From an uncultured Sphingomonas sp. (GTDB taxonomy: Bacteria; Pseudomonadota; Alphaproteobacteria; Sphingomonadales; Sphingomonadaceae): a stretch of 64,000 nt of DNA. Below are positions 1 to 64,000 of this stretch, piece by piece. Location of the stretch: NCBI GenBank assembly GCA_913776045.1, contig CAJYOI010000016.1, forward strand, positions 1 to 64,000, given 5' to 3'. The position numbers and the translations under genes were made by a program. The first letter of the stretch is position 1, and each line of letters starts with the position of its first letter. The notes beneath the pieces were generated by a model. It did no database searches. It saw only the letters and a list, made by a program, of their open reading frames with translations, and had not been told where the DNA came from.

Positions 1-2624
<2,624 letters not shown>

Positions 2625-2628
<4 letters not shown>

Positions 2629-2975
2629 GCCAGTCCTCCACCGCCTACAAGGTGCTGACGCAGGATCAGATGAGCGCGCTAGAGGCGGACGGGACGTTCG
2701 CCGGCTCGGCCGTAGACCTGGCCGATGGTTACATCCACCTATCGACGGCGGCGCAGCTGACCGAAACGGTGGACAAGCATTTCGCGGGACAGCCGGATCT
2801 GCATGTGGTCGCGGTCGATCTCGACGCGCTGGGTGACGCGGTGCGTTGGGAAAAAAGCCGGGGCGGCAAGCTGTTCCCGCACATCTACGCCGCGCTGCCG
2901 CTGTCGGCGGTGGTGGCGTACTCGCCGCTGGAGCGGAATGATGCGGGCGAGGTCCGGCTACCGGTGGCGGGCTGA
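2625..2975 (+). CDS. DUF952 family protein
   Basis: This 116-residue protein has the DUF952 pattern: a start like YKVLTQDQ, a central GYIHLSTAAQL segment, and the WEKSRGGKLFPHIYAALPL block in the second half. The biochemical function of the family is unknown to me; the fold is related to ADP-ribosyltransferase-like small proteins, but that is recollection rather than something visible here. The GTG start at 2625 overlaps the gyrA stop (GTGA), so translation is probably coupled to gyrA. No signal peptide or membrane segment is visible, so it should be cytoplasmic. Confidence 0.85.
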
Positions 2976-2988
2976 AACTCTCAGCCGC

Positions 2989-3080
2989 CATTCCCGCGAA
3001 GGTGGGGATAAACAATCGCCGGTAGAAGTGAGACTCACGACGGTCCGTCAGAATTGATCCCCGCCTTCGCGGGGATGACG
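2989..3080. repeat. 92-bp inverted-repeat element, copy A
   Basis: The element starts with CATTCCCGCGAAGGTGGGGA and ends with the near-complement ATCCCCGCCTTCGCGGGGATGACG-type arm. Its middle includes CAGAATTGATCCC. A second element of the same length lies at 30284-30375 with both arms and much of the core conserved. It separates the DUF952 gene from the methyltransferase-like gene and could fold into a long hairpin in RNA. It resembles intergenic palindromic repeats of alphaproteobacteria. Confidence 0.8.
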
Positions 3081-3101
3081 ATCGCAAGGTTAGGCGCACC
3101 A

Positions 3102-3767
3102 ATGACCCCCCGCGAACTCCTCGACACCGCCCCGGTCCCGGGCGGCGCGCCCCTGCGCCTCTTTCGCCACGGCCGCGACCACATCATCATGCTCGACCGC
3201 AACGAGCTGATGAACACGCGGATGAGCGGATCCGAAGAAGCGCTGGCGACGATGACCATCGATCGCCTCGGCAACCGCCCCGCCCCGCACCTGCTGATCG
3301 GCGGCTACGGTATGGGATTCACGCTGCGCGCCGCGCTGGCCAAACTCGGCAAGGATGCGCAGGTGACGGTCGCTGAGCTCGTGCCCCAGATCATCGACTG
3401 GGCCAAGGGGCCGATGGCGGAGCTGACCGGCGACTGTCTGAACGACCCGCGCACGACGATCGCCATCACCGACGTCGCCGACGCGATCCGCAGCGGGCGC
3501 TACGATGCGATCCTGCTCGACGTCGACAACGGCCCAGACGGCGTGGTCCGCGATGCGAACGACCGCCTGTACACCATGGCCGGCCTCGACCGTGCGCGCC
3601 TCGCGCTGAAGCCCGGTGGCATTCTGGCGGTCTGGTCGGCCGGCGACGACGCGGCCTTCACCCGGCGCCTTAAGGACAGCGGCTTCTACGTCGAGGAAGT
3701 CGCGGTGCGGGCCCGCAGCAACGGCAAGGGTCCGCGCCACGTCATCTGGTTCGCAACGCGGCGGTAA
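3102..3767 (+). CDS. Spermidine-synthase-like SAM-dependent methyltransferase fold protein
   Basis: The 221-residue product has a Rossmann-type nucleotide site typical of spermidine synthase-like proteins: LLIGGYGMGFTLRAAL (Gly-rich loop), TVAELVPQIIDWA (acidic residue after strand 2) and ILLDVDNGPDG, followed by LALKPGGILAVWS. These proteins bind decarboxylated or normal SAM, but the substrate here is unknown. An in-frame upstream start at 3054 would translate the repeat arm (MIPAFAGMT), so ATG 3102 just after the repeat, with AAGGTTAGG upstream, is the better start. It converges with the DUF488 gene 19 bases downstream. Confidence 0.8.
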   Translation: MTPRELLDTAPVPGGAPLRLFRHGRDHIIMLDRNELMNTRMSGSEEALATMTIDRLGNRPAPHLLIGGYGMGFTLRAALAKLGKDAQVTVAELVPQIIDWAKGPMAELTGDCLNDPRTTIAITDVADAIRSGRYDAILLDVDNGPDGVVRDANDRLYTMAGLDRARLALKPGGILAVWSAGDDAAFTRRLKDSGFYVEEVAVRARSNGKGPRHVIWFATRR

Positions 3768-3785
3768 TCCGCTCGCCTGTCACTA

Positions 3786-4217
3786 TCACGGCGCCAGATC
3801 GACCACCTCTTCCCCTTCGCCCTCCGCGTTCAGCAGAAGCGTCCGGTGGCACACCGACGGATCACGTTCGAAACACAGCAGCGCACTCGGCATTTCCGCC
3901 GCCAGCGCGCGCATCCGTGCGGCTTGCGCCTGCGCCTCGGGCAATTCAAGCTGGTGCGCATACACCGCCTCAAGCGTCGCCCGGTCGCCCTTCTTCGCCG
4001 CGTCGCGCCCCGGTTTCGGCGTACCCAGCGCCTTCAGATGCACATAGTCGATGCCATGGTCGGCGAGAGACGCCGCGAGCGAGGATTTCGAGAAACCCGG
4101 TCGGCGCGATAGCGGAAGCTGGCGGACGTCGATCACCCGTTTCACACCGGCACGCTCCAGTGCAGAGATGACGTCCGCCTGTGTCGCGCCTTCGTAGCCG
4201 ATAGTGTAGATCGTCAT
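3786..4217 (-). CDS. DUF488 family protein
   Basis: This 143-residue protein has DUF488 hallmarks: the N-terminal IYTIGYEG, the VIDVRQLPLSRRPGFSK block (conserved Asp-Val-Arg and Ser-Arg-Pro-Gly-Phe), YVHLKALGTP, and the C-terminal LLCFERDPSVCHR with the Cys-His-Arg signature. The family is widespread and uncharacterised, although its conserved Cys and His suggest a metal or nucleotide-related role (inference). It is the last gene of a minus-strand operon with the YhhN gene and a small ORF, and its ATG overlaps the stop of that small ORF by 4 bases (ATGA). Confidence 0.9.
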   Translation of the reverse strand: MTIYTIGYEGATQADVISALERAGVKRVIDVRQLPLSRRPGFSKSSLAASLADHGIDYVHLKALGTPKPGRDAAKKGDRATLEAVYAHQLELPEAQAQAARMRALAAEMPSALLCFERDPSVCHRTLLLNAEGEGEEVVDLAP

Positions 4218-4387
4218 CGCGTTCCTCCAGATCGCAGACCGCGTCCCTCCCCATCATGACCCGCCATGTTGCCCAGGCCGTTCGTTTCGACCCTTGGCGT
4301 GCGGATGTCGGGCGGTGCCAGCGCAATCTCGTAGATCGTCCGGCTGCTGGCGATATCGATGACGGGCACGCCGATAGGATCGATCAT
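4214..4387 (-). CDS. Small 57-residue protein nested between YhhN and DUF488 genes
   Basis: This short frame begins MIDPIGVPVIDIASS and ends GEGRGLRSGGTR. It fills exactly the gap between the YhhN-family gene and the DUF488 gene. Its ATG overlaps the YhhN stop as ATGA (4384-4387), and its own TGA overlaps the DUF488 ATG as ATGA (4214-4217). This double 4-base overlap is typical of genuine translationally coupled genes and is the main support. No known domain is recognised. The tail is Gly/Arg rich and there is no membrane segment. It could instead be a leader that only delivers ribosomes to the DUF488 gene. Confidence 0.55.
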   Translation of the reverse strand: MIDPIGVPVIDIASSRTIYEIALAPPDIRTPRVETNGLGNMAGHDGEGRGLRSGGTR

Positions 4388-5022
4388 CCGGCTTCCTCCG
4401 CGACGAGCGTCGATACGACGCCCCAAGCGATCAACGCCTGGCCCGCGAAATAGGTCGGCCATATCAGCAGGTCGGGCAAGATCGTGTCCGCCAGCAGGCC
4501 GCCGCGCGCAAACAGCAGGACGTCCGACGTGATGAACAGCCACGCCCCGACGATCGGCCAGCGCCCGAATCGGCCGAGACTGGCCGCGCCCGCCATGCCG
4601 CCGAGCGCTGCCGCATAGATCGCGACGCCCGGCGCGCCGGTCAGCAGATAGCCGAGCGCCGACACACCCGCCGCGCTGCCGGCCACGACCCGCCAGCCCC
4701 GCCGCCACCGTCCGCGGGCGTAGAGTGCGATGGCGAGCAGATGCCCGATCAGGAACGCGACCGCGCCGACGATCAGACCCTGCGTTTCCAGCAGCACGTC
4801 CCCACCGGCGCCCGTCGCCAGGATGATCGCGATCGCCCAGCCTTCGACGCCATCGGCATGACGCGCCGCCCACAGCGCGAGCAGGCCGACGCCGAACCCT
4901 TTCCAGGCGACCATGTCGGGGCCCTGCAGCGCCAGCTTGTCCGCGATGAAATAGCTCGTCCCGACGAACAGCGCGAAGAAGAACAGGATCTGCGGGCGGG
5001 CACGAAGATCGATTGACATCAT
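4384..5022 (-). CDS. YhhN/TMEM86 family membrane protein (lysoplasmalogenase-like)
   Basis: This 212-residue integral membrane protein has about eight hydrophobic segments. Family features are the central GDVLLETQGLIVGAVAFLIGHLLAIALYA and late ITSDVLLFARG stretches, each with the conserved Asp expected in YhhN/TMEM86 proteins, some of which hydrolyse lysoplasmalogen vinyl ethers. Two ATGs are adjacent (5022 and 5019); GGGTGGG lies just upstream. It is transcribed divergently from the GbsR-type regulator, and the 44-base gap holds a palindromic operator candidate, so the two may be regulated together. Confidence 0.82.
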   Translation of the reverse strand: MMSIDLRARPQILFFFALFVGTSYFIADKLALQGPDMVAWKGFGVGLLALWAARHADGVEGWAIAIILATGAGGDVLLETQGLIVGAVAFLIGHLLAIALYARGRWRRGWRVVAGSAAGVSALGYLLTGAPGVAIYAAALGGMAGAASLGRFGRWPIVGAWLFITSDVLLFARGGLLADTILPDLLIWPTYFAGQALIAWGVVSTLVAEEAG

Positions 5023-5038
5023 CCCACCCTGATCGTAG

Positions 5039-5057
5039 TTTCTGAAATAACAGAAAT
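5039..5057. promoter_or_regulatory. Candidate GbsR-type operator, site 1
   Basis: TTTCTGAAATAACAGAAAT is an inverted repeat (TTTCTG/CAGAAA) sitting 9 bases before the start of the regulator gene and between it and the divergent YhhN gene. A second site differing at three of 19 positions lies at 5661-5679, just inside the downstream desaturase gene. The pairing and location suggest autoregulation by the adjacent MarR/GbsR-type protein; this is inference from symmetry and position. Confidence 0.5.
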
Positions 5058-5066
5058 GGAAGTCAT

Positions 5067-5615
5067 ATGCGACTCGTCGACCATCCCGACGCCAAGGCCT
5101 TCATCCTCCATTGGGGGGAAATGGGGACGCAGTGGGGCGTCAATCGCTCGGTGTCGCAAGTCCATGCCCTTCTGTATCTCTCCGACGATCCGCTGACGGC
5201 CGAAGCGATCGTCGAGGCGCTGGGCTTGGCCCGATCCAATGTGTCGACCGCGTTGAAGGAACTCCAGTCCTATCGCATCGTGCGCCGTGTCCATGTCGAT
5301 GGCGACCGCCGCGATCACTTCGTCGCCGAAACCGACCTGTGGGACATGCTGATGCGGATCGCCGAGGAGCGCAAGCGGCGTGAGATCGATCCGACGATCG
5401 CGCTGCTGGGCGAACTGGCCGAGCGGCTGCGCAAGGACGACAGCGCCCCGCCCCACGTCCGCCAGCGCGTCGCGCGGATGCACGAATTCCTGACGACGCT
5501 GGGCGGCTGGTACGACCAGGTCCGCGTGCTGCCTAAGCCGTCTCTCGTTTCGCTGATGAAGCTGGGCGGCAAGATCGCCAGATTCCTTCCCGGAAAATCC
5601 AAGAAAGCCGACTGA
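5067..5615 (+). CDS. GbsR/MarR-family transcriptional regulator
   Basis: This 182-residue regulator has the GbsR arrangement. An N-terminal helix with WGEMGTQWGVNRSVSQVHALLYLS leads into a winged helix-turn-helix (PLTAEAIVEALGLARSNVSTALKELQSYRIV), a wing (HVDGDRRDHFVAE), and a C-terminal helical dimerisation region ending in a basic tail. GbsR proteins typically repress membrane- or osmolyte-related genes. The ATG at 5067 has GGAAG six bases upstream. It is followed after 17 bases by a desaturase and then a membrane protein, which it probably controls together with itself. Confidence 0.88.
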   Translation: MRLVDHPDAKAFILHWGEMGTQWGVNRSVSQVHALLYLSDDPLTAEAIVEALGLARSNVSTALKELQSYRIVRRVHVDGDRRDHFVAETDLWDMLMRIAEERKRREIDPTIALLGELAERLRKDDSAPPHVRQRVARMHEFLTTLGGWYDQVRVLPKPSLVSLMKLGGKIARFLPGKSKKAD

Positions 5616-5632
5616 CGTGTAGGAGACTCGCC

Positions 5633-6499
5633 ATGACTGCCGCACACGCATGCGATCCGATTTCTGAAATTACCGAAACAACGGGTATAACAGCAATTTT
5701 GCAGGAGCGTCGGCGTCTTTCACGCGCCGTTCCCTGGCGCGACCTGACCGCAATGCGGGTGCGCGATGGCATGGTCGAATGTCTCCATCCCCTACCCTGG
5801 ATCGCCCTGTCCTGGATGTGTGCCGCTTCAGGATGGTGGGTCCCGGCAATCGCAGCGGCATTCATGATCTTCCTGACCGCTCTTCGCCTTAACCACGAGG
5901 CGATCCACAACAATCTGGGCTTTTCCGCCCGCGGGCATCGGCTGGTCCTTCATGGTTTGAGTGCGCTGATGCTGGGATCGAACAGCGCGGTCGCGGTCAA
6001 TCACCTGCGGCATCACCGCCATGTCGGCCAGGCCGACGATCTGGAGGGTAAATGCGGGACGATGCCGGCGTGGCGCGTCCTGCTCTATGGCCCCGTCTTT
6101 CCGATCGAGATGCACCGTGCTGCCTGGGCGAGCGGCGGCTCGATCGTGCGACGGTGGATGGCGATTGATCTGACGCTGAACGCCGCGGTCGTCACCGCCG
6201 CGGTGGCAAGCGGATCTGTCGTGCTGCTATTCCACGTCGCGGCGATGCTGGTCGCGCAGTGCCTGACCGCCTTCTTCGCGGTGTGGATCACGCATCACGA
6301 TTGCGACGGGGCCGTGGCGCGAACCCAGCGCTCCCCGCTGGTCAATCTGCTGACCTACAACATGTTCCTGCATCTGGAGCATCATCTGTTTCCCGCCGTG
6401 CCGGTGCGGCGTCTGGCGCGTCTCGCAGAACGGCTCGACCGCGCCTTCCCAGCCCTGACCGCCGGCACCCGCCCGGTGATCCCCACCCCGTTCCGCTGA
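5633..6499 (+). CDS. Membrane fatty acid desaturase family protein
   Basis: This 288-residue integral membrane di-iron enzyme has the three histidine clusters of the desaturase/hydroxylase family: HEAIH (88-92), HLRHH (124-128) and HLEHH (247-251), the last followed by LFPAVP. Hydrophobic segments lie around 55-85, 105-120 and 185-220. The substrate (an acyl chain or a carotenoid-type lipid) cannot be decided from sequence. The start is supported by AGGAGA seven bases upstream. The first 20 codons contain the second operator-like palindrome. It is probably co-transcribed with the GbsR-type regulator, suggesting control of membrane lipid composition. Confidence 0.85.
   Translation: MTAAHACDPISEITETTGITAILQERRRLSRAVPWRDLTAMRVRDGMVECLHPLPWIALSWMCAASGWWVPAIAAAFMIFLTALRLNHEAIHNNLGFSARGHRLVLHGLSALMLGSNSAVAVNHLRHHRHVGQADDLEGKCGTMPAWRVLLYGPVFPIEMHRAAWASGGSIVRRWMAIDLTLNAAVVTAAVASGSVVLLFHVAAMLVAQCLTAFFAVWITHHDCDGAVARTQRSPLVNLLTYNMFLHLEHHLFPAVPVRRLARLAERLDRAFPALTAGTRPVIPTPFR
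5661..5679. promoter_or_regulatory. Candidate GbsR-type operator, site 2 (inside desaturase start)
   Basis: TTTCTGAAATTACCGAAAC matches site 1 at 16 of 19 positions and keeps the TTTCTGAAAT core, but its right half is a less perfect palindrome. It lies 28 bases after the desaturase ATG, where a bound regulator could block transcription as a roadblock. A shared codon constraint (ISEITET) could also explain it. Confidence 0.38.
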
Positions 6500-6515
6500 T
6501 CGCAAGGAGGTACAC

Positions 6516-7139
6516 ATGACCGACCCGACCGACACCGACATCGCCGCCATGCCTCACGTTGCCGACGCGGCGCTCGCAGCGACCTTCCACTGGGGCGTAA
6601 ATGAGGAAAATCGCCTCTATCGCGAATGCCCGACGGCCTTCTGGCTTGCGCCAGATGCATATGCCGCGCTGACGACACCGGAAGTTGCGGGTCGGAAGAC
6701 GCCCGAGAAACCCGAGGCAGTCGTGACAGACGTCACGGCGACGGGGGTCCGCGGCGCAATTACCTCTGCCGCTTTGGTCGCTGGACCGGTTTTCCTGTCC
6801 GCGCTGGGCCTGATTCAGGAAACTGGCGGTACGCCCATCAGCGCGATCGTCAGGAGCGTCTGGCTGGGCCTCATGTCAGCGCCGTTGTCGATACCGGTCG
6901 GCGCCCTCGCGGCATTGATCCCGGCAATCATCGGCGTCTGCGTGCTGAGCATGCTCGGTCTAAAGCATCCGCTCGCCCGCCGCCGTAGCCTATGGGCTTC
7001 GACCGGCGCGGGGATGGGGCTGATCATCGCCGCGGCGTTCGATGCCGGCATGACGACGATCCCGCTCGTCCTGACCTCGATCGCGTGCGCCACCGTCGCG
7101 CGCAAGGCGATCGACTGGCCCGACCCCGATCCCGCCTGA
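6516..7139 (+). CDS. Hypothetical membrane protein
   Basis: This 207-residue protein of unknown family starts after a near-perfect ribosome binding site (AAGGAGGT, six bases before ATG). The N-terminal 80 residues are soluble and contain a FHWGVNEENRLYRECPTAFWL segment. The rest holds about four hydrophobic stretches (roughly 80-95, 110-145, 160-175 and 180-195) with a short basic loop (ARRRS). It lies 16 bases after the desaturase and reads the same way, so it probably belongs to the GbsR-controlled unit. I do not recognise its function. Confidence 0.7.
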   Translation: MTDPTDTDIAAMPHVADAALAATFHWGVNEENRLYRECPTAFWLAPDAYAALTTPEVAGRKTPEKPEAVVTDVTATGVRGAITSAALVAGPVFLSALGLIQETGGTPISAIVRSVWLGLMSAPLSIPVGALAALIPAIIGVCVLSMLGLKHPLARRRSLWASTGAGMGLIIAAAFDAGMTTIPLVLTSIACATVARKAIDWPDPDPA

Positions 7140-7187
7140 CGCACCCGGCCATTGAACCCGCCGGCCGATAACGGCATGGGAAAAGCC

Positions 7188-8564
7188 ATGCACGATCATC
7201 AGGTTCATATCATCGGCGGCGGGCTCGCCGGGTCGGAGGCCGCGTGGCAGCTGGCCGAAGCGGGCGTCCGCGTGAAACTCTCGGAAATGCGGGGCTCGGG
7301 CGTCTCGACCCCAGCGCACCACACTGAAGGCTTGGCCGAGCTCGTCTGTTCGAACAGCTTTCGCTCCGACGATGCGGAGAGCAACGCGGTCGGCCTGCTG
7401 CACCAGGAGATGCGAACGCTCGGCTCGTTGATCCTGCGCGAGGGTGATGCGACCCGGGTCCCCGCCGGCTCCGCTCTGGCGATGGACCGCGACGCCTTTT
7501 CGGCCAACGTCACCGCCGCCCTGGAGGCGCATCCCAACGTCACCATCGTCCGCGAACGCGTCGAAGCCCTGCCCGAGGACGGCGCGACCATCGTCGCCAC
7601 CGGACCATTGACCGACCCGTTGCTGGCCGACGCCATCGCCAAGGCGACCGGTAAGGATGCACTCGCCTTCTTCGACGCGATCGCCCCGATTGTCCACCGC
7701 GACACGATCGACATGGACGTCGCCTGGTTCCAGTCGCGCTGGAACAAGGGCGAGGGCAGCGACTACATCAACTGCCCGATGACGAAGGACGAATACTACG
7801 CGTTCCACGCCGAACTGCTCGCGGCGGAAAAGACCGAGTACAAGGGCTGGGAGGACGTCCCCTATTTCGAAGGCTGTATGCCGATCGAGGTGATGGCGGA
7901 GCGCGGGGTCGAAACGTTGCGCTTCGGCCCGATGAAGGGCGTCGGGCTCGACGATCCGAAGACCGGGCGCTGGCCCTACGCCGTCGTCCAGCTGCGTCAG
8001 GACAATGCGCTGGGCACGCTTTGGAACATCGTCGGCTTCCAGACCAAGCTGAAGCATGGCGAGCAGGTCCGCATCTTCCGCACCATCCCGGGGCTGCAGA
8101 ATGCCGAATTCGCGCGGCTTGGTGGGCTGCATCGCAACACCTTCATCCGCTCTCCCGAACTGCTTGATCAGACGCTGCGATTGAAGGCGCGACCGAACAT
8201 TCGTTTCGCCGGCCAGATCACGGGCTGCGAAGGCTATGTCGAAAGCGCCGCTGTCGGCTTGCTCGCCGGGCGTTTTGCGGCCGCCGAGGTCCTGGGAACG
8301 ACGATGACCCCGCCGCCGGTCGAAACCGCCTTGGGCGCGCTTCTCCACCACATCACCGGTGCGGCGGTGGCCGAAACCTATCAGCCGATGAACGTCAATT
8401 TCGGGCTGTTCCCGCCGATCGAGGGGCGGACGAAGAAGGCGGATCGCAAGCGCATGTACACCGACCGCGCGCGCGCAGCGCTCGGCGACTGGCTTACTCC
8501 GTCTCGGCCGCCTCATTCGCTGGCTGCTGCGGCGGACAGCGACGGCGTGCCGGCGACCGCTTGA
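7188..8564 (+). CDS. trmFO: tRNA uracil-5-methyltransferase, folate/FAD-dependent (TrmFO)
   Basis: TrmFO methylates U54 in the tRNA T-loop using methylenetetrahydrofolate and FAD. Visible are the dinucleotide-binding start [32 protein letters not shown] with the catalytic-type Cys, [41 protein letters not shown], and the C-terminal [14 protein letters not shown] and [10 protein letters not shown] blocks. At 458 residues it has the usual family length. In-frame TTG 7152 and ATG 7176 are possible, but ATG 7188 places the FAD motif where it belongs. Its last 71 bases overlap the oppositely directed EF-hand gene, so the terminal residues are constrained by both frames. Confidence 0.95.
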
Positions 8565-8973
8565 CCGCAGTCGCCGCGAACTCGGGAGCATTCAGCGTGC
8601 CCGATCGGTCGCGGTCGGCGGTGGCGAACTTCGTCGTCGCCTTCACCGCCCATTCGTCGAACGAAAGCCGCCCGTCGCCGTTGGTGTCGAGCTTCGCATA
8701 GGCCTTGCGCCGGCTGGCGAGATATTCCTCGCGCGTGATCGTCGCGTCGCGATCCTTGTCGTAACGGTTGAAGCGACGCTGCTCGCGGGTCTGGCGCGAG
8801 GCTTCGGGAAGCGGTACGTCTTCCTCTGCGTCCTGCTGCCCGCTCGCGGTCGCGGCGAGCGGTCGCGGCTCCGGCAGAGGCGGCGCTTCGGTCGATGCGC
8901 TCGACCGAAACAGGAACACGCCGGCCCCCACCAGCAACAGCGCCGACACCGCCCCGGCCAGATATCGCAGCAT
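8494..8973 (-). CDS. EF-hand calcium-binding protein, membrane-anchored or secreted
   Basis: This 159-residue protein has an N-terminal hydrophobic segment ([19 protein letters not shown]), a Pro/Ala-rich spacer, and three EF-hand-type loops: [24 protein letters not shown] and [12 protein letters not shown]. The acidic ligands at positions 1, 3, 5 and 12 are mostly present, so Ca2+ binding outside the cytoplasmic membrane is likely. The C-terminus is basic and then Pro/Gln-rich, and it is encoded opposite the 3' end of trmFO. Proteins of this type are common in sphingomonads, but no specific role can be assigned. Confidence 0.82.
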
Positions 8974-9062
8974 CGCCCGATCCTCCCGCTCCTCTGATCG
9001 CGGGCAGGCTAGAGCGCCGTCCGTTGAACGGCAATGGTCGTTACGACACCGTATCGCAGCGA

Positions 9063-9695
9063 TCAGCGGCCCGTGAAGCGGTGACGCAACACCCGCAGCG
9101 AGCGGGCGGCGGGCGATCGGTGCGGCATCGTCGCCAGGTGCGCGAGCGCGCCGATGGGCCGACCGGCCCGCGACCAGCGCGCCCCGGTTGCGGTGGAGAG
9201 ATAGCCGACGGCGAGGTGCCTCGCGCGGTCGGCGGCGGCGCGATCGGGCGTGTTTTCGGCAAGATCGATCAACGCCCAGCCCGTCCCTGCCTCGGCGACA
9301 GGATCCTCACCGCGCGCATTCAGCACGCGCGCGAATGCCGCGAAGAGGCCGCCCCCGCGCCGCTCGGCGAACCGCCGGAGCCGATCGTCATCAAGGGGTT
9401 CGGGATCGAGCAATTCTTCCCACCCTTCGATCATTCCGGCGAGTTTCGTCCCCGGCACCAAGGGTACCAGGTCCCGCCGGATCGCCTGCAACAGCGGTTC
9501 GGCTGGCGCCGGGCGAGCGTCGAGCGCTTCCAGGGCCCCGAACCACCACGTCAGCCGCATCTGCGCGACGAAGGCGTCGCGGGTGAAGCGCGTCAGCTCG
9601 GTCAGTCGCGCATCGAGCGCAAATAGCGTCTCGGTTGCCGACCGACGTGGATTCCGCGCAGACGGGAGCACGAGCGCCATTTCCGGATCGATCAT
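9063..9695 (-). CDS. Short squalene/phytoene-synthase-like protein
   Basis: This 210-residue protein resembles the helical squalene/phytoene synthase fold family, seen mainly in AFVAQMRLTWWFGALEALDARPAPAEPLLQAIRRDLV near residues 42-77. It is shorter than true synthases (about 280 residues or more), and I do not see both DxxxD substrate-Mg2+ motifs. An NDUFAF6-like or other non-catalytic role is therefore as likely as prenyl transfer. It lies 89 bases upstream of the EF-hand gene in the same orientation and may share its transcript. Assignment is moderate. Confidence 0.55.
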   Translation of the reverse strand: MIDPEMALVLPSARNPRRSATETLFALDARLTELTRFTRDAFVAQMRLTWWFGALEALDARPAPAEPLLQAIRRDLVPLVPGTKLAGMIEGWEELLDPEPLDDDRLRRFAERRGGGLFAAFARVLNARGEDPVAEAGTGWALIDLAENTPDRAAADRARHLAVGYLSTATGARWSRAGRPIGALAHLATMPHRSPAARSLRVLRHRFTGR

Positions 9696-9840
9696 CCTAG
9701 TCCTTCCCGGATCGCGTCGAAGAAACGCGGATCACAATCTCATCCCGCCGAAACCCATATTCTACGCAGTCTATGTCAAACGCTCGACAGCGAGCACCAC
9801 ACCGATCCCATTCTGAAGACGATTGATCAAGCGAACGGCG

Positions 9841-10206
9841 ATGTCCGTCGCCGATCGTCGCGGTGCCACGGTGCTGGAATTCGGCCTGTGTGCGAGCGCG
9901 TTTTTTTGCATTGCTCGTCGGCATACAGCAGATCGCGATCGTCATTTTCGCACGACAAGGGCTGCAGACCTCCGCAGAGGTTGTCGCCCGCACGACCATG
10001 ACCGGTCAGATCGCGTCGTCGATGACCAAGGACAAGTTCCGCGACCACGCCTGCGCGTAGCTGCCCGTCTTCATGAAATGCAACAATCTCTCCGTCGACA
10101 TCCGCAAGGCCGATGATTTCGCGAGCGTCGGGTCACGCTGACCAACGACGCCAGCGCAAACCTCACCAACGGCTTCGCTTATGATCCCGGAACGTCTGGT
10201 AGCATC
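9841..10206 (+). pseudogene. Decayed TadE-like pilus assembly gene (A)
   Basis: The frame opens with DRRGATVLEFGLCAS, the classic TadE N-terminus, and runs into a seven-T run (9901-9907). One base fewer there would restore FFALLVGIQQIAIVIFARQGLQ, the expected membrane helix, and the sequence then continues to DHACA. A TAG at 10058-10060 interrupts it before LPVFMKCNNLSVDIRKADDF. A second frame change near 10133 is followed by TLTNDASANLTNGFAYDPGTSGS, which runs directly into the next gene, so the C-terminal end is missing. At least two frameshifts, a nonsense codon and a deletion mark it as non-functional. Confidence 0.75.
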
Positions 10207-10713
10207 ATGATCCTGCGCCGTCTCTCTCAGCTGGCTAAGGATCGTCGCGGCACGGCGCTTCTTGAGTTCGCCTTCACCCTGCCGGTCCTGATCATCCTGT
10301 TCATCGGCAGCTATCGGATGTCCGATGCGATCGCCTGCAAGCGTCGCGTGACGATCATGAGGCGAGCGATCCGCGACATGACCTCGCAATATCGCGAGTT
10401 TCAGACCGCCGAGTTCGACGAGATCATGGCGGCATCGACGCATATCATGGCGCCCTGTTCCGCCACACTGGTGCAACTGCGCGTGACCCATATCTCGGTC
10501 GAACCCAGCGGTCAGGTCATTCAAGTCAACTTGAGCCGAGGTCGCAACACCGGTGGATATGTAACGGGCGATATTATGCGACCGCCATTCCGGCCCCCTA
10601 TCGCCAGCCCGACATGCGGTTCGTCTACACCGAAGCCAGTTATCAATACGACTCGCTGCTGACGACCTGTTTCTCGGCGATCACCTTCGCGCAGGACATC
10701 TGGCTGCTTCGGC
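10207..10713 (+). pseudogene. Decayed TadE-like pilus assembly gene (B)
   Basis: This one starts with KDRRGTALLEFAFTLPVLIILFIGSY, a second TadE-type membrane anchor, and continues cleanly to about TGDIM. A one-base loss near 10578 shifts the frame. The other frame then reads ATAIPAPYRQPDMRFVYTEA and on to AITFAQDIWLL, the expected TadE C-terminal half. Downstream of LL the frame is lost again and the sequence merges with a TadG remnant. A truncated product of up to 151 residues could still be made from ATG 10207. Confidence 0.72.
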
Positions 10714-11214
10714 GACCCCGGAAACCGTGGCCGTCGAGATGCACGCCTACAAGTAGGGTCGGCAAACCGAGTACGCGCATTCCCTCGCGAAGCTGACCAC
10801 CGCGATCACGCACAATCCGGGCAACGGCATGCGCACGGCCGACAACACACCGCAGGCGATGTCGCTTTTGATTACCGACGGCATGCGCGACGACGAACGC
10901 GGTCGCCGACAGATCGGCCCGATCACCACCGTGCAAGGCGACACGACCAAGGCCCGCGGCGTACGTATCGCCGTTCTCTGCACGGCCTATCACCTCGAAT
11001 CGATCAACTACGACGCGTGGTCGGTCAATAACGTGGTCTGGCGCCTGCCGCAGATCGCGCCGGCACTGCGTAGCTGTGCGAGTGATGGCCTGTCCTTCTG
11101 AGTCGACAGTCGGCAGCATTTCGGACGCACCGAACGCATTGTTCCAGAAGGCGATCGAGTCTTCGCACCTGACGCGGCGACACCGCCGACGCTTTCACGA
11201 GCAACTTTACATCT
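10711..11214 (+). pseudogene. Remnant of TadG-like gene (3' end only)
   Basis: In the frame shared with 10829 the sequence reads TPETVAVEMHAYK, then a TAG (10754-10756), then TEYAHSLAKLTTAITHNP, MSLLITDGMRDDERGRRQIGPI, RGVRIAVLCTAYHL and LPQIAPALRSCASDG. This matches the C-terminal part of TadG-type VWA proteins. The frame stops at 11099-11101, while STVGSISDAPNALFQKAIES continues in another frame, which is the usual TadG ending. The N-terminal membrane anchor and MIDAS part are absent, so this is the relic left by a large deletion. Confidence 0.7.
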
Positions 11215-11360
11215 GATTTATATCAATATCGCACTTAAATCCGCTGGCTCGAACGGGAAATTAACCTTGCCCGTGAAAAATGTGGTCGGTCATCGACGGG
11301 GTCGGTGTAGCGAGGGTTAGACGGTCGATGGGTGCGGGGCAGCGGCATTGTGGGTTTTTG

Positions 11361-13145
11361 ATGCGGCTATTGCGCGATGTTCGCGGCAACACGCTGGCCA
11401 TCATGACCGCCGCGCTGATCCCGCTGGCTGGCCTGGTTGGCGGCGGTATCGATGTCAGTCGCATGTACATCCTGAAGACGCGCCTGCAGCACGCCTGCGA
11501 CGCGGGGGCGCTGGCCGGCCGCAAAGCGATGGGCGGCGGCACATGGTCATACAATAATTACTACGCGCGCGCGCAGGCGAACCAGTTCTTCGACGGCAAC
11601 ATCCGGTCGGGTATCTTCAGTTCGACCGACATGACTCGCGAGTTCACCGAAAACGCCGGGCGCGTGGTGGGTACGGCATCCGCCACGATCCCGATGACGC
11701 TGATGCGCATTTTCGGCAAAATGACCGATACGCTGTCGGTCACGTGCGATGCGGAAATGCGACTGCCAAACACCGACGTGATGTTCGTGCTGGATACGAC
11801 CGGGTCGATGGGCGACACCCCCGCCGGCGACAGCATGTCGAAGCTGGCGAGCCTCAAGATTTCGGTCAAATGCTTCTACGAGATCGTCGCGCGACTGGAC
11901 ACCGATGCGACTTGTACGACCGGTACGCCCAGCGGCGGGACCGGCAGCCAAGTTCAGATCCGCTTCGGCTTCGTGCCCTATGCCACCAACGTCAACGTCG
12001 GAAAGCTGCTCAGCCCGGACTGGATCGCCGACACCGCCAATTACCAGACGCGAAGCGTGGAAAGCGTCAGCTGGAGCAATTGGGAACTCGTCGATTACTA
12101 TACGGCATCGCGTTACGACACCTGCAAACCTGCCCCGGCGAACACGAGCACCAGGGAATATAGAGTGCTGGGGCCGACCCGCACGTACAACGGGTATACC
12201 TATTCGTCGTGGTACTGCATCTACGAAGCGCGTGACTACAATAATGTCACCTGGACCTACAATTCACTTCCCGTCACCACCAACCTTCTGAAAAACGGTT
12301 CTGGATTCAATACCAATTTTCAGTGGCCGATCGGGTCCGGTGGCGCAAATGTCACGATTAACTGGGACGGATGCGTCGAAGAACGACAGACCGTTTCCCA
12401 GGCCAGCTACACGCCCGTGCCAAGCGGTGCCAAGGACCTCGACATCGATTCGATCCCTTCCACAAGCGACGCGACGACGCAGTGGAAGCCGGTACTGCCG
12501 GATCTGATCTATACCCGCTCGAACGGCTCGGGCTGGACCACCAGTGCGGTCAGCAGCACCAGCGACATGAGGCGCGATTATTATTACGCCTGCCCGCGCG
12601 AGGCGAAGAAGCTGCAATCGTGGCCGGACGCCAATGCCTTCGACACCTACGTCGACGGCCTCTATTCGGAGGGAAACACCTATCACGACATCGGCCTGAT
12701 CTGGGGTGCGCGGCTGATGTCGCCGACCGGCCTGTTCGCATCGGAAAACGCGTTCACGCCGCAGGGTGGTGAGATCGAGCGGCACATGATCTTCATGACC
12801 GACGGCGACGCTTGCACCGGCGTCAACAATTATACCGCTTACGGCGTCAACTGGTTCGACCGCCGCACGACCGGGGCGGCGTCGGCACCAACGGAGGGCT
12901 GTACGAGCACCGGGACGCTGACACAGCAAGTGAACGCCCGGACCGAGGCGCTGTGCACCGTCATCAAGAACAAGAACATCACTCTGTGGGTCATTACCTT
13001 CGGCTATGTCGATCCGACCACGGTCACGCGCATGACCGCATGCGCATCGTCCGGACGCTATTTCAGCGCGAACAACGCCGCGCAGTTGCAGTCGACGTTC
13101 AAGTCGATCGCCGATCAGATTTCGCAGTTGAGGCTCACGCGGTGA
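11361..13145 (+). CDS. TadG-like pilus assembly protein with VWA domain
   Basis: This 594-residue protein has an N-terminal membrane anchor (RDVRGNTLAIMTAALIPLAGLVGGGIDVSR), the paired TadG feature LQHACDAGALAGRKAM, and a von Willebrand A domain starting at VMFVLDTTGSM (MIDAS Asp-145, Thr, Ser). The domain continues to HMIFMTDGDACTG and LWVITFGY, with C-terminal SIADQISQLRLTR. TadG-type proteins act at the envelope in Flp/Tad pilus assembly or cell-wall attachment. In-frame upstream starts at 11280 and 11328 exist, but 11361 (MRLLRDVRGN) places the anchor at the N-terminus. It overlaps the next gene by GTGA. Confidence 0.85.
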   Translation: MRLLRDVRGNTLAIMTAALIPLAGLVGGGIDVSRMYILKTRLQHACDAGALAGRKAMGGGTWSYNNYYARAQANQFFDGNIRSGIFSSTDMTREFTENAGRVVGTASATIPMTLMRIFGKMTDTLSVTCDAEMRLPNTDVMFVLDTTGSMGDTPAGDSMSKLASLKISVKCFYEIVARLDTDATCTTGTPSGGTGSQVQIRFGFVPYATNVNVGKLLSPDWIADTANYQTRSVESVSWSNWELVDYYTASRYDTCKPAPANTSTREYRVLGPTRTYNGYTYSSWYCIYEARDYNNVTWTYNSLPVTTNLLKNGSGFNTNFQWPIGSGGANVTINWDGCVEERQTVSQASYTPVPSGAKDLDIDSIPSTSDATTQWKPVLPDLIYTRSNGSGWTTSAVSSTSDMRRDYYYACPREAKKLQSWPDANAFDTYVDGLYSEGNTYHDIGLIWGARLMSPTGLFASENAFTPQGGEIERHMIFMTDGDACTGVNNYTAYGVNWFDRRTTGAASAPTEGCTSTGTLTQQVNARTEALCTVIKNKNITLWVITFGYVDPTTVTRMTACASSGRYFSANNAAQLQSTFKSIADQISQLRLTR

Positions 13146-13762
13146 TCGGCGGCTTCCGCATGCGACTCCGTGACCTTTGCGCCGATCCGGGCGGGGTGAC
13201 GGTCGTCGAGTTCGGCATGGTCGCGCCGGTGATGTGCCTGTTGCTGATGGGCGCGTTCGACGTCAGTCACACGCTATACACACGGGCCGTCCTGCAGGGC
13301 GTAGTTCAGAAGTCTGCGCGCGACTCGTCCTTGGAATCCGGGACCGAAGCGGCGTCGCAGGCCGCGCTCGACGCGAAGGTCACGGCCCAGGCGAAGGCCA
13401 TGAACAGCGGCGCGACGGTCACCATCACCCGCCGCTTCTACCGTACCTTCACCGAAGCAGCGGCGGCTCGGGCGGAGTCGTTCACAGACACCAACGGTAA
13501 TCTGACCTGCGACGCGAACGAACCCTATGTCGATGCCAACGGCAACTCCGTCTGGGACAAGGACGGCGGCAATGCCGGCCAGGGCGGCGCCAAGGACGCG
13601 ACCCTCTACACCGTCCGCATGACCTATCCGCGGATCGTCCCGGTTATCGGTTTCATCGGCCTGGGCAATACGCAGACGATCACCGCGCAGACCGTGCTGG
13701 AAAACCAGCCTTATGGCGACCAGCAAAGCTATGCCACGCCGGTCGTCCGGAATTGCGCGTGA
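13142..13762 (+). CDS. TadE-like pilin/assembly protein with Asp-rich loops
   Basis: This 206-residue protein begins at GTG 13142, overlapping the TadG stop. It has a TadE motif (PGGVTVVEFGMVAPVMCLLLMGAFDVSHTLY) with the conserved Val-Glu-Phe just before the hydrophobic helix. The second half contains DTNGNLTCDANEPYVDANGN and SVWDKDGG, which look like calcium-binding Asp/Asn loops not usual in TadE. The remainder is predicted periplasmic. It is the middle gene of a TadG-TadE-TadE operon and overlaps the next gene as GTGA. Confidence 0.82.
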   Translation: MIGGFRMRLRDLCADPGGVTVVEFGMVAPVMCLLLMGAFDVSHTLYTRAVLQGVVQKSARDSSLESGTEAASQAALDAKVTAQAKAMNSGATVTITRRFYRTFTEAAAARAESFTDTNGNLTCDANEPYVDANGNSVWDKDGGNAGQGGAKDATLYTVRMTYPRIVPVIGFIGLGNTQTITAQTVLENQPYGDQQSYATPVVRNCA

Positions 13763-14421
13763 CCCCCGGTGCTCGATCCTATCGTTTGCTGCGCCGGCTG
13801 CTCCTTGAAAGGCGCGCTGTGGCGCTGATCGAATTTGCCTACGTACTGCCAATCTTCATCCTGATGGCGCTGACGGGTGCCGAGCTGACCAATTTCGTCA
13901 CGACCCGCATGCGGATCAGCCAGGTAGCCCTGCAGATCGCGGACAACGCCGCGCGCATGGGCAATGGATCGCAGTTGCAGGCGAAGACCATTTCCGAAGC
14001 CGACATCAACGACCTTCTGACCGGCGCCGGTTTGCAGGCGGGCGAGCTCGACCTCTTCACCCGCGGCCGGGTGGTGTTGGTCAGCCTGGAGCCCGCCGCG
14101 AGGCCGAATACGGCCGCCACGTACAAGATCGGCTGGAGACGCTGTCGCGGATCGAAAACTTATACGCCGCTGTACACGACCGGCCTCGCCTCGCCGAACT
14201 TCCCGGATGGCCTCGGCCCGGCCGGACGGAAGGTCACCGCGCCCGACAACGGCGCGACGATGTTCGTCGAAGTCGCCTACGACTATCGCCCGCTCATCAA
14301 GACCGGCCTGTTCGGCGACAACCAGATCATCGAATTCGCATCGATGATGGTTCGCGACCGGCGTGACACGTCGACCGCGCCGACCAATACGGAAAACGCG
14401 CCGATCAGCCGTTGCAGCTGA
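13759..14421 (+). CDS. TadE-like pilus assembly protein
   Basis: This 220-residue protein has a typical TadE start: a basic stretch, then AVALIEFAYVLPIFILMALTGAELTNFVTTRMR with Glu before the membrane helix. The periplasmic part contains NDLLTGAGLQ and FVEVAYDYRPLIKTGLFGDN, the latter matching the shared TadE C-terminal region. GTG at 13759 overlaps the previous stop (GTGA) and is preferred over the in-frame TTG at 13753. It ends 67 bases before the converging pdhB. Together with its two upstream neighbours it forms a complete minor-component set, but no prepilin peptidase, secretin or TadA ATPase is in the window. Confidence 0.82.
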   Translation: MTPGARSYRLLRRLLLERRAVALIEFAYVLPIFILMALTGAELTNFVTTRMRISQVALQIADNAARMGNGSQLQAKTISEADINDLLTGAGLQAGELDLFTRGRVVLVSLEPAARPNTAATYKIGWRRCRGSKTYTPLYTTGLASPNFPDGLGPAGRKVTAPDNGATMFVEVAYDYRPLIKTGLFGDNQIIEFASMMVRDRRDTSTAPTNTENAPISRCS

Positions 14422-14487
14422 CCGACGCGTTTCGATCGGCAGCCCTGCCCTGCCGTCCATCAGGTCGGCGGGACGGGCGCGTTCCTA

Positions 14488-15924
14488 TCAGCGATAGGTG
14501 ACCTTCTTTACCGCCGCGACGACCTTGTCCGCGGTGATGAGCGCCAGCTTTTCGAGGTTCGCGGCGTAGGGCAACGGCACGTCCTCGTTGGTCACGCGCA
14601 GCACCGGTGCGTCGAGGTCGTCGAAGCCTTCCTCCATGACGATCGCGGTGATCTCACTCGCGATCGAGCAGGTCGGCCAGCCTTCCTCGACCACGACCAG
14701 GCGGTTGGTCTTGGCGAGCGACTTCAGCACCGTCTTCTTGTCGAGCGGGCGCAGCGTGCGCAGGTCGATGACCTCCGCGTCGATACCTTCCTCGGCCAGC
14801 TTGTCGGCGGCCTCCAGCGAAACGCCGACGCCGATCGAATAGCTGACCAAAGTCACGTCCTTGCCCGGACGCATGATCCGCGCCTTGCCGATCGGCAGGA
14901 CGAAGTCGTCGATCTTCGGCACGTCGAACGAGCGGCCGTACATCAGTTCGTTTTCCAGGAAGACGACCGGGTCTTCGCTGCGGATCGCGGCCTTCAGCAG
15001 GCCCTTGGCATCCTGCGCGTCATAGGGCGCAATCACGATCAGGCCGGGGACGCTCGCATACCATGGGCCGTAGTTCTGCGAATGCTGCGCGCCGACGCGA
15101 CTGGCGGCACCATTGGGACCACGGAACACGATCGGGCAGCGCATCTGGCCGCCGGACATATAGTTGGTCTTGGCGGCCGAATTGATGATGTGGTCGATCG
15201 CCTGCATCGCGAAGTTGAACGTCATGAACTCGACGATCGGGCGTAGGCCCGACATCGCCGCGCCCGTGCCGATCCCGGCGAAACCATATTCGGTGATCGG
15301 CGTGTCGATGACGCGCTTCTCGCCGAATTCGTCGAGCAGGCCCTGGGTGACCTTGTACGCACCCTGATATTGCGCGACTTCCTCGCCCATCACGAACACG
15401 CGCTCGTCGGCGCGCATTTCTTCAGCCATCGCGTCGCGCAGCGCTTCGCGAACGGTCGTCTTCACCATCTCGGTGCCCTCGGGCACCTCGGGATTCTCGA
15501 CCTCGGCCTCGTGACTCGCGGCTTCGAACAGCTGGCGCGCGCCGGTTTCGACCTTTTCCTGCGAAGGGTGTGCCGAATCCTCGACCTTGTCGTCCTTCTT
15601 GGCGTCGGCCTTCGCTTCCGGTGCGGGCGTGTCGTCCTTGGCGGCCGGAGCCGGCGCAGCGTCGGCGGCCGATGCATCCTCGCCCTCAGCCAGCAGCGTC
15701 GCGATGACGGTGCCGACCTTCACGTTGTCCGTGCCCTCGGCGACCATCAGCTTGCCGATGGTGCCTTCGTCGACGGCTTCGAATTCCATCGTCGCCTTGT
15801 CGGTCTCGATCTCGGCCATAATGTCGCCGGACTTGACCGTGTCGCCTTCCTTCACCAGCCACTTGGCCAGCGTGCCCTCCTCCATCGTGGGCGACAGTGC
15901 CGGCATCTTGATCTCAATCGGCAT
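14488..15924 (-). CDS. pdhB: Pyruvate dehydrogenase E1 component, beta subunit with lipoyl domain
   Basis: This 478-residue subunit makes the alpha2-beta2 E1 enzyme with PdhA, decarboxylating pyruvate and passing the acetyl unit to the lipoyl group. Residues 1-80 form a lipoyl domain with acceptor Lys-43 ([11 protein letters not shown]). An Ala/Asp/Lys-rich linker follows at about 82-150, then the transketolase-type beta domain ([33 protein letters not shown]) and the C-terminal thiolase-like domain ([20 protein letters not shown]). The extra lipoyl domain on E1-beta is characteristic of alphaproteobacteria. Its ATG overlaps the pdhA stop by one base (TGATG). Confidence 0.96.
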
Positions 15925-16979
15925 CAGTACGACTCCACCAGCACTTCAGTGTACAGTTCGGCCGGATCCGGCTCGGGGGCATTCTCGGCAAAGTCGGCGG
16001 ATTCGTTGACGACCTTGCGGATCTCCTGCTCGACCACTTTCAGGTCGGCTTCGGTCACGCCCTGCGCTTCGAGCAGCTTCTTGACGTGGTCGATCGGATC
16101 CGACTTGTCGCGGACGGCCTGGACTTCGTCGCGGCTACGATATTTCGCCGGATCGGACATCGAATGCCCACGATAGCGATAGGTCTTCATCTCGAGGATG
16201 ATCGGCCCCTTGCCGGCACGGACCCATTCCAGCGCCGTCTCGGCCGCACCGCGGCTGGCGAGCACGTCCATGCCGTCGACCTGGATGCCCGGAATGCGGA
16301 ACGATTCACCGCGGCGGTAGAGCTGATCTTCCGACGAGGCGCGATTGACCGACGTGCCCATGGCGTACTGGTTGTTCTCGATCACGAAGATGATCGGCAG
16401 CTTCCACAGCTCGGCCATGTTGAAGGCTTCGTAGACCTGGCCCTGGTTGGCCGCGCCGTCACCGAAATAGGCCAGCGTCACGCCTCCGTCGCCACTGTAT
16501 TTGTGCTTGAACGCGAGCCCTGCGCCCAGCGACACCTGCGCACCGACGATGCCGTGCCCGCCGTAGAACTTGTGCTCGGTCGAGAACATGTGCATCGACC
16601 CGCCCTTGCCCTTCGAGATGCCGGCGGCGCGCCCGGTGAGCTCGGCCATGATGACCTTGGGATCGATGCCATAGGCGAGCATATGGCCATGGTCGCGGTA
16701 TCCGGTGATGACCGAATCCTTGTCGCCGTCCAGCGCCGACTGCAGCCCGACCGCGACCGCTTCCTGGCCGATGTACAGGTGGCAGAAACCGCCGATCAGG
16801 CCCAGGCCATAGAGCTGACCCGCCTTTTCCTCGAAGCGGCGGATCAGCAGCATGTCCTTGTAGAACTGCAGCAGTTCGTCCTTGGTAGCCTCATAGGGCT
16901 TGGGCTCGGCCGGGCGTTCGCGATTGGAAATCGGCGGTTCGCCGGCGGGGGCGGTGGTGCGTGCGGGGGCTTTTGCCAC
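15924..16979 (-). CDS. pdhA: Pyruvate dehydrogenase E1 component, alpha subunit
   Basis: The 351-residue subunit binds thiamine diphosphate: the [17 protein letters not shown] to ENNQYAMG stretch is the ThDP/Mg2+ motif. [14 protein letters not shown] is the phosphorylation-loop-type segment, and GGSMHMF and [10 protein letters not shown] are typical of the family. The N-terminal 30 residues are Pro/Ala-rich. It is the first gene of the pdhA-pdhB pair, which may have further members outside the window. The 106-base gap to ftsB shows no clear terminator. Confidence 0.97.
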
Positions 16980-17085
16980 GATGCTAAGAAACCTCGTTCC
17001 GAACGGAGTCAGGAACTGAGGCCTATGGCCGGAAAGTGCACCGCCTGCAACCGGTGGCAGCGCCCCTTTCGCCCTTACGGAAACG

Positions 17086-17412
17086 TCAGTTGAGCGGGAC
17101 GATGACCTCGTCCGGGTGCACGACGTTCAGGTTCTTGCGCGTCATTTCATCGACCATGTCGGGGTTCGCGCGCTTCGGGTCGAGCAGCGCGACGCGATTC
17201 TTGAGTTCGGTGCGCTGCTTGTCGAGCTTCTCGTAATCCGCGCGGCGCTTTTCCAGCTGCCGCGAATAGTCACGGTACGACAGGATGCCGTTGGGTCCGA
17301 GCACCGCATAATAGCCGAAGAAGCCCATAAGGATCAGCGCCGCCGCCGGCAGGCCGGCACGGCGGAGGATGGCCGAGGGGGGCGTCTTGGTTCGGGCGCG
17401 GACGGCGGGCAT
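17086..17412 (-). CDS. ftsB: FtsB/DivIC-type septum formation initiator
   Basis: This 108-residue single-pass membrane protein has a basic N-terminus, one hydrophobic helix (about 20-40, AALILMGFFGYYAVLG), the NGILSYRDYSRQLE motif that follows the helix, and a coiled-coil stretch to about 75. This is the size and layout of FtsB, which links FtsL and FtsQ in the divisome. It sits between eno and pdhA, a placement common in alphaproteobacteria. It is transcribed with the same orientation as both, and reads MPAVRARTKTPP at its start. Confidence 0.85.
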   Translation of the reverse strand: MPAVRARTKTPPSAILRRAGLPAAALILMGFFGYYAVLGPNGILSYRDYSRQLEKRRADYEKLDKQRTELKNRVALLDPKRANPDMVDEMTRKNLNVVHPDEVIVPLN

Positions 17413-17474
17413 GTAGGGTTAATCGCTTAATCAAGCGGTTGGTTCAAGCCATTCCGCAATCCTCCTCGCGCGCG

Positions 17475-17572
17475 GAGAGGGGGACCGCCGGCGAAGTCGG
17501 TGGTGGAGGGAGCGGGCCCACGGGTGTCATTTGCGGAGCGCCCCCTCCACCGGCTTCGCCGACCCCCCTCCC
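17475..17572. repeat. Large inverted repeat between eno and ftsB
   Basis: The left arm (from about GAGGGGGACCGCCGGCGAAG at 17475-17510) is nearly complementary to the right arm (CCCCCTCCACCGGCTTCGCC at 17540-17572). A 29-base spacer contains TGTCATTTGC. It can form a long imperfect hairpin in the 181-base gap between ftsB and eno. It resembles a dispersed, GC-rich intergenic repeat class known in sphingomonads. It may act as a transcript end or stability element for eno, whose 3' end it follows. Confidence 0.65.
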
Positions 17573-17593
17573 CGTGTCGGGGAGAATATCAGC

Positions 17594-18886
<1,293 letters not shown>

Positions 18887-18949
18887 CTAGATGTGTGTTG
18901 GCTTCGCGGGGCGCCTCTAACGGTTCGCCGTCGTAACGGCAACGCCGAT

Positions 18950-18974
18950 GGAACCGCCCCGCCCCCGCCTTGTT
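18950..18974 (+). promoter_or_regulatory. Candidate extracytoplasmic sigma (EcfG-type) promoter
   Basis: GGAACC (18950-18955) is followed by TGTT at 18971-18974, with 16 bases between GGAAC and TGTT. This is close to the alphaproteobacterial general-stress promoter GGAAC-N16/17-CGTT, with one mismatch in the -10 part. It lies 32 bases before the first gene of a run of small membrane or stress-type proteins, where such a promoter would make sense. One mismatch in a short motif makes it uncertain. Confidence 0.4.
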
Positions 18975-19005
18975 GTGGAGGCGAACCGAAGGAAGGCGTC
19001 AGATC

Positions 19006-19503
19006 ATGGCCAAAGATACGGAAACCGCCGGCAACTTGGACGTGGAATTCACGCCCGAACCCGGCCTGGAAGATCGCTTCAACAACCGCGATGCGGAGAA
19101 CGGCACCGCAACGTCGGAAAAATTGCGCGGCGCCAAGCAGTTGGTGAAGGACGAGGCAGGCAAACTGACCGGCCAAGCGGGAGAGAAGCTGCGCGCCTTG
19201 GCCGACGACGGCAAGGCCCGCGCGACCGGTGCGCTCGACGAGCTTGCCAAGACCATTGAGGATACGGCAGCGACGATCGACGAGAAGGTCGGCCCGCAGT
19301 TCGGCGGCTATGCCCGCTCGGCATCGGGCGCGGTGACCAGCTTCGCCGACACTCTGCGGGACAAGGAGATCGACGATCTGCTCGACGACGCACGCGATTT
19401 TGTCCGGAAGTCGCCGGGTGTCGCGATCGGCGCGGCGGCGGCGGTAGGCTTCGTGCTCGCCCGCCTCGTCCAGTCGGGCATCGACGCGAACCGCGACGCC
19501 TGA
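19006..19503 (+). CDS. DUF883/YqjD-like membrane-anchored protein
   Basis: This 165-residue protein is acidic and helical. Residues 40-130 form amphipathic helices of the KDEAGKLTGQAGEKLRALADDGKA type, followed by a C-terminal single membrane segment (GVAIGAAAAVGFVLARLVQSG). This tail-anchored layout matches DUF883/ElaB-YqjD proteins, some of which bind ribosomes or are induced in stationary phase; whether that applies here is inference. The ATG at 19006 has GAAGGAAGG upstream. It heads four consecutive small genes of similar character. Confidence 0.72.
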   Translation: MAKDTETAGNLDVEFTPEPGLEDRFNNRDAENGTATSEKLRGAKQLVKDEAGKLTGQAGEKLRALADDGKARATGALDELAKTIEDTAATIDEKVGPQFGGYARSASGAVTSFADTLRDKEIDDLLDDARDFVRKSPGVAIGAAAAVGFVLARLVQSGIDANRDA

Positions 19504-19527
19504 CGTCTGGCCGGCAGGGGGACCGCA

Positions 19528-19878
19528 ATGACGGGATTGCCGAACGAACCTGAAGCTGGCGTGGGCGTCGGCGACGCGATCGTCCAGGTCGCCGAGGACG
19601 CCCGCGCCTATGCGATGGCGCAGGTCGACGTGGCAAAGGCGGTCGCGACGGCCCGGCTGCGCGCAGCGAAGCTGGGGTTGATCCTGGGCGTTGCCGCGAT
19701 CTTCCTCGCAGGCTCGGCTTTGACGGCCTTTCTCGTGGGCCTCATCATGGCGCTGTCGACCAGGACCGGGCCGCTTCTCGCGACGGCGATCGTCGTAGTG
19801 GCCGTTCTGGCGATCACCGGGCTGCTCGGCAAGCTGGCGGCGTCGCGGCTGTCGCGCGCGTTCGGAGGTGACACATGA
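19528..19878 (+). CDS. Phage-holin-family (DUF1469/Holin_X-like) membrane protein
   Basis: This 116-residue protein has an N-terminal helix (VAEDARAYAMAQVDVAKAVATARLRAAKLG) followed by two hydrophobic segments of about 20 residues each and a short basic C-terminus. This is the layout of the Holin_X/DUF1469 family, which despite its name is usually a chromosomal envelope protein. GGCAGGGGGACCGCA lies before ATG 19528. It overlaps the next gene by ATGA, so translation is coupled. Nothing phage-like surrounds it. Confidence 0.75.
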   Translation: MTGLPNEPEAGVGVGDAIVQVAEDARAYAMAQVDVAKAVATARLRAAKLGLILGVAAIFLAGSALTAFLVGLIMALSTRTGPLLATAIVVVAVLAITGLLGKLAASRLSRAFGGDT

Positions 19879-20195
19879 CTGATGATCCCACGGTCGTTGC
19901 CGCCCGTGCCCGCGCGTCGGCTGCTCGCGCCCGGCTGGACGCCTCGCTTTCTGTGGCGAAGCAGCGGCTCAATCCGAAGTCGATCGCCGCAGACGCCGTC
20001 GGCACCGCGGCCGACAAGGCGAGCCTAGCGGCTCAGACCGGCATCCAGGTCGTTCGTGAACGCCCGGCGATCGCCGCAGCCGTCGCGGGTGCCGTGGGCC
20101 TCGCCCTTGCGCACAAGCCGTTGCTGGGCTGGGCTACCGCATTGATCGGGCGCGACGACGCAACCGCCGCGTCCGACACGAGTTCAGAAAACTAA
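19875..20195 (+). CDS. Small Ala-rich protein, possibly DUF3618-like
   Basis: This 106-residue protein has an Arg/Ala-rich coiled N-terminus (VAARARASAARARLDASLSVAKQRLNP) and one moderately hydrophobic segment near 70-95 (AIAAAVAGAVGLALAHKPLLGW). It resembles the small DUF3618 or phasin-like membrane-associated proteins found next to holin-family and DUF883 genes. Its ATG overlaps the previous stop by 4 bases. The identity is weak, but the coupling shows it is expressed with the holin-family gene. Confidence 0.55.
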   Translation: MTDDPTVVAARARASAARARLDASLSVAKQRLNPKSIAADAVGTAADKASLAAQTGIQVVRERPAIAAAVAGAVGLALAHKPLLGWATALIGRDDATAASDTSSEN

Positions 20196-20215
20196 ATATC
20201 TGTAAGGACATCATC

Positions 20216-20629
20216 ATGGCCGAAACATCCAAGTCCGCCAAGAACAAGCCGGCCAACCGCGACAAGCTGGCCGACGCCCGCGAAGCGGCGTTCGACCGTG
20301 CCAAGTCGGCGGTAAAGGGCCTCGAATCCAACCCCGTCGGCGTGCTCGTCGGCGGCCTGACGGTCGGCCTGATCGCCGGCGCGCTGATCCCGCGCAGCAA
20401 GCAGGAAAAGAAGTTGCTTGGCACCGTCGGCAAGCGATTGGCCGAAGGCGCGACGGCGGCGGTCATCGCGGCGCGCGAAACCGGGAAGGAACAGCTAAGC
20501 GGTGCCGTGCTCGGCCGTGATGCCGCACGCGAAAGCGCTCGCAAGGTCTTCGACAGCGCGCTGACCGCGGCACGCAAGGGCAAGAAGAAGGCCGAAGACA
20601 CCGTCGAGCGCGCCGCAGACCCGGCCTGA
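20216..20629 (+). CDS. Basic small protein with short hydrophobic core
   Basis: This 137-residue protein is rich in Lys, Arg and Ala, with a short hydrophobic stretch (PVGVLVGGLTVGLIAGALIP, about 41-60) flanked by charged regions and a C-terminal helix of the ARKVFDSALTAARKGKKKAED type. It resembles no enzyme family. TAAGGAC lies seven bases before ATG. It is the fourth member of the 19.0-20.6 kb cluster, all of which look like envelope-associated stress proteins. Membrane insertion is plausible but not certain. Confidence 0.55.
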   Translation: MAETSKSAKNKPANRDKLADAREAAFDRAKSAVKGLESNPVGVLVGGLTVGLIAGALIPRSKQEKKLLGTVGKRLAEGATAAVIAARETGKEQLSGAVLGRDAARESARKVFDSALTAARKGKKKAEDTVERAADPA

Positions 20630-20687
20630 ATGCCTTGACCCCCGGGGATGTGCGGTTATCTGGACCGCGACATTCCCGGGAGTCTCA

Positions 20688-20909
20688 ATGAGCAAGATGC
20701 ATCTGGTGTTCGGCGGCCGCGTGACCGATCCGCGCACGCTCGATTTCGCCGATCTGTCGCAGATCGACATCGTCGGTATCTTCCCCGATTACGCCAGCGC
20801 TGAAAAGGCATGGCGCGAGGCGGCGCAGAAGACCGTCGACGACGCCGAAATGAAGTATGTGCTGGTGCACCTGCACCGACTGCTCGAACCCGACATGCCC
20901 GGCGCATAA
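20688..20909 (+). CDS. DUF4170 protein
   Basis: This 73-residue protein starts MSKMHLVFGGRVTDPRTLDFADLS and contains the DIVGIFPDYASAEKAWREAAQKTVDDAEMKYVLVHLHRLLEP block that defines the DUF4170 family, found in alphaproteobacteria. No function is known to me. GGGAG sits six bases before ATG. An inverted CCCGGG pair brackets the region just upstream (20641 and 20675), and it is followed by a hairpin shared with the converging hflX end. Confidence 0.85.
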   Translation: MSKMHLVFGGRVTDPRTLDFADLSQIDIVGIFPDYASAEKAWREAAQKTVDDAEMKYVLVHLHRLLEPDMPGA

Positions 20910-20921
20910 ACACATGTCGAC

Positions 20922-20944
20922 GGGCGGCGGGTTACGCGCCGCCC
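20922..20944. terminator. Hairpin between DUF4170 gene and hflX end
   Basis: GGGCGGCG pairs with CGCCGCCC around a seven-base loop containing TTAC. The stem overlaps the last codons of hflX on the minus strand and follows the DUF4170 gene on the plus strand. There is no clear T-run on either side, so it may act as a bidirectional weak terminator or only protect 3' ends. Confidence 0.35.
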
Positions 20945-22236
20945 CAGTCTTCCCGGGCCATGAAGCGGTCATGGTCCTCGGGAGAGAGGCGGACGTCGTA
21001 GATCGCCCGGTCACCATCGATCGCCTGCCCCAGCACTTCGCCATGCTGATGCAGCCACGCTGCGCCCGCCCCATCGCCGGCGTCCAGCGTGATTGTGTAC
21101 CGACGATGCCCTGCGGTCAGCAGCGCCGATATCGTCGCCAGCAGCGACTCCACGCCTTCCCCGGTCAGCGCCGAAATCGGCACCACGTCATCCCGCCGTG
21201 ACGCCTCGACGATCAGGTCCTCACGCGCGTCGCCCACCAACAGGTCGAGCTTGTTCCACGCCTCGATCCGCGGCGTCGCTTCCTCGACGCCGATATCCGC
21301 CAGCACGCCTTCGACGTCAGCCTTTTGCGCCGCACTGTCAGGATGCGCCACGTCGCGGACGTGGACGAGCAAATCGGCCGATACGACCTCCTCCAACGTC
21401 GCCTTGAACGCAGCAACCAGCTGCGTCGGCAGTTCGGAGACGAACCCCACGGTGTCCGACAGGATCGCCTTATCGATGCCGGGCAGCGATATCTGCCGCA
21501 GCGTCGGATCGAGCGTCGCGAACAACAGGTTCTCCGCCATGACGTCGCTGCCGCTCAGTCGATTGAACAGCGTCGACTTGCCCGCGTTGGTGTAGCCGAC
21601 CAGGGCGATGACCGGCCACGGCGCGCGCTGGCGCCGTTCCCGATGAAGCCCACGCGTACGGCTAACCTGGTCGAGCTCGCGCCGCAGCCGCGCCATCCGG
21701 TCGCGGATCAGGCGACGGTCGGCCTCGATCTGGGTTTCGCCCGGGCCGCCGAGGAAGCCGAAACCGCCGCGCTGACGTTCGAGATGGGTCCAACTGCGTA
21801 CCAGGCGACCGGCCTGATAGTCGAGGTGGGCCAATTCGACCTGCAACCGCCCTTCCGCCGTCCGCGCGCGCTCGCCGAAAATCTCGAGGATCAGGCCCGT
21901 GCGGTCGATGACCTTGCACCCCAGCGCGGTTTCCAGATTGCGCTGCTGCACCGGCGTCAGACTGGCGTCGAACACCGCCAGCGTCATGTCGTCGGTCTTC
22001 ACGACATCCGCCAGTTGCTCGACCTGACCGCTGCCGATCAGTGTCGCAGGCTTCGGCGCGCGGACACGGAACGCGATCTTGTGCGCGACCTCGACGCCGA
22101 TCGCCAGCGCCAGCCCAGCTGTTTCCTCAAGCCGCGCATCGGCATCTCGCGGCGAGCCGCCCTGATCGGGCAGAACGACCACGGCCCGCGCGCCGCGCGC
22201 GAAGTCCTCCTGGTCGCGATCGAATCCGGTCGACAT
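20932..22236 (-). CDS. hflX: GTPase HflX
   Basis: HflX is a ribosome-associated GTPase that splits stalled or hibernating 70S ribosomes. The 434-residue protein has the N-terminal HflX domain (TLIGSGQVEQLADVV) and the linker with GGFGFLGGPGETQIEADRRLIRDR. Its G domain shows G1 GYTNAGKSTLFN, G3 DTVGFV and G4 NKLD. Its ATG overlaps the hfq stop by one base (TGATG), so hfq and hflX are translationally coupled, as in many proteobacteria. The end shares the hairpin at 20922-20944. Confidence 0.96.
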   Translation of the reverse strand: MSTGFDRDQEDFARGARAVVVLPDQGGSPRDADARLEETAGLALAIGVEVAHKIAFRVRAPKPATLIGSGQVEQLADVVKTDDMTLAVFDASLTPVQQRNLETALGCKVIDRTGLILEIFGERARTAEGRLQVELAHLDYQAGRLVRSWTHLERQRGGFGFLGGPGETQIEADRRLIRDRMARLRRELDQVSRTRGLHRERRQRAPWPVIALVGYTNAGKSTLFNRLSGSDVMAENLLFATLDPTLRQISLPGIDKAILSDTVGFVSELPTQLVAAFKATLEEVVSADLLVHVRDVAHPDSAAQKADVEGVLADIGVEEATPRIEAWNKLDLLVGDAREDLIVEASRRDDVVPISALTGEGVESLLATISALLTAGHRRYTITLDAGDGAGAAWLHQHGEVLGQAIDGDRAIYDVRLSPEDHDRFMAREDWGGA

Positions 22237-22724
22237 CAGACCCCTTCGGACGCCTGCTCGTCGGCCAGGTTCAGCGGGTTGGCGGGCTGGATCGTCGACA
22301 CCGCATGCTTGTAGACCAGCTGCGCCATGCCTTCGCGATGCAGCAGCATGCAGAACAGGTCGAAGGCCGCGATACCGCCCTGCAGCATCACGCCGTTGAC
22401 CAGGAACATGGTGACGCTTTCTTCCTGCTTGCGCACGGCGTTCAGGAAGATTTCCTGCAAGCCTGGGTTTCTCGACGACGACTCACCGATCGTCTCGACG
22501 ATGCCGGCGACATCCAGCGGACCCGACGGCATGATCGTCGAAATGGCGTGCTTGTAGATCAGTTGCGATTGGCCATCACGGCGCAGCAGGACGGAGAAAT
22601 TATCGAACCAGGTCACGATTCCCTGCAGCTTCACACCCTTGACGAGGAACATCGTCACCGGGGTCTTCGATTTGCGCAGCGCGTTGAGGAAAAGGTCCTG
22701 GAGCGATGTCTGCTTTTCGGCCAT
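22236..22724 (-). CDS. hfq: RNA chaperone Hfq with two tandem Sm domains
   Basis: The 162-residue protein contains two complete Hfq repeats. Domain 1 (1-73) has [23 protein letters not shown] and YKHA. Domain 2 (about 88-150) has [23 protein letters not shown] and YKHA. Ordinary Hfq has one such domain of about 70 residues. Proximal-face residues Gln and Tyr-Lys-His are kept in both. The distal-face Lys of KLQG becomes Met-113 in domain 2, the position of E. coli Gln-41 becomes Leu-123, and the third basic rim residue becomes Glu-101. The ring is probably three copies rather than six. Hfq pairs small RNAs with mRNAs. It is coupled to hflX. Confidence 0.95.
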
Positions 22725-22953
22725 CGTCGTGTCCTTGCTTTTGGCGGGAGTTGCCCGCTGGGCGCCGCTGAACCGGCGTCGTTTCCGCGTACCCCCTCGG
22801 CACCCGGCTAGGACAATCTAGGAGCGCGGTTGTTCCACGTCCAGCATCGCGGCCATGCCCGACATCCCGCTGCGAAAAACGACCGCGCAATTCATGCCGT
22901 CTTTCCGGACATGATCCGAAATCCAGAGTTTCGAGCTGATTCGCCTGAGACCG

Positions 22954-22979
22954 TGGATCCCGGATCAAGTCCGGGATGA
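22954..22979. repeat. Short palindromic intergenic repeat upstream of hfq
   Basis: A 26-base palindrome-like element (TGGATCCCGG at one end, CCGGGATGA at the other, with ATCAAG in the middle) lies in the 284-base gap between hfq and ntrX. It matches a class of short repeats of the GATCCCGG-type common in alphaproteobacterial intergenic DNA. The rest of the gap (22725-23008) holds no gene I can support. The region just before hfq (22725-22800) is GC-rich and probably contains its promoter and leader. Confidence 0.55.
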
Positions 22980-23008
22980 GGTGCGCTGCGGGAATGTAAG
23001 GTTTACCC

Positions 23009-24382
23009 TCAATCCTCGCGCGTTTCAGTGATGCCCAGCAGCTTGAGCTTCCGGTGCAACGCCGATCGCTCCATTCCGATAAAGCTCGCGGTGCGGCTGA
23101 TGTTGCCGGAAAAGCGTCGGATCTGGACGCGCAGATATTCGCGCTCGAAGCTCTCGCGCGCCTCCCGCAGCGGTGCACCCATTATCGCCGCCGAACCGCC
23201 GCCTTCCCCGTCTCCGCGGCCGAGCACTTCGGGGGGGAGCAGGTCCAGGTCGATGCGACCGATGCGGTTGCCCGGCGCCAGGATGATCGTCCGTTCGACG
23301 ACGTTACGCAGCTGGCGGACGTTGCCCGGCCATTCGTAGCTCTGCAGCGCGACCATCGCATCGGGCGCGACCTCGGGTGTCGGGACGCGGCGCTCCGCGG
23401 CGTAATGCGCCACGAAATGCTCGACCAGCGCCGGGATGTCCTCGCGGCGTTCGGCAAGCGGCGGGATAACGACCGGAACCACGTTCAGGCGGTAATAGAG
23501 GTCTTCGCGGAAGCGCCCTTCCGCGATCTCGTCCTGCAGGTCGCGCGCGGTGGCGGAGACGACGCGGACGTCGACCTTGACCACACGGGTGCCGCCGACG
23601 CGGGTGAAGCTCTGGTCGGTCAGCACGCGCAAGATGCGGGCCTGCGTCGCGACCGGCATGTCGGCGATCTCGTCTAGGAACAACGTGCCGCCATGCGCCT
23701 GTTCGAGCAGACCCGGCCGAACTAGGTCGCCCCCCTCCTCCACGCCGAACAGTTCCTCCTCGACGCGCTCGGGCGTCATGCGTGCCGCACTGACGATAAC
23801 GAATGGCGCGTTGGCGCGGCCGGACCAGCCGTGCAGCAGGCGGGCCGCGACTTCCTTGCCGACGCCCGCGCTGCCCGAAATCAGCACGCGGCTGCCGGTC
23901 GAGGCGACGCGCTTGAGGGTCGCGCGCACCGCGTTGATCGCGGTCGAACTGCCCGTCAGGTCGTCCTCGCGCCCCGCCGAGGCGCGCAGTGACGCGATCT
24001 CGCGCCGCAACCGCTCGGTTTCGGTCGCGCGCTCGACGAGCAACAAGAGCCGTTCGGCCTCGAAGGGCTTTTCGATGAAGTCCGACGCGCCCCGCCGGAT
24101 TGCGGCGACCGCAGTGTCGATGTTGCCATGACCGGAGATGACCAGCACCGGAATCGACGGATCGCGCCGCTTGATCTCGTCGAGCAGGTCAAGCCCGTCG
24201 AGCCGCGATCCCTGAAGCCAGACATCGAGCAGCACCAAGCTCGGCCGCCTGGTCGCGATCGCCTCCAGCGCAGCATCGCTATCGGCGGCGAGGCGCGTGT
24301 CGTAGCCTTCGTCCTCCAGCACGCCGGCGACCAGTTCGCGGATGTCGTATTCGTCGTCGACAACGAGGATGTCGATACTCAT
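23009..24382 (-). CDS. ntrX: Response regulator NtrX
   Basis: The 457-residue regulator starts MSIDILVVDDEYDIREL with a receiver domain (phosphoacceptor in LVLLDVWLQG). An AAA+ domain with Walker A GSAGVGKEVAAR and Walker B GGTLFLDEIADM follows, with a C-terminal Fis-type helix-turn-helix (SRTASFIGMERSALHRKLKLLGI). The GAFTGA loop that contacts sigma-54 is absent: the equivalent stretch reads ELFGVEEGGDLVRPGLLEQA. It is therefore unlikely to open sigma-54 promoters. Its start overlaps the ntrY stop (TGATG), making it the partner of NtrY. In alphaproteobacteria NtrYX responds to nitrogen and redox conditions. Confidence 0.93.
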   Translation of the reverse strand: MSIDILVVDDEYDIRELVAGVLEDEGYDTRLAADSDAALEAIATRRPSLVLLDVWLQGSRLDGLDLLDEIKRRDPSIPVLVISGHGNIDTAVAAIRRGASDFIEKPFEAERLLLLVERATETERLRREIASLRASAGREDDLTGSSTAINAVRATLKRVASTGSRVLISGSAGVGKEVAARLLHGWSGRANAPFVIVSAARMTPERVEEELFGVEEGGDLVRPGLLEQAHGGTLFLDEIADMPVATQARILRVLTDQSFTRVGGTRVVKVDVRVVSATARDLQDEIAEGRFREDLYYRLNVVPVVIPPLAERREDIPALVEHFVAHYAAERRVPTPEVAPDAMVALQSYEWPGNVRQLRNVVERTIILAPGNRIGRIDLDLLPPEVLGRGDGEGGGSAAIMGAPLREARESFEREYLRVQIRRFSGNISRTASFIGMERSALHRKLKLLGITETRED

Positions 24383-26622
24383 CAGGAATTCCGATTTCGA
24401 GTCAGCATGGCAGGACTGGGGTCGGATGCGTCGTCGGGCGCATTCGGATCGGCGAGGCCAGCAAGCGTACCGGCGTCGAACGCCAGCGTCACGACAGTGC
24501 CGCCGCCGGGGCGGTCGGTGAAGTGCATCGTGCCGAAATGCTCTTCCACGATCTTCTTGACGATGGCGAGGCCGAGGCCGGTGCCCCGCGCCCGTGTCGT
24601 CATATAGGGCTCGACGATCCGGTCGCGCTCGACCGGCAGGCCGATGCCGTTGTCGGCGATCTGTACCCCGACGCTGCGGCCACCGCTGAGCGCCAGCGTG
24701 ATCTCGCCGGTCGGCAGGTCGTCGCCGGTCCTCGCCTCGATCGCCTCGACTGCATTCTTGACCAGATTGGTCAGCGCCTGGCCGATCTGGCGGCGGTCGC
24801 ACACCAGGCTCGGCGACGGATCCTGGTAGAGCAGCGCAAAGCGGATCGCGGGGTGCGCGACCTCGTGCAAGAACACCGCCTGACGCGCGAGATCGACGAG
24901 CGATTCCTCGCGGAACACGGGCTTTGGCATCCGCGCGAAGGACGAGAATTCGTCGACCATACGCCGAAGGTCACCGACCTGACGGACGATGGTGTCGGTC
25001 AGGCGGCCGAAGGTCGTGTCGCCCTCGGGCGCCAGCTTGCCATAACGACGCTGGAGGCGCTCGGCGGCGAGCTGGATGGGGGTCAGCGGGTTCTTGATTT
25101 CATGCGCGATGCGCCGCGCGACGTCGGACCAGGCGGCCCGGCGCTGGTCGATCAGCTGCTGGGTGATGTCGTCAAAGGTCAGGACGTTGCCGTCGTCGTC
25201 GCGGGTGATCTTGACCGCCAGCGTCCGCGCCTCGCCGCTGGCATTGATCTGGACCACGCCCTCCCGCGCGCCGCTGGCGAGCAGCCCGTCGAGTTCGGGC
25301 GATACGTCGGCGAGTCGCTGGCCGACGACGTTGGCGCCGGGCGCGATGAGCGCGAGCGCCGAGCTGTTGACGAGCCGCACCGTGCGCTCGTCCCCGACCG
25401 CGACGACGCCTGCGGTGACGCCCGACATTACCGCCTCGATCAGGGCGCGGCGACTTTCGGACTCGGCATTGGCATCGACGAGAGCACTGGTCTGCGCCTG
25501 GAGCCGACCGGTCATCCGGTTGAACGCATCACCCAGCGCGCCGACTTCGTCGGACACCGAACCGACCGGCACGCGAGTCGACAGGTCGCCGCCAGCCACG
25601 CGCTCGGCAGCGTTCACCAGCTCGTCGATCGGTCGAACGAGGCGATCCGCCACGGCAAGCGCGATCCACGTCGCGAGCGCGACGATCAGCAAGGCGACGC
25701 CGAACAGGACTGCGTTGAACTGCAGTTGCAGTAGTCGGGCGCGCGACTGCAGTGCGGAATAGTCGGACAGCAGTTGCTCGGCACTGCCGCTCTGGGAGTT
25801 CAGAAAATCGACGTTCTCCGTCGTCGCTACGTAAAGAAACAGGCGTTTTGACCTGTCGATCGGCGTGACGACCCAGATGACCTTCTCATCGAAATTGATA
25901 AACGGCTTGTCATCTTGCAGCCGGTTCAGCGTCTCTCCGGAAACCCGCTTTGCAAAGGAAGACGGATCGGGATAGTCGAAACCGAATACCGCTTCGACGT
26001 CCTGCCCGTCCCTGATGCGGAACACCAGCGACTGTCGCAGATTGCGTTTGTACGTTTGATCCAGGACATAGGCCTGAAAATCAGCCGAACTGCCTGGCAC
26101 ATCCGGATACCAGCGCCTGATGTCCTTCGCCATCGACACGGCCTCGCCGGTCCACCGCTCCGCAACGACCTTCTGCCCTTCGCGCGCCAGATCCAGCGTG
26201 CTATTGAACGCCCCGACCGCACGCTCCGAACCCCAGAGCTGGACGCCCGACTGAAACATCACCGATGCGGCGACGACGGTCAGCACGATCGGGATGCTGG
26301 CCATCAGCGAGAACACCGCGACCAGCCGGACGTGCAGCCGCCCGCGGCCCGCGATCGATGCCCGGGAGGCTCGGCGGATCGCAATGCGGCGGCCGATCAG
26401 GACGATCAGAATCACTGCCGGGATCAGATTGGCGGTCAGCATCGCCGCCGCCATCGTCGGGCTGAACAGCGCCTTCGACGCGCTGGTCGCGGCGATGATC
26501 CGCCAGCTGCCGACCGCGACTGCGACCATGACCGCGATGACACCGAATTCTATCGCAGGCGTGACGGCGAAGCGCCGAAAGGGCGTTGCAGGCTCGTCTA
26601 TCGGCAATGCCGCAACAGTCAT
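24382..26622 (-). CDS. ntrY: Sensor histidine kinase NtrY
   Basis: This 746-residue membrane kinase has about four N-terminal hydrophobic segments within the first 130 residues and a large periplasmic loop, then a further membrane segment near 310. A HAMP domain follows (ADRLVRPIDELVNAAERVAGGDL), then a PAS domain, the H-box RRIAHEIKNPLTPIQLAAERLQR and HATPase motifs (LTNLVKNAVEAIEAR, DNGIGLPVE, GTGLGLAIVKKI). ATG 26622 (MTVAALPIDEP) is chosen; a GTG at 26661 in the same frame is possible and neither has a strong ribosome binding site. It forms a pair with NtrX. Confidence 0.93.
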   Translation of the reverse strand: MTVAALPIDEPATPFRRFAVTPAIEFGVIAVMVAVAVGSWRIIAATSASKALFSPTMAAAMLTANLIPAVILIVLIGRRIAIRRASRASIAGRGRLHVRLVAVFSLMASIPIVLTVVAASVMFQSGVQLWGSERAVGAFNSTLDLAREGQKVVAERWTGEAVSMAKDIRRWYPDVPGSSADFQAYVLDQTYKRNLRQSLVFRIRDGQDVEAVFGFDYPDPSSFAKRVSGETLNRLQDDKPFINFDEKVIWVVTPIDRSKRLFLYVATTENVDFLNSQSGSAEQLLSDYSALQSRARLLQLQFNAVLFGVALLIVALATWIALAVADRLVRPIDELVNAAERVAGGDLSTRVPVGSVSDEVGALGDAFNRMTGRLQAQTSALVDANAESESRRALIEAVMSGVTAGVVAVGDERTVRLVNSSALALIAPGANVVGQRLADVSPELDGLLASGAREGVVQINASGEARTLAVKITRDDDGNVLTFDDITQQLIDQRRAAWSDVARRIAHEIKNPLTPIQLAAERLQRRYGKLAPEGDTTFGRLTDTIVRQVGDLRRMVDEFSSFARMPKPVFREESLVDLARQAVFLHEVAHPAIRFALLYQDPSPSLVCDRRQIGQALTNLVKNAVEAIEARTGDDLPTGEITLALSGGRSVGVQIADNGIGLPVERDRIVEPYMTTRARGTGLGLAIVKKIVEEHFGTMHFTDRPGGGTVVTLAFDAGTLAGLADPNAPDDASDPSPAMLTRNRNS

Positions 26623-26679
26623 CGTTGCGCGCTTACACCCGGACTGTTGCCGAGAAAACACATATTTTGATAAAGCGCC

Positions 26680-28130
<1,451 letters not shown>

Positions 28131-28134
<4 letters not shown>

Positions 28135-29183
28135 GTCTTTGCCCTCTGCAGAAGCACGCGAAACACTGTTCGCCGCGGTTCGCCCTCGCGGGCATAGGTC
28201 ACGATCCCACCCATGTCGCGGACCAGCTTGGCGACGAGCGGCAGGCCGAGTCCGCGTCCCTCCGCCTTGCCGGACACGAACGGCTCGAACAGGTCCTCGG
28301 CGATGTCCGCCGGCGCGCCGGGCCCGGTATCGATCACGCTGATTTCGATCGGCAAAGGCAGTCGCGGCAGGCCGGGCGCCGCGCTCGCCGCCATGCCGTG
28401 GCGATAGGCGGTCGCCAGCAGGATGCGACGATCCTCGACTCCGTCGAGAGCTTCGGCGGCATTCTTGACGAGGTTCAACAGCACCTGCGTCAGCGCATCG
28501 GCATCGACCAGCGCAGGCGGCAGCGAAGGGTCGAAGCGTTCGTCGATCGCGACATCGCGGGCGAAGCCGGCCCGCGCGACCTCACGGACATGGTCGAGCA
28601 GCGGGTACACATTGCGCGCCTCGAGTTGAAGTGGCCGGGTGTCGGTAAAATCCTGCATCCGGTCGATCAGCGCAGCGATCCGATCGACTTCGGTCGTGAT
28701 CAGCGAGGTCAGCGTGCTCGCTCCGCCGCCATCGCCCAGCAATTGCGCCGCGCCGCGGATGCCCGACAGCGGATTCTTGATCTCATGGGCCAGCATCGCC
28801 GCCGCGCCGATCGCCGCGCGGGCGCTCGCCCGCCGGTCGGGCGCGCGACCACCGGGCGTGGTCCGCAGCGTTACGATCGTCCAGCCGGGGCGTTCGGGGA
28901 TGTCGCATTCGACCAGATCGGCGCGGACGCGGCCGATCCGGCCGAGTCCGATCTCGACGTCATAGGCGGCGAAGGTCCGCCCCTTGCGACGGTCGGCGAA
29001 ACCCTGATCGAAGCGCACGAAGGCGTCGATGTCCTGCCCCGTCATCGCGCGTTCGGAAAAGTTCAGCAACGCCTCGCTCGCGGCATTGGCGAGCACGATG
29101 CGGCCGCCCGGATCGACGACCAGAATCGCCACGGGCATCGCGGCGACGAGTTCGTCGAAACCGGGCAGGACCTGCAAACTCAC
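28131..29183 (-). CDS. ntrB: Nitrogen sensor histidine kinase NtrB
   Basis: This 350-residue cytosolic kinase has a PAS domain (AAMPVAILVVDPGGRIVLANAASEALL), an H-box AAAMLAHEIKNPLSGIRGAAQLL, and ATP-binding motifs (LLNLVKNAAEALDG, DTGPGAPADIAEDLFEPFVSGKAEGRGLGLPL). It matches NtrB/GlnL in size and lacks membrane segments. It phosphorylates NtrC. A GTG start at 29183 overlaps the dusB stop (GTGA). The order dusB-ntrB-ntrC-ntrY-ntrX is the classical alphaproteobacterial nitrogen control operon. Confidence 0.95.
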
Positions 29184-30175
29184 GCGGCGGCGCGGTTCGT
29201 CCAGGGGGCGTAGAATTCGGCCAGCATGGCCTTCACCGTCGCGCCGTCGGGTACCTTATTCACGGTGTTGCGGAACTCGGCCGACCCATGCAGGCCGCGG
29301 GTGTACCAGCCGAGATGCTTGCGCGCCATCGCGACGCCGGTGTGCTCGCCGTAGAGCGACAGCATGTCGTCGTAATGGGCGACGATCAGGCGGTACTGCT
29401 CGTCGAGCGTCGGGTCAGGCCGGGGATCGCGCCCCTCCAGCGAATCCATCACCTGACGCAGCAGCCACGGCTTGCCATAGGCGCCGCGCCCGATCATCAC
29501 GCCGTCCGCGCCCGATTGCTCGAGCGCCGTGTGCGCGTCCTCGGGCGAACAGATGTCTCCATTGACGATGACCGGTAGGCTGATCGCGTCCTTCACCTTG
29601 CGGACGAAGGCCCAGTCCGCCGAGCCCTTGTACATCTGGTTGCGGGTACGCCCGTGGACCGTGATCAGCTTCACGCCCAGATCCTCGGCGATCCGCGAAA
29701 GTTCGGGCGCGTTCAGACTCGAATGGTCCCAGCCCATCCGCATCTTGAGCGTGACGGGCACCTTCACCGCTTCGACAACCGCCTTGATCAGCTGGGTCGC
29801 CAGCGGCAGGTCGCGCATCAGCGCCGATCCCGCATCGCCGTTCGTGACCTTGCGGACCGGGCAGCCCATGTTGATATCGACGATCGCCGCGCCGCGATCC
29901 TCGCTCAGCTTCGCTGCCTCGCCCATTTCATAGGGCGTGCAGCCGACAAGCTGCATCGACACGGGATCCTCGATCGGGTCCCAGGCGAATTTCTGCAGGC
30001 TTTGGCGCGTCTCGCGGATCGCCGCCTGGCTCGCCACCATTTCGGTGACGTTGAGGCCCGACCCGTATCCGCGCACGACCCGCCGAAACGGCAGGTCGGT
30101 CACCCCGGTCATGGGGGCGAGGAAGACGGGCGTGTCGATCCGGACCGGACCGATGTCGATCGGTTTGATGCGCAT
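29180..30175 (-). CDS. dusB: tRNA dihydrouridine synthase DusB
   Basis: DusB reduces uridine to dihydrouridine in the tRNA D-loop, using FMN and NADPH. The 331-residue protein starts MRIKPIDIGPVRIDTPVFLAPMTGVTDLPFRR and shows DINMGCPVRKVTNGDAGSALMRD (catalytic Cys), LKMRMGWD, LITVHGRTRNQMYKGSADW and VNGDI, and GADGVMIGRGAYGKPWL. The frame runs further upstream through the 92-bp repeat, but ATG 30175 fits the family. It is first in the nitrogen regulation operon (nifR3 in older nomenclature). Confidence 0.96.
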   Translation of the reverse strand: MRIKPIDIGPVRIDTPVFLAPMTGVTDLPFRRVVRGYGSGLNVTEMVASQAAIRETRQSLQKFAWDPIEDPVSMQLVGCTPYEMGEAAKLSEDRGAAIVDINMGCPVRKVTNGDAGSALMRDLPLATQLIKAVVEAVKVPVTLKMRMGWDHSSLNAPELSRIAEDLGVKLITVHGRTRNQMYKGSADWAFVRKVKDAISLPVIVNGDICSPEDAHTALEQSGADGVMIGRGAYGKPWLLRQVMDSLEGRDPRPDPTLDEQYRLIVAHYDDMLSLYGEHTGVAMARKHLGWYTRGLHGSAEFRNTVNKVPDGATVKAMLAEFYAPWTNRAAA

Positions 30176-30283
30176 GGGATTGCCTGAAATTTGGGCAGCG
30201 CATAGCCGAAACGCCCTCTTGCGGCAAGGCTGGCGGGCACGGCCGCCTCTGACTATGAGGCGCATAGAAACAACCCTTTTCGT

Positions 30284-30375
30284 CATTCCCGCGAAGGCGG
30301 GAATCAATAGTCGCTGACCGACGTGAAACCCACGGAGCTCAGCCAGAATTGATCCCTGCCATCGCAGGGATGACG
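30284..30375. repeat. 92-bp inverted-repeat element, copy B
   Basis: This copy has the same length as copy A at 2989-3080, with arms CATTCCCGCGAAGGCGGGAA and GATCCCTGCCATCGCAGGGA and the shared core CAGAATTGATCCC. It lies between the divergent dusB and ispDF genes. The right arm has matching changes (CCTGCC...GCAGGG) that preserve pairing within that arm, which suggests selection for hairpin structure. Confidence 0.8.
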
Positions 30376-30401
30376 GACGATAGTGATCGAGTTCGCCGCC
30401 G

Positions 30402-31547
30402 ATGTTCCCGCCCCGCACCGCCGCCATCATCGTCGCCGCCGGCAAGGGCGAGCGCGCGGGCGGTGATGTCCCGAAGCAGTTCGCGCCCCTCGCCGGCCGA
30501 CCGCTGCTCGCGCACAGCTATGCCGCGCTGTCGACGCACCCTGCGATCGGCGACGTCGTAATCGTCATCGGCCCCGGTCAGGAGGATGCCCTTCGCAACG
30601 CAGTCGGTGACGCCCGCCATGTCATCGGCGGTGCGACGCGGCGGGACTCCGTCATGGCGGGGCTGAATGCCGTCACGGATGTCGAGCACGTTCTTATCCA
30701 CGATGCCGCCCGACCGTTTCTGACGGCGGCCGTGATCGAGCGCCTGCTCGCCGCGCTCGACGCCGCGCCCGGCGCGGTCCCCGTCCTCCCCGTCGCCGAC
30801 ACGATTGCGCGCGCCGACGCGGTGCTCGGTGATACGATCGACCGCTCGAACGTCGTGCGAGTCCAGACGCCGCAGGCATTTCACCTCGACGCGATCCGTG
30901 CCGCGCATGCCGCATGGCCGGACGGGCAGGAAGCAACCGACGACGCGCAGGTCTTGCGCGCACATGGGGAACAGGTCGTGACGGTCGAAGGCGATGCGAT
31001 GCTGGAAAAGGTAACCCACCCCGGCGACTTCGCCGCCGCCGAGGCGCGCCATGCCGCCGCAATGATCTCGCGCAGCGCAAGCGGGTACGACGTCCACCGG
31101 CTGGAAGCGGGTGAGGAAATGTGGCTGGGCGGCGTGCTGATCCCGCATGACAAGGGCCTGTCTGGGCACAGCGACGCCGACGTCGCGCTCCACGCGATCA
31201 CCGATGCGCTGCTCGGCACGATCGCGGCAGGGGACATCGGCAGCCATTTTCCGCCCAGTGACCCGCAATGGAGGGGTGCTGCCTCCGACCAGTTTCTTGC
31301 CCACGCCGCCTCGCTGGTCGCGGGGCGCGGCGGGATCGTCGATTTCGTCGACCTGACGATCATCTGCGAAGCGCCGAAGATCGGCCCGCATCGTGAGTTC
31401 ATTCGTATGCGTATCGCCGACATCTTGCGGCTGGACGCCAGCCAGGTAAGCGTGAAGGCGACAACCACAGAGCGCCTCGGCTTCACCGGCCGTGGCGAAG
31501 GCATCGCCGCCCAGGCGGTCGCCACCGTTCGCGTACCGAGAGTGTAA
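30402..31547 (+). CDS. ispDF: Bifunctional IspDF (MEP pathway)
   Basis: The 381-residue fusion carries two isoprenoid-pathway enzymes. The N-terminal IspD (about 1-225) has AAIIVAAGKGERAGGDVPKQF, IHDAARPFL and RVQTPQAFHLDAI, and makes CDP-methylerythritol. The C-terminal IspF (about 226-381) has SGYDVHRLEAG, GHSDADVALHAITDALLG and KATTTERLGFTGRGEGIA, and makes the cyclic diphosphate. The fused form is typical of alphaproteobacteria. The ATG at 30402 follows copy B of the repeat. It is followed 4 bases later by a secreted-protein gene. Confidence 0.97.
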   Translation: MFPPRTAAIIVAAGKGERAGGDVPKQFAPLAGRPLLAHSYAALSTHPAIGDVVIVIGPGQEDALRNAVGDARHVIGGATRRDSVMAGLNAVTDVEHVLIHDAARPFLTAAVIERLLAALDAAPGAVPVLPVADTIARADAVLGDTIDRSNVVRVQTPQAFHLDAIRAAHAAWPDGQEATDDAQVLRAHGEQVVTVEGDAMLEKVTHPGDFAAAEARHAAAMISRSASGYDVHRLEAGEEMWLGGVLIPHDKGLSGHSDADVALHAITDALLGTIAAGDIGSHFPPSDPQWRGAASDQFLAHAASLVAGRGGIVDFVDLTIICEAPKIGPHREFIRMRIADILRLDASQVSVKATTTERLGFTGRGEGIAAQAVATVRVPRV

Positions 31548-31551
31548 TTCG

Positions 31552-32079
31552 ATGCCCATTCGTCCCCTCCTCGCTGTCGCCGCGCTGCTGTCGGCCTCGA
31601 CCGCCCAGGCCCAGGCCCCCACCTGTATCCCGCAGCCGGAGGCAGAGGCGCTTTTCCTGGCGCTGGCGCCTGCGATGATCGGCAGCGTTGCAGCAACCTG
31701 CGCGCCGACTCTGCCCGCCAATGCCCTGCTGCGCCGCCCGGTCGATCAGTTGACGGCGAAATACACGGCCGAAAGCGAGACGGCTTGGCCACGCGCCAAG
31801 GAGGGTGCGCGCAAGCTGCTAGGTTCGCAGGGCGGTCAAATGGTCGACAGCGAACTCTTTCGCCCGATGGTTACGTCGATGATCGCGCCGATGCTGGCGA
31901 AAGAGGTCAAGGCAAAGGACTGCCCCAACATCGACCGCGTGCTCACGCTGATCGATCCGTTGCCGGCGAAAAACACTGCGGCGCTGGTCGTCACGTTGCT
32001 CGATATCTCCGGCGCGACGAAGCCTAAGGCGGGACGCCGGGCCGATTTTACTCTCTGCCCGCGCACGAGCCGACCGTGA
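31552..32079 (+). CDS. Secreted protein of unknown function
   Basis: The 175-residue protein starts [23 protein letters not shown], a clear signal peptide with a likely Sec cleavage at AQA. The mature part contains two pairs of Cys (TCIPQ, ATCAPT, KDCPN, TLCPR), probably forming disulfides, and is otherwise alpha-helical. It resembles no family I can name. An in-frame upstream start at 31492 lies inside ispDF; the signal sequence makes 31552 the right one. Its stop overlaps the next gene as GTGA. Confidence 0.72.
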
Positions 32080-32618
32080 CCGACCGCCGCGACACAATCC
32101 TGCCGGCGGAATTGGTCGAAGCTGCCCGCCGCGTCATCGACTCCAACCGCGCCGCCGGTCGTCGGATCGCGACCGCGGAAAGCTGCACCGGCGGCCTGGT
32201 GGCAGCGGCGTTGACCGAAGTGCCGGGATCGTCCGACGTCTTCGTCGGCGGATTGGTAACCTATTCCAACGAGTCGAAGACCGCGTTGCTGAAGGTTTCG
32301 GGCGACGTGCTCGAGACGTTCGGCGCGGTGTCGGTCGCGACCGCGTGGCAGATGGCGCAGGGCGCGCTCGGCAAGTCGGAGGCCGATGTCGCAGTCGCTA
32401 TTACCGGAGTCGCCGGACCGGGCGGCGGCAGCGAGGCGAAACCGGTCGGTACGGTCGTGTTCGCCCGCGCCGAGCGGGGCGGCAACCCGGATCATGTCGT
32501 GGCGGATACTCGTCAGTTCGGCGATCTCGGCCGCGGCGGCGTGCGCCTTCAAGCGGCGCTGTGCGCGCTCGAACTGCTGCTGCCGGAAGCCGACGAGCCA
32601 GTCGCCGAATCGCCATAG
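32076..32618 (+). CDS. pncC: CinA C-terminal family / nicotinamide-nucleotide amidase (PncC)
   Basis: The 180-residue protein corresponds to the C-terminal CinA domain alone. It shows [40 protein letters not shown] (with the Ser and Lys of the active site), [23 protein letters not shown], and a C-terminal helix. PncC hydrolyses the amide of nicotinamide mononucleotide in pyridine-nucleotide recycling. The GTG start overlaps the preceding stop. Its last 70 bases are read on the other strand as the end of ratA. Confidence 0.9.
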
Positions 32619-33040
32619 AGTTTTGCGGCGCGATCCTCGAACGCGCCGATCATCTTTCTGAGCGCGCGGTCGAAGACCTGGCCGGCGATCATTTCGAACA
32701 TCCGGTTCTTGAACGCGAAGTCGACGCAGAAATCGACCATGCATCCGCCCTGCCCGTCCGGGCGGAATTTCCAGTCATTGCTCAAATACTGAAGTGGGCC
32801 GTCGACATAGTCGACATGGATATGCTCGGGCCGCGTCTTCTGAACGCGCGACGTAAAGCTCTCGCGCAGGCCTTTGAAGCCGACGATCATGTCGGCGACC
32901 ATCTCGCTGTCGCCGTCAGACCGCACCCGGATCGCGCTGACCCAGGGCAGGAACTCGGCATAGGCGCGCACGTCGGCGACAAGGTCGAACATCTGCTCCG
33001 GCGTATAGGGCAGATGTCGCGTTTCGTTATGCTTTGGCAA
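32549..33040 (-). CDS. ratA: RatA/Coq10-like START-domain protein
   Basis: The 163-residue protein has the START/Coq10 fold pattern: [57 protein letters not shown] and [22 protein letters not shown]. coli RatA has been linked to 50S/30S association, and the mitochondrial homologue binds ubiquinone; either role is possible. A serine-rich tail ([12 protein letters not shown]) overlaps pncC in antisense. The start is a TTG inside the end of lipA (14-base overlap), an arrangement seen in alphaproteobacteria. Confidence 0.86.
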
Positions 33041-33962
33041 GCTTGGCCTCGCGCGCCGCGCGCATCTTCGCGAAGTCGTCGCCCGCGTGGTAGCTCGAGC
33101 GCGTCAGCGGCGACGAGGCGACCAGCAGGAAGCCCTTGGCCCGCCCGATCGCGGCATAGGCATCGAACGCCGCCGGGGTCACGAAATCCTGGACCTTGGC
33201 ATGGCGCGGAGTCGGTTGCAGATATTGCCCCATCGTCAGGAAATCGATGTCGGCGCTGCGCATGTCGTCCATCACCTGATGGACCTCCAGACGCTCTTCG
33301 CCCAGCCCGAGCATGATGCCGGACTTGGTGAAGATCGACGGATCGAGCTTCTTGACCGACTCCAGCAGCCGCAGCGACGCATAGTAGCGCGCGCCCGGGC
33401 GGATCGTCGGATACAGCCTCGGCACCGTTTCCAGATTGTGGTTGTAGACGTCCGGCCGCGCCGCGACGATCGCCTCGACGGCGGCCTCGTGCTTGTTGCG
33501 GAAGTCGGGGGTCAGGATTTCGATTGTCGTCGTCGGATTGGCATTGCGCACCGCCTGGATCACCTTGACGAACTGCGATGCGCCGCCATCGGGCAGGTCG
33601 TCGCGATCGACCGAGGTGATGACGATGTGGTTGAGCCCCATCTGCGCCGCGGCATCGGCGACGTTGTTCGGCTCGTTCACGTCGACCTTGCGCGGCATCC
33701 CCGTCTTCACGTTGCAGAAGGCGCAGGCGCGGGTACAGGTGTCGCCCAGGATCATGACGGTCGCATGCTTCTTCGACCAGCATTCACCGATGTTCGGGCA
33801 GGCCGCTTCCTCGCAGACCGTAGTCAAGCTCTTGGATCGCATCAGCGCGCGCGTGGCGGCGAAACCGGCGCTGGTCGGCGCCTTCACGCGGATCCAGTCG
33901 GGCTTGCGCTGGCGCCCTTCTGCAGGGGCGGCCGGGCGGGCGAGCGGGCTCATCTCGTTCAT
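33027..33962 (-). CDS. lipA: Lipoyl synthase
   Basis: LipA inserts two sulfur atoms into octanoyl-lipoyl domains, using two [4Fe-4S] clusters and SAM. The 311-residue protein shows the auxiliary cluster motif [12 protein letters not shown], the radical-SAM motif [11 protein letters not shown], and [25 protein letters not shown] and GLGEERLEV. The start [10 protein letters not shown] at 33962 fits relatives; the frame is open further upstream (33980 is also an ATG). It supplies lipoyl groups for the pyruvate dehydrogenase found earlier in the window. Confidence 0.95.
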
Positions 33963-34073
33963 CGCGCGCGAGATAGCCATCGTGGACGCGTCCGACAATG
34001 GCGGAACCGAATTGCGCAACATATGTTGCAAGCGCGAACCCGGCTCGATGCCAGTCAATTGCAGAGGATTTTC

Positions 34074-34703
34074 ATGACCCATTTCTCGGACCTGGTCGAC
34101 GGCTACTACCGCTTCCGTGGCGGCGAATGGCTGGAAGAGCGCGAACGATGGAGCGAACTCGCCGCGGGGCAAAGCCCGAAGGTGATGATCATCGCCTGTT
34201 CCGATAGCCGCGTCGACCCGGCGACCATCTTCGGCTCACGTCCGGGAGAAGTGTTCGTCGTGCGCAATGTCGCCGCACTGGTTCCGCCGTTCGACGAATC
34301 GGGTGGCCTGCACGGTGTCTCGGCGGCGCTCGAATTCGCGGTGACCAAGCTGAAGGTCGAGGAAATCCTGGTGCTCGGCCACGGCGCCTGCGGCGGCGTA
34401 AACGCGGCTCTGACCCAGAGCCTGGCCGACGCGAAGCCCGGCGAAGGCGGGTTCGTCGCCGAATGGATCGGCCTCCTCGACGACGCGCGCGAGAAGGTGG
34501 TTGCCGAACATGGCGTGTCCGATGCCGGCCAGACCGCGCTGGAGCAGGAAGGCGTCCGCGTCTCGATCGATAATCTCAAGACCTTCCCCTTCGTGCGGAA
34601 GGCGCTCGACGACGGCACGCTCAGCATCCACGGCGCGGTCTTCGCCATCGCCGACGGCAAGCTGCGTGTGCTGGAAGACAGCGATCAGTTCGTTCCCGCC
34701 TGA
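34074..34703 (+). CDS. Beta-class carbonic anhydrase
   Basis: This 209-residue cytosolic enzyme interconverts CO2 and bicarbonate. Zinc ligands and the catalytic Asp-Arg are visible as CSDSRVDP, and the remaining ligands as [23 protein letters not shown] and [24 protein letters not shown] are typical of the beta class. ATG 34074 follows GCAGAGG at a good distance. It is divergent from lipA and converges on the rhomboid-like gene. Bicarbonate made here feeds carbamoyl-phosphate synthesis by CarAB, though the genes are not adjacent. Confidence 0.93.
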
Positions 34704-34725
34704 TCGCGCGGCGGGGTGCCTGCGA

Positions 34726-35370
34726 TCAGGCGCCCCGCCATCGCCACAGCAAGAGCGGGCGACAGAGGATCAGGCCGAGCAGAAAGCCGCCGACAGGCGC
34801 CGCCGCCGCGATCGGCATCCCCGCCCGGACGCTCAGCACGCCGATCGCGAGATTGAGAACCGTCCACGCCGCAAGCAGCCACAGGACGTGGAGCAGCCAG
34901 CCAGGCACCGGCCCGACGTCGCTGGTCCGCTGCCGTCCGTATAATAGCGCATACGCACCGACGACTGCCGATGCCGCGCCGCTGGCGCCGATCATCGGCA
35001 CCGGTGACTGCGGCGCGACCGCCCATTGCGCCACGCAGGCCGCATAGGCGCCAAGCAGATAGAGGATCATCACGCCGCGGCTGCCGAGCGCATGTTCCGT
35101 GGCGACGCCGCAATATACGAGCGTGACGAGGTTGAAGGCGAGATGGAGCGGTCCGCCGTGGATCAGCGTGGCGCTCAGCGGAGTCAGGATGACGGGGACC
35201 AGCCCGGGAAGGTCACCGGCAAGCCCCAGGCTGGCGCGCGCCGGCATGAAACCGGCGTACAGCGCCGCATGCTGCTCCAACCCGAGCAATGTCACGATCA
35301 GGCTGACCATCGCCGTGATCCCCGCGATCGCGATCGTCGCGGGAGCAGCTTTGAAAAAGCCGGTCACCAC
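34726..35370 (-). CDS. Rhomboid-family membrane protein lacking the catalytic histidine
   Basis: This 214-residue protein has six hydrophobic segments and the rhomboid layout: HGGPLHLAFN (oxyanion region, 71-80) and GASGAASAVVGAYA with Ser-130 as nucleophile. In active enzymes the last helix carries His in an AHxGG motif. Here it reads APVGGFLLG, with Pro-192 at that position (codon CCT, one base from CAT). It is therefore probably an inactive pseudoprotease or has a different function. It follows the carbonic anhydrase convergently and lies 94 bases downstream of greA on the same strand. Confidence 0.78.
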   Translation of the reverse strand: MVTGFFKAAPATIAIAGITAMVSLIVTLLGLEQHAALYAGFMPARASLGLAGDLPGLVPVILTPLSATLIHGGPLHLAFNLVTLVYCGVATEHALGSRGVMILYLLGAYAACVAQWAVAPQSPVPMIGASGAASAVVGAYALLYGRQRTSDVGPVPGWLLHVLWLLAAWTVLNLAIGVLSVRAGMPIAAAAPVGGFLLGLILCRPLLLWRWRGA

Positions 35371-35377
35371 TTACTCC

Positions 35378-35452
35378 GTCCGTGCTGAGCCTGTCGAAGC
35401 AGCGTATTTTCGTTCGAGAAGAGCATCCCTTCGACAAGCGCAGGGCGAACGG
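35378..35452. repeat. Inverted repeat between rhomboid gene and greA
   Basis: GTGCTGAGCCTGTCGAAGCA at the left and TCCCTTCGACAAGCGCAGGG at the right are complementary over most of their lengths. The arms are separated by about 25 A/T-richer bases. It closely resembles a dispersed intergenic repeat familiar from sphingomonad genomes (CTGAGCCTGTCGAAG and its complement). It fills almost the whole gap between greA and the rhomboid-like gene and may end the greA transcript. Confidence 0.6.
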
Positions 35453-35464
35453 GAGCAGTCGGCG

Positions 35465-35941
35465 TCAGATGAACTCGATCTTGTTCACAAGGTAATATCG
35501 GTCGCCCGCCGGAACCGACACTTCGACCTCGTCCTCGACCTTGCGCCCGATCAGCGCACGGCCGAGCGGCGAATTGTAGCTGATCCGCCCGCTCTTCGCG
35601 TCCGCCTCGGTCTGGCCGACGATCTGGTACTTGATCGGCTTGTCGTCCTCGTCGAGCAACGTGACGGTCGCGCCAAACACGACCTTGTCACCCGACAGGT
35701 CCTTGGGGTCGATGATCTGCGCGCGGCTCAGCTTGTCCTCTATGTCGGCGATCGACGCCTCGATCTGACCCTGCCGTTCCTTCGCCGCATGATATTCGGC
35801 GTTTTCGGACAGGTCGCCGTGCGCGCGTGCTTCCTCGATCGCGTCGACGATCTGCGGCCGTTCTTCCTTCAGACGCTTCAGATCGGCGTGGAGCTTTTCA
35901 TACCCTTCCGCCAACATCGGCATCTTTTCGACGGTCGCCAT
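35465..35941 (-). CDS. greA: Transcript cleavage factor GreA
   Basis: GreA binds in the RNA polymerase secondary channel and stimulates cleavage of backtracked RNA. The 158-residue protein has the N-terminal coiled coil, with the acidic tip in [27 protein letters not shown], and the C-terminal globular domain ([51 protein letters not shown]). It lies 78 bases downstream of carB on the same strand, with a modest hairpin in between. Confidence 0.95.
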
Positions 35942-35973
35942 GTCGTAAATCCTTCAACGCCCCTTTCCCCAGA

Positions 35974-35993
35974 CGGGCTTCCCTGAAAGCCCG
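35974..35993 (-). terminator. Weak hairpin between carB and greA
   Basis: CGGGCTT and AAGCCCG form a seven-base stem around a six-base loop in the 78-base gap after carB. It lacks a strong T-run on the minus strand, so it may only reduce read-through from carB into greA or process the transcript. Confidence 0.3.
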
Positions 35994-36019
35994 CCCGCAC
36001 ATCAACCAGCTTGTGGGGA

Positions 36020-39000
36020 TCAGTTGTGCGACTGCGAATAATAGGCTTGCAGGGGACGTACTTCAAGGGAGGTCCGCCCGAGCGCCGCGATGGCCTGCGC
36101 CGCCGCAACGCTTGCCGACGCGGTCGTGAAATACGGCACCTTCTGCGCCAGCGCCGATTTGCGGATGTCCTGGCTGTCCTTCAGGCTCTGCCACCCCTCG
36201 GTCGTATTGAATATCAGCGCCACGTCGCCATCGCGAATTCGGTCGACGATGTTCGGGCGGCCCTGCGCGACCTTCAGCACCGGCTCCACGGTCACGCCGT
36301 TCGCCAACAGATAATCCGCCGTGCCGCCCGTCGCGATGATGTGGAAGCCCTGTTCGGCCAGGATGCGGACGCCCGGCAGGATCACCGGCTTGTCGCTGTC
36401 CTTCACGCTGACGAACACCGTGCCATCCTTCGGCAGCACCGTGCCCGCCCCCAACTGCGCCTTGGCGAACGCGATGTCGAAATCGCGATCGATTCCCATA
36501 ACTTCGCCGGTTGACTTCATTTCCGGTGACAGGACCGGATCGACGCCGGGGAAGCGGTTGAAGGGGAAGACCGCTTCCTTGACCGCGATGTGCCCGTCGG
36601 CCTTGGCGATCGTCGGCAGGTCGGCAAGTTTCTCGCCGGCCATGACCCGCGACGCGATCTTTGCGATCGGCGAGCCCACCGCCTTGGCGACGAAGGGCAC
36701 CGTGCGGCTGGCGCGCGGGTTGACCTCGATCAGGTAGACGACGCCGTCCTTCACCGCGAACTGGATGTTCATCAGGCCGACGACGCCCAGCGCGCGGGCA
36801 AGGGCGTCAGCCTGCCGCTCGATCTCCGCGATGACATCGGCCGGCAGGCTGTACGGCGGCAGAGTGCAGGCGCTGTCGCCCGAATGGACGCCGGCTTCCT
36901 CGATATGCTGCATGACGCCAGCGACGACCACGTCCGTCCCGTCGCAGATCGCATCGACATCGACCTCGATCGCGTCGCGCAGATAACTGTCGATCAGCAC
37001 CGGGGAATCGCCCGACACCTGGACCGCGGTTTGGATATAGTTGTCGAGCTGGGCGACGGTATCGACCACCTCCATCGCGCGCCCGCCGAGCACATAGCTC
37101 GGGCGCATCAGCACTGGGTAGCCGATCCGATCGGCCACCGCGATCGCCTCTTCCCGGCTCCGTGCGATGCCGTTGGCCGGCTGCTTGAGGCCCAGCTTGG
37201 CGACGAGGGCGGCGAAGCGCTCGCGGTCCTCGGCCAGGTCGATCGCGTCCGGGCTGGTGCCCAGGATCGGGATGCCCGCGGCTTCCAGCGCCTTGGCGAG
37301 ATTGAGCGGCGTCTGTCCGCCGAACTGGACGATCACGCCGACCAGCTCGCCCGCCTGCTGTTCGACGTGCAGGATCTCCAGCACGTCCTCGGCGGTCAGC
37401 GGCTCGAAATACAGGCGATCAGACGTGTCATAATCGGTGCTGACCGTTTCCGGGTTGCAGTTGACCATGATCGTCTCGAAGCCCGCGTCCGCCAGCGCGA
37501 AGCACGCGTGGCAGCAGCAGTAATCGAACTCGATCCCCTGCCCGATCCGGTTCGGACCACCGCCCAGGATGACGATCTTCCGCCGATCCGACGGCATAGC
37601 CTCGTTCTCGGGCTCGCCGAAGCTGGGCGCTTCGTAGGTCGAGTACATGTAAGGCGTCTTGGCCTCGAATTCGGCCGCGCAGGTGTCGATCCGCTTGAAG
37701 ACCGGACGTACGCCCAGCTTCAGCCGATGCTCGCGCACCTCGTCCTCGGTCACGCCGCCGGTCATCGCCTTCACCGCTTCGTGGATCAGGCCGGAGCCGC
37801 GCGCGATGCCGCGCTGCATGCCGCGCAGGTTCGCCGACTGGAGCGCCAGCCACGCGAGGCGCTTATCGCTGAAGCCCATCGCCTTCAGCCGGCGCATGCC
37901 CGCCGCGTCGATCGGCAGGCCGTCGGTGCAGACTTCCTTCTCGGCCGCGACGATCTCGGCGATCCGCTCCAGGAACCAGGGATCGAACTTGGCGATCGCG
38001 TGGATCTCGGCGACCGTGAAGCCCTCGCGCAGCGCCTGTGCCGCGACCAGCAAGCGGTCGGGAGTCGCGACGGCCAGAGCCGCCTCGATCTCCTCGCGCG
38101 GACGCCCGGCGATGCGATCGACGGTGTTGAAGCCGCTCAGGCCCGTCTCCAGCCCGCGCAGCGCCTTCTGCATCGATTCGTGGATGTTGCGTCCGATCGC
38201 CATGACTTCGCCGACCGACTTCATCGCGGTGCCCAGCGTCGCTTCGGCGCCCTTGAACTTCTCGAACGCGAAGCGCGGGATCTTGGTGACGACGTAATCG
38301 ATGGTCGGTTCGAACGACGCCGGCGTCGCGCCGGTGATGTCGTTGGTGATTTCATCGAGCGTATAGCCGACCGCCAGCTTCGCCGCGACCTTCGCGATCG
38401 GGAAGCCAGTGGCCTTCGACGCGAGTGCCGACGATCGGCTGACGCGCGGGTTCATCTCGATGACGATCAGGCGGCCGTCCTTCGGATTGACCGAGAACTG
38501 CACATTCGAACCGCCTGTTTCTACACCGATTTCCCGCAGGACCGCGATCGATGCATTGCGCATGATCTGGTATTCCTTGTCGGTCAGCGTCAGCGCCGGC
38601 GCGACGGTGATCGAATCGCCGGTGTGGACGCCCATCGGGTCGATATTCTCGATCGAACAGACGATGATGGCGTTGTCCGCACGGTCGCGGACCACCTCCA
38701 TCTCATATTCCTTCCAGCCGAGCAGCGATTCCTCGATCAGCACTTCGGTGGTCGGCGACAGGTCGAGGCCCTTGCGGACGATCTCGACGAACTCCTCGCG
38801 GTTGTACGCAATGCCGCCGCCGGTGCCGCCGAGGGTAAAGCTCGGGCGGATGACGGCGGGTAGCCCCGTGAACTCCAGCCCCTCCAGCGCCTCTTCCAGC
38901 GTGTGGGCGATGGCCGAGCGGGCGCTTTCCAGCCCGATCTTGGTCATCGCTTCCTTGAACTTCTGGCGATCCTCGGCCTTGTCGATCGCCTCGGCATCGG

Positions 39001-39352
39001 CGCCGATCATCGTGACGCCGAACTTCTCCAGCGTGCCATCGTGGAACAGCGCCAGCGCGGTGTTCAGCGCGGTCTGCCCGCCCATCGTCGGCAGGACGGC
39101 GTCGGGCCGCTCCTTCTCGATGATCTTGGCGACGACTTCGGGCGTGATCGGCTCAACATAGGTCGCGTCGGCCAGGTCCGGATCGGTCATGATCGTCGCC
39201 GGATTGCTGTTCACCAGGACGATGCGATAGCCCTCTTCCTTCAGCGCCTTGATCGCCTGCGTGCCCGAATAATCGAACTCGCACGCCTGTCCGATGATGA
39301 TCGGACCCGCGCCGATGACGAGGATGGTGGAGATGTCGGTGCGTTTAGGCAT
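36020..39352 (-). CDS. carB: Carbamoyl-phosphate synthase large subunit
   Basis: CarB makes carbamoyl phosphate from bicarbonate, two ATP and ammonia supplied by CarA, for pyrimidine and arginine synthesis. The 1110-residue protein contains two ATP-grasp halves ([44 protein letters not shown], then [42 protein letters not shown]). A C-terminal MGS-like regulatory domain ([18 protein letters not shown]) follows. Length is a little above the usual 1070. It is separated from carA by a small unknown gene. Confidence 0.97.
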
Positions 39353-39376
39353 TTCTGGTTTTTGGTCCAGTTAAAC

Positions 39377-39664
39377 TCAGGGATTGCCAAGCTGGCCGTA
39401 ACCGGCGTTCAGCTTGCCAAACTTGCCTGCGTTGATTTGAGCAATAAGCTGCGTGACTTCATCATCGCTTACGGAGGCGGGCGGAACGAGCAAAACTGCG
39501 TCGGTTCTCCCACCGAGGGAAAGCTTGGCCCATGTCCAAGCTTTCTTCTCGAAAGCGGCGATCATCGACGCTTGGGCAGCCCCGTCACCCCAAATAAGGA
39601 TGTTGCGCGAAGCAATCGGGGCCGGTGCGATTTGTACCGGCGGCTGATCCGCGATGAAAATCAT
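39377..39664 (-). CDS. Small unknown protein between carA and carB
   Basis: The 95-residue product reads IASRNILIWGDGAAQASMIAAFEKKAWTWAKLSLGGRTDAVLLVPP, then a C-terminal helix (VSDDEVTQLIAQINAGKFGKLNAGYGQLGNP). It has no signal peptide and no family I recognise. Its ATG overlaps the carA stop (ATGA) and it ends 24 bases before carB, so it is expressed with both. Codon use is visibly less GC-biased than its neighbours, which fits later acquisition. A structural or regulatory partner of the synthase, or a passenger, are both possible. Confidence 0.6.
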   Translation of the reverse strand: MIFIADQPPVQIAPAPIASRNILIWGDGAAQASMIAAFEKKAWTWAKLSLGGRTDAVLLVPPASVSDDEVTQLIAQINAGKFGKLNAGYGQLGNP

Positions 39665-40860
39665 GCGACAGGCTTCAAGGCGCGAACAAACCGCTCGAAC
39701 AGATAGAAGCTATCCTGCGGCCCCGGACTCGCTTCCGGGTGGTACTGCACCGAGAACGCCTTGCGGTCGGTCAGTTCCAGCCCGGCGTTGCTGCCGTCGA
39801 ACAGCGACACATGCGTCTCGCGCGCATTCGCGGGCAGGCTGTCGCGTTCGACCGCGAAGCCGTGGTTCATCGACGTGATCTCGACTGCGCCGTCTTCCAG
39901 CCGCTTGACCGGATGGTTGGCACCGCGGTGGCCCTGGAACATCTTGGTCGTGCGCGCACCGACCGCGAGCGCGAGCAGCTGGTGGCCCAGGCAGATGCCG
40001 AACAGCGGCTTGTCCGTCTCCAGCAGCTGCCGGATCACCGGCACGGCGTATTCGCCAGTCGCGGCGGGATCGCCGGGGCCGTTCGAAAGGAAGATGCCGT
40101 CGGGGTTCAGCGCCATGATCTGGTCGTAGGTCGCAGTCGCCGGCACCACCGACACCTTAGCGCCGGCCTGAACAAGGTTCCGGAAGATGTTGTGTTTACT
40201 GCCGTAATCGATCGCGACGACATGCGGGCGAAAATCGCTTTCAGTGTGAACTTCGTGACCTTCGCCATCATAGCCGAAGCCCAGCCGCCACACGCCCCCG
40301 GCCCGATCCTCGCCCCAGCCGCCATGCGTCTCGCGCGTCACTGCCTTGGCGAGGTCCATGCCCTCCAGCCCAGGCCACTCGCGCGCCATCTGCTGGAGCA
40401 GCGGTATGTCGAACTCGCCGCTGGCCGAATGCGCGATCACGCCGTTGGGCGCCCCGCCGACGCGGATACGGCGGGTCAGTGCGCGGGTGTCGATGCCGGC
40501 GAGACCGATCCGCGCGTGCTTCTTCATCCAGTGATTCAGATGCTCCGCCGATCGGAAGTTCGACGGCTCGGTCACGTCCTCGCGAACGATCATGCCCAGC
40601 GCGTGGGGGTTGTCCGCCTCCACGTCGTCGGGGTTCGCGCCGACGTTGCCGATGTGCGGGAAGGTGAAGCAGATCATCTGACCCGCGAACGACGGGTCGG
40701 TCATGATCTCCTGATAGCCTGTCATCGCGGTGTGGAAGCAGACCTCGCCGACCGCCTGACCTTCGGCGCCGAATCCTCGGCCCCAAACGACCTCGCCACT
40801 GGCGAGGACTAGGACGCCGGTAGCGCCTTCAGGCACGGCAAGGGGATCGGCGGCAGCCAT
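39661..40860 (-). CDS. carA: Carbamoyl-phosphate synthase small (glutaminase) subunit
   Basis: CarA hydrolyses glutamine and channels ammonia to CarB. The 399-residue protein has the N-terminal CarA domain (GVLVLASGEVVWGRGFGAEG, EVCFHTAMTGYQEIMTDPSFAGQMICFTFPHIGN) and a class-I glutaminase with the nucleophile in FGICLGHQLLALA and the terminal His-Glu in QYHPEASPG. It starts the operon carA-small gene-carB. The divergent YqeY-type gene begins 100 bases away. Confidence 0.96.
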   Translation of the reverse strand: MAAADPLAVPEGATGVLVLASGEVVWGRGFGAEGQAVGEVCFHTAMTGYQEIMTDPSFAGQMICFTFPHIGNVGANPDDVEADNPHALGMIVREDVTEPSNFRSAEHLNHWMKKHARIGLAGIDTRALTRRIRVGGAPNGVIAHSASGEFDIPLLQQMAREWPGLEGMDLAKAVTRETHGGWGEDRAGGVWRLGFGYDGEGHEVHTESDFRPHVVAIDYGSKHNIFRNLVQAGAKVSVVPATATYDQIMALNPDGIFLSNGPGDPAATGEYAVPVIRQLLETDKPLFGICLGHQLLALAVGARTTKMFQGHRGANHPVKRLEDGAVEITSMNHGFAVERDSLPANARETHVSLFDGSNAGLELTDRKAFSVQYHPEASPGPQDSFYLFERFVRALKPVA

Positions 40861-40960
40861 GTCGGGCGGTCACTCCTGGGGTCGGTTGTTACGATGTCGC
40901 TAAGGCGCCGCCGCTAGGCCCCCTCGCCCGATCCGTCAACCGGCGGTATGGACTTGTCCC

Positions 40961-41413
40961 ATGATTCGTGACGATATCAAAGCCGCCCAGATCGCCGCCA
41001 TGAAGGCCGGCGACAAGGATTCCCGCAACGCGATCAGCCTGATCCAGGCCGCACTGAAGAACCGCGACATCGAAGCGCGCACCGGCAAGGCCCCGGACAG
41101 CGACGACGCGCTGGTGGTCGAGGTGCTGCAGAAGATGGTGAAGCAGCGCCGCGAATCGATCGACATGTATGAAAAGGGCGGCCGCCCCGAACTGGCGGCG
41201 GCCGAGGCGGCGGAAGTCGCGGTGATCGAGCGGTTCCTGCCCGCCGTTATGTCGGATGCGGAAACCACCGCCGCGATCGAGGCGATCAAGACCGAGATCG
41301 GCGCGTCGGGCATGAAGGACATGGGTCGCGTGATGGCGGAGCTGAAGGCGCGCCACGCGGCGAACTTGGACATGGCGAAGGCGAGCGGGTTGGTGAAGGC
41401 GGCGCTGGCCTGA
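40961..41413 (+). CDS. GatB/YqeY domain protein
   Basis: The 150-residue protein is a stand-alone YqeY-type domain: MIRDDIKAAQIAAMKAGDKDSRNAISLIQAALKNRDIE, DDALVVEVLQKMVKQRRESIDMYEKGGRPELAAAEAAEVAVIERFLP, and GMKDMGRVMAELKARHAANLDMAKASGLVKAAL. The GatB tail has been proposed to interact with tRNA in amidotransferases; the stand-alone protein has no agreed function. It is often found just upstream of dnaG, as here, 28 bases before the primase start. Confidence 0.93.
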   Translation: MIRDDIKAAQIAAMKAGDKDSRNAISLIQAALKNRDIEARTGKAPDSDDALVVEVLQKMVKQRRESIDMYEKGGRPELAAAEAAEVAVIERFLPAVMSDAETTAAIEAIKTEIGASGMKDMGRVMAELKARHAANLDMAKASGLVKAALA

Positions 41414-41441
41414 CCCTCCCTGCCCGTGGTAAGGGCGGCGG

Positions 41442-43247
41442 GTGAGTCTCTCGCCCGCCTTCCTCGACGAACTGCGTCACCGCACGACCTTGTCCGGACT
41501 GATCGGCAAGACGACGAAGCTGCAGAAAGCCGGTCGCGAATTCCGCGCCTGCTGCCCGTTCCACAACGAGAAGAGCCCGTCGTTCTACGTCAACGACGAC
41601 AAGGGCTTCTATCATTGCTTCGGCTGCGGCGCGCATGGTGATGCGATTCGCTGGCTGACCGACAATCGTGGGCTGCCGTTCATCGACGCGGTGAAGGAAC
41701 TGGCGCAAGCCGCCGGGCTCGACATGCCGGCGATGGACCGCAAGGCCGCGGAGAAGGCCGAGCGCGCCAAGGGCCTGACCGAGGCGATGGCGGACGCGGC
41801 GGCCTGGTTCACGACCCAGCTTCAGGGCATCGCCGGTGGCGAAGCGCGCACGGTATTGGAAAAGCGCGGCGTGAAGCCTGACACCGCCGCCGCCTTTTGC
41901 CTAGGTTTCGCGCCCGACTCCCGCGGCAAGCTGAAGGACGCGCTGAAGGAATATGGCGACCCGATGCTGGTCGAAGCCGGGCTGCTGATCGCGGTCGACG
42001 GCAAGGCGCCGTATGATCGTTTCCGTGGCCGGCTGATGATCCCGATCCGTGACGCGCGCAGCCGGGTCATCGCGTTCGGCGGCCGGATTATCGGCGAAGG
42101 CGAGCCGAAATATCTGAACTCGCCCGAGACGCCGCTCTTCGACAAGGGGCGTACGCTCTACAACATCGACCGCGCGCTGCCCGCGGCGCGCAAGTCGGGC
42201 CGCGTCATCGTGGTCGAAGGCTATATGGACGTCATCGCGCTGGCGCAGGGCGGGATCGACGAGGTCGTGGCCCCGCTCGGCACGGCGCTGACGGAACATC
42301 AGCTCGAACGGCTGTGGCAGATGGCGGACGTGCCGATCCTGTGCTTCGACGGCGATACGGCGGGCCAGAAGGCCGCGATCCGTGCCGCGCAGCGTGCCCT
42401 GCCGTTGCTGAAGCCCGGCAAGAGCCTCGCGTTCGCCACCCTTCCCCCTGGCCTGGACCCCGACGACGTGATCGGCGCCGGCGGGCGCAAGGCGTTCGAG
42501 GGCATTTTGAACCGCGCGCGGTCGCTCGACGAATTTCTCTGGGTCAGCGAATTCGGAACGGTGTCACCGATGGCCGGTCCTGACGAGCGCGGCAGCCTGT
42601 TGCACCGGCTTTACCAGATCGCCGACACGATCGCCGATCCGATCCTGAAATCACAGTATCGCGACACGTTTCGCGAGCGGTTCTACGGCGTCTTCGGCAG
42701 CAAGGCGCAGCGGTTTTCGGTCGTGCAAGCGGCGGCGGCACCGGTCCAGAGGCCGCGCAAGGGGCTGGCCTATTCGATCCAGCGGGCGGTTCTGTTGGGG
42801 TTGATGCGCTATCCCGAAGTTCTGAAAGCGCGGATCGAGGATGTCTTCGATCTGCCACTTGGCTCTCGCGCGCTGATCGAACTGCGAGATTGTCTTGTCG
42901 AGCAAGCTCGGCATTGGAACGCGGAGGAGATGGCCGAGATTACGTGCGAAGTGCTGGCCATGATGGCCGGCATCGATGTCGAACCGCGATCCTACACCGA
43001 AGATCTTGCCTTCACCTTTTACTTCTCCCGCGACGCTTTTGAGGAAGCCCGCGGCGACCTCGAGCGGACGATTGACCTGCTTATCGAGGAGCATCTGGCG
43101 CGGCGAGCGGTCGCATTGATCAATGCCGAGATCGAACGTGACCTGAGCGAACGCACATTCGACGAGCAGCAAGCCGCGCGTCGTCGGGTCGACGATGTGC
43201 GAAACCGGCTAACCGACTGGGTCGACCAGTTCCGAACCGCCGCTTGA
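41442..43247 (+). CDS. dnaG: DNA primase
   Basis: Primase synthesises RNA primers at the replication fork. The 601-residue protein starts at GTG 41442, with AAGGGCGG upstream. It has an N-terminal zinc finger (CCPFHNEKSPSFYVNDDKGFYHCFGCGAHG) and a TOPRIM catalytic core (RLMIPIRDARSRVIAFGGRIIGEGEPKYLNSPETPLFDKG, VVEGYMDVIALAQGGIDEVVAPLGTAL, CFDGDTAGQKAA). The C-terminal helicase-binding region is helical. Downstream lies rpoD, giving the primase-sigma order of the macromolecular synthesis operon; rpsU is not present. Confidence 0.96.
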   Translation: MSLSPAFLDELRHRTTLSGLIGKTTKLQKAGREFRACCPFHNEKSPSFYVNDDKGFYHCFGCGAHGDAIRWLTDNRGLPFIDAVKELAQAAGLDMPAMDRKAAEKAERAKGLTEAMADAAAWFTTQLQGIAGGEARTVLEKRGVKPDTAAAFCLGFAPDSRGKLKDALKEYGDPMLVEAGLLIAVDGKAPYDRFRGRLMIPIRDARSRVIAFGGRIIGEGEPKYLNSPETPLFDKGRTLYNIDRALPAARKSGRVIVVEGYMDVIALAQGGIDEVVAPLGTALTEHQLERLWQMADVPILCFDGDTAGQKAAIRAAQRALPLLKPGKSLAFATLPPGLDPDDVIGAGGRKAFEGILNRARSLDEFLWVSEFGTVSPMAGPDERGSLLHRLYQIADTIADPILKSQYRDTFRERFYGVFGSKAQRFSVVQAAAAPVQRPRKGLAYSIQRAVLLGLMRYPEVLKARIEDVFDLPLGSRALIELRDCLVEQARHWNAEEMAEITCEVLAMMAGIDVEPRSYTEDLAFTFYFSRDAFEEARGDLERTIDLLIEEHLARRAVALINAEIERDLSERTFDEQQAARRRVDDVRNRLTDWVDQFRTAA

Positions 43248-43417
43248 TTCAAGGCGAGTCTCACCCATATCGGCGGCTGTCCGGACGCGACGCGATCGTC
43301 TCGGCACAGGCGCTGCGGAACGTCTCAAACATCTAAACTGGCCGCGCGATCCTTGCAGTCGCCGGAAAAATCTACGAATGGCGGTAAAATAGCCGCCATC
43401 TGAGTCGAGGGTAATTG

Positions 43418-45466
43418 ATGGCTAAGTCCAACGGCGGCGGCAACAGCGGCGGCGACGACATGACGATCGACACGGGCGACGCCCCGCTAATCGACCTGAA
43501 CGAAGGGTCGCTTAAAAAGCTCGTCGCGCGCGCGAAGAAGCGCGGCTACATCACCGTCGACCAACTGAACGAGATGCTGCCGCAGGACCAGATGTCCAGC
43601 GAGCAGATCGAAGACGTCATGTCGGCGCTGAACGACATGGGCATCAATGTCGTCGAGAATGAGGACGCCGGCGAAGACGACCAGCAGCAGGAGGAGGAAT
43701 CCTCCGACGACGCCGAGACGTCCGACGATGGTTCGGACGGCAGCCAGACCTTCGAAGTCGCCAAGAAGAAGGAAACGGTCGATCGCACCGACGATCCCGT
43801 TCGCATGTACCTTCGCGAGATGGGGGCGGTCGAGCTTCTGTCGCGCGAAGGCGAGATCGCGATCGCCAAGCGGATCGAGGCCGGGCGTGACACGATGATC
43901 CTGGGGCTGTGCGAATCGCCCATCACCTTCAACGCGATCATCGGCTGGTCGACCGCCCTCAACGAAGGCACGATGCAGCTGCGCGAGATCCTGGATCTCG
44001 ACGCCATGCTGTCGAAGGGCCCATCGGCCGAGCAGGTCGAGGGTGCCGAGGAAGACGACACCGGCGAGATCAGCGAGAAGACCGCGGGCACCAGCTTCAA
44101 GGAAGAGGAAGAGCCCGAGGAAGCGTCTGCCGACGAGGACGACGACGACATGACCGAGCGTCGTGCGCCGCGTCCCAGCGACGACGAGGAGGAGGACAAC
44201 ACCCTCAGCCTCGCGCAGATGGAAGAGACGCTGAAGCCCCAGGCGCTCGAGAAGTTCGCGAACATCACCGCGATCTACAAGAAGTTCGCCAAGGTTCAGG
44301 AGCAGCGCCTGGAAGCCATGGGCGCCGGCGGCGAGCTGTCGGCGGCGGACGAGCGCAAGTATCACAAGCTGCGCGAAGACCTGACCGCGGAGGTCGAGAG
44401 CGTCCAGTTCCATCAAGCCAAGATCGAGTATCTCGTCGACCAGCTCTACAGCTTCAATCGCCGCCTCACCGCGCTGGGCGGCCAGATGCTGCGTCTGGCC
44501 GAGCGCCACAAGGTGCCGCGCAAGGCGTTCCTCGACGCCTACGTTGACCACGAACTCGACGAGAATTTCCTGGCCGTAAACGCCAAGACCGACAAGAAAT
44601 GGGCCGCCTTCGCCGCGAACGAAGCGGGCGCGGTCGACCGCATCCGAACCGAAATCGCCGAGATCGCGCAGCAGACCGGCATGGCGCTCAGCGAGTTCCG
44701 CCGCATCGTCAACATGGTGCAGAAGGGCGAGCGCGAGGCGCGGATCGCGAAGAAGGAGATGGTCGAGGCCAACCTGCGCCTCGTGATATCGATCGCGAAG
44801 AAGTACACCAATCGCGGGTTGCAGTTCCTGGATCTGATCCAGGAAGGCAACATCGGCCTGATGAAGGCGGTGGACAAGTTCGAGTACCGCCGCGGCTACA
44901 AATTCAGCACCTATGCGACGTGGTGGATCCGTCAGGCGATCACCCGTTCGATCGCCGACCAGGCGCGGACGATCCGCATCCCGGTCCATATGATCGAGAC
45001 GATCAACAAGCTGGTCCGCACCAGCCGCCAGTTCCTGCACGAGCAGGGCCGCGAGCCGACGCCGGAGGAAATGGCCGAGCGCCTGAGCATGCCGCTCGAA
45101 AAGGTGCGCAAGGTAATGAAGATCGCCAAGGAGCCGATCTCCCTCGAAACGCCGATCGGCGACGAGGAAGACAGTCACCTGGGCGACTTCATCGAGGACA
45201 AGAACGCGGTCATTCCGGTCGATGCGGCGATTCAGGCGAACCTCAAGGAAACGGTCACGCGCGTGCTCGCCAGCCTGACTCCGCGTGAGGAGCGCGTGCT
45301 GCGTATGCGGTTCGGTATCGGCATGAACACCGATCATACGCTGGAGGAGGTCGGGCAGCAGTTCAGCGTGACCCGCGAGCGCATCCGACAGATCGAGGCG
45401 AAGGCGCTCAGGAAACTGAAGCACCCCAGCCGAAGTCGCAAGATGCGATCATTCCTCGACCAGTAA
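43418..45466 (+). CDS. rpoD: RNA polymerase primary sigma factor (sigma-70, RpoD)
   Basis: The 682-residue vegetative sigma factor has region 1.1 ([32 protein letters not shown]), an acidic spacer, and region 1.2 ([32 protein letters not shown]). Region 2 follows ([57 protein letters not shown]), then region 3 and region 4 ([51 protein letters not shown]). ATG 43418 with GAGGG upstream is preferred over TTG 43415. A strong terminator follows. The 170-base gap after dnaG probably holds its own promoter. Confidence 0.98.
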
Positions 45467-45470
45467 GACG

Positions 45471-45499
45471 AGGCCCGGGCATCTCCCGGGCCTTTTTTT
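45471..45499 (+). terminator. Rho-independent terminator after rpoD
   Basis: The inverted repeat AGGCCCGGG/CCCGGGCC around a CATCT loop is followed by seven T. It begins four bases after the rpoD stop. It is the clearest intrinsic terminator in the window. Confidence 0.92.
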
Positions 45500-45686
45500 A
45501 TCCATAAAAGCACCTGCCACAATTTGGCTTGTGCAATGCCTCCTCCGACACACCTCCTAAACCGACACCCTTGATTTCAATTAAATGAAGATAGGAACGT
45601 AATCGGATCATTTTGCTGGATATTTTTGCGAAGATTTGAGTATTAGATCGCAGCTGGGTCGCTAATAGGGGTTGGCATCTCAGATC

Positions 45687-46565
45687 ATGGAAGCCGTTAC
45701 AGCATCTGACTTGGTGCGCCACTTCGGCGCCTGGCGCGATAGGGCGATGAACCAGCCCGTCTACATCCATCATCACGGCCGGCCGAAGCTGGTCCTGACG
45801 TCGGTCGATTTTCTCGAACGACTGGTGTCATCGCGCGGCCAGGACAAACCGGATCGGGGTGGCTTGGCGACGTTGCTCGACATGATGGATTCAATCGTCC
45901 TCGTAACCGATGCCGATCTTTGTCTGGTCGGGGTCAGTCCACCCGCTCGGCACCTGCTGGTTCGGGTCGATTGGCGCGGCAAGACGCTCGAGGAAATCCT
46001 GCCCGAGGAAGTTCGTCCATTTCTGCTGAGAGCGGTGGAAGCGGCCAGGGCCAGTGGCGTGCCGGAACGTTTGCAGCTTCGCTTGGGGACCAACGGCAGC
46101 CGCCGGGTGGATGTGTCGATCGAACCCTATGATGACGGTGTGTGCGTCGTCGGGCATGATCGCACGGCGCAGGAAATCCAGACAATGGCGCAGGCCCGAA
46201 TGCAGGCGATCGACGACATGGTCAGCCTGCTCGGCAATGTCGCGTGGCTGCGTATCAATCTTCGCGGGTACATCGTCGGCGCGTCGAAATCGTTCGAGCG
46301 GCTCTCGGGCCTGATGCCAGCGGCCTATTCCAGCGTGCGACTGCCGACGCTGTTCGACCTTCCGACGCGTGTCGGCGTGGGCGACACGCTCGAAAAGGCG
46401 ATCGACACGATGTCGGCGCACGCGATCAACGCCCGGCTGATCGCGCAGCGGGGCGAGGCAATGCCCGTCCAGATCGCTTTTTCCGGCGAGCTGTTGCGCG
46501 TCGCGGGCGACGTCGTCCTGGCCACGCTATCTATCGTCCCGAATTCTGCAGGCGACGCCGGTTAA
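45687..46565 (+). CDS. PAS-domain regulator with antitoxin-like (Phd/YefM) N-terminus
   Basis: The 292-residue protein begins with MEAVTASDLVRHFGAWRDRAMNQPVYIHHHGRPKLVLTSVDFLERL, which strongly resembles the DNA-binding N-terminal domain of Phd/YefM antitoxins, including the HGRPKLVL segment. Two PAS-like domains follow, roughly 60-165 (DSIVLVTDADLCLVGVSPPARHLL) and 170-285 (NVAWLRINLRGYIVGASKSFERLSG). There is no kinase or output domain. No toxin gene is nearby, so the antitoxin fold is probably reused for promoter binding under PAS control. An in-frame TTG at 45672 is less likely as start. The preceding 180 bases are A/T-rich and hold its promoter region. Confidence 0.72.
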   Translation: MEAVTASDLVRHFGAWRDRAMNQPVYIHHHGRPKLVLTSVDFLERLVSSRGQDKPDRGGLATLLDMMDSIVLVTDADLCLVGVSPPARHLLVRVDWRGKTLEEILPEEVRPFLLRAVEAARASGVPERLQLRLGTNGSRRVDVSIEPYDDGVCVVGHDRTAQEIQTMAQARMQAIDDMVSLLGNVAWLRINLRGYIVGASKSFERLSGLMPAAYSSVRLPTLFDLPTRVGVGDTLEKAIDTMSAHAINARLIAQRGEAMPVQIAFSGELLRVAGDVVLATLSIVPNSAGDAG

Positions 46566-46647
46566 TTTTTGGTCACGAGTGGTTAAGTCACCGTCAACCG
46601 CATCTTTACGCGGTTCGGTATAGTCTTTGCCGCGAAGACAGAACGCA

Positions 46648-46663
46648 GCCGGCACGTGCCGGC
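46648..46663. repeat. 16-base perfect palindrome between PAS gene and the unknown gene
   Basis: GCCGGCACGTGCCGGC is a perfect palindrome with CACGTG at its centre, followed by GTTTTCT. It lies 83 bases after the PAS gene and 27 bases before the next gene. It could be an operator for that gene or a short terminator stem. Confidence 0.5.
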
Positions 46664-46689
46664 GTTTTCTGACGGAGTGGTAACGGTCG

Positions 46690-47355
46690 ATGGTTTTCGC
46701 GACGACGCATAGCGACAGGTCTAACGGCGCATGGACGGCGCTGGCGGCTATGGTCGAAAACGACGGCAGCCGCCGCGAAGGCTATTGCGCGTCGTTGCTG
46801 CGTCCCGACGCGCCGGCGCGCGATCTTGCCGATGCCGTCCATTGTCTGTGCCTGCTGCATGGCCGCCAGCCTGGCGTGATCGATTCGGCCGCCGCCCGGC
46901 CGGTGACCGACGACACCAACGCTCTGCTCGAAAAGGCTGCCGCGGCCTATGCCGAGGAACGCGCGACCCTGATCCGCTTGGTCGCAGCGGTCGGCCCGCT
47001 CCCGAGCACGCCGGGGCAGGCCGAAACCGAAGCCGCGATCGCTGCCCAGCGGCACGCGCTCGACATGTTGGCGACCTCCGATCGCAAGGGCTGTCCGATG
47101 GGCGCATCGCTGGCGCTAATGCTCGACTGGGCCGCGATCCGGGCCGTGCTCGACGCGACCGCGGCGCGGGTCGGGATCGAGATCACGCCATCCGTCCTGC
47201 CCACCCCCGCCGAAACCGCCACGCTGGTCGATGCCATCGGTGGGTCCGCGCCGTTCGATCGCGCGCTGTTGTTCGGTGCGCAGCAGTTGCTCGCCCAGCA
47301 TCACGCGCTGTGGCAGTTGCTGGAGGCGCGCGCAGAGGCTCGAAACATCGGCTGA
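46690..47355 (+). CDS. Conserved-looking protein of unknown function
   Basis: The 221-residue protein is alpha-helical and soluble, with landmarks DLADAVHCLCLLHGRQPGVIDSAA, ERATLIRLVAAVGPLPSTPGQAETEAAIAAQRHALDMLATSDRKGCPMGASLALMLDWAAIRAVLDA, and a C-terminal FGAQQLLAQHHALWQLLEARAEAR helix. I cannot name a family; it does not look like an enzyme with obvious catalytic residues. GGAGTGG lies upstream of ATG 46690. It follows the PAS regulator and precedes the MoxR ATPase by 39 bases in the same direction, so it may belong to either unit. Confidence 0.65.
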   Translation: MVFATTHSDRSNGAWTALAAMVENDGSRREGYCASLLRPDAPARDLADAVHCLCLLHGRQPGVIDSAAARPVTDDTNALLEKAAAAYAEERATLIRLVAAVGPLPSTPGQAETEAAIAAQRHALDMLATSDRKGCPMGASLALMLDWAAIRAVLDATAARVGIEITPSVLPTPAETATLVDAIGGSAPFDRALLFGAQQLLAQHHALWQLLEARAEARNIG

Positions 47356-47394
47356 CCCTTGGCGCGTCGCGGACGACGCGCTACGCCAACACCC

Positions 47395-48240
47395 ATGCGT
47401 TTCGAAGGCACCCAAAGCTATGTGGCGACCGATGACCTGAAGGTCGCGGTCAACGCCGCCGTCACCCTCCGCCGTCCGCTGCTGGTGAAGGGCGAGCCCG
47501 GGACCGGCAAGACCGTTCTTGCCCAGGAAATCGCCAAGGCGGTGGGTGCGCCGCTGATTGAATGGAACGTCAAATCGACGACCAAGGCGCAGCAGGGACT
47601 GTACGAATATGATGCGGTCGCTCGGCTGCGCGACGGCCAATTGGGCGACCCGCGGGTCCACGACATCGGCAACTACATCCGCCGCGGCAAATTGTGGGAG
47701 GCGTTCACTAGCCCCACCCTGCCCGTCCTGCTGATCGACGAGATCGACAAGGCCGACATCGAATTTCCGAACGACCTGCTGCAGGAACTCGATCGGATGG
47801 AATTCCACGTCTACGAGACGAAGGAAACGGTGCACGCGGTCGAACGGCCGATTGTCGTCATCACGTCGAACAACGAAAAGGAACTGCCCGACGCGTTCCT
47901 GCGCCGGTGTTTCTTCCACTATATAAAATTCCCCGATCGCGAGACGATGCAGGCGATCGTCGACGTCCACTTCCCCGGCATCCAGAAGCTGCTGGTGACC
48001 CGCGCGATGGACGTGTTCTACGAACTGCGCGATGTGCCGGGCCTGAAGAAGAAGCCGAGCACGTCCGAACTGCTCGATTGGCTGAAGCTGCTGCTGCACG
48101 AAGACATGCCGCTCGAGGTGCTGCAGAATCGCGACGCCACAAAGGCGATTCCGCCGCTGCACGGCGCCTTGCTGAAGAACGAACAGGACGTCATGCTGTT
48201 CGAACGTCTGGCATTCATGGCCCGCCGCCAGGGTCGCTGA
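47395..48240 (+). CDS. MoxR-type AAA+ ATPase
   Basis: The 281-residue ATPase has Walker A GEPGTGKT (33-40) and Walker B LPVLLIDEIDKADIEF, sensor residues in VVITSNNEKELPDAFLRRCFFHYIKFPDRETM, and a C-terminal helical lid. It belongs to the MoxR/CbbQ-NorQ group, which works with VWA-domain proteins to activate or insert cofactors into partner enzymes. Its probable VWA partner lies at 50340-51518, separated by two unrelated genes. The start MRFEGTQSYVATDDLK (47395) is preferred over the in-frame 47359. Confidence 0.92.
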   Translation: MRFEGTQSYVATDDLKVAVNAAVTLRRPLLVKGEPGTGKTVLAQEIAKAVGAPLIEWNVKSTTKAQQGLYEYDAVARLRDGQLGDPRVHDIGNYIRRGKLWEAFTSPTLPVLLIDEIDKADIEFPNDLLQELDRMEFHVYETKETVHAVERPIVVITSNNEKELPDAFLRRCFFHYIKFPDRETMQAIVDVHFPGIQKLLVTRAMDVFYELRDVPGLKKKPSTSELLDWLKLLLHEDMPLEVLQNRDATKAIPPLHGALLKNEQDVMLFERLAFMARRQGR

Positions 48241-48297
48241 AGAACGGTAAGTCGCAGTAACCGAATGGAAAGCGGGTCGCGGGCATGACTGCTCGCG

Positions 48298-48843
48298 ATG
48301 TTCGACGGTGCGTTCAAGCGAATCGGGATTGGTGTGGCGCTGTTGCTGGCGCCCCTGCCCGCGACTGCCTCCATCCTCGATTACGTCGGGCAATGCGTGC
48401 CGTTCGCGCGTGCGGCGTCGGGCGTGCAGATATACGGCGACGCCTGGACGTGGTGGGATCAGGCGCAGGGTCGCTATCCGCGCGGTCATGAGCCGCGCGT
48501 CGGCGCCGTCGTCGCCTTTGCCCGATCCGCGAAGCTGCGCCTGGGCCACGTCGCCGTCGTCAGCCGCGTGGTCGAGCGGCGCGTGCTGATGCTGACCCAT
48601 GCCAACTGGTCCCGTCAGGACGGCCGGCGAGGCTTCGTCGAACAGGATGTGACGCTGTTCGACGTGTCGCGCGACAACGACTGGTCGGAAGTGCGCGTCT
48701 GGTACAGGGGCGTGACCGGCCTGGGCGGTTCGACCTATCCGGTCCATGGTTTCATCTATGGGCCAAAGGGCGCGACGACGCCCGATCTCAGCAGCAGCCG
48801 CCCGGACTATGTCGGATCGCTGATCGACGCCTACGGCAGCTGA
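48298..48843 (+). CDS. CHAP-domain peptidoglycan hydrolase, exported
   Basis: The 181-residue protein starts with a signal-like hydrophobic segment (IGIGVALLLAPLPATASI) followed by a CHAP fold. Catalytic Cys-33 lies in GQCVPFAR, His-84 in LRLGHVAVVSRV, and a third polar residue in LTHANW (His-101/Asn-103). CHAP amidases cut peptidoglycan peptides or act as envelope remodelling enzymes. It sits between the MoxR ATPase and a glycosyltransferase, and all are transcribed in the same direction, suggesting a cell-envelope locus. Confidence 0.85.
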   Translation: MFDGAFKRIGIGVALLLAPLPATASILDYVGQCVPFARAASGVQIYGDAWTWWDQAQGRYPRGHEPRVGAVVAFARSAKLRLGHVAVVSRVVERRVLMLTHANWSRQDGRRGFVEQDVTLFDVSRDNDWSEVRVWYRGVTGLGGSTYPVHGFIYGPKGATTPDLSSSRPDYVGSLIDAYGS

Positions 48844-48890
48844 AGCGCGCGTTGACGCCGCGTTAACCACGCCGCCATAGCTTCGACGTC

Positions 48891-50288
48891 ATGGAAACGC
48901 TGCCCACCGCCAGCCTGACGCGTCGCGAATGGGCGATCGTTCTGGCGATCGCCGCCGGCGCGCTCGCTCTGCGGATCGCGATGGGCCAAGGCGCGCTGTG
49001 GCTCGACGAAGCATGGTCGGCGATGCATGCGCGCGACGCGGCCACGCCGATCGGCGTGTTCCTTGGCATCAACCACGACAACAACCACCATCTGAACAGC
49101 CTATGGATGCAGATGGTCGGTATCGACGCGCCGCCGGTGGTGCAGCGGGGTCTCGCCATCGTGACTGGCACGGCGACGGTGATCGTCGCCGCGGTGCTTG
49201 GCCGGCGTGACAGCTGGCCGACCGCGCTGACCGCCGCGGCGATCTTCGCTGTGTCGCCGTTCTTCGCGCATTATGGCTCGGAAGCGCGCGGCTATGCGCC
49301 GATGATGCTCGCGCTGCTGATGGTCCTGCTGCGAACGCAGGCTTGGCTGGACGGCGCGCCGCGGCCGACCACGGGACTGGCGCTGTGGGGCCTGATCGGC
49401 ATGCTGTCGCAGCTGACGATGGCCGTCGCTCTCGTCGCGGTCGCCGGATGGGCATTCCTCGAATTGGTCCGCCGAGAATCGGTGCGGTCTGCCCTCTTCG
49501 AGACCACGCGAACCTTCGCGCCTGCAGCGATCGCCTGCGCGATGACACTGGGCGGCATCCTGTTGGCAGCCAAGATTAATTCCGGAGAGATGCGGTTCGG
49601 CGCCTATGTGCCCTACACCGGCCGCGACCAGATCCGCGCGCTGTTGTCGATCACCGGCTACACCATCGCTGTTCCCAGAGGCGCCTTCTGGCCGGCCATC
49701 CTTTTGATGGTGATCTTGGCGTTCGCCACTGTCCGGCGGGGGCCGCGGATCGGTTTCTACTGGCTGGCTCTGATCGCCTTTCCGCTCGCCGTTGCGATCC
49801 TCCAGCCCGGCAATCCGGGCCACGCGCGCTATTATTCGCTGATGGCGGTCGCGATCGCGCTGATGCTGAGCGACGTGACCGGCGCGCTGATCGCCGCGGG
49901 TGGCTGGCGGCGGCTGACGGCGCTGGCTGGATTGGTCGTCCTGATCGGCACCGGCCTGTTCGAAGATGCCCGCCTGATCCGGAACCAGCGCGGCGACCCG
50001 GGCCGCGCCATCACCGCAATGCAACGGGTCGCGCCGGACGGGACCAGCATCTTGGTCGACCGACGCAGCGCCGTACCGGTGGTGGCGGCGGCAAGCCTGG
50101 TGAACCACTATCCCCTGCGGATCACGCGGCAGGACTGCTCAGGCGCACCTTTCCTGTTCATCGATCGCTATGACGATGAAACCTTTCCCGACCGCGAGCG
50201 GCGGTGCGGACGAACTTATGTGCCTTATGCCACCTTACACGCCGTCGGCATGACCAATTTCCACTGGCGGCTGTACCGCCTTCGCTGA
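48891..50288 (+). CDS. Multi-pass membrane glycosyltransferase (GT-C, ArnT/GT39-like)
   Basis: The 465-residue protein has about ten hydrophobic segments and the GT-C signature ALWLDEAWSAMHA near the N-terminus, where the Asp-Glu pair lies in the first periplasmic loop. FFAHYGSEARGYAPMMLALLMVLL follows. The C-terminal 100 residues are soluble and contain three Cys. Such enzymes move sugars from polyprenyl phosphate donors to envelope acceptors. The acceptor is unknown. It follows the CHAP gene by 47 bases. Confidence 0.75.
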   Translation: METLPTASLTRREWAIVLAIAAGALALRIAMGQGALWLDEAWSAMHARDAATPIGVFLGINHDNNHHLNSLWMQMVGIDAPPVVQRGLAIVTGTATVIVAAVLGRRDSWPTALTAAAIFAVSPFFAHYGSEARGYAPMMLALLMVLLRTQAWLDGAPRPTTGLALWGLIGMLSQLTMAVALVAVAGWAFLELVRRESVRSALFETTRTFAPAAIACAMTLGGILLAAKINSGEMRFGAYVPYTGRDQIRALLSITGYTIAVPRGAFWPAILLMVILAFATVRRGPRIGFYWLALIAFPLAVAILQPGNPGHARYYSLMAVAIALMLSDVTGALIAAGGWRRLTALAGLVVLIGTGLFEDARLIRNQRGDPGRAITAMQRVAPDGTSILVDRRSAVPVVAAASLVNHYPLRITRQDCSGAPFLFIDRYDDETFPDRERRCGRTYVPYATLHAVGMTNFHWRLYRLR

Positions 50289-50339
50289 ACGGCGGCGCGA
50301 GGCTTGCGCTCGCACCGGCGCGTCGTCACAACGGCCGCC

Positions 50340-51518
50340 ATGTTCCTCGCCTTTCTGGACGAACTCCGCGCCGCCGGCATCCCGGCGAGCCTGAAGGAGC
50401 ATCTGCTGCTGCTCGAAGCGCTCGACCGAGACGTGATCGAACAGACGCCAGAGGCCTTCTACTATCTCGCCCGAGCGACCTTTGTGAAGGACGAAGGGCT
50501 GCTCGACCGGTTCGACCAGGTGTTTGCCAAGGTCTTCCGCGGGCTCGCCACCAGCTATGTTGTACAGGGTGCCGATATCCCCGAGGACTGGCTGAAGGCG
50601 GTCGCCGAGAAATTCCTGAGCCCCGAAGAGATGGCGAAGATCGAAGCGCTCGGATCGTGGGACGAGATCATGGAGACGCTGAAGAAGCGCCTTGAGGAGC
50701 AACAGGGGCGCCACCAGGGCGGCAACAAGTGGATCGGTACAGGCGGTACGTCGCCTTACGGCAATTCGGGCTATAACCCCGAAGGCGTGCGGATCGGCGG
50801 CGAGAGCCGGAACAAGCGCGCGATCAAGGTCTGGGACCAGCGCGAGTTCAAGAACCTGGACAACACCCGCGAGCTCGGCACCCGGAACATCAAGGTAGCG
50901 CTGCGCCGCCTGCGCCGTTTCGCACGCGAGGGGGCCGCCGACGAACTCGATATCGACGGCACGATCGAGGGGACGGCGAAGCAGGGCTGGCTCGACGTCC
51001 GTATGCGCCCCGAACGGCACAATGCGGTCAAGTTGCTCCTCTTCCTCGACGTCGGCGGGTCGATGGATCCGTTCATCAAGCTCTGCGAAGAGCTGTTCTC
51101 CGCCGCGACGTCGGAATTCAAGAATCTGGAATTCTTCTACTTCCACAATTGCCTGTACGAAGGCGTTTGGAAGGACAATCGCCGCCGCTTCGCCGAGCGG
51201 ACGGCGACCTGGGACGTGCTCCACAAGTACGGCCATGATTACAAGGTCGTGCTGGTCGGCGACGCGGCGATGAGCCCGTATGAGATCAGCCACCCCGGCG
51301 GCTCGGTCGAGCATATGAACGAGGAGGCGGGTGCCGTCTGGCTGAAACGGCTGACCAATACCTATCCCGCGGCCGTATGGCTGAACCCCACGCCCGAGGA
51401 GCATTGGGGTTATTCCCAGTCGACGCGCATGATCCGCGAAATGCTGAACGACCGCATGTATCCGCTGACCCTGTCCGGCCTCGATCGGGCGATGCGCGAA
51501 CTGGTGCGAAGAAACTAA
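50340..51518 (+). CDS. VWA domain protein (CoxE-like), partner of MoxR ATPase
   Basis: The 392-residue protein has an N-terminal helical region (ASLKEHLLLLEALDRDVIEQTPEAFYYLARATFVKDEGLLDRFDQVFAKVF) and a Gly-rich middle (NKWIGTGGTSPYGNSGYNPEGVRIGG). A VWA domain with MIDAS DVGGSM starts at Asp-237, followed by FFYFHNCLYEGVWKDNRRRFAERT and VVLVGDAAMSPYEI. This is the CoxE-like group that pairs with MoxR ATPases. The start at 50340 (MFLAFLDELRAAG) is chosen over in-frame 50304. It ends at the converging HPt-like gene with a 4-base stop overlap. Confidence 0.9.
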   Translation: MFLAFLDELRAAGIPASLKEHLLLLEALDRDVIEQTPEAFYYLARATFVKDEGLLDRFDQVFAKVFRGLATSYVVQGADIPEDWLKAVAEKFLSPEEMAKIEALGSWDEIMETLKKRLEEQQGRHQGGNKWIGTGGTSPYGNSGYNPEGVRIGGESRNKRAIKVWDQREFKNLDNTRELGTRNIKVALRRLRRFAREGAADELDIDGTIEGTAKQGWLDVRMRPERHNAVKLLLFLDVGGSMDPFIKLCEELFSAATSEFKNLEFFYFHNCLYEGVWKDNRRRFAERTATWDVLHKYGHDYKVVLVGDAAMSPYEISHPGGSVEHMNEEAGAVWLKRLTNTYPAAVWLNPTPEEHWGYSQSTRMIREMLNDRMYPLTLSGLDRAMRELVRRN

Positions 51519-51808
51519 AGCCGCTCGACCGCCCGGCGCAGCTTGCGCAGCGTTTCGGCATCGCCGGCCGGTGCGTTGGCCGCGTCGTTGGCCAGCGCCA
51601 TCAGCCGCACCGCGCCGAAACTCGCCGCCAGTCCCTTCAGCCGCAGCGCCTGGTCGATCCATTGCGCGCTGCCGTCGGCCCGGGTCATGGCGGTCACCCC
51701 GGCCTTCGCACTATCCAGGAATACTTCGCGCAACTCCGCGATCAACGCGGGATCATCGCCTACCGCGGCGGCCAGCGTCGCATCGATTGCACCGGGATCA
51801 TATGCCAT
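51515..51808 (-). CDS. HPt-like protein lacking the phosphorylatable histidine
   Basis: The 97-residue protein matches the helical HPt domain in size and pattern, with IDATLAAAVGDDPALIAELREVFL and the motif stretch ALRLKGLAASFGAVRLMALANDAA. In working HPt domains a His sits two residues before the Leu-Lys-Gly; here that position is Leu-55 (A-L-R-L-K-G). It cannot take part in a normal phosphorelay and may act as a scaffold or phosphatase-type partner instead. The frame is open further upstream (to 51892), but ATG 51808 gives the domain start. Confidence 0.65.
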   Translation of the reverse strand: MAYDPGAIDATLAAAVGDDPALIAELREVFLDSAKAGVTAMTRADGSAQWIDQALRLKGLAASFGAVRLMALANDAANAPAGDAETLRKLRRAVERL

Positions 51809-51894
51809 GCCCGCGAAACTACCGGCCACGTGTTTAAGGGAAGGTTGCCGCAGCCCCCTGTCATACGGCCGATTTCGTGATAGGTGTCCCATTT

Positions 51895-54183
51895 ATGAAC
51901 GGGGGTTCGCGCATCATCGGTCTGCGTCCGGAGACGGACGAGGAACTGGCTCAGGATTTTCCGGCCTTGCCACCACATGATCCGGCGATGGCCGACGATC
52001 CCTATGCCGCGCTCGACGACGTCCCCGCCACGCGCTTCAACTGGGCGCTGCCTGTGCTGGGTGGGCTAGTTTCCGCCGGCTGGATCGGGGCGATGCTTTG
52101 GTTCGCGCGCGATGCCTTTCCCCTGCCGCCCGTCGCGTTCGTCCAGTTCGCCGCGGCACTGTGTGTGGTCCCGACCCTGGTCGCGGTCCTCTGCCTGCTC
52201 GCGCTGCGGACCAGCCGAGCAGAGGCGCATCGTTTCGGCGCAACCGCCCGCGCGATGCGCACCGAGGCGGCCAGCCTGGAACGCACCGTCGCAGCACTGG
52301 GAGAGCGCATCGCCGCAAACCGGGTATCCCTCGCCCAACAGGCGAAGATCCTCTCTCAGATCGGCGACGCCGCATCCGACCGGCTGCGGTCGCTGGGCGG
52401 CCAGATCACTGCCGAGGCGCAACTGCTCGAAAACCTGTGCGGCACGGTCACCCAGGCGTCGTCGAACGCCGAACGTGCCCTCGCCAACGTCTTCGATGCA
52501 CTGCCAAAGGCGCACGCCGAATGGACCGGTATGGCGCAGTCGATCGATGCGGTCGGGCTTAACGCCTCGACGCATGCCGCGGCGCTCGACACGCAATTGT
52601 CGGCGCTGGCGGAGCGTGGCCGAACCGCCGAAGAAATCGCATCCGGCGCCGCTGCCCGCCTCGCCGCGCACGTCCAACGCACCGAAAGCGCGACCGAGAA
52701 TGCCGCCCAGCGCCTCGACACCGCCGCCACGCAGATGGGTGATTCGGTCGACGCCGTGCTCGACCGCGCGGCCGAGGCGATCGACGAAGCGCGCAAGGGT
52801 ATCGCCGCGCAGGGCGAAGCGATGCTGGCGATGATCGCCGCCAGCCAGGCGGCGCTCGAAAAGACCGGCCGCGATGGCGCCGATACATTGCAATCGCGCC
52901 TGACCGACGTCGAGGGCGTCGTCGTCCGCATCTCCGAGAAACTCGGAGCCGAGCGCGAACAGAGCGACGCGCTGTTCGAGACGTTGGTGCTGAACGTCGA
53001 CGGTGCGACCGAACAGCTTGACCGGATGCACAGCGACGGGATGGCCAAGAGCCAGGCGCTCGCTGCCTCGATCAGCGCGCTGACCGCATCCACCGAGGCG
53101 ATGAGCGAGACGATGCGCGTCGGCGACGCGACAGCGCGCACGCTGATCGGTACGACCGAGGAACTGCTGACCGCTCTCGATGCGTCGTCACGCGAGCTGG
53201 ACGAAACCCTGCCCGACGCCATCGCCCGCCTCGATCAGCGGATCGTCGAGACGCGGCGCCTGGTCGGGGCGGCCAAGCCCGAACTGCTCGCGCTGGTCAC
53301 GGCGGCCGAAAGCACGCATGTCGCGGTCGAAGCGGTCAATGCACTGGTCACGACCGAGCGCGAGAAGCTGGCCGAGATCACCGCGACGCTGACCGAAGCG
53401 CTCGACATCGGCCAGGACAAGGCGCTGACGATGGACAGCGTCGTCGGCGACGCCATCGCCAAGACCCGCCGCTTCGCCGAAGATGCCGCCCCGCAGCTCG
53501 TCGAGGCTCTTTCCCGTATCCGCGAAACCGCCGATCGTGCAGCCGACAGTGCGCGCGGAGTCCTGACCGGGGTCATTCCCGACGCGGCCAACGCGATCGA
53601 GGTCGCCAGCGCCGATGCCGTGCGCCAGGCCTTCGCCCGAGCCCTGCCTCAACCGCTCGCCGAATTGCGCGACGCCTCGGAAGGGGCGGTGGAAGCAGCG
53701 ACCCGCGCGTCGGAGCGCTTGTCGCAGCAGTTGATGACGATCGCCGAATCGACCGCGACGATCGAGGCCCGGATCGACGCCGAACGGGCCGAGCGCGAAG
53801 CGAGCAACCAGGACAATTTCGCACGGCGCGTGTCGCTGCTGATCGAGGCGCTGAATTCGTCGTCGATCGACATCACCAAGACCTTCTCGCATGAGGTAAC
53901 GGACAGCGCGTGGTCGGCATATCTGAAGGGCGACCGCGGCGTGTTTACGCGGCGCGCCGTGCGCCTGCTCGACGCCGGCGAGGCGCGCGAGATCGCCCGC
54001 CTGCACCAGGAAGACCCGGAGTTCCGCGAGCACGTCAATCGCTACATCCACGATTTCGAAGCGATGCTGCGTCAGATCCTGACCCAGCGCGACGGATCGC
54101 CGCTGGGCGTGACGTTGCTGTCTTCGGATATGGGCAAGCTGTACGTGGCGCTCGCGCAGGCGATCGAGCGGTTGCGGGCCTGA
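51895..54183 (+). CDS. Two-TM long coiled-coil protein, TipN-like polarity factor candidate
   Basis: The 762-residue protein has an acidic N-terminal tail and two hydrophobic segments (about 48-70 and 80-105). About 550 residues of Ala/Glu/Arg/Thr-rich heptad-like helix follow. A conserved-looking C-terminal block comes last: EVTDSAWSAYLKGDRGVFTRRAVRLLDAGEAREIARLHQEDPEFREHVNRYIHDFEAML and a second stretch ending SDMGKLYVALAQAIERLRA. The two-TM plus coiled-coil plan matches TipN, the Caulobacter pole marker, but that assignment is inference. It is divergent from the HPt-like gene. ATG 51895 with TAGGTG upstream is preferred over GTG 51877. Confidence 0.6.
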   Translation: MNGGSRIIGLRPETDEELAQDFPALPPHDPAMADDPYAALDDVPATRFNWALPVLGGLVSAGWIGAMLWFARDAFPLPPVAFVQFAAALCVVPTLVAVLCLLALRTSRAEAHRFGATARAMRTEAASLERTVAALGERIAANRVSLAQQAKILSQIGDAASDRLRSLGGQITAEAQLLENLCGTVTQASSNAERALANVFDALPKAHAEWTGMAQSIDAVGLNASTHAAALDTQLSALAERGRTAEEIASGAAARLAAHVQRTESATENAAQRLDTAATQMGDSVDAVLDRAAEAIDEARKGIAAQGEAMLAMIAASQAALEKTGRDGADTLQSRLTDVEGVVVRISEKLGAEREQSDALFETLVLNVDGATEQLDRMHSDGMAKSQALAASISALTASTEAMSETMRVGDATARTLIGTTEELLTALDASSRELDETLPDAIARLDQRIVETRRLVGAAKPELLALVTAAESTHVAVEAVNALVTTEREKLAEITATLTEALDIGQDKALTMDSVVGDAIAKTRRFAEDAAPQLVEALSRIRETADRAADSARGVLTGVIPDAANAIEVASADAVRQAFARALPQPLAELRDASEGAVEAATRASERLSQQLMTIAESTATIEARIDAERAEREASNQDNFARRVSLLIEALNSSSIDITKTFSHEVTDSAWSAYLKGDRGVFTRRAVRLLDAGEAREIARLHQEDPEFREHVNRYIHDFEAMLRQILTQRDGSPLGVTLLSSDMGKLYVALAQAIERLRA

Positions 54184-54222
54184 CTCGGCCGTGGCCCCCG
54201 CCCACGCGGGAGCAGTCTCAGA

Positions 54223-54573
54223 TTACAGCGCGGCCAGCGCCTTTTCGATACCGTCCATGGTGAACGGCTTGGCCAGCACCGGGCGGCCCCTGTGCGCTTC
54301 CGCGATCGCGCCGTCGCCACCGCCGGTCGCCAGCACGAACGGCACACCGGCCAAGGCGAGGGCATCTGCCACCGGCCAGCTCTGTTCGCCACCGCGCAGG
54401 TTCACGTCCAGGATCGCCGCGTCGATACCGCCGGCCTGCACCAGCTCCAGGGCCGCAGGCACGCTTTCGGCGGTACCGGCGACCTCCTTGTCCAGCGCAT
54501 CGAGGAAATCCTCGAGCATCATGGCAATCAGGGGCTCGTCTTCGACGATCAGGATACGCGAACGGTCTGACAT
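54223..54573 (-). CDS. Stand-alone response regulator receiver
   Basis: The 116-residue protein is a single receiver domain: RILIVEDEPLIAMMLEDFLDALDKEVAGTAES, with the acceptor Asp in DAAILDVNLRGGEQ, and VLATGGG and VLAKPFTMDGIEKAL with the conserved Lys. It has no output domain, so it relays or sinks phosphate like CpdR or DivK. It lies 39 bases downstream of cckA on the same strand, making a functional link to the CckA relay plausible. The frame extends upstream to 54609, but MSDRSRILIVEDE (54573) fits. Confidence 0.88.
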   Translation of the reverse strand: MSDRSRILIVEDEPLIAMMLEDFLDALDKEVAGTAESVPAALELVQAGGIDAAILDVNLRGGEQSWPVADALALAGVPFVLATGGGDGAIAEAHRGRPVLAKPFTMDGIEKALAAL

Positions 54574-54612
54574 TCCCCGCCCATATGCGAACATTTCCCG
54601 CAGGGCCAAGCG

Positions 54613-57000
54613 CTATTTGCTGGCCAGCGCGTCTCGAACTGCGTCACCAAGCTGTTGAACCGAAAAGGGCTTCGGTAGGAAGGCGACGTTGTCGAGGTCG
54701 ATCGACTTGCGCAATTGCTCCTCGGCATAGCCCGACATGAACAGGATCGGCACGTGCGGGAACTGCGCCCGCACGCGACGGGCCATCGTCGGGCCATCCA
54801 TCGACGGCATGACGACGTCGGACACCAGCAGGTCTGGCGCGGGCCCGTCGCCCAGCACTTCCAGCGCGGCTTCGCCATTCTCCGCCGTGCGCACCGTATA
54901 GCCCTGGCGGGTCAGCGCGCGCTCGGCGACGGCGCGGACCATGTCCTCGTCCTCGACCAGCAGGATGGTACCCGATCCCCAGGTTTCCCCGGTCTTGGGC
55001 TTCGGCGTCACTTTCTGCGGCACCGCGCCGCTCGCTGCGGAATGGACCGGCAGGTAGATGGTGAAGGACGCGCCGCCATTCGGCACGTTTCCAGCAAAGA
55101 TATAGCCGCCCGACTGTTTGACGATGCCGTAAACGGTGGAGAGGCCTAGACCCGTTCCCTTCCCCACTTCCTTGGTCGTGAAGAATGGCTCGAAGATCTT
55201 CGGCAGCACGTCGGCGGAGATGCCGGTGCCGGTGTCGCTGACCCTGAGTGCGGTGTAATCGCCGACCGGCAGCACGTCATGGTCGAGCCGCCGCGTCTCG
55301 GCTGCGCTGACCGACAGCGTCTCGATCGTCAGCACGCCGCCGCCGTTGGGATGGCTGGCGAGCATCGCATCACGCGCGTTAACCGCGAGGTTAACGACGA
55401 CCTGTTCGAGCTGCCCCGGATCGGCGCGCACCGGCCCCAGGTTGCGACCATGCTGGACAACCAATTCAAGCGTCTCGCCGAGCAGGCGCTTGAGCAGGTT
55501 CGACACTTCGGAAATGACGTCGGGCAGCTGCAGTACCTGCGGCCGCAGCGTCTGCTGGCGCGAGAAGGCGAGCAATTGGCGCGTCAGCCCCGCGGCGCGG
55601 TTCGAGTTGGTCTTGATCTGCTGGATGTCGTCGTAGTCGCTGTCGCCGGGCGTATGGCGCATCAGCATCAGGTCACAGTGGCCGATGATCGCGGTCAGGA
55701 TGTTGTTGAAGTCATGCGCGACGCCGCCAGCCAGCTGGCCGACCGCCTGCATCTTTGTGGCCTGCGCGACCTGATGCTTCAGCCGGCCCTCTTCGCTGTT
55801 GTCCTTGATCGCCATCAGCACGGCGGCATCGCCCAGCCCCCGCGCGCCGGTCAGCGATACCTGGACCGGATCGTCGGGCCGTTCGGCGAAGCGCACCGGC
55901 AATTGGGTCGCATAGCCCCCGCCCCCGCCGAAGCGGCGGATCGCATCGGCCAGCGCCCCCTTGTCCTCGCGCACGACGAGGTCGCCTGGATACAGCGGCG
56001 GCGCAGCGGTATCGACCGCCGCCGCGCGCTGGAACGCGTCATTCATGTGGACGAACCGCCCGTCGCGATCGACGAGCGCCAGCGGCACCGGCAGCAGCGC
56101 GATCAGGCTACGGACATGGCTGGCCGCGCTGGATCCGATCGCCGGCATCGGGATCGGCGTCTCTTCGTCGAGCAATGCGACCAGCATCGGCGCATCGTCG
56201 GTGTCGAGCAGCGGCAACTGCAGCACGCGCAGCGGATTGCCCGACAGCCCTTCGCGTTCGAACCGGACGAGCCCGGCGGCGTCGGTGATGAGGAAGCGGG
56301 CGAAATCGCGCCCCTCGATCGCGCCCTCGTCATGTCCCATCGCGCGCGTACGCAGCACGCGGTTGGCGATGCGGACGCGACCATCGGGCGACAGCAGCGC
56401 CGCCATGATGCCGGCCTCGCCCAATCGGTTGCCTTCGGGACCGGACAGAAGCTTGCCGGTCGTCGCGATGACGTCGGCGCTGTCGCGCGCGGCAAAGCGC
56501 CACAGCAGCATCGTGTCGCCGATCCGGCGGATCGTCACATCGACGCGGACGCCGCCGACCAGCAAGGTCGTGACCGCGTCGCCATCGCGCCACGCCGCGC
56601 GCCCGGCGCTGCCCAGCCGCTCGGTTTCGGCCGCGTCCACCGGAAGGTTCGGCGGCGTCGGATAGCCGCGAAACAGCTGGTCATATCGGTCGTTGGCGCA
56701 AGCGAGACGACCTGCACGGTCGGTCAGCGCGATCGCGTCTGTCGCAACGGACGCGATTGCATTGGCGACGGTCCAGTCGGGCTCCGCGGCCTCGGTCGAC
56801 CTGGGCGGAAACAGCAGCCGTGCGGCGATCGCGCCCGCTCCGACGACCAACGACGCCGCGCCGAATCCGGCGGCAACGACCGGCAGTCCCACCAGCCACA
56901 GGATCAGCAGCGCAGCTGAAAGGCCGCATACGCCGGCAATGGCGATGATCCGCCAATGGGACGGGACGGCGGGGACGGAGACATCGGCGATGGAGGCCAT
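54613..57000 (-). CDS. cckA: Hybrid histidine kinase CckA
   Basis: CckA is the alphaproteobacterial cell-cycle hybrid kinase that feeds ChpT and CtrA. The 795-residue protein has two N-terminal membrane segments (18-37 and 40-62), PAS-like domains, and an H-box [30 protein letters not shown]. Its HATPase domain has [13 protein letters not shown]-type and [41 protein letters not shown] motifs. A C-terminal receiver ([24 protein letters not shown], acceptor in [13 protein letters not shown]) closes it. The SGG-type linkers and the [11 protein letters not shown] box are diagnostic. The partner receiver gene follows downstream. Confidence 0.94.
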
Positions 57001-57073
57001 CCATCACCCATGTCCGTCCCCCGCCCCGAGCGTCAAGGGCCGCGCGTGTCGCCCGGCCCCCGACAGCGTCGCA

Positions 57074-59122
57074 TCACCAGATTCGAACGCGTTGTTCCGG
57101 CGTCAGATACAGCTTCTGGCCCGGCTTCGGGTCGAACGCCGCGTACCAGGGATCGAGATTGCGGACGACCCAGACGCGCTGCTCCGACGGCGAGTGCGGG
57201 TCGGTCAGCAGCTGATTGCGCAGCGCCGCCTCGCGGTAGTTGCGGCGCCAGACCTGCGCCCAGCCGAGGTAGAAGCGCTGGTCGCCGGTGAAGCCGTCGA
57301 TGACCGGCGCCGGCTTGCCGTCCAGCGACATCTTGTACGCGTCATAGGCGGCGCTCAGACCCGCCAGATCGGCGGTGTTCTCGCCCAGAGTCAGGCCACC
57401 TTTCACATGGAAGCCCGGCAGCGGCTCGTACGCGTCATATTGCGCGACCAGCGCGTCGGTCCGCTGCTTGAACGCCGCGACGTCCGCCGGCGTCCACCAC
57501 TGGGTCAGCTTGCCGGTGATGTCGAACTTAGACCCCTGGTCGTCGAAGTGATGGCTGATCTCGTGGCCGATAACCGCACCGATGCCACCATAGTTGACCG
57601 CCGGATCGGCCTTCGGATCGAAGAACGGCGGCTGCAGGATCGCGGCGGGGAAGGTGATCGCGACCAATGTCGGGTTCGCCTGCGCGTTCACCGTCATCGG
57701 GGTCATGCCCCATTCCCAACGATACACCGGCTTGCCGAGCTTCGCGATGTTATAGTCGTGCGACCATTGCGAGGCGCGCAGCGAGTTGCCGAACGCATCG
57801 CCGGGCACGATCCGCAGCGACGCATAGTCGCGCCACTTATCGGGATAGCCGATGCGCGGGGTGAACGCGGCGAGCTTCGCGACCGCCTTCGTCCGCGTTT
57901 CCGGCGTCATCCAGTCGAGCTTGGCGACTCGCGCCTTCATCGCGATAATGACGTTCTTCACCAAAGCATCGGCCGCCGACTTCGTTTCGGGCGGGAAGTA
58001 GCGTGCGACATAGAGCTTGGCGATGTCGTCGGTCAGCGCGCCCTGGGTGAAGCCCACCGCACGCTTCCAGCGTTCCTGTTGCTGCGGCACTCCGGTCAGC
58101 GTCGTGCCGAAGAAGGCGAACCGCTCCTGATCGAACGCACTCGGCAGGACCGATGCATAGCCGTCGAGCGAGCGGATCAGCAGCTGGTCCTTCAGCACCG
58201 CGATCGGGGCGGCGCCGATGATCGCAGCCATGCCGGTGACGGCGCTGGGCTGGCGTACGATTACCGTCTGCGTCTTGAGCCCCGCGGCATTGAGATAGGT
58301 CGCAAAGTCGAAGCCGGGAGCGAGTGCGGTCAGCTCGGCGACCGTCATCTTGTTATAGCCCTTGTCCGCATCCCGGCTCTCGATACGCGTCCAGTGCTTG
58401 TCGGCGATCCGGGTTTCGAAATCGACGATCGCCTTCGCCCGCGTCTCGGCATTGGGTTCACCAGCCAGCGTGAACATCTTGGCGATATGTGCCTGATAGG
58501 CCGTCTTCACCGCGGCGAGCTTCGGGTCGGCGCTCAAATAATAGTCGCGGTCGGGCATGCCGAGCCCGCCCTGGCTCATGCTGACGGTGTAGGTGTTCGG
58601 ATCCTTCGCGTCGGCACCGACGCCGGCGTTGAACGGCACCGACACGCCGTTGCGGTCGGCCTCTGCCAGAAGGCGAACATAGCCCGCCTTGTCCGACACG
58701 CCCTTGATCCGGTCGAGCCACGGCTTGACCGGCGCCAGGCCCTTCTTCTCGATCGTCGCAGTATCGAGATAGGCGTTATAGGCCGCGCCGATCTTGGAGT
58801 TGGGCGTCTTGGCCTGCTCCTCGATCAGCCCGCGCGTGCGCAACTCCGACTGGTCGGACAGCACGTTGAACATGCCATAGCTCGACTTGTCCGCGGGGAT
58901 CGCGGTGCGCTTCAGCCAGTCGCCGTTGGCAAACGCGTTGAAGTCGTCGCCGGTCTGGACCGACCGGTCCATGCCGGCCTCGTCGAAGCCGAACGTGCCG
59001 TAGGTCGGACCATTGGGCTTCATCGGCGCCGCCGGAACGGTCGACGGCGCCTCCTGCTGGGCGTGGAGCGCGGTCGCGCCGAGCACGGCGGCCGACGCGA
59101 GGATGAGAATGCGAGTGCGCAT
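57074..59122 (-). CDS. M13-family zinc metallopeptidase, first of a tandem pair
   Basis: The 682-residue enzyme has a signal peptide (MRTRILILASAAVLGATALHAQ) and the M13 (neprilysin/PepO) features. The zinc motif is HEISH at 520-524, and the third zinc ligand lies in GENTADLAGLSAAYDAYK. NAQANPTLVAITFPAAILQPPFFDPKADPAVNYGGIG and the C-terminal VRNLDPWYAAFDPKPGQKLYLTPEQRVRIW are also typical. It is probably periplasmic or secreted and degrades peptides. It lies 20 bases downstream of a second M13 gene on the same strand; the two share domain plan but differ in detail. Confidence 0.93.
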   Translation of the reverse strand: MRTRILILASAAVLGATALHAQQEAPSTVPAAPMKPNGPTYGTFGFDEAGMDRSVQTGDDFNAFANGDWLKRTAIPADKSSYGMFNVLSDQSELRTRGLIEEQAKTPNSKIGAAYNAYLDTATIEKKGLAPVKPWLDRIKGVSDKAGYVRLLAEADRNGVSVPFNAGVGADAKDPNTYTVSMSQGGLGMPDRDYYLSADPKLAAVKTAYQAHIAKMFTLAGEPNAETRAKAIVDFETRIADKHWTRIESRDADKGYNKMTVAELTALAPGFDFATYLNAAGLKTQTVIVRQPSAVTGMAAIIGAAPIAVLKDQLLIRSLDGYASVLPSAFDQERFAFFGTTLTGVPQQQERWKRAVGFTQGALTDDIAKLYVARYFPPETKSAADALVKNVIIAMKARVAKLDWMTPETRTKAVAKLAAFTPRIGYPDKWRDYASLRIVPGDAFGNSLRASQWSHDYNIAKLGKPVYRWEWGMTPMTVNAQANPTLVAITFPAAILQPPFFDPKADPAVNYGGIGAVIGHEISHHFDDQGSKFDITGKLTQWWTPADVAAFKQRTDALVAQYDAYEPLPGFHVKGGLTLGENTADLAGLSAAYDAYKMSLDGKPAPVIDGFTGDQRFYLGWAQVWRRNYREAALRNQLLTDPHSPSEQRVWVVRNLDPWYAAFDPKPGQKLYLTPEQRVRIW

Positions 59123-59142
59123 GGAAATTGCCTCTCTTGTTC

Positions 59143-61155
59143 TTACCAGATGCGGACGCGATCAGACGGGCTGAGGAACAGCGCGTCGCCATCCTTCACG
59201 CCGAACGCCGCGTACCAGGGGTCGAGATTGCGGACCATCGCGACGCGCTGCGCGCCGGGCGAATGCGGGTCGGTCAGCAACTGCTGGCGCAGCGCCTGCT
59301 CGCGCTCCTTGCTGCGCCACACCTGCGCCCAGCCGAGATAGAAGCGCTGGTCACCGGTCATCCCGTCGATGACGGGCGCGGGCTTGCCGTTGAGCGACTT
59401 CTTGTACGCCTCATACGCCACGGTCAGCCCGGCGAGGTCGGCGATGTTCTCACCCAGGGTCAGCGACCCGTTGACCTTCTGGCCCGGCAACGGCTCGTAC
59501 AGATCATACTGCGCGACCAGCTTGTCGGTGAAGGTCTTGAACCGCGCGACGTCTTCCGGCGTCCACCATTCGGCAAGCTTTCCGGTCGGGTCGTACTTGC
59601 GGCCCTGGTCGTCGAAATGGTGGCTGAGTTCGTGGCCGATCACCGCGCCGATACCGCCATAGTTGACCGCCGGATCTGCCTTCGCATCGAAGAATGGCGC
59701 CTGCAGGATCGCCGCCGGGAACACGATCTCGTTCATCGGCGGGTTGGCATACGCGTTGATCGTCATCGGCGTCATGAACCATTCGGTCCGGTCGATCGGC
59801 TTGCCCAGCTTGGCGAGGCCACGACGGAACTCGAATTCGCTCGAGCGCGCGACGTTGCCGACCAGATCGTCGCGGCTCACCGCCAGCGCGGAATAGTCGC
59901 GCCACTTGGTCGGATACCCGATCTTCGGCGTGAAGGCGGCGAGCTTTGCCAGCGCCTTCTGCTTGGTCTCCGGCGCCATCCAGGTCAGGCCGGCCAGGCG
60001 GTCGTGCATCGCCGCGCGGACATTGACGACCAGCTTGTCCATCTCCGCCTTCGATGCCGGCGGGAAATAGCGGGCGACGTAGAGCTTGCCGACTTCCTCG
60101 CCCAGCGAACCGCTGGTCGCCGACACCGCGCGCTTCCAGCGCGACTGCTGCTGCGGAACTCCCGACAGGACGGTGCCGGTGAACGCGAAATCGGCCTGTT
60201 CGAACGGCTTGGGCAGGACGCTGGCGTAGCTCTTCAGCACGCGCAGCATATAATAGTCCTTTAGGACGGCGAGTGGCGCGTCGGCGAAGGCTTTGGCCTC
60301 GCCCGTCACCGCACTCGGCTGGCGGACGATGTAGAAGGGCTGCTTCGGCACACCCATCGCCGCCATCGCCTGGCCCCAAGGATACCCCGGCGCCTTCGTT
60401 TCGAAGTCCGCAAAGGTCCACTTGTTGTACGTCTTGTCGGCATCGCGATTCTCGACGCGAGTCCAATGCGCCGTCGCCAGTGCTTTTTCGAACTCGAACA
60501 CCGCCGCCGCACGCGCCTGTGCGTTGGGCTCCCCTGCCAGCGTCAGCAATTGGGTCAGATAGGCCTGATAAGCCGTACGGATCGCCGCCAGCTTGGCGTC
60601 GTCCTTCAGATAATAATCGCGGTCGGGCAGCGAGGTGCCCGACTGGGCGGCCATGACGACATAGGTGTCGGGCGCCTTGCTGTCCTGCGTCACGCCCATG
60701 CCGAACAAGCCACCGACGCCCTTGGTCTGGAGCTTGGACGCCTCGATGGCGAGGGCGGACTTGTCCTTTGCACCTGCGATCGCATTCAACCACGGCTTGA
60801 CCGGAGTCAGCCCCTTCTTGGCGATCGTCGCCTCGTCCATATAGGCGGCATAGAAATCGCCGATCTTCGTGCCCGGGCGCTTCGCCGATTCCTCGAGGAT
60901 CGCATGGGTCTGCGCGAGCGACTGGTCCTGCAGGACATGGAACATGCCCCACGACGCGCGGTCGGCCGGGATCTCGGTAGTCTTTTCCCACGTACCGCTG
61001 GCGAACCGGTCGAAGTCGTCGCCGGGCTTGACCGACGTGTCCATGCCCTTGGTGTCGAAGCCGTACGTGCCGATCCGCGGGCCATCCTGCGCGGCGAGCG
61101 CGGTGACGGCGATGGTCGAGGCAAGGATAGTGGAAACGAGGCGCGAAACCCGCAT
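59143..61155 (-). CDS. M13-family zinc metallopeptidase, second of a tandem pair
   Basis: The 670-residue enzyme starts with a signal peptide (MRVSRLVSTILASTIAVTALAAQ). It has the zinc motif HELSH at 508-512 and GENIADLAGLTVAYEAYKKSL, plus the same C-terminal VRNLDPWYAAFGVKDGDALFLSPSDRVRIW ending as its neighbour. The pair probably arose by tandem duplication and then diverged; this copy is upstream in transcription and may drive the other. The 95-base gap before the DUF2062 gene has no obvious element. Confidence 0.93.
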   Translation of the reverse strand: MRVSRLVSTILASTIAVTALAAQDGPRIGTYGFDTKGMDTSVKPGDDFDRFASGTWEKTTEIPADRASWGMFHVLQDQSLAQTHAILEESAKRPGTKIGDFYAAYMDEATIAKKGLTPVKPWLNAIAGAKDKSALAIEASKLQTKGVGGLFGMGVTQDSKAPDTYVVMAAQSGTSLPDRDYYLKDDAKLAAIRTAYQAYLTQLLTLAGEPNAQARAAAVFEFEKALATAHWTRVENRDADKTYNKWTFADFETKAPGYPWGQAMAAMGVPKQPFYIVRQPSAVTGEAKAFADAPLAVLKDYYMLRVLKSYASVLPKPFEQADFAFTGTVLSGVPQQQSRWKRAVSATSGSLGEEVGKLYVARYFPPASKAEMDKLVVNVRAAMHDRLAGLTWMAPETKQKALAKLAAFTPKIGYPTKWRDYSALAVSRDDLVGNVARSSEFEFRRGLAKLGKPIDRTEWFMTPMTINAYANPPMNEIVFPAAILQAPFFDAKADPAVNYGGIGAVIGHELSHHFDDQGRKYDPTGKLAEWWTPEDVARFKTFTDKLVAQYDLYEPLPGQKVNGSLTLGENIADLAGLTVAYEAYKKSLNGKPAPVIDGMTGDQRFYLGWAQVWRSKEREQALRQQLLTDPHSPGAQRVAMVRNLDPWYAAFGVKDGDALFLSPSDRVRIW

Positions 61156-61250
61156 GGGCGTCCTTTCAGCCAGGAGGGAGAGCGCGGCGAATGCCGTGCG
61201 ATGTCCCCCTTGGTAACCGACTGATAGGTATCGTCAATTCCGCGTAAGGG

Positions 61251-61799
61251 TCATTCGCCCCGATTGTGGCGCTTGCGCCACTTGGCCGCGATCCACCAGC
61301 GCCAGCCAAGCGCGGTGATGGCATACCCCAGCACGGCGAAGACGACCGTCAGTACGAGCAGCCCCACGATGATCGCCGGCCCCGCCTCGGCGTAGATCCA
61401 CTGGAGCCAGTCCATATTCTGGCGAACCGCGTCGCGCACCGGAGATCCCGGCACCACAGCGTCCAGCCCCAACACCTTGCGCCCGACCCAGTAGGCCGCT
61501 CCCCAGAGAACCGGCGTCGTGAACGGGTTGGTGAAGAAGGTCGTGAGCGCCGCCGCCGGAATATTTGCACGCAAGGGCAACGCCAGTACCGCGGACGCCG
61601 GAATCTGCCCCATCGGAATCAGGATGCCGGTGACCATGCCTAGCGCGACGCCGCGCGGCACGCTGCGCCGGGTAAAGCGCCATAGCGCGGGTGCGAGCAC
61701 ACGGTGCGCTATCGGACGCAGGATGCGGCTCTGCTCCATGCTCTCGCGCGTGGGCAGGTTGCGGTGCGCCCATGCCGTGAAGCGACCCCATAGTCCCAT
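61251..61799 (-). CDS. DUF2062 membrane protein
   Basis: The 182-residue protein has the DUF2062 pattern: FTRRSVPRGVALGMVTGILIPMGQIPASAVLALPLRANIPAAALTTFFTNPFTTPVLWGAAYWVGRKVLG, then a second hydrophobic region (AIIVGLLVLTVVFAVLGYAITALGW) and a basic C-terminus. The function is unknown. The start MGLWGRF (61799) lies one base after the smpB stop (TGA-C-ATG), so the two are translationally linked. The in-frame extension to 61874 lies inside smpB. Confidence 0.86.
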   Translation of the reverse strand: MGLWGRFTAWAHRNLPTRESMEQSRILRPIAHRVLAPALWRFTRRSVPRGVALGMVTGILIPMGQIPASAVLALPLRANIPAAALTTFFTNPFTTPVLWGAAYWVGRKVLGLDAVVPGSPVRDAVRQNMDWLQWIYAEAGPAIIVGLLVLTVVFAVLGYAITALGWRWWIAAKWRKRHNRGE

Positions 61800-61800
61800 G

Positions 61801-62283
61801 TCAGTTCCGATCGCGGAGGATGCGGCCCTGTTCGCGCTTCCAGTCGCGCTCACGGATGGTGTCGCGCTTGTCATGCGCCTTCTTGCCCTTCGCGAGCGCC
61901 AGTTCGACCTTCGCGCGTCCCCGCGAGTTGAAATACACGGTCAGAGGAACGAGCGTCATGCCCTCGCGCGCCACCGCGCCGTGCAGCTTGTTTATCTCGC
62001 GTTCATGAAGGAGCAATTTGCGCGGCCGCTTCGGTTCGTGATTGAACCGGTTGCCATGACTGAATTCGGGGATGTTGGCGTTGACCAGCCACGCCTGCTC
62101 GTCGCGAACCTCGGCATAGGCCTCAGCGATCGATCCCTCGCCGAACCGCAGCGACTTCACCTCGGTCCCGGTCAGCGCGATGCCGGCCTCGTACACCGTC
62201 TCGATGAAATACTCGAACCGCGCGCGCCGGTTCTCGGCGACGATCTTGGTCTTTTCGAATTGCGGGGGTTTGGGACGGGACAT
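61801..62283 (-). CDS. smpB: SsrA-binding protein SmpB
   Basis: SmpB delivers tmRNA to stalled ribosomes in trans-translation. The 160-residue protein shows [49 protein letters not shown]-type residues (here [25 protein letters not shown]), [32 protein letters not shown], and a basic tail. [13 protein letters not shown] at 62283 is the usual start. The ssrA gene itself is not in the window. It precedes the DUF2062 gene. Confidence 0.96.
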
Positions 62284-62369
62284 TTCTCGCGCGATGTAAG
62301 CGGCCACTGCGCGGAAGGAAAGCGGTGCCGGCAAATCAACCGTCGCGATGGCGGGTCCATCAAACGCAA

Positions 62370-62403
62370 ACCGCCGGCGGTCGCTGGGTCGACCGCCGGC
62401 GGT
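62370..62403 (-). terminator. Strong hairpin downstream of small membrane protein gene
   Basis: ACCGCCGGCGGTCG and CGACCGCCGGCGGT form a 14-base perfect stem around a 6-base loop. On the minus strand it is followed by TTGCGTTTG. It ends the transcript of the small protein at 62430-62678. The inner ACCGCCGGCGGT is itself palindromic. Confidence 0.7.
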
Positions 62404-62429
62404 GTGATCTGCCCTCGGCAGGTCGGAGC

Positions 62430-62678
62430 TTAGTTGCTGTCCGAACCCGACGACGCGATCGCGATGACGCCGACGGCCGCAGCCACGACGAGCAGGATCA
62501 GACCCGCGCTGAGTGCCTTGTTCTTGCCAGCTTTTGCGCTGACGCGCGCATCGGCCGGAACCGCATTCTTGAGCGACAGCTTCTGGGCCGTATCGGCCGG
62601 GCGCGCTGCAACAGCCGCCACCGGCTGAGCAACGACCATGGCAACCGCCACGGCTGCGATCGTCTTGGAAATTCGCAT
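62430..62678 (-). CDS. Small membrane/exported protein
   Basis: The 82-residue protein starts with a signal-like segment ([29 protein letters not shown]) and ends with a second hydrophobic stretch ([28 protein letters not shown]). AGAGGGAG lies upstream; it is seven bases from the ATG at 62678 and one from an in-frame ATG at 62684, so the former is chosen. No family is recognised. Proteins like this are frequent in sphingomonad genomes. It ends at a strong hairpin. Confidence 0.65.
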
Positions 62679-62791
62679 GGTCATTCTCCCTCTTATCGCG
62701 TCATCGCCGCGACATGACTTGGGTCGCACAGAAGACTTTATCTCGCAACTGCGAAAGGAAGCGAAACACGACGAAAGGGGCCAGATTGGCG

Positions 62792-63670
62792 TCAAATCAG
62801 CCCGGCGTGCGCCAGTGCTGCATCGACCTGCGTCCGGCTCGCCCCGCACGGCGGCGTCATCGGCAACCGCAACTCCGTCGAAAAGTCCGGGCGCACCCGG
62901 TTCACCGCGTACTTCACGGGCCCCGGCGACGCATCGCTGAACAGGGCGGCATGAAGGGGATACAACTGGTCGTTGATCTCCAGCGCCCGAGCGAAGTCGC
63001 CCGACAGCGTCGCCGCCTGGAATTCAGCGCACAGCTTCGGCGCGACGTTCGCGGTGACCGAGATGCAGCCCCGCCCGCCCATCGCGTTGAAGGCGAGCGC
63101 CATGTCGTCGTTGCCCGACAGCTGAACGAAATCGCCCCCCGCCCCGCCGCGATGCGCCGACACGCGCGGCAGGTCGCCGCTGGCGTCCTTGATCGCCACG
63201 ATCGTCTCGAACGCAGCGGCCAGGCGGATGACCGTTTCCGGCTTGATGTCGGTTACGGTGCGGCCGGGCACGTTGTAGAGCACGATCGGCAGATCGCACG
63301 CCGCCACGATCGCTTCGAAATGCGCGAAGATGCCGTCCTGGTTCGGGCGGTTGTAGTAAGGCGGCACCATCAGCGCCGCATCCGCCCCGGCGTCCATGGC
63401 CGCGCGGATGTTCTGGATGGCGACCTGGGTATCGTTCGAGCCGGCGCCCGCGATCACCGGCACGCGACCGGCGACCTGATCGACGCAGGTGCGCACGACC
63501 CGGAAATGCTCCTCGAACGTCAGCGTCGCAGACTCGCCCGTCGTGCCGCAGGGAACGACCGCCGTCGTCCCTTTGGACAGCTGCCATTCAACGAAGGCGC
63601 GGTAGGCGTCTTCATCGAAGCCGCCGTTACGGAAGGGCGTGACGAGCGCCGGAATGGAGCCGGAGAACAT
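62792..63670 (-). CDS. dapA: 4-hydroxy-tetrahydrodipicolinate synthase
   Basis: DapA condenses pyruvate with aspartate semialdehyde, the first step to diaminopimelate and lysine. The 292-residue protein has GSIPALVTPFRNGGFDEDAYRAFVEWQLSKGTTAVVPCGTTGESATL (Thr pair at 43-44), Tyr-132 in LPIVLYNVPGRT (Arg-137), and the Schiff-base Lys-161 in IVAIKDASGDLPR. All are in place for an active class-I aldolase fold. The frame stays open upstream to 63838, but MFSGSIPALVTPF at 63670 is the family start. It is divergent from the lytic transglycosylase gene. Confidence 0.95.
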   Translation of the reverse strand: MFSGSIPALVTPFRNGGFDEDAYRAFVEWQLSKGTTAVVPCGTTGESATLTFEEHFRVVRTCVDQVAGRVPVIAGAGSNDTQVAIQNIRAAMDAGADAALMVPPYYNRPNQDGIFAHFEAIVAACDLPIVLYNVPGRTVTDIKPETVIRLAAAFETIVAIKDASGDLPRVSAHRGGAGGDFVQLSGNDDMALAFNAMGGRGCISVTANVAPKLCAEFQAATLSGDFARALEINDQLYPLHAALFSDASPGPVKYAVNRVRPDFSTELRLPMTPPCGASRTQVDAALAHAGLI

Positions 63671-63734
63671 ATTGCGACGAATAGCCTTTTCTAAGCGATC
63701 TTTCGTGATGGCGGATAGGGCCGGACCCGGTATC

Positions 63735-64000
63735 ATGTCCAGCATGCAGGGGTTGTTGCGTAAATCGGGCCTGTTGGCCGTGTTGGTGGGTGTGTCGGGC
63801 GTCGCGATGGCGGCCACCATCGGGCAGGCACATATCACCTGGGTCGGCGCGCAAGTGCAGCAGGCTTGGCCACCGCGCCTGCCGAGCCCCGCGATCGTGC
63901 AGCCGCTGCCCGCGCCCCCCCAAATCGTGCAATCGGTCGCAGTCGATCCTTTCAGCTATACGATCGATCAGTGGCGGCGCTTGCAGCAATCGGACAATCT
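63735..64000 (+). CDS. Lytic transglycosylase precursor, 3'-truncated by window edge
   Basis: The visible part, about 88 residues, has a signal-type N-terminus (LLRKSGLLAVLVGVSGVAMA), a Pro-rich stretch (PPRLPSPAIVQPLPAPP), and the sequence FSYTIDQWRRLQQSDNL. The latter matches the start of the superhelical domain of soluble lytic transglycosylases in sphingomonads, which cleave peptidoglycan. ATG 63735 or 63744 are both possible starts. The gene continues beyond the window, so the catalytic domain is not seen. Confidence 0.65.
   Translation, partial: MSSMQGLLRKSGLLAVLVGVSGVAMAATIGQAHITWVGAQVQQAWPPRLPSPAIVQPLPAPPQIVQSVAVDPFSYTIDQWRRLQQSDN

Follow-up and report, generated by a model that had tools for sequence, protein, structure and literature searches.

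Reciprocal divergence between the two domains of a tandem Hfq in the Sphingomonadaceae

Hfq is a ring protein that brings regulatory RNAs to their targets, with basic residues on its rim that promote annealing. Classical Hfq is made of six identical subunits, so a single site of the ring cannot be altered alone by mutation of the gene. Yang et al. (2010) described another layout, in which the Hfq of Zymomonas mobilis (ZMO0347), and likewise that of six other Sphingomonadales species, has two Sm-like domains per chain, and they posed as a testable question whether only three such chains would make a ring (PMC2877685, in the sections available). The two-domain layout and the idea of a three-chain ring are thus already published, which a preliminary description of the locus studied here had missed. 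The likeness to ZMO0347 is drawn from its published description, and the available sections of that paper hold no site-by-site comparison of the domains such as is given below. Nor did we find such a comparison of two Hfq domains elsewhere in the literature, as judged mainly by titles and abstracts and with few subscription papers.

Among solved structures, the best match to the present protein in both sequence and fold is the Hfq of Caulobacter crescentus (PDB 6gwk), which shares the RKSK stretch of the rim and the RRDG loop with the first domain described here, but is a single domain with Asn at position 28, and each of whose subunits, in the part of the report consulted, bears an acidic tail (PMC6561178). 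A more distant parallel is found in the eukaryotic Sm/LSm hetero-rings, which are built of paralogous, non-identical Sm subunits, as would be the ring proposed here; the LSm ring is described as seven separate chains (PMC2877685, available sections), whereas three fused pairs are proposed for the tandem Hfq. What looks new is a set of reciprocal differences between the two domains, a loss of rim charge confined to the second domain, and the presence of single-domain relatives within the family.

A tandem hfq gene between ntrX and hflX

The window, i.e. the whole stretch of 64,000 nucleotides that was analysed, carries an hfq gene flanked by ntrX and hflX. The features are as follows.

23009..24379, minus strand: ntrX, upstream of hfq (NF051870, 751 bits, cut-off 600)
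22236..22724, minus strand: hfq, tandem two-domain Hfq (ATG start, 162 aa plus stop)
22512..22706, minus strand: domain 1 (D1), residues 7–71, with a rim basic at five positions, distal-side K29 and K32, N42, and YKH at 57–59
22464..22511, minus strand: linker, residues 72–87, with a helix predicted by AlphaFold2 at 72–79
22272..22460, minus strand: domain 2 (D2), residues 89–151, with E101, N110, M113, L123, H129, and YKH at 138–140
22239..22271, minus strand: short acidic C-terminal tail of D2, residues 152–162
20932..22236, minus strand: hflX, immediately 3' of hfq (TIGR03156, 450.9 bits, cut-off 216.75), its ATG sharing the final base of that gene's stop codon

The preliminary description held that the whole Hfq fold occurs twice in this open reading frame, and the Pfam model PF17209 indeed matched the 162-aa protein twice along its length (full-protein score 191.7 bits, cut-off 27) and at the coordinates that had been given. 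The NCBIfam model for tandem Hfq, NF010691 (PRK14091, RNA chaperone Hfq, 176 positions), was matched over the entire length of the protein (284.5 bits, cut-off 270; residues 1–160 on model positions 16–174). By sequence, the subunits are two-domain, in contrast to the single-domain subunits of the classical hexamer. Of 65 aligned positions, 38 carry the same residue in D1 and D2. A search of the organism's own genome gave two Hfq matches (106.4 and 88.5 bits), both within this one open frame, and no further Hfq elsewhere in the assembly of 68 contigs; within that assembly the tandem gene is the sole Hfq of the cell.

AlphaFold2 predicted the single chain (mean pLDDT 89.2, pTM 0.84) as two successive units, each of one helix and five strands, with pLDDT below 50 at six residues, residues 1–4 included. 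This bears out the earlier claim that the extra length comes from a duplication and not from a disordered tail, as it is a second domain that is predicted to be folded. No tandem Hfq structure was present among 35 distinct PDB sequences (E ≤ 0.001, lengths 63–114) or among the 50 fold matches listed of 1203.

As regards the wider neighbourhood, positions 24382–28134 (minus strand), upstream of ntrX and hfq, encode an ntrC-type regulator (TIGR01818, above cut-off) and a sensor kinase that is NtrY-like judging by its position, for which no NCBIfam model scored above cut-off among the 25 matches listed of 76. On the plus strand, a DUF4170 protein (20688–20909) converges on hflX, and a series of small proteins (18970–20629) includes one that is Phage_holin_3_6-like (30 bits, cut-off 28.4), one with a weak DUF883_C match below cut-off, and two without a Pfam match. 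Rfam gave no match at gathering scores anywhere in the window.

Distribution and origin of the fusion

In a sample of 396 genomes of the order, 313 belonged to the family of the window, and 300 of these had two Hfq matches, while 13 had one. The 83 genomes of the order outside the family had one match in 76 cases, none in six and two in one case. A class search covered 385 genomes, 380 of them outside the family; 314 of these 380 had an Hfq match, two of them with two. In all three genomes outside the family with two matches, the matches sat on different contigs, and these were set aside as not shown to be tandem. The 13 single-domain family genomes span seven genera, none of which had a two-match genome in the same order table. 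Met24 occurs in 12 of the 13 single-domain family Hfqs, as in most D1 and D2, vs. Val24 in 29 of 30 order relatives.

Both domains were found in one frame at 141 loci. These come from 61 of the 300 genomes with two matches and, for the other 80 loci, from genome contigs, where they were the top 80 among 584 confirmed hits for the window protein. For the comparisons below, 114 of these loci were aligned, and the other 27, all of genus g12, were treated separately. Because 80 loci were chosen as the best matches to the window protein, the 114-locus set leans to close relatives.

The preliminary description had proposed a tree of the two domains from sphingomonads as a check. In a tree built from 268 distinct domains, all D1 sequences formed one group (support 99) and all D2 sequences another (support 93), on the basis of only 65 columns, with most inner forks unresolved; the 114 tandem loci, which are not independent, entered it as 102 different D1 and 99 different D2 sequences. 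The neighbouring gene provided a second view, since 139 of the 141 tandem loci carried 250 aa or more of HflX. In an HflX tree, a single branch, with a local support of 0, separated these 139 rows from every single-domain row. A more careful HflX tree of 53 rows (29 of the 139 tandem rows, all 12 usable single-domain family rows, and 12 from the order, after exclusion of five order rows whose branches were long or aberrant) recovered the 29 tandem rows as one group in 93% of 200 bootstrap trees, with an SH-aLRT of 41, and placed all 12 single-domain family rows outside it. Support from HflX for the tandem group is weak.

These data support a single duplication within hfq, in the lineage ancestral to the family's core, which joined two Hfq domains through a linker of ~18 residues; one fusion, unreversed in our sample, is the simplest reading. 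We also considered whether the single-domain family members had lost D2 within the tandem group, and rejected this: all 13 have Asn28 and Lys31 rather than the D1-type Lys28, and the 12 of them with an HflX of at least 250 aa fall outside the tandem group. The single-domain Hfqs of the family can serve as natural pre-fusion controls.

Divergence of D1 and D2

The 114 aligned tandem loci were compared site by site with 74 single-domain Hfqs, 13 of them from the family; 59 of the 74 were among the top 30 by score in the respective family searches, and so the 74 lean to well-conserved proteins. Positions are given in E. coli numbering. At positions 28, 31, 37, 41, 43 and 63, D1 and D2 differed and each was at least 90% uniform across the loci. 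On the distal side, position 31 was Lys in 114/114 D1 and Met in 114/114 D2 (K32 and M113 in the window, the latter a replacement already picked out in the preliminary description), and position 28, a difference that had been overlooked, was Lys in 114/114 D1 and Asn in 114/114 D2 (K29 and N110). Every one of the 74 single-domain Hfqs had Asn28 together with Lys31, and none had the D1-type Lys28. In the 27 loci of genus g12, D1 had Lys28 in 27/27 and Lys or Arg31 in 27/27, and D2 had Asn28 in 26/27 and Met31 in 19/27. The tandem Hfq of ten of these 27 genomes is strongly diverged, its linker being 11–15 residues long, and in five of the ten, D1 reads YKQ for YKH and D2 reads FKH, i.e. the proximal His has been lost from D1.

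For Pseudomonas Hfq, the consulted part of a structural study names the side chains of Tyr25, Leu26, Ile30, Leu32, Gln33, Gln52 and Thr61 in the A and R pockets, and the backbone amide of Lys31 as an RNA contact (PMC6422490). Phe25, Leu26, Val30, Leu32, Gln33, Gln52 and Thr61 were invariant in both domains of all 114 loci. Since the contact named at position 31 is made by the backbone, loss of the Lys31 side chain may be mild. In a preprint on E. coli Hfq (PMC12262471, as far as available), K31A lowered RIL-seq chimera counts almost four-fold, while earlier reports are quoted there as finding minimal regulatory effects, and on the latter ground K31M may matter little.

On the proximal face, Gln8, Tyr55, Lys56 and His57 were present in 114/114 D1 and 114/114 D2, and Phe42 in 114 D1 and 113 D2. 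We take the YKH motif, with Gln8 and Phe42, to define the proximal pocket. The statement that both domains keep the proximal-face residues therefore held for these five, but not for position 41, which we take to lie itself on the proximal face. Here Asn was replaced by Leu between the domains in 109/114 tandem loci; L123 of the window had been identified correctly, but its counterpart in D1 is Asn42 and not Gln, as had been supposed, and Asn is also the residue of 73/74 single-domain Hfqs. Overall, the YKH proximal pockets and the distal A/R pockets are kept in sequence in both domains.

The two domains also differed at the rim. Considering positions 16, 17 and 19 plus the counterparts of Caulobacter R49 and R50, all five were basic in 114/114 D1 and 73/74 single-domain Hfqs (the other had four), but in only 1/114 D2. 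The change of a basic rim residue to Glu-101 that had been pointed out in the window (E. coli R19; K20 in D1, E101 in D2) is real and is part of this general loss, and so the earlier emphasis on a diverged D2 surface is upheld by this loss together with K31M in 114/114 and N41L in 109/114 tandem loci. The lateral pocket is described, in the accessible portion of one report, as Asn13, Arg16, Arg17, Ser38 and Phe39 (PMC5379935). The combination of Asn13, Arg16, Arg or Lys17, and Phe or Tyr39 (Lys16 also allowed) was found in 114/114 D1 and 74/74 single-domain Hfqs, but in 21/114 D2, with Arg16 itself retained in 86/114 D2. The window is a milder case among the D2s, as its D2 has E101, A120 and H129 yet retains N13, R16, K17 and F39 (N95, R98, K99 and F121), with three of the five rim positions basic; for these reasons its D2 rim may still work. 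In E. coli, R16A nearly abolished RIL-seq chimeras but kept partial regulation, according to the sections seen of the same preprint (PMC12262471).

In 300 pairwise comparisons of the 25 loci closest to that of the window, median dN/dS was 0.031 for D1 and 0.115 for D2. D2 is under purifying selection and is less constrained than D1.

An alternating ring and its alternatives

We consider it probable that a tandem born of a single duplication assembles as a three-chain ring with D1 and D2 alternating, with a full rim on D1 only, a rearranged distal charge, and gating by the linker and tail. Judged from sequence, the most likely assembly would be three tandem chains that offer six U-binding pockets, a fully basic rim on each of the three D1 domains, and an alternating distal charge. 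Three chains would close into the usual six-domain ring. The complete basic rim, a charge pattern observed only in D1, would then occur at every second subunit. The charge beside the distal pockets is rearranged, with Lys28 and Lys31 on D1 and Asn28 and Met31 on D2; both features may affect RNA binding. The former D1 tail would have become the linker and would cross the rim of the neighbouring D2, relaxing selection there. A linker in that place would account for the loss of charges from the D2 rim and not from that of D1.

The linker measured 14–20 residues between profile boundaries in 114/114 tandem loci (17–19 in 112/114) and had a net charge of –2 to +2 in 112/114, while the C-terminal tail of D2 had at least three acidic residues in 113/114. 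In Caulobacter Hfq, the tip of the acidic tail rests on the positively charged rim (R18, K19 and K21), and Glu75 in the tail forms bonds with Arg49 and Ser39 of the adjacent protomer (PMC6561178, in the part consulted). By analogy, the acidic D2 tail may gate the rim of the next D1.

The faster change of D2 than of D1 also fits plain relaxation. On such an account, which we regard as unlikely though the most serious competitor, the fusion was neutral: the tandem acts like classical Hfq, three good sites per surface are enough, and D2 drifts. The higher median dN/dS of D2, the variability of its rim residues, and the fact that the 13 sampled family members manage with one domain are all as this account expects. 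However, D2 remains under purifying selection, and positions 28 and 31 (in both domains) and 63 (in D2) were constant in 114/114 loci even though each pair differs, which argues against free drift since the duplication. Moreover, at position 28 the change fell in D1, the slower domain.

A different assembly, in which six D1 form one ring, six D2 form another stacked upon it, and six chains bridge the two, appears improbable. D1 and D2 differ at positions 50, 51, 54 and 63, which are presumably near the strand interface of Hfq and could favour like-with-like assembly, and a linker of 14–20 residues would be long enough to span the rings. Nevertheless, the range of linker lengths is narrow, as expected between neighbouring subunits, and the high pTM of the one-chain model suggests a defined packing of D1 against D2. 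Finally, we give very little credence to the fusion being a mere precursor of two functional chains made by proteolysis or an internal translation start, as, despite an in-frame ATG, GTG or TTG in the linker region of 87/114 tandem loci (TTG at residue 89 in the window), no clear ribosome-binding sequence was seen by eye before that TTG, and the linker sequence is highly variable across the 114 loci, unlike a conserved cleavage site.

Returning to the alternating ring, we tentatively put forward a fuller version, in which the tandem would form a pseudo-heteromeric Sm ring of one origin, unreversed in the sampled lineage, the D1 rims being gated by the tail and active in annealing, the D2 rims masked by the linker, and the three-fold distal charge altering which mRNAs are held. 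The reciprocal differences, the rim loss confined to D2 and the single-domain relatives make the alternating ring testable. If true, it would be a clear example of how the subunits of a bacterial Sm protein specialise once fused, with single-domain Hfqs of the same family as natural controls. As three of the six sites could be changed, the number of rim, proximal and distal sites that an Hfq ring needs could then be probed as well.
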